NCBI GenBank assembly: GCA_030680405.1
Contig: JAUXVT010000037.1
Span: 1-41,576 of the forward strand
Length of the DNA: 41,576 nucleotides
Reading direction: 5' to 3'
Source of the DNA: Thiobacillus sp.
GTDB lineage: Bacteria > Pseudomonadota > Gammaproteobacteria > Burkholderiales > Thiobacillaceae
Made by a program: the position numbers and the translations under genes. This document shows, piece after piece, positions 1 to 41,576 of the stretch. Every line of letters begins with the position of its first letter. Within the stretch, counting starts at the first letter, position 1. The notes below the pieces were generated by a model. The model made no database searches. It saw only the letters and a list, made by a program, of their open reading frames with translations, and was not told the DNA's origin.

Positions 1-592
1 CGCCGGTGCCCAGGCCGATCAGGGTCCACATGTTCGGGCTGCGGTTCACCACCGACTGCGCGCCGCGCACGAAGAACGGCCACCCGGCCCAGAGCACGAT
101 GGGTAACGCCAGCACAAGCTCGATCCAGCTCTGCGTACCCATGTCGAACCACTGCAAACGGTGACCGAACATCGCAAGCACGAACACCACCCCCGTGAGC
201 GGCAAGGTCCACCAGAAGCGGCGCTGGAAGTCGCGCAGTTCAGGGTTGTCGTCGTCGTCAAGGTCGGGCAGCAAGGGCTCGAGCGTCATGCCGCACTTGG
301 GACAATTTCCCGGATGGTCTTGGCGAATCTCCGGGTGCATCGGGCAGGTATAGATCGTGCCGGCCACCGCGGAAGAAGTCTCTGCAGCTGGCTTGGGTGC
401 GAGGTATTGCAGCGGATCCGCAGCAAACTTGCCCTGGCACTTGGAACTGCAAAAATAGAAGGTATGTCCCTCGTGGGTCGACCTGTGTCCAGACTGCGCC
501 GTGACGGTCATGCCACAGACGGGGTCTTTCAGGTCGTTTGGTGAGGCCGATCCGGACGGCGCACTGCTGGCGTGATGTGGGTTTGCATTCAT
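1..592 (-). CDS. Copper-translocating P1B-type ATPase, N-terminal part (truncated by window edge)
   Basis: This gene enters from the left edge; only about the first 197 residues are present. They show a YHS domain (about residues 22-65, with DPVCGM and a later FYFCSSKC). A heavy-metal-binding domain follows (about residues 79-105, YTCPMHPEI...NCPKCGM). A loop with four consecutive Asp and the first membrane segments of a P-type ATPase come next (FFVRGAQSVVNRSPNMWTL). This layout is known from copper-exporting P1B ATPases that differ from the HMA-type CopA at 3134-5329, so the cluster carries two pumps. The ATG at 592-590 is 10 bases after the DUF2933 stop codon. The catalytic DKTG and the CPC motif lie outside the window, so metal specificity (copper or silver) is inferred from domains and neighbours. 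Confidence 0.9.
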   Translation of the reverse strand, partial: MNANPHHASSAPSGSASPNDLKDPVCGMTVTAQSGHRSTHEGHTFYFCSSKCQGKFAADPLQYLAPKPAAETSSAVAGTIYTCPMHPEIRQDHPGNCPKCGMTLEPLLPDLDDDDNPELRDFQRRFWWTLPLTGVVFVLAMFGHRLQWFDMGTQSWIELVLALPIVLWAGWPFFVRGAQSVVNRSPNMWTLIGLGTG

Positions 593-602
593 GTTGGTGG
601 GC

Positions 603-851
603 CTAGTTACTGTCGTTGTGGGCACGCCCGGAATCCTGCGAATGGCTACCGTGCCCCCCGTGGCCGTTCCCGTGCATCAAGTGCATCAGCGGACAAGCGA
701 GCAGCAGCAGATAGGGCCAGTAACCCAGCAGATGACCCCAGTGCTCTCGCAGCAGAAAAAAACCGGCGATCAAGGCAACCGTGAGCAGCACCATGCCTGC
801 AGGCCGGCGCCAGAACGTTGACCCGTTGGATTCGTCGTAGGCTGGGTTCAT
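603..851 (-). CDS. DUF2933 small membrane protein of copper cluster
   Basis: An 82-residue protein has one hydrophobic segment (MVLLTVALIAGFFLL) followed by a second short hydrophobic stretch. Its tail is rich in His and Gly (HLMHGNGHGGHGSHSQDSG). This matches the DUF2933 family that often accompanies copper P-type ATPases. The start at 851 is chosen because GGAG lies seven bases upstream. An in-frame ATG at 926 would add 25 residues and is possible. The gene sits between the Met-rich lipoprotein and the ATPase on the same strand, so co-transcription is likely. A role in metal handling at the inner membrane is inferred from the His-rich tail and the context; no biochemical function is known to me. 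Confidence 0.8.
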   Translation of the reverse strand: MNPAYDESNGSTFWRRPAGMVLLTVALIAGFFLLREHWGHLLGYWPYLLLLACPLMHLMHGNGHGGHGSHSQDSGRAHNDSN

Positions 852-953
852 TGAATCGCTCCGCCAGGGTTGACTGCGAAAGTTGAGGGAGAACGTGTCA
901 CCCTGGCGATTGATGCGCAGTTCCATCGCACCTGGTTGAGCGTTGATGGCTTG

Positions 954-1430
954 TCACTTGTTGGCGGGCGCGGTGGCTGCACCCGGCATGCGCTGCATCA
1001 GCATTTCCATCATGGTCTGCATCATGTCCATGCGCATCTCCATCGTCTTATGGTGCTTGCCCATGTGCATGGGCATCTCCTTCATGCCGGACATCCCTGG
1101 CATGCCTTCCTTGCCATGCATGCCGCCCATTCCCTTCATGTCTTTCATCATCGCCATGCCTTCTTGCATGGTTTTCATGTGCTCGTTCATCAGGGCCTGC
1201 CGTTCGGCTGGGGTCTTGGCATCCATCATCTTGTCGCGCATGGCCTGCATGTCCTTCATGCCGTTTGGCATGGCAGCAGGTGCTGCAGAAGATGCCGCAG
1301 CCGCTTGATGGGCGTTGTGTTCGTCGGCTTTGGCTACCGACATTGCGCCGGTTCCCGGTGCGCTTGGGTTTGCGCATGCCGTCAGCAAGAAGGCGGCAGA
1401 GATCGCGACGATAGTGTGGAGAGTTTTCAT
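954..1430 (-). CDS. Met/His-rich putative copper-binding lipoprotein
   Basis: A 158-residue protein begins with a lipoprotein signal: a short basic start, a hydrophobic stretch and the lipobox LTAC, with lipidated Cys at residue 19. The mature part is extremely rich in Met, with repeated MxxM and GM steps (for example KGMGGMHGKEGMPGMSGMK) plus His. Such Met/His clusters are typical of periplasmic copper-binding proteins (compare CusF, PcoE and CopK-like proteins) but this is not a clear member of any of them. It lies upstream of the DUF2933 and copper ATPase genes on the same strand. The likely role is to sequester Cu(I) in the periplasm. That function is inferred from composition and context. 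Confidence 0.8.
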   Translation of the reverse strand: MKTLHTIVAISAAFLLTACANPSAPGTGAMSVAKADEHNAHQAAAASSAAPAAMPNGMKDMQAMRDKMMDAKTPAERQALMNEHMKTMQEGMAMMKDMKGMGGMHGKEGMPGMSGMKEMPMHMGKHHKTMEMRMDMMQTMMEMLMQRMPGAATAPANK

Positions 1431-1561
1431 GGTGGTGTTCTGTGAATGAATATGAGAGCCGCCTCATGCCGCGACAAGGTGGCGGAAGCCAAAAACGGGA
1501 CGGGGGCCATCTGGCCAGACCAGAGTGCGGAGGCACTCTACGCAATGGACTGCAATGCGGC

Positions 1562-1975
1562 CTACAACGTCAACCGATGCGGGCGGGCTGCGGTGGGCAC
1601 AGTCAGATGCACGGGTCTGGTGGCCTGCACCCGGACTCGTGAGGCGATGGCCGAGGTCATGGATGGCCCCCATGCCTGGTGTGGCAAGCCCACCAACCCT
1701 GGACTGACATCGGCGATGGGCTGATCCACCTTGGTGACGGCCAGAGCGGTTTCATCGCAAAACTTCAAGCATCCGGCATCGTCGGGATCGGATTGATCGC
1801 CGTGATGGGTTTGGGCGACGGGTACATCCTGTGGCATCGCCGCGAACGAAGATTGACTACCGTTGTTCGATTCGTTCAAAAGGCATGCATTGGCCACACC
1901 TGCTCCCAACGCAAACAGCCACACCGCCAAGATCATCCAGGTGGCATGGCGCAGCGAGTGGCGATACAGGTGCAT
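1562..1975 (-). CDS. Small secreted Cys/His protein of copper cluster (DUF2946-like)
   Basis: A 137-residue protein has an N-terminal hydrophobic segment (MILAVWLFALGAGVANAC), read as a signal peptide or anchor. A polar region follows with HHGDQSDPDDAGCLKFCDET. Paired Cys and His after an anchor resemble the DUF2946-type proteins found in copper-resistance loci, but I do not recognise it firmly. The start at 1975 has only a weak ribosome site; the Met at residue 14 (1936) is an alternative. Upstream, CCTTGAC (2031-2037) and GTCAAGG (2055-2061) form an inverted repeat that could be an operator. A copper-related role is inferred from position only. The 131 bases between this gene and the lipoprotein gene show nothing I can name. 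Confidence 0.6.
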   Translation of the reverse strand: MHLYRHSLRHATWMILAVWLFALGAGVANACLLNESNNGSQSSFAAMPQDVPVAQTHHGDQSDPDDAGCLKFCDETALAVTKVDQPIADVSPGLVGLPHQAWGPSMTSAIASRVRVQATRPVHLTVPTAARPHRLTL

Positions 1976-2160
1976 ATCAGTCAGGTGAATAGAGGCAACG
2001 ATCCAAGGCTAACCCTGGACGCTGGAGCAGCCTTGACGCAGATCAAGAAAGCAGGTCAAGGCAGGCTCCCAAGTCGAAAGAGTGTGCGACTGGGCGCTAC
2101 GTCGGTCGGTTCGTCACCGAACAAACCGGCTCGCTGCCTTGGCAGTGACGGCTTGTCCTC

Positions 2161-2703
2161 TCAGTGAGCGTCATGGTGAACGTGCACGCCCCGCATCCAG
2201 GCCATGAGATCGATCGGGCTGGAGGTGCCGGCGCTGGTTGCCTCTGCCTGAGCACGGGACTTCTTGAGCTGCGGCTTTTGATGAGGTTGGTGTTGGGTCA
2301 GGCTGCCGCGCGATAGCTTGTCCAGGATCGCGCAGTGAGGCTGTTCGTTGCCGTGGCAGGCCTTCACCAAGACCGAGAGCCCGTCCATCATCTGTTCGAT
2401 TTCACGCCGCTTCTCTTCCAGGTCCGCCAGGTGACGTTGCGCGACTGCCTTCACCTCGCGGCTCGTGCGCTGTGAATCGCTCCACAGGCCGATGAGCTCG
2501 GCGATCTGGGCCACCGAAAACCCCAGATGGCGCGACTGCCGGACGAATCGCAATACCGAGACTTCACGTTCACCATACAGACGGTAACCCGCATCGCTGC
2601 GCTCTGCCTCAGGCAGCAGGCCGATCTGTTCGTAGTGGCGAATCATCTTGGCGGAGACGCCTGCGGCGGCAGCCGCCTCGCCAATGTTCATCAGAGTGGT
2701 CAT
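2161..2703 (-). CDS. cueR: CueR-type MerR-family copper-responsive regulator
   Basis: A 180-residue MerR-family activator. The N-terminal winged helix-turn-helix reads NIGEAAAAAGVSAKMIRHYE, followed by the family signature IGLLPEAERSDAGYRLYGE. A dimerisation helix comes next (LADLEEKRREIEQMMDGL). The metal-binding loop has two Cys separated by seven residues (CHGNEQPHC), as in CueR, where they bind Cu(I), Ag(I) or Au(I). The C-terminal extension of about 55 residues, ending HVHHDAH, is longer than in E. coli CueR (135 residues) and may add metal affinity. The start at 2703 has GGAG six bases upstream; the Met at 2691 is also possible. It sits directly downstream of copZ and opposite copA, so it should control both, and it has a CueR-like dyad in its own leader. 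Confidence 0.9.
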   Translation of the reverse strand: MTTLMNIGEAAAAAGVSAKMIRHYEQIGLLPEAERSDAGYRLYGEREVSVLRFVRQSRHLGFSVAQIAELIGLWSDSQRTSREVKAVAQRHLADLEEKRREIEQMMDGLSVLVKACHGNEQPHCAILDKLSRGSLTQHQPHQKPQLKKSRAQAEATSAGTSSPIDLMAWMRGVHVHHDAH

Positions 2704-2748
2704 GGTGCGCTCCGGGGTTTGAATGACTCCAACGGTCGAAGGATGTAG

Positions 2749-2765
2749 CTTGTCATGGTGGGAAG
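2749..2765 (-). promoter_or_regulatory. Degenerate CueR-type operator upstream of cueR
   Basis: Read on the minus strand, CTTCCCACCATGACAAG matches 14 of 17 positions of the perfect box at 3078-3094. A TTGACC hexamer (2770-2765) adjoins it upstream. This is the arrangement of a MerR-family promoter with a stretched spacer. It suggests that cueR has its own copper-responsive promoter besides read-through from copZ. The -10 element is weak by eye. Confidence 0.55.
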
Positions 2766-2803
2766 GTCAAGGCCCTCACCGGGAGAGCCCTGAGGAGCGG
2801 GGT

Positions 2804-2995
2804 TCAAAGGGTTGGATAGCCAGCGTCAGCCAGCGCTTCGACAAGAACATCGCGGTCTTCACCGCTTTTCACAGTGATCAGACGTCGCGGAAGATCGACC
2901 TGTATCTCGCATGCTGGATCAACCAGTTTCAGGGTGACGTTCACCTTGGAAGCGCAGTGGCCGCAGGTCATGTCGGGGAGGTGGAATTCGTGCAT
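2804..2995 (-). CDS. copZ: CopZ-like copper chaperone (HMA domain)
   Basis: A 63-residue single-domain protein of the heavy-metal-associated fold. The metal site MTCGHC lies at about residues 9-14, followed by the expected beta-alpha-beta pattern ending ALADAGYPTL. CopZ/Atx1-type chaperones bind Cu(I) through the two Cys and hand it to the N-terminal domain of CopA. The gene is divergent from copA, across a region with two CueR-type dyads, and upstream of cueR on the same strand. This makes a compact copper-sensing and export unit. Confidence 0.92.
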   Translation of the reverse strand: MHEFHLPDMTCGHCASKVNVTLKLVDPACEIQVDLPRRLITVKSGEDRDVLVEALADAGYPTL

Positions 2996-3037
2996 GGATG
3001 ACTCCGTAAGAGGGTTGAGGGAACCCGCACTCTGGGT

Positions 3038-3054
3038 ATTGCCACGGTGGCAAT
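3038..3054 (-). promoter_or_regulatory. CueR box for copZ (minus-strand promoter)
   Basis: A 17-bp perfect dyad, ATTGCCACGGTGGCAAT. On the minus strand it is immediately preceded by TTGACA, sharing its last A, as expected where CueR twists a promoter with a 19-bp spacer. It lies 42 bases upstream of the copZ start. Confidence 0.8.
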
Positions 3055-3077
3055 GTCAAGTCACATCTGCCGTTGCG

Positions 3078-3094
3078 CTTGCCACCGTGGCAAG
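3078..3094 (+). promoter_or_regulatory. CueR box for copA (plus-strand promoter)
   Basis: A second 17-bp perfect dyad, CTTGCCACCGTGGCAAG. On the plus strand TTGCGC (3073-3078) lies directly upstream as a -35-like element. It is 39 bases before the copA start. Together with the dyad at 3038-3054 it gives each divergent copper gene its own CueR site. It also argues against starting copA at the upstream in-frame ATG at 3047, which would place this operator inside the coding sequence. Confidence 0.8.
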
Positions 3095-3133
3095 GCCAAC
3101 CATTCGCTCCACCCTCAACCCTTGGAGTTCCTC

Positions 3134-5329
3134 ATGAACACCGCCACCTTGTCGCTCATCGAGCATCAGTTTCCCATCGAAGGCATGACCTGCGCCTCTT
3201 GTGTGGGCCGCGTCGAAAAGGCCTTGAAAGCCGTTGCCGGCGTAAAGGAAGTCAGCGTCAACCTGGCCACCGAACGTGCCACCGTGAACGCAGCTGCTTC
3301 CACACTGCCCGCCAGCCTGGTGGCAGCGGTTCAAAAGGCAGGCTACAGCGTGGGCCAAGAACCCAGCGTGGACCAGGGAGCCCAGCCCACAAGAAACCAG
3401 GGCGAACCCTGGTGGCCTGTCGCGCTCGCTGCTTTGCTGTCGTTGCCCTTGGTGCTGCCCATGATTGCCATGCTGTTCGGCTCTGACTGGACGATCAAGG
3501 GCTGGTTGCAGCTCGCGCTGGCCACGCCCGTTCAGTTCTGGCTGGGCGCGCGCTTCTACCGCGCGGGCTGGAAGGCGGTGCGTGCCGGCGCTGGCAACAT
3601 GGACCTGTTGGTGGCCCTGGGTACCAGCGCCGGATACGGCTTGAGTGTGTATCTGCTGGTCAAACACGCCGAACACGGCATGCCGCACCTGTACTTTGAG
3701 GCTTCGGCCGTGATCATCACGTTGGTGCTGCTGGGTAAATGGCTGGAGTCGCGCGCCAAACGCCAGACCACGGCCGCCATCGCCGCCCTCAACGCGCTCA
3801 AGCCCGAGTTGGCGCGCGTGCGCATGGCCTATGGCGATGTCGACGTCGCCATCGCGCAGGTGAAGGTGGGGGACACCGTGGTGATTCGCCCGGGCGAACG
3901 GATCCCGGTCGATGGTGTCGTCATCACAGGATCCAGCCAGGTGGACGAGTCGCTGATCACGGGCGAAAGTCTTCCCGTGGCCAAACACGCGGGCGACAAG
4001 GTCACCGGCGGCGCTGTCAACGCCGAGGGACTGCTGCTGGTGGAGACCACGGCGGTGGGTGCCGAGTCCACGCTCTCGCGCATCGTGCGCATGGTCGAAT
4101 CGGCGCAGGCGAAGAAAGCCCCGATCCAGCGCATCGTGGACAGCGTGAGCGCCGTCTTTGTACCGGTGGTGCTGCTGATCGCCGCGTTCACCCTGTTGGG
4201 CTGGGGCCTGGCCACCGGCAACTGGGAGCAGGCCATCCTGAACGCGGTGGCGGTGCTGGTGATCGCCTGTCCGTGCGCCCTGGGCCTGGCAACCCCCACC
4301 GCCATCATGGCCGGCACCGGGGTGGCCGCTCGCCAGGGCATCCTGATCAAGGATGCCGAAGCCCTGGAAATCGCGCACCGCATCGACACCGTCGCGTTCG
4401 ACAAGACGGGAACGCTCACCGAAGGCAAACCGACGCTGGTCGCGGCGGTGGCAGCCCCCGGCCACGACGATGAGCTGCTGTCCTGGAGTGCCGCTATCCA
4501 GGCGGGCAGCGAACACCCGCTTGCGCGCGCCGTGATGAACGCCGCTGAAGAGGCCGGCCTTGCGCTGCTCTCCGCCGCCAAGGTGAGCGCCGTTCCCGGG
4601 CGCGGCATGTCGGCTGAAGTGCAGGGTCGTGCCTTGCGTCTCGGAAGCCCGCGTTTCATGCAGGAGCTGGGCGTGGACACATCGGCGCTGGCCGAGCCAG
4701 CGCGCCGGCTTGAAGACGAAGGACGCACGGTGTCCTGGCTTGCCGACGTGACGAACGCACCAGCGCTGGTGGGCATGCTGGCCTTTGGCGATGCCCCCAA
4801 GGCCAGCGCCATCACAGCCATTCAGAGCCTGCAGGCTTTGGGCATTCGCACCGTGATGGTCACCGGCGACAACCGGGGCAGCGCGCGGTGGGTGGGGCGT
4901 GTGCTGGGTATCGACCACATCGAAGCCGAGGTGTTGCCCGCAGACAAGGCGGCCATCGTGAACCGGCTCAAGGAGGGTGGCCGCTCGGTGGCGATGGTGG
5001 GCGATGGGATCAACGATGCCCCTGCGCTGGCCTCGGCCGACGTGGGCATCGCCATGTCGACCGGCACCGACGTGGCCATGCACGCCGCCGGCATCACCCT
5101 GATGCGAGGTGACCCCGCGCTGGTGGCCGACGCGATCGACATCTCGCGCCGAACCTACCGCAAGATCCGCCAGAACCTGTTTTGGGCCTTCGCCTACAAC
5201 GTGATCGGCATTCCGCTGGCGGTTGCAGGTTTGCTGAACCCGGTGGTGGCCGGTGCGGCCATGGCGTTGAGCAGCGTGAGCGTGGTGAGCAATGCGCTGC
5301 TGCTGGGGGGTTGGCGGTCGAAAAGATAG
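3134..5329 (+). CDS. copA: Copper-exporting P1B-type ATPase CopA
   Basis: A 731-residue Cu(I) efflux pump of the inner membrane. One N-terminal HMA domain carries GMTCASC (Cys20 and Cys23). Landmarks then follow in family order: the actuator loop TGES (276-279), the membrane metal site CPC (379-381), the phosphorylation motif [11 protein letters not shown] (Asp423), an HPLARAV HP motif, and the hinge [24 protein letters not shown] (623 onward). The start at 3134 has GGAG seven bases upstream and keeps the CueR operator outside the gene. Length is normal for a one-HMA CopA. With copZ and cueR it forms a CueR-controlled detoxification unit. All key residues are present, so it should be active. 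Confidence 0.95.
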
Positions 5330-5470
5330 ATTGACGTACAAATCAATCGGCTGATGGGCCTTCGCGCACGCGGTTCGTTTGTGAGCCGAACCTCGTCTCG
5401 ACACTGTTGTGCGAGGTATACATGCATTGCCAAGGGTCCAATGGCCCACTTTTGGCCCACCGGAAACGAC

Positions 5471-5492
5471 TACGCCACCCGAAGGTGGCGTA
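5471..5492 (-). terminator. Hairpin downstream of tRNA-Val
   Basis: A perfect 9-bp stem, TACGCCACC pairing with GGTGGCGTA, has a TTCG loop on the minus strand. It lies 24 bases past the 3' end of tRNA-Val. The T-run after it is poor (GTCGTTTCC), so it may be a processing or weak termination signal. The rest of 5330-5470 between copA and this hairpin holds no gene I can support, only a short tandem TGGCCCAC near 5441-5460. Confidence 0.5.
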
Positions 5493-5516
5493 AAGCGTTG
5501 TCACATATAACAATTT

Positions 5517-5591
5517 TGGTGGGCGGTGCAGGGTTCGAACCTGCGACCCCTGCCGTGTGAAGGCAGTGCTCTACCACTGAGCTAACCGCCC
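5517..5591 (-). tRNA. tRNA-Val(CAC)
   Basis: On the minus strand the sequence folds into a cloverleaf. The 7-bp acceptor stem pairs GGGCGGT with ACCGCCC. The D arm is TAGCTCAGTGGTAGAGCA. The anticodon stem CTGCC/GGCAG encloses the loop TTCACAC (anticodon CAC, valine GTG codons). The T arm contains GGTTCGAACC. An A discriminator and an encoded CCA end follow. It lies 70 bases downstream of dnaQ. Confidence 0.95.
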
Positions 5592-5661
5592 GAAAAATCG
5601 CATCCGTTTTGTTGGTTCGATCTATCGGAAGCCTCAGATTATAGCCAGGTTTTTGGCGCCT

Positions 5662-6369
5662 TCAGGCCACTTCAAGCGAACGCCACACGGTTTTTCCTTT
5701 GCTCGCCTTGTCCAGGTCGGCCAACACGCCGTCGTGGGCTTGCGCCTCTTGTTCGTTGGCGCGCAGCACCGGCAGCTCGAAGCTGCTGAGGTCCAGTGTT
5801 TCTGTGAGTCCGTTCTCGTCGGGTGCATCGCCCAGGTCCATGAGCAAGGCGTCCTGGCCGCGCGTCATGTTGATGTAGACGTCGGCCAGCAGCTCGGCGT
5901 CCAGCAGCGCGCCGTGCAATGTGCGACCCGAGTTGTCCACGCCCAGCCGGTCGCACAGGGCGTCCAGACCGTTGCGCTTGCCCGGGAACATTTCCTTGGC
6001 CATCACCAGGCTGTCGGTCACCTGGCCGATCACGGTCTTGATGGGTGGGCGACCCAGACGATCCAGTTCCTTGTTGAGAAAGCTGATGTCGAACGGCGCG
6101 TTGTGGATGATCAGTTCGGCGTCACGGAGGTATTCCAGCAGCTCGTCGGCAATGGCTGCGAACTTGGGCTTGTCGCGCAGGAATTCGTTGCTGATGCCGT
6201 GCACCTTGAGCGCGTCCTCGTGACTGTCGCGCTCGGGGTTCACGTAGAAGTGCAGGTTGTTGCCGGTGAGCTTGCGGTTGAGCAGTTCCACGCAACCGAT
6301 CTCGATGATCCGGTCGCCGCTGTCGGCGGACAGGCCGGTGGTCTCCGTGTCCAGGACGATCTGGCGCAT
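5662..6369 (-). CDS. dnaQ: DNA polymerase III epsilon subunit (proofreading exonuclease)
   Basis: A 235-residue DEDDh 3'-5' exonuclease that proofreads replication as part of the Pol III core. Exo I is DTETTG near residues 7-12, Exo II is HNAPFDISFLN, and Exo III is HGALLDAELLADVY. The C-terminal tail is short and ends VWRSLEVA. The start at 6369 overlaps the fdx stop as TGATG. This replaces a longer in-frame reading that would run back through fdx. The gene is therefore the last member of the isc operon transcript, a coupling of replication fidelity and iron-sulfur assembly genes that I associate with Comamonadaceae-like genomes. Length is close to E. coli DnaQ (243). Confidence 0.94.
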   Translation of the reverse strand: MRQIVLDTETTGLSADSGDRIIEIGCVELLNRKLTGNNLHFYVNPERDSHEDALKVHGISNEFLRDKPKFAAIADELLEYLRDAELIIHNAPFDISFLNKELDRLGRPPIKTVIGQVTDSLVMAKEMFPGKRNGLDALCDRLGVDNSGRTLHGALLDAELLADVYINMTRGQDALLMDLGDAPDENGLTETLDLSSFELPVLRANEQEAQAHDGVLADLDKASKGKTVWRSLEVA

Positions 6370-6707
6370 CAGTGCAGTTCCTTGGCGTGGTTGATCGAGT
6401 ACTTCGGGATTTCCACCGTCACATCGCCCTGCGCCAGGATGGCCTGGCACGACAGGCGCGAGTTCGGCTCCAGACCCCAGGCGCGGTCAAGCAGGTCTTC
6501 TTCGGTTTCGTCGAGCTCGTTCAGGCTGTTGAAGCCTTCGCGCACGATCACGTGGCAAGTCGTGCAGGCCGCACTCATGTCGCAGGCGTGTTCGATGTTG
6601 ATCTTGTTGTCCAGCAGGGCTTCGCAGATCGAGGTGCCTGCGGGCGCGGTGATGCTGGCGCCCTGCGGGCAGTATTCGGGGTGGGGGAGGATTTTGATGA
6701 TGGGCAT
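6369..6707 (-). CDS. fdx: ISC-type [2Fe-2S] ferredoxin
   Basis: A 112-residue adrenodoxin-like ferredoxin that supplies electrons for iron-sulfur cluster assembly with IscS and IscU. The cluster ligands are visible as CDMSAACTTC (Cys-X5-Cys-X2-Cys) and a later Cys in LSCQAIL. Length matches E. coli Fdx (111). It starts five bases after the hscA stop and overlaps the dnaQ start, so translation is probably coupled along this end of the operon. Confidence 0.95.
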   Translation of the reverse strand: MPIIKILPHPEYCPQGASITAPAGTSICEALLDNKINIEHACDMSAACTTCHVIVREGFNSLNELDETEEDLLDRAWGLEPNSRLSCQAILAQGDVTVEIPKYSINHAKELH

Positions 6708-6712
6708 GGGGT

Positions 6713-8584
6713 TCAGACTTCTTCGAGTTTCTTGCCGGCCAGGGCCTGCCGGATGCCGCGGTTCATGCGCAGCGCGGCGAAGGCTTCGGTGCCTTTGGCC
6801 AGAGCCGCGGTGGCCGCTTCCACCGTGGCGGCATCGGTGCTGCCTACGGCCTGGGTCAACGCTTCGATCAGGGCATCGATCTGCTGGCGTTCGTCGCCTT
6901 CCAGCAAATCCGTGTCGGCTGCCAGCGCAGTGCGGGTGGCTGCGATCATGCGGTCGGCATCCACACGGGCTTCGACCAGAGCGCGCGCCTGGATGTCCTG
7001 CTGGGCCGTGGCAAAGCTGTCCTGCAGCATGGCGGCAATCTGCTCATCGCTCAGACCATAAGCGGGCTTCACGTCCACGCGCGCTTCCACGCCGCTGCCC
7101 TGCTCTTTTGCGCTCACCGAGAGCAGACCGTCGGCGTCCACCGTGAAGGTCACGCGGATGCGGGCCGCACCGGCCACCATGGGCGGAATGCCGCGCAGCT
7201 CGAAACGGGCAAGGCTGCGGCAGTCGCCCACCAGGTCGCGCTCTCCCTGCACCACGTGCAGCGCCAGCGCGGTCTGGCCGTCCTGGTAGGTGGTGAAGTC
7301 CTGGGCCAGCGCGGTGGGGATCGAGCTGTTGCGCGGCACGATGCGCTCGACCAGTCCACCCATGGTTTCGATGCCGAGCGAGAGAGGGATCACGTCGAGC
7401 AACAGCAGGTCACCATCCTTGCTGTTGCCCGCCAGCGCATTGGCCTGGATGGACGCGCCCAGCGCCACCACCTCGTCGGGGTTGAGGTTGGTCAGCGGCT
7501 CCTGGCCAAAGAATTCGCCCACGGTGCGGCGGATGACCGGCATGCGGGTCGATCCGCCGACCATCACCACGCCCTTGACCTCGTCCTTGGTGATGCCGGC
7601 ATCGCGAAGCACCTTGCGCACAGCGGTCATGGTGCGTGTGGTCAGGGCGGCGGTGCAGGCTTCGAGGTCGGCGGGCGAGACGGTCTGCTCGATCGTCCTG
7701 CCGGCCACAACAGCCCGGAAGGATTCACTCGCGGAAGACGACAGCACTTCTTTCACCCGTCGTGCCTCGGCGTGCACCGCCGCGCGTTCCGACGGGTTGA
7801 GCGTTGCGCCCACACCCTGTTGCGCGAGCACCCAAGCGGCCAGCGCCTGGTCAAAGTCATCGCCCCCCAAGGCGGAGTCACCGCCGGTGGCCATGACCTC
7901 GAACACGCCCTGCGTGAGGCGCAGGATGGAGATGTCGAAGGTACCGCCGCCCAGGTCGTAAATGGCGTAGACGCCTTCCGATCCATTGTCCAGACCGTAG
8001 GCGATCGCCGCAGCTGTGGGTTCGTTGATCAGGCGCAGCACGTTGATGCCGGCGAGCTGCGCCGCGTCCTTGGTGGCCTGGCGTTGTGCGTCGTCGAAGT
8101 AAGCCGGCACGGTGATCACGGCGCCATACAGTTCGTCGTCGAAGCTGTCCTCGGCGCGAAAACGCAGTGTGGCCAGGATCTCGGCGCTTACTTCCATCGG
8201 CGTCTTGCGGCCCGCGACCGTCTCGACCACAGCCATGCCGTCTTGCTCCACCACGGTGTAGGCCAGTTTGTCCACGTCCACCACCTGGGCGCGGCTGCGG
8301 CCCATGAGGCGTTTGACCGAGCTAACCGTGTTCGCCGGGTCCTGCACCTGAGCGGCCAGCGCGTCAAATCCGATCTGGCGGCCGGAGCCACCCAGCGCGG
8401 GATCGAGGTAACGCACGACGCTGGGCAGGATCACCCGGCCATCGGTGGCCGGCAGGCATTCGGCCACGCCGTGGCGCACAGCGGCCACCAGCGAATGCGT
8501 GGTGCCCAGATCGATGCCCACCGCCACGCGGCGTTGGTGCGGGTCAAGGGACTGGCCGGGTTCGGAGATCTGCAGAAGCGCCAT
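6713..8584 (-). CDS. hscA: HscA, Hsp70-type chaperone for iron-sulfur cluster transfer
   Basis: A 623-residue specialised Hsp70. The nucleotide-binding domain begins at [16 protein letters not shown] and contains the phosphate-2 motif [15 protein letters not shown]. The adenosine motif is [13 protein letters not shown]. The substrate-binding domain and helical lid occupy the last third and end GKKLEEV. HscA binds the LPPVK motif of IscU, which is present in the IscU here, and with HscB drives cluster release to acceptor proteins. It lies between hscB and fdx in the canonical order. Length compares with 616 in E. coli. Confidence 0.96.
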
Positions 8585-8614
8585 GGGTCACGATCGGTTC
8601 AAAAAGACAACTGC

Positions 8615-9139
8615 CTATTGTCCCAGCAGATCGATGCGGCTTTCCACATCGCGCGCAAAGCGCTCAACGAACATAAGGGCTCTGACCTGCTGGGCCAGTG
8701 CGGGCCAGTCGCGCAGCTCGTCGGACGTGGTCTGCAGGCCTTGCAGCATGTCTCGGCGAGCCGCAGTCACTTCGTCGGCCATGCGCTCCAGATCGGCCAG
8801 TCCACTGGCCTCGTCGAGATCTTCGCGCCACTGCATCTGCTGCATGAGAAAGGCCGCCGGCATGGCGGTGTTGTTCTCCGCCTGGATCGGCGCGCCATGC
8901 AGCTCGCACAGATAGACCGCGCGTTTGAGCGGGTCCTTCAGGCGCTGGTAGGCCTCGTTGATGCGCACCGACCACTGCATGGCCACGCGCTGCGCCTGAG
9001 CGTCGGCGGTGGCAAACCGGTCGGGGTGGGCTTCGCGTTGCAGGTCTTTCCAGCGCGCATCCAGCGCAGCACGGTCCAGACCAAAGCCGGGTGCCATGCC
9101 GAAAATCTCGAAATCGTTCGATTGCAGGTTCAGGTTCAT
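8615..9139 (-). CDS. hscB: HscB, J-domain co-chaperone
   Basis: A 174-residue J-type co-chaperone. The N-terminal J domain contains the catalytic HPD motif (EAHPDRF, about residues 37-43). The C-terminal three-helix bundle binds IscU. It stimulates the HscA ATPase during cluster transfer. The ATG at 9139 has no Shine-Dalgarno sequence: the bases just before it are the T-rich tail of a strong hairpin (see 9140-9179). Expression of hscBA-fdx-dnaQ may therefore be lower than, or separately tuned from, iscRSUA. Confidence 0.94.
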   Translation of the reverse strand: MNLNLQSNDFEIFGMAPGFGLDRAALDARWKDLQREAHPDRFATADAQAQRVAMQWSVRINEAYQRLKDPLKRAVYLCELHGAPIQAENNTAMPAAFLMQQMQWREDLDEASGLADLERMADEVTAARRDMLQGLQTTSDELRDWPALAQQVRALMFVERFARDVESRIDLLGQ

Positions 9140-9179
9140 AAAACAGAAAGCCGCCGACGCTGTGAAGCGCGGGCGGCTT
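9140..9179 (-). terminator. Intrinsic terminator/attenuator between iscA and hscB
   Basis: On the minus strand AAGCCGCC pairs with GGCGGCTT (outer arms 9179-9172 and 9155-9148), with a nested CGC/GCG pair. CTTTCTGTTTT follows and runs directly into the hscB start codon. This is the structure of a rho-independent terminator placed inside the operon. Partial termination would set the ratio of scaffold genes (iscSUA) to chaperone genes. Effect on expression is inferred. Confidence 0.65.
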
Positions 9180-9199
9180 GGATGGAAAACGCTAACGCA

Positions 9200-9523
9200 T
9201 CAGATCCGGAAACTCTCACCGCAACCGCAGCGGTCGCGCTCGTTCGGATTGTTGAAACGAAAACCTTCGTTGAGGCCTTCACGCACAAAGTCGAGCTGGG
9301 TGCCATCGATGTAGGCCAGGCTTTTCGGATCGACCAGCACCTTCACCCCGTTGTCTTCAAACACCACGTCCTCGGGAGCGATGTCGTCGGCGTACTCGAG
9401 CTTGTAGGCCAGGCCCGAACAACCGGTGGTCTTCACGCCAAGACGCACGCCCACGCCCTTGCCGCGTTTGGCAATGTAGCGGGTGACGTGCCGCGCAGCG
9501 GCTTCGGAGATGGAAATGGACAT
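9200..9523 (-). CDS. iscA: IscA, A-type iron-sulfur carrier
   Basis: A 107-residue A-type carrier with the three conserved Cys: [16 protein letters not shown], and CGCGESF at the C-terminus. It accepts or delivers clusters or iron after assembly on IscU. Length equals E. coli IscA (107). It begins 14 bases after the iscU stop on the same strand, in canonical operon order. Confidence 0.95.
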
Positions 9524-9537
9524 GGCGCCTGTGCAGC

Positions 9538-9924
9538 TCAGTGGCTGTGCTTTTTGCGGTAGTCGTCCACCGCAGCCTTGATCGCGTCTTCGGCCAGGAT
9601 GGAGCAGTGGATCTTCACGGGCGGCAAGGCCAGCTCTTCAGCGATCTGGCTGTTCTTCAGCGCTGCCGCTTCGTCCAGCGTCTTGCCCTTGACCCATTCG
9701 GTCACCAGCGACGACGAGGCGATCGCCGAGCCGCAACCGTAGGTCTTGAAGCGCGCGTCTTCGATCACACCCGTGGTCGGGTTGACCTTGATCTGCAGTT
9801 TCATCACGTCGCCGCAGGCGGGCGCGCCCACCATGCCGGTTCCCACGCTGTCGTCGCCCTTTTCGAACGAGCCCACATTGCGGGGGTTTTCATAGTGGTC
9901 AACCACTTTTTCTGAATAAGCCAT
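9538..9924 (-). CDS. iscU: IscU, iron-sulfur cluster scaffold
   Basis: A 128-residue scaffold. The ligands are in place: ACGD (Cys37 and Asp39), GCGSAIASS (Cys63) and HCSILAEDA (Cys106 with its preceding His). The HscA-binding motif LPPVK lies immediately before that last site. [2Fe-2S] clusters are built here from IscS-derived sulfur. It starts 12 bases after iscS in the canonical order. Length equals E. coli IscU (128). Confidence 0.96.
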
Positions 9925-9936
9925 GAACTTTCTCCT

Positions 9937-11154
9937 TCAGTGTGCTGCCCACTGGATGGTGGACAGGTCGATGCCGTCTTTGAACATTTCCCACAGGGGT
10001 GAGAGTTCGCGAAGCTTGGCAACATTTTCCTTGATCGTCGCAATCGCGTAGTCGATCTCTTCTTCGGTTGTCCAGCGGCCGATGGTCATGCGCAGGCTGC
10101 TGTGGGCGAGTTCGTCGCTGCGACCCAGGGCGCGCAACACATAGCTGGGCTCCAAGCTTGCCGAGGTGCAAGCCGAGCCGGACGACACCGCCAGGCCCTT
10201 GATCCCCATGATCAAGGACTCGCCTTCAACGTAGTTGAAACTCATGTTGAGGTTGTGCGGCACACGCTTCGTTTCGTGGCCGTTGATGAAGACTTCTTCC
10301 ACGTCCTTCAGGCCAGCCAGCATGCGGTCGTGCAGGGCCTTGATGCGCAGGTTTTCTTCGTGCATCTCTGCCTTGGCAATGCGGTAAGCCTCGCCCATGC
10401 CCACGCACTGGTGGGTGGGCAGCGTGCCCGAACGCATGCCGCGCTCGTGACCACCGCCATGCATCTGCGCCTCGATGCGGATGCGCGGCTTGCGGCGAAC
10501 ATACAAAGCGCCGATGCCCTTGGGGCCATAGGTCTTGTGCGAGGTCAGGCTCATCAGGTCGACCGGCAGCGTCGTCATGTCGATGTCGACACGGCCGGTG
10601 GCTTGCGCTGCGTCCACGTGAAAGATCACGCCCTTCTCGCGGCAGATCGCGCCAATGGCCGCGATGTCCTGGATCACGCCGATTTCGTTGTTCACGAACA
10701 TGACCGAGGCGATGATGGTGTCGGGCCGGATGGTGGCCCTGAAGGCGTCCAGATCGAGCAAACCATCGGCCTGCACGTCCATGTAGGTCACCTCAAAGCC
10801 CTGGCGCTCCAGCTCACGGCAGGTGTCCAGCACCGCCTTGTGCTCGGTCTTGACCGTGATGAGGTGTTTGCCCTTGGTCTTGTAGAAATGCGCCGCGCCC
10901 TTGAGCGCGAGGTTGTTCGATTCGGTCGCGCCGCTGGTCCAGACAATTTCCCGAGGGTCGGCATTGATCAACGCGGCGACCTGTTCGCGTGCGGTCTCCA
11001 CCGCTTTTTCGGCTTCCCATCCCCAGGCGTGGCTGCGCGACGCCGGATTGCCGAAGTGTTCTCGCAACCAGGGAATCATGGCGTCCACCACCCGCGGGTC
11101 GCAGGGGTTGGTGGCGCTGTAATCCATGTAGATGGGGAAGTGAGGAGTGCTCAT
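9937..11154 (-). CDS. iscS: IscS, cysteine desulfurase
   Basis: A 405-residue PLP enzyme (404 in E. coli). It takes sulfur from cysteine and passes it as persulfide to IscU and to tRNA thiolation. The PLP lysine lies in [14 protein letters not shown]. The catalytic loop Cys is in [16 protein letters not shown]. The start at 11154 ([17 protein letters not shown]) fits the family; a longer in-frame reading would run to 11277, into the iscR gene. A perfect hairpin lies in the 91-base gap after iscR. Confidence 0.96.
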
Positions 11155-11215
11155 GGGGCTGTCTTTGTGCGGGTCTGTCGGAGTCGAATGAAAATCTGGC
11201 CTTGGCCTAAAACCT

Positions 11216-11236
11216 GCCCGGAGCGCCGCTCCGGGC
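11216..11236 (-). promoter_or_regulatory. Perfect 9-bp hairpin in the iscR-iscS gap
   Basis: GCCCGGAGC pairs with GCTCCGGGC around a 3-base loop, followed on the minus strand by CAGGTTTTAGG. It begins 10 bases past the iscR stop codon. In E. coli a structured iscR-iscS spacer protects iscR mRNA when the downstream isc mRNA is degraded during iron starvation. An equivalent mRNA-stabilising or partial-termination role is inferred here. Confidence 0.6.
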
Positions 11237-11245
11237 CGATCGGGC

Positions 11246-11782
11246 TCATTTGGAGAACGCCACTCCACCCAGCGCAAACACCGAGTTGGGCGCGTTCACG
11301 CGAATGGGCTTGACCACCGGAGCACTGGAAATGGCGCGCTTGATCATGGGAGCGTTTTCCACCACCACGCCTTTGGCGAGCTGATCGTCCACCAGCGACT
11401 GGAGGGACACGGAATCCAGGAAATCCACCATCTTGGTGTTCAGTGCGGCCCACAGTTCGTGGGTCATGCAGCGGTGTCCTTCACCCAGGCAGTTTTCCTT
11501 GCCACCGCATTGCGTGGCGTCGATTGGCTCGTCCACCGACACGATGATGTCTGCCACGGTGATTTCGGATGCCTTGCGGCCCAGGGTATAACCACCGCCC
11601 GGCCCACGGGTCGATTCGACGAGTTCATGGCGGCGCAGCTTGCCGAAAAGCTGCTCGAGGTAAGACAACGAGATCTGCTGCCGTTGGCTGATGGCCGCGA
11701 GCGTGACGGGTCCGTTGTTCTGGCGCAGGGCCAGATCAATCATGGCTGTGACCGCAAAGCGGCCTTTGGTCGTGAGGCGCAT
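11246..11782 (-). CDS. iscR: IscR, iron-sulfur sensing Rrf2-family regulator
   Basis: A 178-residue Rrf2-family repressor. The winged helix reads [19 protein letters not shown]...[13 protein letters not shown], followed by the wing [11 protein letters not shown]. The cluster ligands are [17 protein letters not shown], giving Cys-X5-Cys-X6-Cys plus His three residues later. E. coli IscR has X5-X5, so the second spacing is one residue longer. Holo-IscR represses its own operon, and apo-IscR acts on a second class of sites. The gene leads the isc operon. The C-terminal extension ending [13 protein letters not shown] resembles Comamonadaceae IscR from memory. Confidence 0.95.
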
Positions 11783-12080
11783 TTTTCAAGCTCCTTGAAT
11801 GTTGGCTTGACTGTCGTTGACTGGCTCACCGGGCATTGCCCTTTGAACCCCTTCTCCGCCCACCCTGACCACTGCTGGTCACTCATCGAAGGCTTTCCCG
11901 ACTGTTTTCGTCGAGTATAGCGTAAAAGCCTAGTGATTCGCTCGGCATCTTAACTCAGAAAGTCTATTTGTCTAGGACAAATCAACATTCGACTGAAAAG
12001 ATCAAACAATGACTGAGTAGTCACATTCGAGGGGAACCAGCCCGTGAGACACGGGTGCGATGCAAATCGTTCAGATGAAA
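11783..12080. promoter_or_regulatory. iscR upstream region with weak type-1-like IscR site
   Basis: This gene-free region contains the isc operon promoter, read on the minus strand. A core GACT TTCTG AGT (within 11946-11970) is a weak match to the type-1 IscR site, whose consensus centres on GACT...AGTC, and most outer positions do not match. A TTGT/CTAGACAAAT stretch follows at 11965-11985. No better operator or promoter is convincing by eye. Confidence 0.3.
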
Positions 12081-12104
12081 CGAGAAAAGAAGACGGGGCC
12101 CGTC
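12081..12104 (-). terminator. Possible uvrB terminator
   Basis: Read on the minus strand after the uvrB stop, GACGGG-C-CCCGTC forms a compact dyad. TTCTTTTCTCG follows. The one-base loop means the outer pairs must open to form a real loop. An alternative GGCCC...GGGCC stem overlaps it. It is a plausible but not certain intrinsic terminator separating uvrB from iscR. Confidence 0.4.
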
Positions 12105-12141
12105 CACTGTGAAGGGCCAGGCCCGGCGTGCTGATCGGCCA

Positions 12142-14214
<2,073 letters not shown>

Positions 14215-14314
14215 TGATAACCCGTTTATTTACTTATGGAAAGCCGACAAATTCCTGATCGAATCGGGTCGGCCGATGCGGTATTATTGCGCGCATCGCA
14301 GTGCAGCATAAAAT

Positions 14315-14340
14315 CGCCGTGCTGTCAGCGCCGACTTTTA
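14315..14340 (+). repeat. Dispersed 26-bp motif, copy 1 (uvrB/aminotransferase spacer)
   Basis: This copy starts CGCCGTG and contains CAGCGCCGACT. It matches the copy at 31351-31376 at 21 of 26 positions without gaps. It lies 26 bases before the aminotransferase start codon, in the leader region. Confidence 0.55.
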
Positions 14341-14365
14341 AACCCTACCAGCATCCGGAGTATTC

Positions 14366-15568
14366 ATGAGTTCACTCTTCGCCGCCGTCGAAATGGCCCC
14401 CCGCGACCCCATTCTGGGCCTCAACGAAGCCTTCAATGCCGACACCAACCCGAACAAGGTCAATCTCGGCGTCGGCGTCTATTTCGGCGACGACGGCAAG
14501 ATCCCGTTGCTGGCCGCGGTCAAAACCGCCGAGAAAGCCCGCCTGGAAACCCAGCCGGCGCGCGGCTACCAGCCGATCGAGGGCATCCCCGCCTACAACA
14601 ACGCGGTGCAGGGCCTGCTGTTCGGCAAGGATTCCGAATTGCTCGCCGCCGGCCGTGCCATCACTTGCGAATGCCTGGGCGGCACCGGCGCACTGAAGGT
14701 CGGCGCCGACTACCTGAAGCGCCTGCTGCCCGAGGCCAAGGTCTACATCAGCGATCCGAGCTGGGAAAACCACCGCGCCCTGTTCGAAGGCGCCGGTTTC
14801 ACGGTCGAAAGCTATGCCTACTACGACGCGGCCACGCGCGGCGTCGATTTCGCCGGCATGAAAGCCGCACTGGCGGCGATGCCGGCCAAGTCCGTCGTTG
14901 TGCTGCACGCCTGCTGCCACAACCCCACCGGCGCCGATCTCAGCGCCGCCCAGTGGGCCGAAGTGGTCGCCGCGGTGAAGGCGCGCGATCTGGTCGCCTT
15001 CATCGACATGGCTTACCAGGGCTTCGCCGACGGCATCAAGCCCGACGCCATCGCGCTCGACTTGTTTGCCGCCTCAGGCCTGCAGTTCGTGGTTTCCAGC
15101 AGCTTCAGCAAGTCCTTCTCGCTGTATGGCGAGCGCGTCGGCGCGCTGACCATCGTCACCGAAGGCAAGGACGAATCGGCACGTGTGCTGTCGCAGGTCA
15201 AGCGCGTGATCCGCACCAACTACTCCAACCCGCCCACCCATGGCGGCGCCGTGGTGGCCGCCGTGCTTGCCAGCCCCGAACTGCGCCAGCAGTGGGAAGA
15301 CGAACTGGCCGGCATGCGCGACCGCATCCGCGCCATGCGCAACAGCCTGGTCGACAAGCTCACCGCCGCCGGCGCCACCGGCTTCGAGTTCATCAAGGTG
15401 CAGCGCGGCATGTTCAGCTACACCGGCCTCAGCGCCGAACAGGTCGAACGCCTGAAGAGCGAATTCGGCATCTACGCCGTCAGCACCGGGCGCATCTGCG
15501 TCGCCGCGCTCAACACGCGCAACATCGACTACGTGGCCAAGGCCATCGCCACGGTGCTGAAAAAATAG
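14366..15568 (+). CDS. Class I aspartate/aromatic amino acid aminotransferase
   Basis: A 400-residue class I PLP aminotransferase of the AspC/TyrB subgroup. It transfers amino groups between aspartate or aromatic amino acids and 2-oxoglutarate. The PLP lysine lies in SSFSKSFSLYGERVG. Other family marks are HNPTGADLS and the substrate arginine near the C-terminus in STGRICVAALN. Length is normal (396-397 in E. coli). GGAG lies five bases before the ATG. The divergent uvrB neighbour is the usual betaproteobacterial arrangement. The sequence does not decide between aspC and tyrB, so no symbol is given. Confidence 0.92.
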   Translation: MSSLFAAVEMAPRDPILGLNEAFNADTNPNKVNLGVGVYFGDDGKIPLLAAVKTAEKARLETQPARGYQPIEGIPAYNNAVQGLLFGKDSELLAAGRAITCECLGGTGALKVGADYLKRLLPEAKVYISDPSWENHRALFEGAGFTVESYAYYDAATRGVDFAGMKAALAAMPAKSVVVLHACCHNPTGADLSAAQWAEVVAAVKARDLVAFIDMAYQGFADGIKPDAIALDLFAASGLQFVVSSSFSKSFSLYGERVGALTIVTEGKDESARVLSQVKRVIRTNYSNPPTHGGAVVAAVLASPELRQQWEDELAGMRDRIRAMRNSLVDKLTAAGATGFEFIKVQRGMFSYTGLSAEQVERLKSEFGIYAVSTGRICVAALNTRNIDYVAKAIATVLKK

Positions 15569-15622
15569 CAAGGCTATTGCGAGCCCAAAGCGGCGCGGCT
15601 ATAATCCGCGCCTCTTGAATAT

Positions 15623-15698
15623 TCCTCGATAGCTCAGTCGGTAGAGCGCCGGACTGTTAATCCGTAGGTCCCTGGTTCGAGCCCAGGTCGAGGAGCCA
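15623..15698 (+). tRNA. tRNA-Asn(GTT)
   Basis: Acceptor stem TCCTCGA pairs with TCGAGGA. The anticodon loop is CTGTTAA (anticodon GTT). The T arm contains GGTTCGAGCC. A G discriminator and an encoded CCA follow. It lies 54 bases downstream of the aminotransferase and is followed at once by a strong hairpin. Confidence 0.96.
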
Positions 15699-15705
15699 GA
15701 AATAC

Positions 15706-15746
15706 AAGCACATAGCCAATCCCTCGGGGTTGGCTATGTGCTTTAT
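15706..15746 (+). terminator. Strong intrinsic terminator after tRNA-Asn
   Basis: A perfect 14-bp stem (AAGCACATAGCCAA with its complement) is extended by an inner CC/GG pair around the loop. TTTATA follows the last stem bases. It lies seven bases past the tRNA CCA end. Confidence 0.8.
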
Positions 15747-15774
15747 ATCCGGCCGCCAACAAAGGAACCAAGCC

Positions 15775-16113
15775 ATGAGCAGCCTGCCCAAGTGTCCGCA
15801 ATGCAGTTCGGAATTCACCTATGAAGACGGCGACAACTACGTCTGCCCGGAATGTGCCCACGAATGGCCCAAGGCGGCCTCCGCCGGCGGCGATGAAAAG
15901 CGCGTCGTGAAGGACTCGAACGGTAACGTGCTGCAGGACGGCGACACCGTGACCGTGATCAAGGATCTGAAGATCAAAGGTTCATCGTCGGTGGTCAAGG
16001 TCGGCACCAAGGTCAAGAACATCCGCCTGGTCGATGGCGACCACGACATCGATTGCAAGATCGACGGCATCGGCGCGATGTCCCTGAAGTCAGAATTCGT
16101 GAAGAAGGTATAA
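15775..16113 (+). CDS. yjdM: Zinc ribbon protein of the YjdM/PhnA family
   Basis: A 112-residue protein (111 in E. coli YjdM). An N-terminal zinc ribbon, CPQC...CPEC (about residues 7-29), is followed by the conserved PhnA domain ([22 protein letters not shown]). Despite the old name phnA, the E. coli protein is not shown to be a phosphonate enzyme; its cellular role is uncertain. The start at 15775 has AAGGAA upstream and removes an unrelated N-terminal extension that would read through the terminator. It is probably co-transcribed with the next small gene, three bases downstream. Confidence 0.9.
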
Positions 16114-16116
16114 GTC

Positions 16117-16362
16117 TTGTCCTCAACTGAAGAAACCATTTACTGCTACCACTGCGGCCGCCGTCATCCCAGCAACGAAATGCGCCAGATCGCAACCAAG
16201 GCCGGAAAGAAGTGGCGCTGCATCCGCTCGATAGAAGCCACCAAGCGCGACGTCGCCCAGCGCGACGCCTTCGGCAAGACCGTCACCACGATCAACAAGT
16301 CCGAGAATCAGGCGCGCATCAAGGCCAGGCAGAATGCCGAACGATTGCTGGCTGCCGGATAG
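16117..16362 (+). CDS. Small Cys-rich protein, TTG start
   Basis: An 81-residue basic protein with an N-terminal CYHCGRRHPSNEM and a later WRC, a likely small metal-binding ribbon, then a charged helical tail. No ATG precedes the Cys pair. TTG at 16117 with AAGG about eight bases upstream is the only start that keeps it; the next ATG (16180) would lose the motif. It follows yjdM closely. I do not recognise a named family. Confidence 0.65.
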   Translation: MSSTEETIYCYHCGRRHPSNEMRQIATKAGKKWRCIRSIEATKRDVAQRDAFGKTVTTINKSENQARIKARQNAERLLAAG

Positions 16363-16449
16363 GGCTGGCGCATGAGCGGGTCGTTTCCGGCCTGCTGAAG
16401 CCACTGGCCGAATCCTCCGAGCCCTTGATCTACCGGATCGCCGCCTATT

Positions 16450-16630
16450 TCATGACGGGCCTGCTCGACGACCCGGCGATGCTTGCATAGGCATTCTGCT
16501 GGTTTGGTGAATGCAGCGCTTGAGGTTCCGCTGCGCTTGCTTGACCTCGTCGCCGTTCAACTTGTCGCTGATCAGCATCAGGTCGATGTCGCTCGCTGCC
16601 GTGGCCAATGCAGGGCCGGCTTCATCTGGA
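16450..16630 (-). pseudogene. Remnant of a nucleotidyltransferase (MNT-type) gene
   Basis: Read on the minus strand, this region encodes TAASDIDLMLISDKLNGDEV, carrying the Asp-X-Asp signature of minimal nucleotidyltransferases, and ends at a stop near 16450. The conserved Gly-Ser that should lie about ten residues upstream is missing. The frame instead runs into the REP-like repeat at 16631-16680. The gene therefore looks truncated, possibly by insertion or deletion at the repeat. The stretch 16363-16450 reads open on the plus strand (ending AAYFMTGLLDDPAMLA) but has no start I can support. Confidence 0.45.
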
Positions 16631-16680
16631 AGGCGGACTAAAGTCCGCCCTACGATCCGCCCTATGGTCCGCCCTACAAT
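16631..16680. repeat. REP-like palindromic repeat
   Basis: The perfect inverted repeat GGCGGACT-AA-AGTCCGCC is followed by two further units based on TCCGCCCTA at about 12-13-base spacing (ACGATCCGCCCTAT, GGTCCGCCCTAC). The minus-strand form GTAGGGCGGACTTTAGTCC is a widely dispersed bacterial repeat type in my memory. It abuts the nucleotidyltransferase remnant. Confidence 0.7.
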
Positions 16681-16836
16681 TGAACGGCTCTCGCAAGCAC
16701 CGCTCTGGCGCGTTGCGGGTGCAGAAGCCATCGACACAATCAAGCCGGCCGCATCGGCCATTGCGAAGCTCGGTATAGTGTCGAAGCTGCGCCGGCCATG
16801 CGGCCGGGACTTTCCGGGGAACAGGGGGAACACAGA

Positions 16837-17196
16837 ATGAGTCATGCAAAGTCGCGTGAAGTCGTGCTCGCGATCACCATCACGGCGGACCTGGTCAAAG
16901 GGATCGAGGCCATGCGAGAGGCTTGGCGGCAGGATCCGCACTCGGTGCCGCGGGGGCTGACGTGCTCGGAATCGAAAGAGGGCCATTTCGCCATCGTCGC
17001 GGCGGAATCGGTGTTCACGGTGATTCCCGGCGCGTGCGTGATCAAGGGGCTCGGCGCGGTGGAACTGGCCCACTCGGAGGAGGTGTTCGAGCCGGGTGCG
17101 AGCTCGAAGACGCTGCTGCTGCGAGACACGCCCGAGGGCTGGCGCTTCTCGGTCAAATATGTGCCGCCCATCGTGCGCGAAAGAAACACCCGGTGA
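16837..17196 (+). CDS. Hypothetical protein
   Basis: A 119-residue protein without signal peptide or membrane segment. It is mixed alpha/beta by eye, with VVLAITITADLVKGIEAMREAW near the start. I recognise no family. The ATG at 16837 has GGGGGAA upstream. It overlaps the next gene by a GTGA junction, so the two are translationally coupled. The 156 bases before it (16681-16836) contain no other gene. Confidence 0.65.
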   Translation: MSHAKSREVVLAITITADLVKGIEAMREAWRQDPHSVPRGLTCSESKEGHFAIVAAESVFTVIPGACVIKGLGAVELAHSEEVFEPGASSKTLLLRDTPEGWRFSVKYVPPIVRERNTR

Positions 17197-17408
17197 GCGA
17201 CAAGGCCGGCATGAGCTATGAAGAATATCTCGACGAAGTCACCACGCTGATCACCGAGAAATATGCGGTCGCCGACGAGGCGGCGATCGGCATGGTGATG
17301 CGCGCCCAGGCCGACGACTTCTTCACTCGCCACGACGACGAGCCTGCGCTGCGCACCCTGGATCGTGCGCACCGGGACGCAAAGACCGTTTTCGGCAAGT
17401 ACAAATAG
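17193..17408 (+). CDS. Hypothetical small acidic protein
   Basis: A 71-residue, probably helical protein (MSYEEYLDEVTTLITEKYAV...). It starts at GTG 17193, overlapping the previous stop. An ATG at 17211 with AAGG five bases upstream is an equally good start and gives 65 residues. It has no recognised family and is probably co-expressed with the preceding gene. Confidence 0.6.
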   Translation: MSDKAGMSYEEYLDEVTTLITEKYAVADEAAIGMVMRAQADDFFTRHDDEPALRTLDRAHRDAKTVFGKYK

Positions 17409-17461
17409 CCGTGCGGCGGCCAGCGGACAGCAACCGGCGCCGGGACGGGTAACATCGGGCC

Positions 17462-17794
17462 ATGCCGGTATTCGAAATCCTGAGCCTCGCCGCGCTGGGC
17501 GCACTGGCCTGGCTGTGGTACGACAGCCTCCAGGTGCGCGGCATCGGCATCGGCGCGGCGAAATCCGCCTGTGCCGCCGAGGATCTGCAACTGCTCGACG
17601 ACACGGTATCGATTTCCAGCCTCGGGCTGGGCCGCGACGACAACGGCCGCTTGCTGCTGCGCCGGGTCTATGGCTTCGACTACAGCGACAATGGCGACAA
17701 CCGCCGCAGCGGCAGCGTCGTCATGCTCGGGCAGCGGGTGCTGGTCGTCAATGTCGGCCTGCGCCTCGTGGCGTCGAACCCGACCTTGCACTGA
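17462..17794 (+). CDS. DUF3301 family protein
   Basis: A 110-residue protein. The N-terminal hydrophobic segment (VFEILSLAALGALAWLWYDSLQVR) is a membrane anchor. A compact domain follows with DDTVSISSLGLGRDDNGRLLLRRVYGFDYSDNGDNRRSG, typical of DUF3301. Length is normal for the family. Its function is unknown. It lies 44 bases before the radical SAM gene and on the same strand. Confidence 0.8.
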   Translation: MPVFEILSLAALGALAWLWYDSLQVRGIGIGAAKSACAAEDLQLLDDTVSISSLGLGRDDNGRLLLRRVYGFDYSDNGDNRRSGSVVMLGQRVLVVNVGLRLVASNPTLH

Positions 17795-17838
17795 ACCCGA
17801 TCCGCCCTATCCTGAAACATCGCAGAAGAACCGGAATC

Positions 17839-19011
17839 ATGAACATCGCCCAACCCCCAGCCGCAAAACAAGTCCAGCCCGTTTCCGATGCCGATCCCAT
17901 CGTCGGCGGCCGCGTCGAACTGCAACTGCTGACCACGCTCAAGTGCAACCTCAAATGCACCTACTGTTCGCTCGGCGTCGGCGAAATGCTGGGTTCGCAG
18001 ACCGAACTCAAGTACGACATCGACCAACTGGCGGCCTTCGTCGCGCGACACCTGCAGGGCAAGGAAATCTACGTCACCTTCTATGGCGGCGAACCGACCC
18101 TGAACCTGCCCATGATGCAGGCCGTGATGCAGCGCTTCCCCGAGTTCCGCTACCAGTTGCAGACCAACGGCACCCTGCTCGACAACCTGCCCGACTGGAT
18201 GCTGGGGCGCTTCTCCAACATCCTGGTGTCGATCGACGGCGGCGAGCAGATCACCGACGGCTACCGCGGCCGCGGCATCTGGCGCCAGGTGATCAAGAAT
18301 CTCAACCACGTCCATCAGCGCGTCGGCGGCACGATCACGGCGCGCGTGACCTGGAGCAACCCGGACACCGGCTTCGAGGAACTCGACGAGCTGGCCACCG
18401 CGGTCGAGGCCATCGACTACCTCTACTGGCAATTCGTCGCCGACGAGATGTATGCCGGCGATTCCGTGGACCGCCGCAAACAGGTGCTGGTGCGCCTGAT
18501 CGACAAATTCTTCGCCAGCACCGACACGCTCTACCCGCTGGTGCCGCTGATGGGCATCGTGCGCAACAAGGTGCTGCCGACGCGCGCGCAGGAGTTGTAT
18601 GCCGGACAAACCCAGTGCCGCGTCTCGACGCACCTGATCAACGTCATGCCCGACGGCAAGATATTTCCCTGTCCCGACATGATGTATGTACCGGAAATGC
18701 AGATGGGCGAAATCCAGGGCAACTGGCTGCGGAAAAGCCCCCTGCAGCCCAGCCCCGCCATGCCCTGCGACAACTGCGAGGCTTTCCCCTGGTGCCGCCG
18801 CAACTGCATGAAGAACCTCTACCTCGGCTACGTCAAGCAGGACGAGCGCTATCGCCGCAACGTCGTCGAACCGATCTGCGAACTGGTGAAGTTCATCGGC
18901 CGCGAAATCGACCGGCACGATCCGCATGCCTGGTTCGCGCGCCTGCCGCTGCCCCTGCGCAAGCGCCTGGTCGATGCCGAAGTCTACGAATACGTGGAGA
19001 TCATGCCTTAG
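17839..19011 (+). CDS. Radical SAM/SPASM enzyme, putative peptide-modifying type
   Basis: A 390-residue radical SAM protein. The SAM-cluster motif is CNLKCTYC (Cys36, Cys40, Cys43), followed by FYGGEPTLN. A C-terminal SPASM-type Cys set includes Cys260, Cys278 and CDNCEAFPWCRRNC (310-323), then a further Cys, suited to auxiliary [4Fe-4S] clusters. The opening LLTTLKCNLKCTYCSLGVGE resembles what I remember as the AF0577-type putative peptide-modifying family; this was not checked. Such enzymes usually modify ribosomal peptides, but no obvious precursor, protease or exporter gene lies beside it. Substrate is unknown. Confidence 0.82.
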   Translation: MNIAQPPAAKQVQPVSDADPIVGGRVELQLLTTLKCNLKCTYCSLGVGEMLGSQTELKYDIDQLAAFVARHLQGKEIYVTFYGGEPTLNLPMMQAVMQRFPEFRYQLQTNGTLLDNLPDWMLGRFSNILVSIDGGEQITDGYRGRGIWRQVIKNLNHVHQRVGGTITARVTWSNPDTGFEELDELATAVEAIDYLYWQFVADEMYAGDSVDRRKQVLVRLIDKFFASTDTLYPLVPLMGIVRNKVLPTRAQELYAGQTQCRVSTHLINVMPDGKIFPCPDMMYVPEMQMGEIQGNWLRKSPLQPSPAMPCDNCEAFPWCRRNCMKNLYLGYVKQDERYRRNVVEPICELVKFIGREIDRHDPHAWFARLPLPLRKRLVDAEVYEYVEIMP

Positions 19012-19032
19012 AGGTTGCGCCACAGCACCGCG

Positions 19033-19470
19033 TCAGAAGTGCTCGAACATGTTGTGCGGCGCCTGGGTTCCCATCCGGGCGTGGATTTCAAGCGCCATCT
19101 TGCGATCCGTATGCCGGATATGCTGCATCAGCCAGTAGGTGAGGAACTCCAGCAATTCCGCCGCGGCGGACTCGCTGCCGTCGGTGCGCGCCTGCCAGAG
19201 CGTGTTAACGCGCGCCACGAATCCGGCATGCGCGGCCCGGTGCTGGGCTTGATGTTCGGGATCGACCTCGGCTTCGGCCATCAACTGTTCTTCAAGCGTG
19301 AAATGCTCGCGCACATAGTCCTGCAGCTCCGCGAATGCCTGATCGATGGTTTCGGGTTCCAATTTTTCCGCGTCATGGAGCCGATTGATCAGCGCGAAAA
19401 GCCACTGATGCTGCCGGTCCACTTCCGGCAGCCCGGTGTAGAAATCCAGCCCCCACTGAATGCCTGCCAT
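19033..19470 (-). CDS. Bacteriohemerythrin
   Basis: A 145-residue single-domain hemerythrin that binds O2 at a di-iron site. The ligand pattern is visible: DRQHQWLF, HFTLEEQLM, HQAQHRAAHAGF and HIRHTDRKM. The ATG at 19470 (MAGIQWG) is chosen because a perfect AGGAGG lies eight bases upstream (19484-19479); an upstream in-frame ATG at 19494 would put this site inside the gene. Bacterial single-domain forms are thought to store or sense oxygen in microaerobic organisms. It converges with the radical SAM gene. Confidence 0.92.
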   Translation of the reverse strand: MAGIQWGLDFYTGLPEVDRQHQWLFALINRLHDAEKLEPETIDQAFAELQDYVREHFTLEEQLMAEAEVDPEHQAQHRAAHAGFVARVNTLWQARTDGSESAAAELLEFLTYWLMQHIRHTDRKMALEIHARMGTQAPHNMFEHF

Positions 19471-19691
19471 ATGCCTAGCCTCCTCATGTCGCAACGGCCA
19501 GACCGTCCTTGCGTCGCCGCGCCCGCGTAGGCGCGACTGGCAGCTCGACGGCTCATTTTTGTGCTCGCTGGCCCTGACTCGCAGTTTATCCCCAAATTTT
19601 TACCATAGGAACGCATCTGCCCGACGAGCCCGCGTTTGGTAGCATGGGCGACCGCCTGTTCCTGTCTCCGCCAACAGGGAATTCATCGACC

Positions 19692-20255
19692 ATGAGTTTT
19701 CCCGCATTCGCAAATCTCCTCCGCTGCCTGGCTCTGGGCTGCCTGCTGAGCGCACCCGTGGCCTGGGGCGAGAGCCTGCAGGGCACGGTGATCGAAGTCA
19801 CCGAAGGCGACATCGTCATCGTCGCGGACGATCACCAGACCCGCTACAAAATTCGCCTCGCCGGCATTGATGCGCCGGAACCCCGGCAGGCATTCGGCCA
19901 GCAGTCGAGGAAGAGCCTGGCGAAGCTGGTGCTGAACAAAAAGGTCAGCATCGAACGGCGCAAGGAAGACAATTACGGGCGCGTCGTCGCTCGCGTCATG
20001 GTGCAACCGCACGGCTGCATAAGCTGCGCCCGAACGCGCGACGCCGGCCTGGCGCAACTGGAGGCCGGACTGGCCTGGTGGTATCGGGAAGAACGCCGCG
20101 AGCAACCGCTGGCGGAACAAGGCTATTACGAGTACGCCGAATTCGACGCCCACGCCCGACGCATCGGGCTGTGGGCCGATGCCACTCCCCTGCCGCCGTG
20201 GGAATGGCGCAAGCGGAACAACCGGCCATTCATCACGCTTCTGACGCCACGTTAG
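19692..20255 (+). CDS. Secreted thermonuclease-family nuclease (SNase-like)
   Basis: A 187-residue protein. The signal peptide (MSFPAFANLLRCLALGCLLSAPVAWG) is followed by an SNase OB-fold domain. Visible family residues are RLAGIDAPEPRQAFG (Arg and Asp of the active site), DNYGRVVARV (second catalytic region) and LAQLEAGLAWWY. An inserted CISC pair in the middle of the domain is unusual and may form a disulfide after export. The predicted role is a periplasmic or extracellular calcium-dependent nuclease. It is a single gene with a possible terminator at 20395-20431. Confidence 0.88.
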   Translation: MSFPAFANLLRCLALGCLLSAPVAWGESLQGTVIEVTEGDIVIVADDHQTRYKIRLAGIDAPEPRQAFGQQSRKSLAKLVLNKKVSIERRKEDNYGRVVARVMVQPHGCISCARTRDAGLAQLEAGLAWWYREERREQPLAEQGYYEYAEFDAHARRIGLWADATPLPPWEWRKRNNRPFITLLTPR

Positions 20256-20394
20256 CTGCGAGATTGTTATCGGCCGGCAGCGCGAACAGGGCATCCAGTT
20301 GCCTGCATCGCACTCGACCAACTCAATGCATCGGTCATCAATCGCCGGCTCCCAGGTCCTGCACATTTGCCGGCGCCACCGACGGTAAACGGCA

Positions 20395-20431
20395 AAAGGC
20401 CCATTCCGGTATTTCACCAAAACGGGCCTTT
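20395..20431 (+). terminator. Possible terminator after the nuclease gene
   Basis: AAAGGCCC (20395-20402) pairs with GGGCCTTT (20424-20431) around a 21-base loop. There is no clear T-run after it. The whole stretch 20256-20811 lacks a gene I can support; short open frames there have no ribosome site and no recognisable motif. Confidence 0.4.
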
Positions 20432-20811
20432 CGCTTGCCTCTTTAGCGGTACTTGTAATGCGCCCGCAAGCTGTTGCACAAATCGGCGCTGCCCATCAGG
20501 GCTGGAGCCTTGAGGACTCCTGATCAAAGGGTGGAACGGTAGATCGCGGACGTTTTTTCAGCGCTAGGTTCCTCCTCAAACTGCCTTCAAGTCGAACGCA
20601 ATTTCACTCTATGCCCCGCTGCAGGCAAAGTCAAATCGGCGTCGGAATATTCGCCGCGGTGCCGGCCCCGCCGCCGATTGGGAGTACCATCTGCCGCAGC
20701 CCGCCGACCTCCGCCGCGGAATGGCGGATCCGGGCCAGACGGATTTCCCGAATGGTCCGCCCTGCATGCCCGGTCGAGCATTGCCACCCATCACACACTC
20801 AGGAGACTCAC

Positions 20812-20946
20812 ATGGCCAAGGGACAAATGCGCAGCAATCGCGAACAGAAAAAACCCAAGAAGGACAAGACCAAGCCAGCCGCGCCGGCCCTGCCTTTCGG
20901 CGGCGCGCAAGGCAAGTCGTCGATTCCGACGCCGATCAAGAAGTAG
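20812..20946 (+). CDS. Small basic conserved hypothetical protein
   Basis: A 44-residue, Lys- and Pro-rich protein (MAKGQMRSNREQKKPKKDK...GKSSIPTPIKK). AGGAG lies six bases before the ATG. I remember very similar short proteins from many Betaproteobacteria, but no function is known to me. Disorder and nucleic-acid binding are suggested only by composition. Longer frames that begin upstream of this ATG lack ribosome sites. Confidence 0.7.
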   Translation: MAKGQMRSNREQKKPKKDKTKPAAPALPFGGAQGKSSIPTPIKK

Positions 20947-20955
20947 CCGCACGCC

Positions 20956-21834
20956 CTACGGCATCAGCGACTGGCACAGGTCGTGGATGGCGCGGGCGGT
21001 GACGAAGTGTTCGTCGCGATAGGGGTTGTACTCGACGATTTCCACCGCCAGCAACCGCTGGTCGCCATGCGCCTGCGCCAGGGCATCGGTCAGGTCGGTC
21101 CGCAGCAGGCCGCCGGGAACCGGGGTGCCCACGCCCGGCCCGTCAGTGGGATCGAGCGCGTCGAGATCGATGCTGATGCCATAGCCCCGGGTATGTTCGC
21201 CGACCCGGTACAAGGCCTCGGCGAACACTTCGGACAAGCCGCGGCGCCGCACCTCGTGCATGAAATACACGCGCACGCCGAGTTGCCGCAACAGCACGGC
21301 CTCGTCCGATTCGAAACTGCGCACGCCGATCAGGCAGACATCTTCCGGCAGCAGCTTCGGCCCCGCGCCGGCCACTCCGGTCAGGCGCGGATCGCCATGA
21401 CCCAGCAGACTGGCCAGCGGCATGCCGTGTATGTGATGGGTCGCGCTGGTCGCCACCGTGTGGCTGTCCATGTGGGCGTCGATCCAGATCAGGCCAAGCC
21501 GTTTTGTCGCGCCCAGCGCGCGCTTGACGCCCGACCAGGTGCCGATCGCGCAGGAATGATCGCCGCCGATCACCAGCGGGAAATCGCCGTCGCGCAAATG
21601 ACTGCCGATGCGATCCGCCAGTTGACCGGCAATGTTTGCCACGGCATCCAGCGCCTCGGCGGAATGCGGTGACGCCAGCCGGATCGGCTCGTCCCAGTGC
21701 AGCCCGTCGTCCACCGCTTCGAGGTCGGACAGGAAGCGCAACGCACGGACCACGTCCGAGCCGTCCTGGCAAGCGGGATCGCCGGCGCCGTAGCCGCTGG
21801 CAACGCCGATCACCGCTACCTTGCGTGCGAGCAT
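20956..21834 (-). CDS. rocF: Arginase/agmatinase-family ureohydrolase
   Basis: A 292-residue manganese hydrolase. The metal motifs are GGDHSCAIGTW, IWIDAHMDSH (DAHxDxH type) and SIDLDALDP. The N-terminus (AVIGVASGYGAGDPACQDG) and length fit arginase (arginine to ornithine plus urea) better than agmatinase. Arginase is the favoured call, but substrate is not proven. It is a single gene; the spacer to yaeQ is 62 bases and should hold both promoters. Confidence 0.85.
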   Translation of the reverse strand: MLARKVAVIGVASGYGAGDPACQDGSDVVRALRFLSDLEAVDDGLHWDEPIRLASPHSAEALDAVANIAGQLADRIGSHLRDGDFPLVIGGDHSCAIGTWSGVKRALGATKRLGLIWIDAHMDSHTVATSATHHIHGMPLASLLGHGDPRLTGVAGAGPKLLPEDVCLIGVRSFESDEAVLLRQLGVRVYFMHEVRRRGLSEVFAEALYRVGEHTRGYGISIDLDALDPTDGPGVGTPVPGGLLRTDLTDALAQAHGDQRLLAVEIVEYNPYRDEHFVTARAIHDLCQSLMP

Positions 21835-21896
21835 CTTTTGTTGCCTCCATGCCGACCGATCTGTAGTTTAATGTGGCGCCGTTTCAGCAGCGCACC

Positions 21897-22448
21897 ATGG
21901 CTCTCAAATCCACCATCTTCAAAGTCGAACTCCAGATCGCCGATCTGGACCGCAATTACTACCAGAACCATACGCTGACTGTCGCCCGCCATCCGTCGGA
22001 AACCGACGAAAGAATGATGGTCCGCGTCCTGGCCTTCGCCATGCATGCCGATCCGGCGTTGATGTTCGGCAAGGGCCTGTCGTCCGAAGACGAACCCGAC
22101 CTGTGGCGCAAGGATCTGACCGGCGCCATCGAGCTGTGGATCGACGTCGGCCTGCCCGACGAAAAGCGTGTCCGCCGCGCCTGCGGACGCTCGCAGCAAG
22201 TGGTGGTGCTGACTTATGGCGGGCGCATCGCCGACATGTGGTGGCAGCAGAACCAGACGGCCTTGCATCGCCAGGACAAGCTCACAGTGATCAACCTTTC
22301 GACCGAGGACAGTCGCGCGCTGGCGGCGCTGGCCGAGCGCGGCATGCAATTGCAATGTACGCTGCAGGAAGGCGAACTCTGGCTGATCGTCGACGGCGAG
22401 AACACCCGCATCGTGCCGGAAATCCGCATGGCGCCGACGGCCCGCTAG
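21897..22448 (+). CDS. yaeQ: YaeQ family protein
   Basis: A 183-residue protein (181 in E. coli) matching YaeQ throughout: MALKSTIFKVELQIADLDRNYY, then HPSETDERMMVRVLAFAMHA and DIGLPDEKR-like text (DVGLPDEKRVRRA). The fold resembles PD-(D/E)XK nucleases in the literature, yet no firm function is known. The start at 21897 fits the family N-terminus. The gene overlaps the convergent deoxyribosyltransferase gene by four bases. Confidence 0.92.
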   Translation: MALKSTIFKVELQIADLDRNYYQNHTLTVARHPSETDERMMVRVLAFAMHADPALMFGKGLSSEDEPDLWRKDLTGAIELWIDVGLPDEKRVRRACGRSQQVVVLTYGGRIADMWWQQNQTALHRQDKLTVINLSTEDSRALAALAERGMQLQCTLQEGELWLIVDGENTRIVPEIRMAPTAR

Positions 22449-22924
22449 CCGCGCCGCACCGTTTCTTCGCTCACGGCGCGCAGCGCGGCTTCCAGCCCGC
22501 CCTGCACCAACTGCACCGGCACCGCCAGCATCAGATTGAGCGGCAGGCCGAAATTCTCCACGGCCCAGCCCGCGGCATCCTGGCAGTCGCTGTCCGCGTC
22601 ACGGGCCTGCAAGCGCTCGCGCAGCGGCGCCAGTACGTCCAGGTAGCCGATCACCGGCTTGCCCAGCGCCAGCGCGTAGCCGACCTCGACGCAGGTGCCG
22701 GAATCCGGTTCGGCGCCGCGAAACGGGTTGAGGTTGGCCAGCACCGCATCGGCCGCGACGATCAGGCCGAGGTTGCTGCGATAAATCTCCGCCGCCGTGG
22801 CCTGCATGGCATCGAGCGGGATCAGCGCTTCATGGCCCTGGCGCAGGCACAGCGCACGAACATCCGCGGCCCATGCGCCGGCGTCCGGGCGGAACACGTC
22901 GGGGCCGGCGAGATACAGCTTCAT
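22445..22924 (-). CDS. Nucleoside 2-deoxyribosyltransferase-like protein
   Basis: A 159-residue protein. The N-terminal MKLYLAGPDVF, a middle Asp-rich strand (VAADAVLANLNPFRG) and SGTCVEVGYALALGKPVIGY match the nucleoside 2-deoxyribosyltransferase family; Glu in CVEVGYA is the expected nucleophile. It would act in deoxynucleoside salvage or hydrolysis. It is convergent with yaeQ, with a four-base overlap, and precedes no gene on its own strand. Confidence 0.82.
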   Translation of the reverse strand: MKLYLAGPDVFRPDAGAWAADVRALCLRQGHEALIPLDAMQATAAEIYRSNLGLIVAADAVLANLNPFRGAEPDSGTCVEVGYALALGKPVIGYLDVLAPLRERLQARDADSDCQDAAGWAVENFGLPLNLMLAVPVQLVQGGLEAALRAVSEETVRRG

Positions 22925-22946
22925 GCCGCCGCGAACCGGGGCAAGC

Positions 22947-23402
22947 TCAAAACGCCTCGTCCTGGCCGAGCATGATCAGCTCGTAGATGGCCTTCGGCGT
23001 GCCGGGCAGTTGCGCGATATGGATCGCCGTCATGCCGTCGAGCCGGGCGATGTCGAGGTCGGCGCCGACCGCCAGCAGCAGTTCGACCGGTGCGCCATGA
23101 CCATTGAGTACTGCGGTGATCAGCGCCGTGTTGCCGTCCTCGTCCTGCGCGTCGACATCGCAGCCGGCGCTGACCAGCGTGGCGCAAATGCTTTCATGAC
23201 CGCCGGCCGCCGCCGCGTGCAGCGGCCGCTCCTTCCTCGGACCGAGCACCTCGACGTTGGTGCCGGCCTCCGTCATCACGCGCACCGCCGCGACGCAGCC
23301 GAGCTTGGCGGCAACGTAGAGCGGCGGGCCGTCGCGCGCCAGCATGGCTTCGGTGAGGCTGATGTTCACCCAGTCGGCGGGCGTGAGTTCGGGTGTCGGC
23401 AT
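22947..23402 (-). CDS. Ankyrin-repeat protein
   Basis: A 151-residue protein with about four ankyrin repeats. Clear units are GPPLYVAAKLGCVAAVRVMTEAG, RPLHAAAAGGHESICATLV, NTALITAVLNGHGAPVELLL and MTAIHIAQLPGTPKAIYELI. No other domain is present. It is probably a cytoplasmic protein-binding adaptor. It lies three bases after the dienelactone hydrolase stop and is likely in one transcript with it. Confidence 0.85.
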   Translation of the reverse strand: MPTPELTPADWVNISLTEAMLARDGPPLYVAAKLGCVAAVRVMTEAGTNVEVLGPRKERPLHAAAAGGHESICATLVSAGCDVDAQDEDGNTALITAVLNGHGAPVELLLAVGADLDIARLDGMTAIHIAQLPGTPKAIYELIMLGQDEAF

Positions 23403-23405
23403 GGG

Positions 23406-24077
23406 TCAGTCCAGATGTTTGGCCAAGAAAGCCAGCATGCGCTCCCAGGCCTGGCTGGCGCAGGCGGCATCGTAGACCTCGCCGCGCCGTTCGTTGCAGA
23501 AGGCATGGTCGGCGACGTAGCGGTACAGTTCCGGCGCATTGCCGGCGGCGCGCATGGCGGCTTCCAGCGTGTCGACGGCGGCCGGCGTGCACCAGTCGTC
23601 CCGGCTGGCGAAATGCGCCTGGAATGGAATGCGGATCTCGGCCGGATCGGCGAACTCCTTCGGCGGGATGCCGTAGAAGCACGCGCCCGCCGCAAGGTTC
23701 GGCACATGCACGGCCGCCGCGATGACCAGCGCGCCGCCCATGCAGAAGCCCATGGCGGCGACCTTGCCGCCGCCGTCAATGCCGCGCAGATGATCCACCG
23801 CGCCGCGGATGTCCTGGTGCGTGGCGCCGGGGAAATCGAGGCCGTTCATCATGTGGTTGGCCTCGTCCGGGTCCTGGGTGACGCGGCCCTGGAACAGGTC
23901 GGGCGCCAGAGCGTTGTAGCCGGCGCGGGCGAAGCGGTCGGCGATGCCGCAGATCTGGTCGTTGAGCCCCCACCATTCCTGGATCACCACCACGCCGGGA
24001 CGGCCCTTCCCGGCGCCGGCGAAATAGCCACCGCAGGCGCTGCCGTCCGGCCGCTTGAATTCGATCATTTGTCCCAT
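23406..24077 (-). CDS. Dienelactone hydrolase family protein
   Basis: A 223-residue alpha/beta hydrolase. The DLH signature is visible: VVVIQEWWGLNDQICGIADRFARAGY, the nucleophile elbow GFCMGG (Cys), Asp in SRDDWCTP, and His in VADHAFCNE. The catalytic triad Cys-Asp-His is complete. The family opens lactones such as dienelactone in chlorocatechol breakdown, but most members have other or unknown substrates and no catabolic genes are nearby. It is divergent from dapC. Confidence 0.88.
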   Translation of the reverse strand: MGQMIEFKRPDGSACGGYFAGAGKGRPGVVVIQEWWGLNDQICGIADRFARAGYNALAPDLFQGRVTQDPDEANHMMNGLDFPGATHQDIRGAVDHLRGIDGGGKVAAMGFCMGGALVIAAAVHVPNLAAGACFYGIPPKEFADPAEIRIPFQAHFASRDDWCTPAAVDTLEAAMRAAGNAPELYRYVADHAFCNERRGEVYDAACASQAWERMLAFLAKHLD

Positions 24078-24151
24078 GGCTCACTCCTCAGGCACTGCAG
24101 AAACGCGAATGTACCGGAAATCGGCGGTCATCGAGTGCTGGTCGGCTCTCG

Positions 24152-24157
24152 TATAAT
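24152..24157 (+). promoter_or_regulatory. TATAAT -10 element of the dapC promoter
   Basis: A perfect TATAAT lies 32 bases before the GTG start of dapC. The -35 region is weak. The element overlaps the ATG at 24156, which supports starting dapC at GTG 24189 rather than at that ATG. Confidence 0.5.
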
Positions 24158-24188
24158 GCCGTTCTTTCCGTCCGTCCCGCGCCACGCC

Positions 24189-25391
24189 GTGAATCCCGAT
24201 CTCGCCCGCCTGCAGCCCTATCCGTTCGAAAAGCTGCGCCAGTTGTTTGCCGGCGTGTCGCCAGCGCCGACTCTTGGCGAGATCAAGCTGTCGATCGGCG
24301 AGCCGCAGCACGAGACGCCGCCCTTCATTCAGCGCGCGCTGGCCGACAACCTCGCCGGGCTGGCCAACTACCCGACCACCCAGGGCTCGGATGCGCTGCG
24401 CCAGGCCATTGCCAGTTGGATCACGCGCCGCTACGGCGTGCCCGCGCCCGATGCGGCGACCCAGGTGGTGCCGGTCAACGGCTCGCGTGAAGCGCTGTTC
24501 GCCTTCGCCCAGACCGTCGTCGACCGCAGCAAGAGCGGCGCCAAGGTGGTCTGCCCCAATCCCTTCTACCAGATCTACGAAGGCGCGGCCCTGCTCGCCG
24601 GCGCCGAACCGATCTATCTCAACACCCTGCCCGAACACGATTTCGCGATGGATTGGGGCGCGTTGCCGGAGAGCACCTGGCGTGACGTGCAACTGGTCTA
24701 TGTCTGTTCGCCGGCCAACCCGACCGGCAAGGTCATCGACCTGGCTTCCTGGAAGACCCTGTTCGAGCTTTCCGACCGTTACGGCTTCGTCATCGCCTCC
24801 GATGAGTGCTATTCGGAGATCTATTTCGACGAAGCACGACCGCCGCTGGGCGGGCTCACCGCCGCCGCGCAACTGGGCCGCGCCGACTACCGCAACCTGG
24901 TCATCTTTTCCAGCCTGTCCAAGCGCTCCAACGTGCCTGGCCTGCGCTCGGGCTTCGTCGCCGGCGACGCGGCGATCCTCAAGCAGTTCCTGCTCTACCG
25001 CACTTATCACGGCAGCGCCATGAACCCGGCGGTGCAGGCCGCCAGCATTGCCGCCTGGGGCGACGAGGCGCACGTGCGCGACAACCGCCGCAGGTATGCC
25101 GAGAAGTTCCATGAGGTCACGCCGGTGATCGCCCGCCACCTGGATTGCCGCGTGCCCGATGCCGGCTTCTACCTGTGGGCCCGGACTCCGATTGCGGACA
25201 CCGAATTCGCCCGCGAACTGCTGCGGCGGCAGAATGTGGTGGTGCTGCCGGGCAGCTATCTGGCGCGCCCATCCACCCTGGGCGGCGGCATCAATCCGGG
25301 CGCCAACTTCATCCGCATCGCCCTGGTCGCACCGCACGAGCAATGCCTCGAAGCCGCGCGCCGGATCGACGCTTTTTGTCTGTCTCTCTGA
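24189..25391 (+). CDS. dapC: DapC, succinyldiaminopimelate aminotransferase
   Basis: A 400-residue class I PLP aminotransferase. It makes N-succinyl-LL-diaminopimelate in lysine and peptidoglycan synthesis. The family start [15 protein letters not shown] follows directly on the chosen [31 protein letters not shown] and the PLP lysine in [16 protein letters not shown] are visible. It leads dapD, a pilU-like gene, dapE and prmB on one strand, with short gaps. A dispersed repeat copy lies in frame at 24251-24276 and encodes VSPAPT. Confidence 0.93.
24251..24276 (+). repeat. Dispersed 26-bp motif, copy 2 (inside dapC)
   Basis: It matches the intergenic copy at 31351-31376 at 25 of 26 positions, including 23 consecutive bases (24254-24276 against 31354-31376). 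It is in frame within dapC, at about residues 21-30. Confidence 0.7.
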
Positions 25392-25402
25392 AAGAAACTG
25401 TC

Positions 25403-26221
25403 ATGACCGAACTTCAGCAAATCATCGAACAGGCCTGGGAAGACCGCGCCGACCTGAGCCCCGGCGCCGCGCCGGCACGCATCGGCGACGCCGTCGCCCA
25501 CGTCATCGGCGAACTCGATTCAGGCGCCCTGCGCGTCGCCGAAAAGATCGACGGCGAGTGGATCACCCACCAGTGGGTGAAGAAGGCCGTGCTGCTGTCC
25601 TTCCGCCTCGAAGACAATGCCGTCACCGAAGCCGGCCCGATGCGCTATTTCGACAAGGTGCCGAACAAGTTCAGCGACTACGCGGCCCACGATTTCACCA
25701 ACGGCGGCTTCCGCGTCGTGCCCGGCGCCATCGTCCGGCGCGGCAGCTTCATCGGCAAGAACGTGGTGCTGATGCCGAGCTTCGTCAACATCGGCGCCTA
25801 TGTCGGCGAAGGCACCATGGTCGATGGCTGGTCCACCGTCGGCTCCTGCGCGCAGATCGGCAAGAACGTGCATCTGTCGGGCGGCGTCGGCATCGGCGGC
25901 GTGCTGGAACCGCTGCAGGCCAATCCGACCATCATCGGCGACAACTGTTTCATCGGCGCCCGCTCGGAAGTCGTCGAAGGCGTCATCGTCGAGGACAACT
26001 GCGTAATTTCGATGGGCGTGTATATTGGCCAGAGCACCAAGATTTATGATCGCGCCAGCGGCGAAGTGCTGTACGGCCGCATTCCGGAAGGCTCGGTGGT
26101 GGTCAGCGGCAACCTGCCTTCCGCCGATGGAAAATACAGCCTGTATTGCGCCGTCATCGTCAAGCGGGTCGATGCGCAGACGCGGGCCAAGACCGGCATC
26201 AACGAGTTGTTGCGCGACTGA
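25403..26221 (+). CDS. dapD: DapD, tetrahydrodipicolinate N-succinyltransferase
   Basis: A 272-residue left-handed beta-helix acyltransferase (274 in E. coli). It succinylates tetrahydrodipicolinate. Hexapeptide repeats are clear across [40 protein letters not shown] and [22 protein letters not shown]. The ATG at 25403 lies 11 bases after the dapC stop, with GAAAGAAA upstream. Confidence 0.95.
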
Positions 26222-26251
26222 CAGCACAGAACCACACGCGGAGAGAAAACC

Positions 26252-27433
26252 ATGGGCACGATGCAGCGACTGTTCCAGTTGATGGCGGAGAAGAAAGCCT
26301 CGGACATTTTTGTATCCGTCGGTTCGCCAATCCACATCAAGATCAACGGCAATTCGGTGCCGATCAATCAGACCATCATGGACTCGGCCACCATCATGAC
26401 GCTGTTCGGCGAGGTGCTGACCGAGAAGCAGATGAACGAGTTTCTCGAAGAGCTGGAATTCAACGGCGCCTACAACATGCCGGGCACCGGCAACTTCCGC
26501 CTTTCCTGCTTCCGTCAGAAGGGCTCGCCGGCGCTGGTCGTGCGCTACATCCCGAGCGACATCCCGGATTTCGACTCGCTCAGCCTGCCCGAGGTGCTGA
26601 AGGACGTGATCATGGAAAAACGCGGCCTGATCCTGATGGTCGGCGCCACCGGCTCGGGCAAATCGACCACCCTGACCTCGATGATCGACTACCGCAACGC
26701 GCGCAAGGCCGGCCATATCCTGACCCTCGAAGACCCGGTCGAATTCATCTTCCAGAACAAGAAATCCATCGTCAATCAGCGCGAAGTCGGCTCCGACACC
26801 AAGGCCTTCCATATCGCGCTGAAGAACGCGCTGCGCCAGGCGCCCGATGTCATTTTCATCGGCGAAATCCGCGACAAGGACACCATGAGCCAGGCCATCG
26901 CCTATGCCCAGTCCGGCCACCTGTGCATGGCCACGCTGCACGCCAACAACAGCTACCACGCGATGAGCCGCATCATCAGCTTCTATCCGCTGGAAAACCG
27001 CCCGGCCCTGCTCTCCGACCTCGGCGTCACGCTCAAGTGCGTGATCTCGCAGCGCCTGGTGAAGAAGCCCGACGGCGGTCGCGCGCCGGCCGTGGAAGTG
27101 CTGCTCAATTCGCGCTACATCGCCGAGCTGATCGAAAAGGGCGACCTCGGCGAAATCAAGGACGCCATGGAAAAGTCCATGGTGCCCGGCAGCCAGACCT
27201 TCGAGCAATGCCTGTACACGCTCTACAGCACCGGCGTCATCACGCTGGAAGAAGCGCTGAACAACGCCGACTCGGCCAACAACCTGCAGCAGGTGATCAA
27301 CAACGCCGCAGCTCCCGCAGCGGCGGGCGCGGCAAAAAAACCCGCGGAACCCGACCCGTCCTCGGCCCCCGACTACACCAAGTCGGTCGCACCGGGTTCC
27401 TTCAGCGACTTCAAGCTGAACATGGACGCCTGA
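26252..27433 (+). CDS. pilU: PilT/PilU-family type IV pilus retraction ATPase
   Basis: A 393-residue secretion ATPase of the PilT/PilU group. Walker A is [11 protein letters not shown], followed by the Asp box (LEDPVEFIF), Walker B/Glu ([11 protein letters not shown]) and the His box ([15 protein letters not shown]). The Ala/Pro-rich C-terminal extension ending [11 protein letters not shown] favours PilU-like paralogues over the shorter PilT. It powers pilus retraction, twitching and DNA uptake from the cytoplasmic face. Its place between dapD and dapE, ending in a TGATG overlap with dapE, is odd functionally but is a recurrent order I associate with Rhodocyclales. Confidence 0.88.
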
Positions 27434-28584
27434 TGCCGGTTCTGGAAAAGGCCAGGGCGCTGATCGCGCGTCCTTCGGTGACACCCGCGGACGCCGGCTG
27501 TCTCGACCTGATCGCCTCCTGGCTGACGCCGCTGGGTTTTTCCATTGAGCGCATCGATGCCGATGGCCCAACAGGAAAAGTCAGCAATCTCTGGGCGCGG
27601 CGCGGCGCAGTTGGAAAACCCGGCGGAAAGCTGATCTGCTTTGCCGGCCACACCGACGTGGTGCCCACCGGCCCGCTGGAGCAATGGACCTCGCCGCCCT
27701 TCGAGCCGACCGTGCGCGATGGCTGGTTGTACGGCCGCGGCGCGGCCGACATGAAAAGCTCGATCGCCGCCTGCGTCGTGGCGATGGAAAGGCTGATCGA
27801 TCGCCGTGGCGCCAGCGCCGACTCCTTGGCATTGCTGCTGACCTCGGACGAAGAAGGCGACGCCATCGACGGCACGGTGCGCGTGGTCGAAGCGCTCAAG
27901 GCGCGCGGCGAAACCATCGACTTCTGCATCGTCGGCGAACCCACCTGCGTCGATAGGCTCGGCGACACCATGAAGAACGGCCGGCGCGGTTCGCTCTCCG
28001 CCACGCTGCGCGTCAAGGGCGTGCAGGGTCATGTCGCCTACCCGCACCTGGTGAAAAATCCCGTGCATCTCGCCGCGCCGGCGCTGGCCGAACTCGCGGC
28101 GAGCACCTGGGATCAGGGCAACGAGTATTTCCCGCCGACCAGCTTCCAGATTTCCAACGCCCACGCCGGCACCGGCGCCGGCAACGTGGTGCCGGGCAGC
28201 TTCGAGATCATGTTCAACTTCCGCTTTTCCACGGCCAGCACCGTGGAAGGCCTGCAATCCCGCGTGCATGCCCTGCTCGACCGTCACGGGCTCGAATACG
28301 AGATCGTCTGGACATTGGGCGCCAAGCCCTTCCTGACGCCGCGCGGCGCGCTCTGCGACGCCCTGGGCGCGGCAGCGCTTGCCGCCACCGGCGTCGCCAC
28401 GAAACCATCCACCACCGGCGGCACCTCCGACGGCCGCTTCATCGCCGACATCTGCCCGCAACTGGTGGAATTCGGACCGGTCAACGCCAGCATTCACCAG
28501 ATCGACGAACGGATCGCGGTAGCCGATCTCGATCTGTTGGCCCGCATCTACGAACTCACTTTCGAACGCCTCCTTTCCCAGTGA
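27433..28584 (+). CDS. dapE: DapE, succinyl-diaminopimelate desuccinylase
   Basis: A 383-residue dinuclear zinc peptidase-family enzyme. It removes succinate to give LL-diaminopimelate. Metal and catalytic residues are visible in [37 protein letters not shown] and SIHQIDE near the end. The start overlaps the preceding stop, and the end overlaps prmB as GTGA. A dispersed motif copy lies at 27802-27827 and encodes part of a surface-loop-like RRGASADS just before the LLLTSDEEG strand. Confidence 0.94.
27802..27827 (+). repeat. Dispersed 26-bp motif, copy 3 (inside dapE)
   Basis: It matches the copy at 31351-31376 at 23 of 26 positions, with the core GCCAGCGCCGACT intact. Confidence 0.6.
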
Positions 28585-29477
28585 TCAACGGCACCACCGA
28601 CGAACTCATCACCGTCCGCGACTGGCTGCGCTGGGCGGTCAGCCGCTTCAACGAAGCCGGCCTGTGCTACGGCCACGGCACCACCAACGCCTGGGACGAA
28701 GCGGTCTGGCTGATCCTCGCCACCCTGCACCTGCCGCACGATCAGTTGGAGCCCTGGCTCGATGCCCACCTGACCAAGTCCGAGCGCCTGACGCTGCTCG
28801 GCAACCTGCAGCAGCGCGTGGTACACCGCATGCCCACCGCCTACCTGGTGCAGGAAGCCTGGCTCGGGCCCTTCCGCTTCCATGTCGATCAGCGCGTCAT
28901 CGTGCCGCGTTCCTACTTCGCCGAACTGCTGGAAAACGGCTTCGCGCCCTGGGTCGAAGACCCGGAAGCCGTCGAAACGGCGCTCGACCTGTGCACCGGC
29001 TCCGGCTGCCTGGCGATCCTGATGGCCCACGCCTTCCCCAATGCCGCCGTCGATGCGATCGACATTTCGGCGGACGCCTTGGTGGTGGCCTGCCGCAACA
29101 TCGCCGACTACCAGTTGGAAGACCGCGTCAAGGCCATCGAATCCGACTTGTTCGCGGCGGTCAAGGGCAAGCGCTACGACCTGATTCTCAGCAACCCGCC
29201 CTACGTCACCGCCGAGGCCATGGCCGCGCTGCCGCCCGAATACCGCCACGAACCGGCGCTGGCGCTGGCCGCCGGCGCGGACGGCCTCGACATCGTCCGC
29301 CGCATCCTCGCCGAGGCGCGCGAACACCTGAATCCCGGTGGCGTGCTGGCCATCGAAGTCGGCCACAACCAGGATCTGGTCAACGCCGCCTTTCCCGATC
29401 TGCCGGCGGTCTGGCTCGATACCGAACATGCCGAAGGCAAGGTCTTCCTCGTCTCCCGCGAAGACCTGCCGGACTGA
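28581..29477 (+). CDS. prmB: PrmB, ribosomal protein L3 glutamine methyltransferase
   Basis: A 298-residue SAM methyltransferase (310 in E. coli). The SAM motif I is [13 protein letters not shown]. The glutamine-methyltransferase signature is [12 protein letters not shown]. The N-terminal helical domain fits PrmB, which methylates Gln150 of L3, better than PrmC. The GTG start at 28581 overlaps the dapE stop. The PrmB/PrmC choice is also supported by its usual place after dapE in this group. Confidence 0.9.
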
Positions 29478-29540
29478 TCTGTTCCAGTGTAAATTCCCAG
29501 CCTGCCGCAAGCGACCCATCGCCCCGCCACCAACGACTCC

Positions 29541-30542
29541 ATGACAACTCTTGCGGACACCAAGCTGTCCATGCTCGACCTCGTCGCCGTGCGCGAAGGC
29601 GGCAACGTGGCCGATGCCTTGCGCATTGCGCTGCGCACCGCGCAGCATGTCGAGTCGCTCGGCTTCACCCGCTACTGGCTGGCCGAGCACCACAACATGC
29701 CGGGCATCGCCAGTTCCGCCACCGCGGTGCTGGTCGGCTACATCGCCGGCGGCACCCGCCGCATGCGCGTCGGCGCGGGCGGCATCATGCTGCCCAACCA
29801 TGCCCCGCTGGTGGTGGCCGAGGCCTTCGGCACCCTGGCCGAAATCTACCCGGACCGCATCGACCTGGGCCTCGGCCGCGCCCCCGGCACCGACCGCGTC
29901 ACCATGCGCGCGCTACGCCGCGACCGGCTCGAAACCGAGGACGACTTCCCGCGCGAAGTGGCGGAGCTGCAGCAACTGCTCGCCGCGCCGCAAGCCGGCC
30001 AGCACGTGGTCGCCATGCCCGGCGCCGGCACCGACGTGCCGATCTGGCTGCTCGGTTCGAGCCTGTTTTCCGCCAGACTGGCGGCCGAGCGCGGCCTGCC
30101 CTACGCCTTCGCCTCGCACTTCGCGCCGGGCCTGCTGCACCACGCCATCGATCTCTACCGCGCCCTGTTCCGGCCCTCGGCGAATCTCGCCCAACCCTAC
30201 GTCATGATCGGCGTGCCGCTGGTCGCCGCGGCCACCGACGACGAGGCCGAATTCCTCGCCAGCAGCGTCCATCAGCGCGTGCTGGGGATACTGCATGGCG
30301 ACCGCCGCTGCCTGCCGCCGCCGGTGAAGGATTTCCTCGCGCAACTGCACCCGCAGGAGCGCGACGCCGTGGCCGAGTTCCTCGCCGCCGCCGTGATCGG
30401 CGGCCCGCAGACCGTGCGCGCCGGCCTGGCCGCGCTGAAACAAAGCACGGATGCCGACGAATTCATCCTGGTCTGCGACATCTTCGATCCGGAGCTGCGC
30501 CTGCGCTCGCTCGATATCGCCGCGGAAGCGTGCAAGGCCTGA
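29541..30542 (+). CDS. LLM-class (luciferase-like) flavin-dependent oxidoreductase
   Basis: A 333-residue protein of the luciferase-like monooxygenase superfamily. [46 protein letters not shown] and [13 protein letters not shown] are the standard marks of the MsnO8-like subgroup. It should use reduced flavin from a partner reductase; the substrate is unknown. The ATG at 29541 follows prmB by 63 bases. No oxidoreductase partner is nearby. Confidence 0.88.
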
Positions 30543-30554
30543 GCGAAGGAAACC

Positions 30555-30842
30555 ATGGTGCAAGCCAGAGAACCCAGCCTGCTGACCAAGATCATCGCCG
30601 CACTCGTGGGCATGGTCCTGCTCGTGCTCGGCTTCATGTTTTCGCTGGTGATCCTGGTCCTGGTGGTCGTCGTCGGACTCGCCGCCTGGGCCTGGTTCTG
30701 GTGGAAAACCCGCGAACTGCGCAAGGCCATGCGGCAACGCCCGGCCGATGGCCACGTGATCGACGGCGAAGCTGTCGTGGTCGACGAATACCGATCGGTG
30801 CGAATCGTCGAGCACGTCGACTCGCCGGACAAGACAGATTGA
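30555..30842 (+). CDS. Small inner-membrane protein
   Basis: A 95-residue protein with one long, very hydrophobic segment (about residues 10-48, probably a hairpin of two helices). A basic stretch ([13 protein letters not shown]) and an acidic soluble tail follow. GAAGGAAACC before the ATG is a reasonable ribosome site. It lies 12 bases after the oxidoreductase gene and is probably co-transcribed. I know no family name for it. Confidence 0.75.
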
Positions 30843-30902
30843 TTCCAGTCAGGATGCCACTCCGATAAACTCCCGCCATCGGCTTTGCCCACGGACTCAG
30901 GT

Positions 30903-31331
30903 ATGACCTCCTCCCCCCCCAAATTCCCGTCGCGAAATGCCCTGCTGGAAACCATCAGCGCCAACTACGCGGTGTTCCGCGAAAGCCGGCCCCTGGCCCT
31001 GGGCATCCACAAGACGATCAAGGAAAGAATGCCCGAAGTCGACACCGCCCAACTGCGCCTGGCGATGCGGCTGCACACCGCATCGACGCGCTACCTGAAG
31101 GCGCTGCTGGCCAGCCGCGAACGCTACGACCTCGACGGCAATCCCGCCGGCGAAGTCACCGACGAACACCGCGAAGTCGCCAGCACAACCCTGCGCGAGC
31201 GCTTCAAGAAAGCCGCCGACCGCCACAAGGCCGAGCAACTGGCACAGAAGGAAGCGCAGCGGCAAAAGGAAGCCGAGCAACAGCGGCAGGAAAAGCTGGC
31301 CCAGCTCGCTGCGCGGTTCAATAGCCGCTGA
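30903..31331 (+). CDS. proQ: ProQ/FinO-domain RNA chaperone
   Basis: A 142-residue RNA-binding protein. The FinO/ProQ domain (about residues 12-90) shows PLALGIHKTIKERM, LRLAMRLHTASTRYLKAL and RYDLDGNPAGEVTDEH. A Lys/Gln/Glu-rich helical tail follows. Such short ProQ proteins bind structured sRNAs and mRNA 3' ends. The ATG at 30903 gives the family N-terminus; a TTG at 30885 is a less likely start. It is the last core gene before the defence island. Confidence 0.88.
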   Translation: MTSSPPKFPSRNALLETISANYAVFRESRPLALGIHKTIKERMPEVDTAQLRLAMRLHTASTRYLKALLASRERYDLDGNPAGEVTDEHREVASTTLRERFKKAADRHKAEQLAQKEAQRQKEAEQQRQEKLAQLAARFNSR

Positions 31332-31350
31332 GGCCGAATCACCCCGGCGG

Positions 31351-31376
31351 CGCCGTGTCGCCAGCGCCGACTCTTG
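31351..31376 (+). repeat. Dispersed 26-bp motif, copy 4 (left side of the defence island)
   Basis: The reference copy: begins CGCCGTG, core GCCAGCGCCGACT, ends CTTG. It lies 19 bases after the proQ stop, immediately before the AT-richer toxin-antitoxin region. Apart from this copy, 31332-31555 shows no gene. Confidence 0.7.
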
Positions 31377-31555
31377 CCGGCGAGTAATGTAGAAACGTAC
31401 CAATAGTCGCTTGCGGCCCGGTTTGGCTTTGCGGTAACGTACCCACACAACGCCGATTGCAGGTGTCGCCATGACCCTCACCGCGCTTTCCAGCCGCGAT
31501 TTCAACCGGCATTCCGGCAAAGCCAAAAATTCGATTGACCGCAGATACGGACATA

Positions 31556-31583
31556 TTGACTTTGGTACGACAGTCCGTACCAT
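31556..31583 (+). promoter_or_regulatory. Promoter with overlapping palindromic operator for the toxin-antitoxin pair
   Basis: TTGACT (31556-31561) and TACCAT (31578-31583) are spaced by 16 bases. Between and over them lies the dyad GGTACG-ACAGTC-CGTACC (31564-31581). A dyad across a promoter, just upstream of a ribbon-helix-helix gene, is what autorepression by a type II antitoxin would need. The binding itself is inferred. Confidence 0.6.
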
Positions 31584-31607
31584 GAAGCGATTCATACGGA
31601 GGCCGAT

Positions 31608-31922
31608 ATGCCGAACATTACAGTTAATGTTGCGCCGGAGTTGCTGCGTCAAGCCAAAGTGTATGCGTCGCAAAACAGCACAACGCTGAGCGATATCGTC
31701 AGGAGAAACCTTGTCGCTTTGACAAGAACAAATCGGTCTACCATTGAGCGATATGCAGATGGCTCGATGTCATCTGCGGAGGGTCAGCGCGAACTAGGGC
31801 TTGATTCCAAGGAACAGTTCTTTGCAAAAGTTTGCGGTTCTGGACAAAGCCTGTACCACCTGGACCGCGCCAAGGCAGACCAACTGGCGACAGAGGCCCT
31901 TATCCTTATCGGAGCACGGTAA
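31608..31922 (+). CDS. Ribbon-helix-helix antitoxin-like protein
   Basis: A 104-residue protein. The N-terminus ITVNVAPELLRQAKVYASQNSTTLSDIVRRNL reads as a ribbon-helix-helix DNA-binding fold. A variable C-terminal tail is the probable toxin-binding part. CGGAGG lies five bases before the ATG. The gene overlaps the PIN-like gene (TAATG), the normal order for antitoxin then toxin. Base composition is visibly lower in GC than in the core genes upstream, suggesting transfer. It may repress its own promoter at the dyad 31564-31581. Confidence 0.75.
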   Translation: MPNITVNVAPELLRQAKVYASQNSTTLSDIVRRNLVALTRTNRSTIERYADGSMSSAEGQRELGLDSKEQFFAKVCGSGQSLYHLDRAKADQLATEALILIGAR

Positions 31923-32581
31923 TGCGCCAGTGCTGCATGCTGATAATGGACGCAACCCCAATTATCTTCCTGGCAAAGCTAGGGAAGCTTGATCTGCTTT
32001 TGGAATTCAAGATTCCCGTATTCATGCCGCGCGAGGTTGAATTTGAGATTGTCGAGAAACAGGCTCGCAAGGAGAGGCGCGAGCTGAATAGTGAGGAAAA
32101 GACGATTCAGGCTTTTCTCGAAAAGCACAAAAAGACAAAGCGGATTACTGTTGTTCGGACAATCGTCTGTAAGGCTGTAGAAGATTCGAGGAAAGCAGAT
32201 CCGACGTACGCATCACATGGCGATGGAGAGGTGGCGGCCAACTCGCTTTTTCTAAATAGAGATAAGTACGGTGTCAGCGGTCCGGCATTGCTGCTGTACG
32301 AAGATGCCGACGTAGAGGTTGTTTTTCGGAGAGATGATGTCCACTTCTTAACGACATACGCCATGTTTGTGGCCATGGAAAAGATTGGACGTCTTAGATC
32401 AGCCGATGACGAGTGGGATAGGCTAAGGAACATTTATCGCCAGCAAAACGAAAACGATCTAGCAAAACATAATGTGGACAGATCGAATCGTGGCGATACA
32501 GAATACCTGCCCAAGGCACACGGCGAAGGGGAAGGTAGTACCTCTGGCACACCATCTCCAAAGACAAGGATTCGCCGTTAA
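31922..32581 (+). CDS. PIN-like toxin, predicted RNase
   Basis: A 219-residue protein with a PIN-type layout. There is an early Asp (MDATPIIFLAKLGKLDLL, Asp10), then Glu in MPREVEFEI. GDGEVAANSL (Asp101, Glu103) and LLYEDADVEV (Glu127, Asp128, Asp130) follow, and HFLTTYAMFVAMEKIG closes the domain. Together these could form the acidic metal site of an RNase toxin. The tail after residue 180 is polar and probably disordered. The Met at residue 6 or 9 is an alternative start. It is AT-richer than the core genome. The spacer 32582-32785 holds no gene I can support. Confidence 0.68.
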   Translation: MRQCCMLIMDATPIIFLAKLGKLDLLLEFKIPVFMPREVEFEIVEKQARKERRELNSEEKTIQAFLEKHKKTKRITVVRTIVCKAVEDSRKADPTYASHGDGEVAANSLFLNRDKYGVSGPALLLYEDADVEVVFRRDDVHFLTTYAMFVAMEKIGRLRSADDEWDRLRNIYRQQNENDLAKHNVDRSNRGDTEYLPKAHGEGEGSTSGTPSPKTRIRR

Positions 32582-32785
32582 CCAAAGTAGCAATGGCTTC
32601 AGTCGGCCATCAGGAGACGCTGACAAGGTATGGGAATTGCCGCAATTGGCGTCCGGTCGACTCTCGACAGCCGACGTTCATGCACGAATGTTCTTGACTC
32701 TTGATCGGCCGAACAGGCCACATGGCTCGCCATATGTCAGGACAAATCCGCGATAATCATTGCAATTGGGTTTCCACAATGACAA

Positions 32786-35700
32786 ATGCGCCTGATCGAC
32801 AACATCAACAGCTTGCTGGGTGAAGACCTCAAAGGCACCCTCAAGCCTGGCTCGAAGCTGAAGATTGCGGCCTCGTGCTTCTCTATCTATGCGTACGTCG
32901 CGCTGAAAAAGGAGCTGGAGAACATCGACTCCCTGGAATTCATCTTCACCTCGCCGACCTTCGTGCCCAACGAGGTGAGCGACAAGATGAAGAAGGAACA
33001 GCGCGAGTTCCATATTCCCAAGACCGAGCGCGAGCGCAGCCTCACCGGCAGCGAGTTCGAGATTCAGTTAAAGAATCAGCTTACCCAGAAGGCCATCGCA
33101 CGGGAGTGCGCCGACTGGATACGGCGCAAGGCCGTCTTCCGTTCCAACCGTGGTCAGGCACCGATGCAGCCCTTTGCCGGGGTTCGGGCTCGGGCCGGCG
33201 ATGAGGCCGGCGACGCCGTCTACATGCCGTTGCAGGGCTTTACCGCAGTCGACCTGGGCTACCAAAAAGGCAATGCGCTTTCGAACATCGTCACTCGATT
33301 CGACGAGCCTTCGCACACCGGTATGTTCCTCAGCCTGTTCGATCAGATATGGAATGACCCAGAAAAACTGGAAGACGTGACCACGCGCCTGTGCGAGCAC
33401 ATCGCCTCGGTCTATCAGGAGAATTCACCAGAGCGCATCTACTTCCTGATGCTGTACAACATCTTCAAGGAATTTCTCGAAGACGTGAATGAGGATGTTC
33501 TGCCCAACGATCGCACCGGCTATCTGGACAGCCTGATCTGGCAGAAGCTGTTCAACTTCCAGCGCGATGCCGCCACGGGCCTGATCAACAAGCTGGAAAC
33601 CTATAACGGCTGCATCCTCGCCGACAGCGTTGGCCTTGGCAAAACCTTCACCGCGCTGGCGGTGATCAAGTATTACGAACTGCGCAACAAGTCGGTTCTG
33701 GTGCTCTGCCCGAAGAAGCTCGCCGACAACTGGCTGAACTACAACCGCAACCTCAAGACCAATCTCTTCGCCAGGGATCGCTTCAACTACGACGTGCTCT
33801 GCCACACCGACCTGAGCCGCACCCGTGGCGAATCACTGGGTATTCCGCTGGATCGCGTCAACTGGGGCAACTACGACCTGGTGGTGATCGACGAGTCGCA
33901 CAACTTCCGCAACAACGACGTCTACAAAGACAAGGAAACCCGCTATCAACGGCTGATGAACCAGGTCATCCGCCAAGGCGTCAAAACCAAGGTGCTGATG
34001 CTCTCGGCGACCCCGGTCAACAACCGCTTCAACGACCTGAAGAACCAGTTGGCGCTGGCCTACGAAGGCGACAGCGACACGCTCAACAACAAGCTGCGCA
34101 CGGAACGTGACATCGACGGCATCTTCCGCCGCGCCCAGGCAGCATTCAATGTCTGGTCCACCCTGCCGCCGGAACAGCGCACCGCCGCCGCAATTCTCGG
34201 CAGCCTGGATTTCGATTTTTTCGAGCTGCTCGACAGCGTCACCATTGCTCGCTCGCGCCGGCACATCGAGACCTTCTACAACACCGCCGACATCGGCAGC
34301 TTTCCCGAGCGGCGCAAACCACAGTCATTTCACTGCCCGCTGACCCACCGTGCCGACGTCATCGGCTTCAATGAAATCTTCCACCGGTTGTCGCAGCTCA
34401 AGCTCGCCGTGTATGCCCCCGTCAGCTACATCCTTTCCAGCCGCCTGAAGAAGTACGAAGCGCTATACGACACCCAGGTGGAGGGTGGCGGCGGCAAGCT
34501 CAAGCAGGCAGACCGCGAAAAGAGCCTGCAAGCGCTGATGACCATCAATCTGCTCAAGCGCCTGGAAAGCTCGGTCGAATCCTTTCGCCTGACGCTGAAA
34601 AGTCTGCAAAAAAGCCACCGCGACGCGCTGCAGAAGATCGCTAACTTCGATCAAACCGGCGCGGCCAGCGCCTTTGCCGATGTCGCCGCAGCCTTTGCCG
34701 ACGCCGAAGCTGATTTCGACGATGACGAATTTCCCTTGCCCGGCGATGCCACCATAGGCAAGAAAATCCAGATCAACCTGGAAGACATGGATCTGCCCTC
34801 CTGGGAGCAGGATCTCCAGGCCGACCTGTTCTTCATCGATGAACTGCTGGCCGAAATGGCCAAGGTCACGCCGAGCGACGACGCCAAGCTGCAACACCTG
34901 AAGACGCAGATCACCAGCAAGCTCACCTCGCCGATCAACCCCGGCAACCGCAAGGTGCTGATCTTCACCGCCTTCGCCGACACCGCCAACTACCTCTACG
35001 ACAACCTGGCCAAGCACCTGCTGCACCACCACAAGGTGCACTGCGCCAAGGTCACCGGCAGCGACGCGCCAAAATCCACCCTGGGCACTATTCCGGGCAG
35101 CCGCCAGAGCTACGACTTCCAGGGCCTGCTCACCCTGTTCTCGCCGCGTTCCAAGGAAAAGGCCGTCATCTACCCGGACGAACCGCGCGAGATCGACATC
35201 CTCATCGGTACCGACTGCATTTCCGAAGGCCAGAACCTGCAAGACTGCGATTACGTCATCAACTACGACATCCACTGGAATCCCGTGCGCATTATTCAGC
35301 GCTTCGGCCGCGTGGATCGTATCGGCTCGCAAAACGCCAGCATCCAGTTGGTCAACTACTGGCCGGACATCAGCCTGGATGAGTACATCAATCTCAAGGA
35401 GCGGGTCGAAAACCGCATGATGATCGCCGACGTCACCGCCACCGGCGACGACAATGTCCTCAACGCCCAGGCCAACGACGTGGCCTACCGCAAGGAACAG
35501 TTGCGCCGCTTGCAGGACGAAGTGATCGAAATGGAAGACATCAAGACCGGCGTCTCCATTACCGACCTCGGCCTCAACGATTTCCGCATGGACCTGCTTA
35601 ACTACATCAAGACCAATGGCGAGTTGAGCCATGTCCCCAACGGCATGCATGCCGTGGTACCGGCCCAGCCCGAGGCGGGCCTGTTGCCCGGCGTGATCTT

Positions 35701-36106
35701 CACCCTGCGCAGTCGCGCATCTGGCAACCGCGCCGGTGCGCAACACCAGCAGCAAAATCGCCTTTACCCCTATTCCCTGATCTACATCGGCAACGACGGC
35801 CGCATCATCAGCGACCACACCGAAGCCAAGCGTCTGCTCGACCTCGCTCGTAGCGCCTGCAAGGGCCACAGCCAGCCGCTGCGCGAGGCCTACGAGCCGT
35901 TCAACCAGTCCACCGACGACGGGCGCAACATGCAGGCCTACTCCAGCCTGCTCGACCAAGCCATCCGCACCATGATCGACCGCAAGGAAGAGCGGGACAT
36001 CGACAGCCTGTTCAGCGGCGGCAAGACCACGGCGTTGGTGGACAGCATCGCCGGCCTGGACGACTTTGAGCTGATTACCTTCATCGTCATTCAGGGCGCG
36101 GCATGA
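32786..36106 (+). CDS. SNF2-type helicase with extended N-terminal domain (defence-associated)
   Basis: A 1106-residue helicase. The N-terminal 240 residues (RLIDNINSLLGEDLK...KIAASCFSIYAY) resemble the phospholipase-D-like front domains of this helicase group, but I see no intact HxK motif. The SF2 core follows: Walker A GLGKT (Lys286), DESH (369-372), LSATPVNNRF. A long helical insert comes next, then TDCISEGQNLQDCDYVINYD and QRFGRVDRIGS (from Gln838). It overlaps the DUF4391 gene as ATGA. It has core-like high GC, unlike the flanking toxin-antitoxin and OLD-like genes. It lacks a clear Shine-Dalgarno; the start matches the family N-terminus. The role is probably ATP-driven DNA translocation in a restriction-like system; this is inferred. 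Confidence 0.88.
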   Translation: MRLIDNINSLLGEDLKGTLKPGSKLKIAASCFSIYAYVALKKELENIDSLEFIFTSPTFVPNEVSDKMKKEQREFHIPKTERERSLTGSEFEIQLKNQLTQKAIARECADWIRRKAVFRSNRGQAPMQPFAGVRARAGDEAGDAVYMPLQGFTAVDLGYQKGNALSNIVTRFDEPSHTGMFLSLFDQIWNDPEKLEDVTTRLCEHIASVYQENSPERIYFLMLYNIFKEFLEDVNEDVLPNDRTGYLDSLIWQKLFNFQRDAATGLINKLETYNGCILADSVGLGKTFTALAVIKYYELRNKSVLVLCPKKLADNWLNYNRNLKTNLFARDRFNYDVLCHTDLSRTRGESLGIPLDRVNWGNYDLVVIDESHNFRNNDVYKDKETRYQRLMNQVIRQGVKTKVLMLSATPVNNRFNDLKNQLALAYEGDSDTLNNKLRTERDIDGIFRRAQAAFNVWSTLPPEQRTAAAILGSLDFDFFELLDSVTIARSRRHIETFYNTADIGSFPERRKPQSFHCPLTHRADVIGFNEIFHRLSQLKLAVYAPVSYILSSRLKKYEALYDTQVEGGGGKLKQADREKSLQALMTINLLKRLESSVESFRLTLKSLQKSHRDALQKIANFDQTGAASAFADVAAAFADAEADFDDDEFPLPGDATIGKKIQINLEDMDLPSWEQDLQADLFFIDELLAEMAKVTPSDDAKLQHLKTQITSKLTSPINPGNRKVLIFTAFADTANYLYDNLAKHLLHHHKVHCAKVTGSDAPKSTLGTIPGSRQSYDFQGLLTLFSPRSKEKAVIYPDEPREIDILIGTDCISEGQNLQDCDYVINYDIHWNPVRIIQRFGRVDRIGSQNASIQLVNYWPDISLDEYINLKERVENRMMIADVTATGDDNVLNAQANDVAYRKEQLRRLQDEVIEMEDIKTGVSITDLGLNDFRMDLLNYIKTNGELSHVPNGMHAVVPAQPEAGLLPGVIFTLRSRASGNRAGAQHQQQNRLYPYSLIYIGNDGRIISDHTEAKRLLDLARSACKGHSQPLREAYEPFNQSTDDGRNMQAYSSLLDQAIRTMIDRKEERDIDSLFSGGKTTALVDSIAGLDDFELITFIVIQGAA

Positions 36107-36780
36107 CGCAGGCCATAACCCCCGCGCTGTTCAATTTTCCGCCGCAGGCCAAAGTGGGCCGCGTGTTGCCGAAAAGCAAGATCTACCAGCACGGCCGGGT
36201 CAGCGCTGCCTTGCGCGAGCGCTTTGTCAAACAAGTGGAGCAGATCACCTGGCAATACAAGCTGGCGCCGGAAACCATCAACCTGCCGGCGCGCTCGGGC
36301 GTCGCTGAAATCGAAATCTTCGATATCGCGCTGAAAACCGATGCGCTGGATGAAGACGTGCTGCGCGCCATCGACCGCGCCATTCCGCTGCCTATCGTCT
36401 TCCAGTTGCAGCACGGGCAACGTACCCGCATGGTGGCCGCTCATAAACGGCCCAGCGCAGCCGAAGCCGGCAAGTGGGTGATCGATGGCTACTTTGGCGG
36501 CACATGGCAGCCGGCTACTGCCGAGCGCCGACCGCTACCCATCGCGCTCGACCTGCACAACCTCTACGAACAACTGCTGCGCAGCCTGCTGCCGCAAGCG
36601 GCAAGGCCGGGTGAAGGCCTCCCCGAACAAGTGGAACGGCTGACCCGGCTGCGCAGCCGGCAGAACGACTACAACAAGTTGGAAGCGCGCCTGCACAAGG
36701 AAATACAGTTCAACCGCAAGGTGGCGCTCAACGCCGAATTGCGCGAAGTCAAAACCGAAATCGACCGACTGGGCGCGTAA
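36103..36780 (+). CDS. DUF4391 protein, partner of the SNF2 helicase
   Basis: A 225-residue protein of the DUF4391 family. The N-terminal part (ALFNFPPQAKVGRVLPKSKIYQHG) precedes a mixed domain with IEIFDIALKT and PLPIVFQLQHG. The C-terminal 50 residues form a charged coiled-coil-like helix (RLHKEIQFNRKVALNAELREV). Function is unknown. The ATGA overlap with the helicase and the downstream Mod-type methyltransferase form a recurrent set as I remember it, which suggests a structural or regulatory subunit. No nuclease motif is visible. Confidence 0.85.
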   Translation: MTQAITPALFNFPPQAKVGRVLPKSKIYQHGRVSAALRERFVKQVEQITWQYKLAPETINLPARSGVAEIEIFDIALKTDALDEDVLRAIDRAIPLPIVFQLQHGQRTRMVAAHKRPSAAEAGKWVIDGYFGGTWQPATAERRPLPIALDLHNLYEQLLRSLLPQAARPGEGLPEQVERLTRLRSRQNDYNKLEARLHKEIQFNRKVALNAELREVKTEIDRLGA

Positions 36781-36807
36781 AGAGAAATACCTGAGCCCTC
36801 GGCATGC

Positions 36808-36836
36808 TTGCCATATACCGATACCGCGCCGATAAT
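36808..36836 (+). promoter_or_regulatory. Promoter for the VapBC-type pair
   Basis: TTGCCA (36808-36813) and GATAAT (36831-36836) are separated by 17 bases, 36 bases before the antitoxin ATG. It implies transcription independent of the helicase operon. Confidence 0.55.
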
Positions 36837-36871
36837 TTGGCTTACTTTTAGTCTTACCGTTGGAGATTCCC

Positions 36872-37147
36872 ATGACTACTGCTACCACCACGCTTTCCAG
36901 CAAGGGACAAGTCGTGATCCCGAAAGAAATTCGGGACGAACTGCATTGGGACGCTGGAACGCAGATTGCCCTGGTTTCCAGCGCGTCCGGCGTCACGCTC
37001 AAAGCCGTGCCGAAGAAAACCGGCCGCAAGTTTGCGGACCTGATCGGCCTGTTAAAACATGAGGGAGCGCCGCTGTCCATCGAAGAACTCTGCAAACCGG
37101 TTGATTACAGTGTGGACGGGGAAGCCGCCGGGGGCCACCGCCGATGA
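36872..37147 (+). CDS. vapB: AbrB/SpoVT-type antitoxin (VapB-like)
   Basis: A 91-residue protein with an N-terminal swapped-hairpin AbrB domain (TTLSSKGQVVIPKEIRDELHW...GTQIALV). The tail (GLLKHEGAPLSIEELCKPV) is of the kind that blocks PIN toxins. The ATG at 36872 has GGAG six bases upstream; an upstream TTG at 36860 would put this site inside the gene. It overlaps the PIN gene as ATGA. Confidence 0.88.
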   Translation: MTTATTTLSSKGQVVIPKEIRDELHWDAGTQIALVSSASGVTLKAVPKKTGRKFADLIGLLKHEGAPLSIEELCKPVDYSVDGEAAGGHRR

Positions 37148-37539
37148 TTGCGCTGGACACCAACATGCTGGTGCGCGCCCTGGTCGCCGATCATCCCGAC
37201 CAGGTTGCCGTGGTTCGCCAACTGATTGCGGGCGACACCGTATTCATTTCGCGCACCGTGTTGCTGGAAACCGAATGGGTGCTGCGAGCGCGCTACAAGA
37301 GAATGCCAGCCGAACTGCTGAACTTTTTCAGGGCGCTGCTCGAAACCGACGACACCGTGATCGAGGCCGCCGAAGAAGTCCGCAATGCGCTCGACTGGTA
37401 CGAGCACGGCGCGGATTTCGCCGACGCGCTGCACCTCGCCGCCTGCGGCAGCGCCGTCATGCACACCTTCGACCGCAACTTCTGCGTGGCGGCGCGCGCT
37501 GCCGGAATCGCGCCCGAGGTGCGGATATGGGAGGTTTGA
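37144..37539 (+). CDS. vapC: PIN-domain toxin (VapC-like)
   Basis: A 131-residue PIN ribonuclease. The acidic site is complete: Asp5 in ALDTNMLVRAL, Glu42/Glu44 in LLETEWVL, Asp91/Asp94 in ADFADALHLA and Asp110 in TFDRNF. VapC toxins cleave tRNA or rRNA when the antitoxin is lost. The pair lies between the DUF4391 gene and the OLD-like gene and shares the high GC of the helicase. It may stabilise the island or act as an abortive arm; this is inferred. Confidence 0.9.
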   Translation: MIALDTNMLVRALVADHPDQVAVVRQLIAGDTVFISRTVLLETEWVLRARYKRMPAELLNFFRALLETDDTVIEAAEEVRNALDWYEHGADFADALHLAACGSAVMHTFDRNFCVAARAAGIAPEVRIWEV

Positions 37540-37591
37540 ATCGATGATCGCGCGCGATACACGTAGGTACCAATAGTCAAAGGGATCTCCA

Positions 37592-39046
37592 ATGTCCGAC
37601 ATAGCAATAAAGCTAGCGTCAAAATACGCCATCAAGAATCGCTACGCGAACTTTGGGCCGTGTCTTCGTCAGATACAGGTTCATGGGTTTCGCGGAATAC
37701 GGGGTATGACCGTAGAACTAGAGTTCCCTATTACTGCAATTTCGGGATTGAATGGTGCCGGCAAAAGCACTCTAGGACAGTTGGCAATTTGCGCGTATCG
37801 AAAGCCAACCACATCGATCAACTACAAGCGGCAGTATGTCAAAGACTTCTTTCCAGTTTCGCCAGCCGATCCAAAGCCAATTTCCGATGATGCGAAATCA
37901 ATTTACACCTTTGAGAGCGACGATTACAAAAGGCCGCAGGAAGTCACAATTTCCCGAGCGAACTCTGCGTGGTCTGGGTATAAGCGGCAACCTGAACGTC
38001 ATTGCTATTACGTTGGATTTACCGTCTACATCCCAAAGGTTGAGCGGCGTGACCTAAGCGTCTACGGTGGTGCTGATCTTCAATTTACGGAAAAGCGAGA
38101 GATTGACCCCCAAGTCATAAAGAAGATGGCGAGAATCATTGGCCACAGGTACGACGAAGTGTCCTTTCAGGGGGTATCACACAAGGCCAAGGAATCGGAA
38201 ATCGGGATTGCCTCTCGCCTCGGGTATTCGTACTCCGAAAATAATATGGGGTTTGGGGAAGGCCGTGTCTTATATACCGTTGATCGACTTGAGACGTCCC
38301 CTGAGCAAAGCCTGTTCATTCTTGAAGAGCCGGAAACCTCGCTACATGAGAATGCGCAGCATGAGTTTGCAAAATACCTTCTAGACGTTTGCAATCGGCG
38401 TCATCACCAAATCATTCTCTCTACCCATTCAAGCGTAATTCTTAAGGCATTACCCCCGGAAGCACGAAAGCTGATCGTTCGTGATCAGGATGGAGTGGAG
38501 ATAAAAAATCGAATTTCCGCTAATCAAGTTAGATCCATTCTGTCTGGTGGCCATGCTCGACCTCTCGATATATGCGTTGAGGATCCCTTTGCTCGCGTCC
38601 TTCTTACCGAAGTAATTCGTTCTAAGAAGAAAGAACTGCTTAAGGTGATCGCCATTCATGACATTGGCGATAAGGATGCAGTTCGTGAGGCAGTCTGGGT
38701 GCTACGGAAGACCGGAAAGAATGCAATAGCAGTGAGGGATGCTGATGTCGGCGCAGCCCCCAAGGATGGGCTTCTATCATTCCCTGGAAATCGACCGCCA
38801 GAAGTTGAGGTTTTTACCAATGGTGCTGTGAAAAAACTCATCAAGAAAAAATACGACATTGACGTGAATTGGATACTTGACCGAGACGATGTCAAAGATC
38901 ATCACAAAATCGCGTTCTGTATCGCCACCGAAGCCGAGGCAGACGAAGAGGTTGTGCGCGTGCTTGCGATTGAAAAATATATTGAAGAAATCACCAACGA
39001 ATTCGATGCTCTCATCTCCCAAATCAGCGCAGCAGTCGGCGCCTAA
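37592..39046 (+). CDS. OLD-like ATPase with compact TOPRIM domain
   Basis: A 484-residue protein. The ATPase head shows Walker A GLNGAGKST (Lys58), a signature-like NNMGFGEGR, Walker B LFILEEPETSLH (Glu245, Glu246) and ILSTHSS. A short TOPRIM-like part follows, with ICVEDPFARVLL (Glu330), HDIGDKDAV and VRDADVG (Asp383, Asp385). This is the OLD-family plan (ABC-type ATPase fused to TOPRIM nuclease), smaller than GajA. No UvrD-like partner follows, so it is not a Gabija operon here. AAGGGA lies six bases before the ATG. It is the AT-richest long gene in the window, which suggests separate acquisition. Confidence 0.78.
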   Translation: MSDIAIKLASKYAIKNRYANFGPCLRQIQVHGFRGIRGMTVELEFPITAISGLNGAGKSTLGQLAICAYRKPTTSINYKRQYVKDFFPVSPADPKPISDDAKSIYTFESDDYKRPQEVTISRANSAWSGYKRQPERHCYYVGFTVYIPKVERRDLSVYGGADLQFTEKREIDPQVIKKMARIIGHRYDEVSFQGVSHKAKESEIGIASRLGYSYSENNMGFGEGRVLYTVDRLETSPEQSLFILEEPETSLHENAQHEFAKYLLDVCNRRHHQIILSTHSSVILKALPPEARKLIVRDQDGVEIKNRISANQVRSILSGGHARPLDICVEDPFARVLLTEVIRSKKKELLKVIAIHDIGDKDAVREAVWVLRKTGKNAIAVRDADVGAAPKDGLLSFPGNRPPEVEVFTNGAVKKLIKKKYDIDVNWILDRDDVKDHHKIAFCIATEAEADEEVVRVLAIEKYIEEITNEFDALISQISAAVGA

Positions 39047-39297
39047 TCCGGTGATACATGGGTCGCTGCGCGATAGAGTCGCGCCGCCCCTGACCTTGAA
39101 TCGTTGGCATCGATTGATCCAGCCGCGAATTGCGGCCAAGGGCGGGCGAAATCCTGATCCACCGCGAGAAACCGCCGTCTCGCCAGCGCCGACTTTCCGC
39201 AGGCTGGGTCGGTGCAGCGTCACGCAACAGGCCACTTTCGTAGGCGTTCCCAAGCAAGCGTTCTAGCCTCAGCAATCAGGAAACACAGGAAAGCCCC
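39047..39297. other. Gene-free spacer with a dispersed motif copy upstream of the methyltransferase
   Basis: This spacer contains no gene I can support. It includes a dispersed motif copy at 39173-39198 and a ribosome site (AGGAAAG) just before the methyltransferase start. Its GC is higher than in the OLD-like gene, so the composition change happens at the OLD stop codon. Confidence 0.5.
39173..39198 (+). repeat. Dispersed 26-bp motif, copy 5 (right of the OLD-like gene)
   Basis: It matches the copy at 31351-31376 at 22 of 26 positions in the same orientation. Copies 4 and 5 bracket the stretch with both toxin-antitoxin pairs, the helicase, DUF4391 and the OLD-like gene. Confidence 0.6.
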
Positions 39298-41226
39298 ATG
39301 GACAAGCTGAAGATGCACTCCCCCGACCTGACAGAAGCCAACATCGCCAAGCTGGCCGAGCTGTTCCCCAACTGCGTCACCGAAGCCAAGGATGCCAAGG
39401 GTGAACCAAGGAAGGTCATCGACTTCGACCTGCTGCGGCAGGAACTGGCATCGAGCATCGTCGAGGGGCCGCAGGAGCGCTACCAGCTCAACTGGCCGGG
39501 CAAGCGCGAGGCGCTGCTGACGGCCAATGCACCGATTGCCAGGACGCTGCGCCCTTGCCGGGAAGAGAGCGTGGATTTCGACAGCACGCAAAACCTGTTC
39601 ATCGAAGGCGACAACCTGGATGCGCTCAAGCTGTTGCAGGAGACCTACCTGAACAAGGTCAAGCTGATTTACATCGATCCGCCGTACAACACGGGGAATG
39701 ATTTCATTTACGCGGATGATTTCGCCGAGGATGCCGAAACCTATTTCGGGCGATCCGCGCAGAAGGATGAGTCCGGTAATCGCTTAATCGCAAACACTGA
39801 GGCCAATGGACGGTTCCACTCCGATTGGGTAAGCATGATCTACCCTCGGCTGAAACTAGCCAGGAATCTGCTGCGAGACGATGGCGTCATCTTCATTTCG
39901 ATTGGCGACGAAGAAATTCACAACCTGAGAAGAGCTGCCGATGAGGTATTCGGCGAAATGAATTATCGGGGCACCATCGCTAGAGCGACTGGCACGCGAA
40001 TGGGCAGTGGCAACACAAGGATCTCCAGCGAAATTGATTTCGTTGTCATCTATGCCAAATCCGACTTGTACGAGTTTCAAAGCCTTCCGATGGGTGATGA
40101 AGATGTAGCCATCTATGATCAGCAAGACGAAAGAGGGCGATACCTGACTCGCTCTCTAAGGCGAACTGGGGGCGAGAACAGGCGAGAAGATAGACCTACC
40201 ATGTATTACCCCATAACGACCCCGGGTGGTCAAGCAATCTACCCGATTGCCCCCGAGGGCTGGGAAAGTCGATGGGTATGCGGTAAAGATAAATATGAAG
40301 AACTGCTACGAGCTGGACTCATCGAATGGAAGCAGGTTCAGAAGGAAGGTGTAAGCCGCTGGCAGGTATACCAGAAGCATTACCTCGGCGAAGGACTTAA
40401 ATATTCGTCAAACCTTTGGGTCGGTGTCGAGGGCAATAAGAAAGCCACTAGAGACTTAAATCAAATATTCGACGGTCGGAAGGTGTTCGATCACCCAAAG
40501 CCTATAGAAGTGCTGCAAAGAATATTGATGATCTCGACCAGTGCCAAGGAGGAATGCGTCATCATGGATTTCTTCTCAGGATCAGGCACCACAGCTCACG
40601 CGGTCATCAAGCAAAACTGCGACGACAATGGAAAAAGGAAATTCATAGCTGTTCAGTTACCCGAAGCCTTGTCATCAGACAATAGGACACAGCAAGTTGC
40701 GTTGGAGTTTTGCGATGCACTCGGCAAACCTCGAACCATTGCTGAAATTTGCAAGGAGCGCATCCGCCGCGCTGGCAAAAAAATTGGATCAGAAAATGCC
40801 ATCACTGCCCCGAATCTAGACACCGGCTTCCGCGTCCTCAAAATCGACAGCTCCAACATGAAAGAGGTGTACTACACCCCGGATGCCGTCACGCAGGAAG
40901 CGCTCCCCGGCCTGGTCGACAACATCCGCGCAGACCGCACTGCCGAAGACCTGCTGTTCCAGGTGCTGCTCGACTGGGGCGTCGATCTGGCACTGCCGAT
41001 CAGCCAGCAAACCATCGCCGGCAAGACGGTGTTCTTCGTCGACGGCAATGCCCTGGCCGCCTGCTTCGAGACCGGCATCGACGAGGACTTCGTCAAGCAG
41101 CTCGCTGCGCACAAGCCGTTGCGCGCGGTGTTCCGCGATGCTGGCTTCGTCAGCGACAGCGTGAAGATCAATGTCGAGCAGGTGTTCAAGCTGCTCTCGC
41201 CTGCTACTGAAATAAAGACGCTGTGA
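39298..41226 (+). CDS. Type III (Mod-type) DNA adenine methyltransferase with mosaic centre
   Basis: A 642-residue beta-class N6-adenine methyltransferase, the size of EcoP15I Mod (644). The order is as expected: the N-terminal NLFIEGDNLDALKLLQ, catalytic motif IV DPPYNTG (Asp127), a long target-recognition region, then SAM motif I DFFSGSGTTAHAV (Asp424) and ERIRRAGKK. By eye, roughly 39730-40850 is much lower in GC than both ends of the gene, so the recognition region looks exchanged. It should set the sequence specificity of the island and protect host DNA. The cognate Res subunit is not in the window. Confidence 0.92.
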   Translation: MDKLKMHSPDLTEANIAKLAELFPNCVTEAKDAKGEPRKVIDFDLLRQELASSIVEGPQERYQLNWPGKREALLTANAPIARTLRPCREESVDFDSTQNLFIEGDNLDALKLLQETYLNKVKLIYIDPPYNTGNDFIYADDFAEDAETYFGRSAQKDESGNRLIANTEANGRFHSDWVSMIYPRLKLARNLLRDDGVIFISIGDEEIHNLRRAADEVFGEMNYRGTIARATGTRMGSGNTRISSEIDFVVIYAKSDLYEFQSLPMGDEDVAIYDQQDERGRYLTRSLRRTGGENRREDRPTMYYPITTPGGQAIYPIAPEGWESRWVCGKDKYEELLRAGLIEWKQVQKEGVSRWQVYQKHYLGEGLKYSSNLWVGVEGNKKATRDLNQIFDGRKVFDHPKPIEVLQRILMISTSAKEECVIMDFFSGSGTTAHAVIKQNCDDNGKRKFIAVQLPEALSSDNRTQQVALEFCDALGKPRTIAEICKERIRRAGKKIGSENAITAPNLDTGFRVLKIDSSNMKEVYYTPDAVTQEALPGLVDNIRADRTAEDLLFQVLLDWGVDLALPISQQTIAGKTVFFVDGNALAACFETGIDEDFVKQLAAHKPLRAVFRDAGFVSDSVKINVEQVFKLLSPATEIKTL

Positions 41227-41576
41227 GCCTGCCCATGGACAGTACTGCCATGCTGGCGCTCGTGGCGTCGCTGATCGAGCGCTGGGAAAACGAGGTGGTG
41301 GAATTCAAGCGCGCTGGCGACGGCTATTCCACCGACGACATCGGCAAATACTTTTCGGCCCTGGCCAACGAGGCCAACTTGCGCGACCACGACCGGGCCT
41401 GGCTGGTGTTCGGAGTGGACAACAAGACGCGCAAAGTGGTCGGCACCGACTACCGGCCCGAGCCTGCCCGCCTGCAAAGCCTCAAGATGCAGATGGCCGA
41501 GGCGACCGAGCCGAGCGTCACCCTGCGCAACATCCACGAACTGGCACACCCGGACGGACGGGTGTTGCTGCTGGAA
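41223..41576 (+). CDS. Schlafen AlbA_2-domain protein, N-terminal part (truncated by window edge)
   Basis: About 118 residues are present before the edge. LIERWENEVVEFKRAGDGYSTDDIGKYFSALANEANLR is followed by AWLVFGVDNKTRKVVGTDYR. This is the Schlafen AlbA_2 domain, a divergent nucleic-acid-binding or nuclease-like fold often annotated as putative DNA-binding. GTG 41223 overlaps the methyltransferase stop (GTGA); ATG 41235 is an alternative start. Coupling to the methyltransferase indicates a shared system. Domains after residue 118 are not visible. Confidence 0.82.
   Translation, partial: MSLPMDSTAMLALVASLIERWENEVVEFKRAGDGYSTDDIGKYFSALANEANLRDHDRAWLVFGVDNKTRKVVGTDYRPEPARLQSLKMQMAEATEPSVTLRNIHELAHPDGRVLLLE

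Follow-up and report, generated by a model that had tools for sequence, protein, structure and literature searches.

The SNF2-DUF4391-Mod-Res gene set is a widespread, mobile four-gene form of type III restriction, recurring in many bacteria and an archaeon. At about even odds (roughly 0.5), we read the locus as a type III restriction-modification system that incorporates an SNF2 motor and a DUF4391 adaptor. The whole stretch of DNA analyzed here (the window) is a single contig of 41,576 nt that ends 118 codons into an AlbA_2 gene. On its + strand, an SNF2-family ATPase (core gene 1, 32786–36106, 1106 aa) overlaps a DUF4391 gene (core gene 2, 36103–36780, 225 aa; PF14335, 1.6e-60) by 4 nt, and a type III Mod N6-adenine methyltransferase (core gene 3, 39298–41226, 642 aa; PADLOC MTase_III, 2.1e-225) overlaps a Schlafen/AlbA_2 gene, cut by the contig end (41223–41576; PF04326, SLFN_AlbA_2, 1.6e-11), by another 4 nt. 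The original prediction had suggested that these two overlapping pairs, running in one direction, form a restriction-like or type III-derived composite; this stands, except that three + strand genes between the pairs had been overlooked. These encode an AbrB/MazE-type antitoxin (36860–37147; PF04014, 2.5e-8; TIGR01439, 1.9e-10), a PIN-domain (VapC-like) protein whose gene overlaps that of the antitoxin by 4 nt (37144–37539; PF01850, 4.7e-12) and an OLD-like ABC ATPase (37592–39046; AAA_15, 1.2e-18; PADLOC HEC-04, 3.6e-48). Because the contig stops at position 41576, the window cannot show Res (core gene 4). As had been suggested, Res probably lies past the contig edge: it is present in 68 of 80 related loci, and the nearest relative, L022 (SNF2 95% and AlbA_2 89% identical), has the order SNF2-DUF4391-Mod-AlbA_2-Res. 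No Res relative was found elsewhere in the source assembly (87% complete).

Across genomes, the conserved unit is SNF2-DUF4391-Mod-Res. Among the best 80 of 422 relatives, SNF2 stands directly upstream of DUF4391 in 80/80 loci, with the 4-nt overlap in 68; Mod is present in 76 and Res in 68, and all four genes share one strand in 68/68. Of the 12 loci lacking Res, 11 break off no more than 3.4 kb beyond the right end of DUF4391, and the other one has decayed. Mod is lacking from the 1.9 kb right of DUF4391 in L064, and in L191 Res is reduced to a remnant. The DUF4391 loci that lack Res, such as L156 and L042, have either decayed or run into the end of a contig, and no intact SNF2-DUF4391 pair without Mod-Res was seen among the loci examined. 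The earlier statement that these families travel together in other genomes is borne out, but AlbA_2, which occurs in only 12/80 loci, fragments counted, is ruled out as a core part. In a sample of the window's phylum, DUF4391 is found in 23 of 398 genomes (the window's own included), with Res on the same contig in 18/19 cases where the contig permits. DUF4391 relatives also occur in 43 plasmid records, and all 20 of the DUF4391 plasmid regions opened, spanning an archaeon, Bacteroidota, Actinomycetota and Bacillota, contain relatives of all four genes. Plasmid MEALZ_p of Methylotuvimicrobium alcaliphilum 20Z (L016) is one carrier of a complete set. SNF2 relatives (E <= 1e-60) occur in 103 plasmid records, a minority of whose contexts were opened.

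The members of the set also diverge together. Over 67 loci, pairwise distances correlate at r = 0.89 for SNF2-DUF4391 and 0.85 for both SNF2-Res and DUF4391-Res, a pattern that joint inheritance without contact could also yield; the correlation between Res and the Mod core is 0.69. This co-divergence, together with the fixed order and strand, the recurrent SNF2-DUF4391 overlap and the persistence of the set across many phyla and an archaeon, argues against the view that the four genes are merely frequent neighbors in defense islands with no common function. The slots of related loci do hold many unrelated defense genes, as that view would predict, but we disfavor it and consider it highly improbable.

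Mod and Res themselves resemble known type III enzymes (EcoP15I, EcoP1I): Mod from the window and Res from its relatives match the EcoP15I subunits, their catalytic motifs are intact, and the recognition region is located within Mod. The window's Mod classifies as a type III Mod and matches the Pfam N6_N4_Mtase model (9.9e-30), the solved Mod 6k0w (1.4e-65) and the EcoP15I Mod 4zcf; the DPPY motif is present in 93/93 aligned Mods of at least 560 aa (93 of 109). By sequence, the Res of relatives is an ordinary, complete type III ATPase-endonuclease: it matches EcoP15I Res at 7.6e-109, PD...ExK occurs in 81/81 aligned copies of at least 900 aa (81 of 95), and both proteins scanned (n = 2) have ResIII and RE_endonuc domains. 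The Mod target-recognition region (approximately residues 215–505, 39940–40812) swaps freely between near-identical relatives: the Mod of L022 is nearly identical to the window's at both ends and unlike it in the middle. Mean identity is 32.6% in this region vs. 70.5% in the rest of Mod, and its distances are uncorrelated with those of SNF2, DUF4391 or Res (r ~0.05, 67 loci).

What sets these loci apart from other type III systems is the presence of SNF2 and DUF4391 directly upstream (80/80 related loci). Since the relatives' Res is ordinary by the measures above, novelty is confined to this pair, and the novelty originally claimed for the whole set survives for the pair only. A literature search, with most subscription papers and preprints outside its scope, found no paper describing the four-gene set, in agreement with the expectation that it has no name or characterization. 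In PADLOC, Mod and Res are assigned to type III and SNF2 to 'HKD+Snf2', and DUF4391 matches nothing, so annotation would probably report a plain type III system and miss half of it.

The SNF2 protein appears to be a descendant of HKD nuclease-helicases whose nuclease motif has since been lost. It matches Helicase_C (1.9e-14) and SNF2-rel_dom (8.8e-12) in Pfam and the PADLOC model C3a139 'HKD+Snf2' (2.3e-125) over residues 184–1102. No PLD model in Pfam matches the window's copy, so its nuclease ancestry rests on alignment with the HKD-intact relative L154 (38% identity, residues 21–1105). In this alignment the N-terminal PLD/HKD-like domain is degenerate, with the motif missing at approximately residues 126–158 (33161–33259); L220 is a second HKD-intact relative. 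The motif is missing from 111/111 DUF4391-linked copies, including the window's (98 scored by eye in one alignment and 13 by pattern in another), and is intact in 2/2 relatives adjoining Eco57I-type (type IIG-like) methylases, L154 and L220, which have no DUF4391, Mod or Res relative in the stretch examined. Because of this consistent loss, the helicase N terminus, which had been put forward as a possible effector, is unlikely to be one, and an HKD effector is ruled out. The motor itself is strongly conserved (mean pairwise identity 75.6%): among aligned ORFs of at least 1000 aa (99 of 113), GLGKT and DESH are kept in 99/99 and the exact motif VI pattern is absent from five. The aligned rows include some near-duplicates (L138/L019, L136/L020, L198/L193). 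In a tree built without DrmD-like rows, DUF4391-linked SNF2 proteins form one side, although only two HKD-intact relatives were found, support for the separating branch is just 64 and branches are long; one single loss of HKD would be compatible with this tree.

By profile, the SNF2 protein resembles the motors of DISARM (DrmD), BREX (BrxH) and Dpd, and DISARM also combines an SNF2 motor and a methylase in one operon. However, the window's SNF2 scores 151.9 bits against NF038317 (DrmD cut-off 610) and 102.9 bits against NF038318 (cut-off 950), well short of a DrmD assignment. DrmB, DrmC, PglZ, BrxC and PglX/BrxX are absent from the matches listed for nine window proteins, left of the contig end; DrmA appears only as a weak PADLOC match of the SNF2 motor, and the match to BrxH is also weak. 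Another parallel is the BREX-related 'Type-2 BR', which PMC12839542 describes as having an N6 methylase, an SNF2-type helicase with an N-terminal HKD domain and back-up effectors that include Schlafen, OLD and PIN, all classes also represented at this locus. As described there, 'Type-2 BR' uses DUF499 and DUF3780 and keeps its HKD nuclease as effector, whereas the window proteins scanned have no Pfam match to DUF499 or DUF3780 and SNF2 lacks the HKD motif. On the profile scores, the genes missing from the listed matches and the absent motif, we reject membership of the window in DISARM, BREX or BR.

These likenesses nevertheless raise the possibility that SNF2-DUF4391 is a second, non-cutting arm that would read Mod methylation and block or unwind unmarked phage DNA independently of Res, as in BREX or DISARM. 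In favor of such an arm, both HKD-intact relatives adjoin a methylase, while the stretch examined around them contains no Res relative, and a DrmD-like SNF2 also adjoins type III Mod-Res in L173 and L177. However, Res is kept in most of the related loci, nearly all of the remainder being cut short, and SNF2 distances track Res almost as closely as they track DUF4391, making an arm independent of Res unlikely. The motors of L173 and L177 are DrmD-type helicases (705 and 658 bits, PADLOC DrmD model) without a DUF4391 relative, and their association with Mod-Res looks like an independent recruitment.

We favor instead a motor that serves the nuclease. Under the type III reading, Mod would find its target through the recognition region and methylate one strand of the host DNA, and incoming DNA that lacks this mark would be cut by Mod-Res in the manner of EcoP15I. 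A complex would form between SNF2 and DUF4391, in which SNF2, because the cutting of the ancestral nuclease-helicase has been given up, is proposed to act purely as an ATP-driven double-stranded-DNA motor; we infer this role in the operon, as well as contact among SNF2, DUF4391, Mod and Res. DUF4391 may be the adaptor that docks SNF2 onto Mod-Res. Its AlphaFold2 model (pLDDT 91.6) has an alpha+beta globular part followed by a C-terminal helical hairpin, the tip of which is invariant across 78 sequences and could provide the docking surface. The model has no credible match in a fold search and the SNF2 model is too poor to use (pLDDT 56), so the adaptor role is without structural precedent; among the papers covered, DUF4391 appears in one, in a table (PMC7784981). 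Once docked, the motor might strip proteins from invading DNA or travel along it, which would speed up cutting by Res or allow Res to act at unfavorably placed sites. More tentatively, and at somewhat less than even odds, the set may represent a distinct, functionally integrated class of restriction enzyme, in which a type III enzyme is driven by a double-stranded-DNA translocase that came from an HKD-nuclease restriction system, was stripped of its nuclease, wired in through DUF4391 as a dedicated adaptor and put to work where Mod-Res alone would be inefficient.

SNF2-DUF4391 could also protect the host from its own enzyme, stripping Mod-Res off host DNA (e.g., at sites that are damaged or have just been replicated) and thereby limiting self-cutting. 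The SNF2 protein resembles RapA by profile and by solved chains, and a remodeler of this kind would be similar to RapA or to Mot1. The strong conservation of SNF2 fits a protein working on constant self partners, and in a tree of Res (53 rows of at least 850 aa, with clade I a chosen subset of 23) the window's own clade almost always keeps the pair. However, Mod-Res relatives live without SNF2-DUF4391 in L165, L169, L171, L176, L178, L180 and L182, so the pair is not generally needed for safety. PMC12707154 and PMC3874151 describe type III enzymes as two-gene machines, EcoP15 being so described in the former, and a Listeria plasmid type III system is reported as related to LlaFI in PMC2932693. 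We regard a safety role as improbable, marginally more so than the non-cutting arm. Absence of the module is less sure for two further rows that appear alone in the Res tree, L163 and L168, because only ~0.6 and ~0.4 kb of contig, respectively, precede their Mod genes, although neither genome contains DUF4391; Mod is broken in the row L167. The standalone relatives imply that a type III enzyme can persist without the motor. This one-way dependence (Mod-Res without the module, not the reverse), combined with the loss of HKD, poses a testable question: what the motor contributes to a type III nuclease.

The remaining genes vary among loci. AlbA_2, of the Schlafen type, is optional cargo; the domain is recognized within the first 118 aa in the window, and the fragment is 89% identical over 114 aa to the 555-aa protein of L022. 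Along with the AbrB/PIN genes and the OLD-like ATPase, it might be one of several interchangeable back-up effectors, which would make the slot genes a catalog of candidates for that role. Residues 241–304 of the OLD-like ATPase match the OLD-family structure 6p74 (5.5e-8), and VED at residue 329 and DAD at residue 383 hint at a possible TOPRIM part, although the Pfam TOPRIM model is unmatched. Accessory ORFs fall into 33 clusters, and 17 of the 20 cluster representatives scanned have a Pfam match.

The right-hand part of the contig carries a cassette that we file as a new form of type III restriction-modification, subject to a Res endonuclease lying beyond the contig edge. Its genes all run in one direction over 32786–41576, up to the point where the contig stops, and comprise an SNF2 ATPase (32786–36106), DUF4391 (36103–36780), an AbrB-type antitoxin with a PIN protein (36860–37539), an OLD-like ABC ATPase (37592–39046), a type III Mod methyltransferase (39298–41226) and a Schlafen/AlbA_2 protein with only its first 118 aa at the contig end (41576). 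The window is the entire contig, and a search of the remaining contigs of the assembly gave no Res relative, an absence that means little because the assembly is only 87% complete. On the left, of ten ORFs scanned, five have matches to chromosomal families of an ordinary kind (UvrB, an aminotransferase, a type II/IV secretion ATPase, a small-domain methyltransferase and a luciferase-like protein), and the other five have no match. A small DUF6364-like ORF (31608–31922) and a PIN-like ORF (about 31904–32581; weak PDC-S70 and PIN-TPR-GreABC matches) are paired directly upstream of SNF2 and are perhaps a second toxin-antitoxin pair. PADLOC assigns Mod and Res to type III and SNF2 to "HKD+Snf2," with no match for DUF4391; the label C3a139 may go back to work that surveyed the accessory genes of type III CRISPR. 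We found no description of SNF2-DUF4391-Mod-Res in the literature searched, most subscription papers and preprints falling outside its scope, and the text covered mentions DUF4391 in one table on a different subject.

The four genes are consistently linked in relatives. Using seven aligned DUF4391 proteins as the query, we scanned a set holding a single genome for each species and kept the best 80 of 422 relatives, each with up to 10 kb per side; these are the closest relatives and hence a biased set. Among these best 80 of 422, DUF4391 has SNF2 directly upstream in 80/80 loci and is followed by Mod in 76/80 and Res in 68/80, bearing out the original prediction that DUF4391 accompanies this helicase and Mod in other genomes. 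The window's 4-nt SNF2/DUF4391 overlap recurs in 68/80 loci, and Res shares the strand of the rest of the set in all 68 loci that have it. Eleven of the 12 Res-less loci end at most 3.4 kb right of DUF4391 (including L064, with 1.9 kb and no Mod), and the remaining one, L042, looks decayed, with both SNF2 and Mod broken. DUF4391 is present in 23/398 genomes drawn from the phylum, the window's own counted; 4/23 contigs stop before Res could appear, and Res shares the contig in 18 of the remaining 19. The lone exception, L156, has DUF4391 at the edge of a 10.5-kb contig that holds neither Mod nor Res; the ORF behind it is ATP-binding and looks like a zeta toxin. We consider it very improbable that four genes so placed are linked without a shared function.

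The set is also found on plasmids. Four-gene relatives are present in 20/20 opened DUF4391 plasmid regions (tblastn), with hosts including Methanomethylovorans (an archaeon), Persicobacter (Bacteroidota), Mycolicibacterium, Lactobacillales and Listeria innocua. Within these plasmid regions, Res is reduced to a 130-aa remnant in L191, and insertion sequences break up the four-gene set in L162, L021 and L221. A near-identical SNF2-DUF4391 pair occurs in 10/5426 complete E. coli genomes, 9 of 10 on plasmids. Two of 50,697 phage records encode a DUF4391 relative (MT836075.1 and MT836122.1; 33% and 30% identity); the two sequences, each 13 kb long and unannotated, are labelled "Bacteriophage sp." and come from human faecal samples. 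Relatives of WYL-domain regulators lie directly upstream of SNF2 in L017, L090, L091, L101, L136 and L146, suggesting transcriptional control of the operon.

DUF4391-linked SNF2 proteins keep their motor and lack a nuclease motif. ATPase motifs GLGKT and DESH are kept in 99/99 SNF2, and the HKD motif is missing in 111/111 DUF4391-linked SNF2 (aligned sets of 98 and 13); the window's SNF2, placed against the HKD region by alignment to the related locus L154, has no PLD model match. SNF2 relatives adjoining Eco57I-type methylases at L154 and L220 retain the HKD motif in full and give a match to the PLD domain, and tblastn found no DUF4391 relative at either locus. The simplest reading would be that a type III system took in a nuclease-helicase and retained the motor alone, nuclease loss being tolerated because Res already cuts; the tree is compatible with a single putative HKD loss and weakly supports it (64). 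The HKD-intact helicase and Eco57I/type IIG-like methylase (L154:7954–15237, L220:3853–11300) are possibly a two-gene restriction system of their own, and the L154 methylase, split over two overlapping ORFs, may be interrupted. The DUF4391 model is confident (pLDDT 91.6) and combines a small alpha+beta part with a long helical hairpin, which has invariant E200, Q202, F203 and N204 at its tip. We propose that DUF4391 is an adaptor; structure searches gave no match supporting or denying this role. Drawing on the anatomy, linkage, motif loss and co-divergence observed in the set, we favor, at a probability of about 0.5, a reading in which an SNF2 motor and a DUF4391 adaptor have been added to a type III enzyme and would help Mod-Res act on invading DNA, with complex formation, translocation and an effect on phage inferred for the set. 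SNF2-DUF4391 might instead be a non-cutting second arm, a less likely alternative.

Target recognition appears to reside in Mod. Judged by its sequence, the relatives' Res is a full type III enzyme, with ResIII and RE_endonuc domains in both Res scanned (n = 2), a profile match to EcoP15I Res (7.6e-109) and PD...ExK residues in 81/81 Res; Mod matches solved type III Mods. Between the window and L022, its nearest relative, both ends of Mod are almost identical and the middle is unlike, and across 67 loci mean identity is 32.6% in the recognition region and 70.5% in the rest of Mod, indicating that this region is exchanged between relatives. In the same 67 loci, distances correlate strongly for SNF2-DUF4391 (0.89), SNF2-Res (0.85) and DUF4391-Res (0.85), and recognition-region distances do not track any of these three proteins (r about 0.05), which argues that SNF2-DUF4391 is unlikely to recognize the target sequence itself. 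Its specificity would come via Mod, or it would act without sequence preference.

SNF2 relatives fall into two groups of 10 genomes each, one including the window (>2000 bits) and one at 1019–1174 bits, with DUF4391 in both, and Mod and Res too where the contig allows. In the Res tree, nearly all Res of the window's clade are linked to SNF2-DUF4391 (exceptions are only L165 and contig-edge rows), and linked and unlinked Res are intermixed in the second clade, where unlinked L163 and L168 are less sure, their contigs stopping just upstream of Mod. Mod-Res with several kb of upstream sequence occurs in genomes without DUF4391 (L165, L169, L171 and L176, plus L178, L180 and L182 on a distant branch), and therefore Mod-Res can manage without SNF2-DUF4391; among the loci examined, no intact locus had SNF2-DUF4391 without Mod-Res. 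A role for the pair as a safety remodeller of Mod-Res is again less likely than the favored motor reading. On L168 (4278–8160), a contig without SNF2-DUF4391, two tandem Mod-like genes (about 628 aa each) precede one Res. At L173:6632–14961 and L177:6144–13998, a DrmD-like SNF2 helicase lies directly upstream of type III Mod-Res with no DUF4391 relative; here type III systems have apparently recruited an SNF2 motor for a second time, independently.

Slots between DUF4391 and Res hold interchangeable cargo. They contain 86 ORFs in 33 clusters that interchange between loci, and 32/68 loci with Mod and Res have no gap of at least 400 bp in either slot. Representatives of 20/33 clusters were scanned, some also against PADLOC, and 17 have a Pfam match, including YhcG nuclease, RhuM, OLD ATPase-TOPRIM, DUF2130, Bro-N, UvrD-like, Fic, SIR2, HerA, ORF6N, zeta-like kinase, AAA, DUF4276, PLD, GmrSD and Abi_2; Schlafen/AlbA_2 was scanned separately. 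The window's AbrB/PIN, OLD-like ATPase and AlbA_2 genes, the last a candidate effector in the original prediction, are such cargo. Similar back-up effectors are described at BREX loci (PMC12839542). SIR2-like and HerA genes lie between DUF4391 and Mod in L094, L079 and L049 (clusters of three loci each). At L018:17383–19177, an operon of this kind has an AAA ATPase and DUF4276 pair inserted between its Mod and its Res; the pair corresponds to PADLOC HEC-01A/B, and AriA models match the ATPase too.
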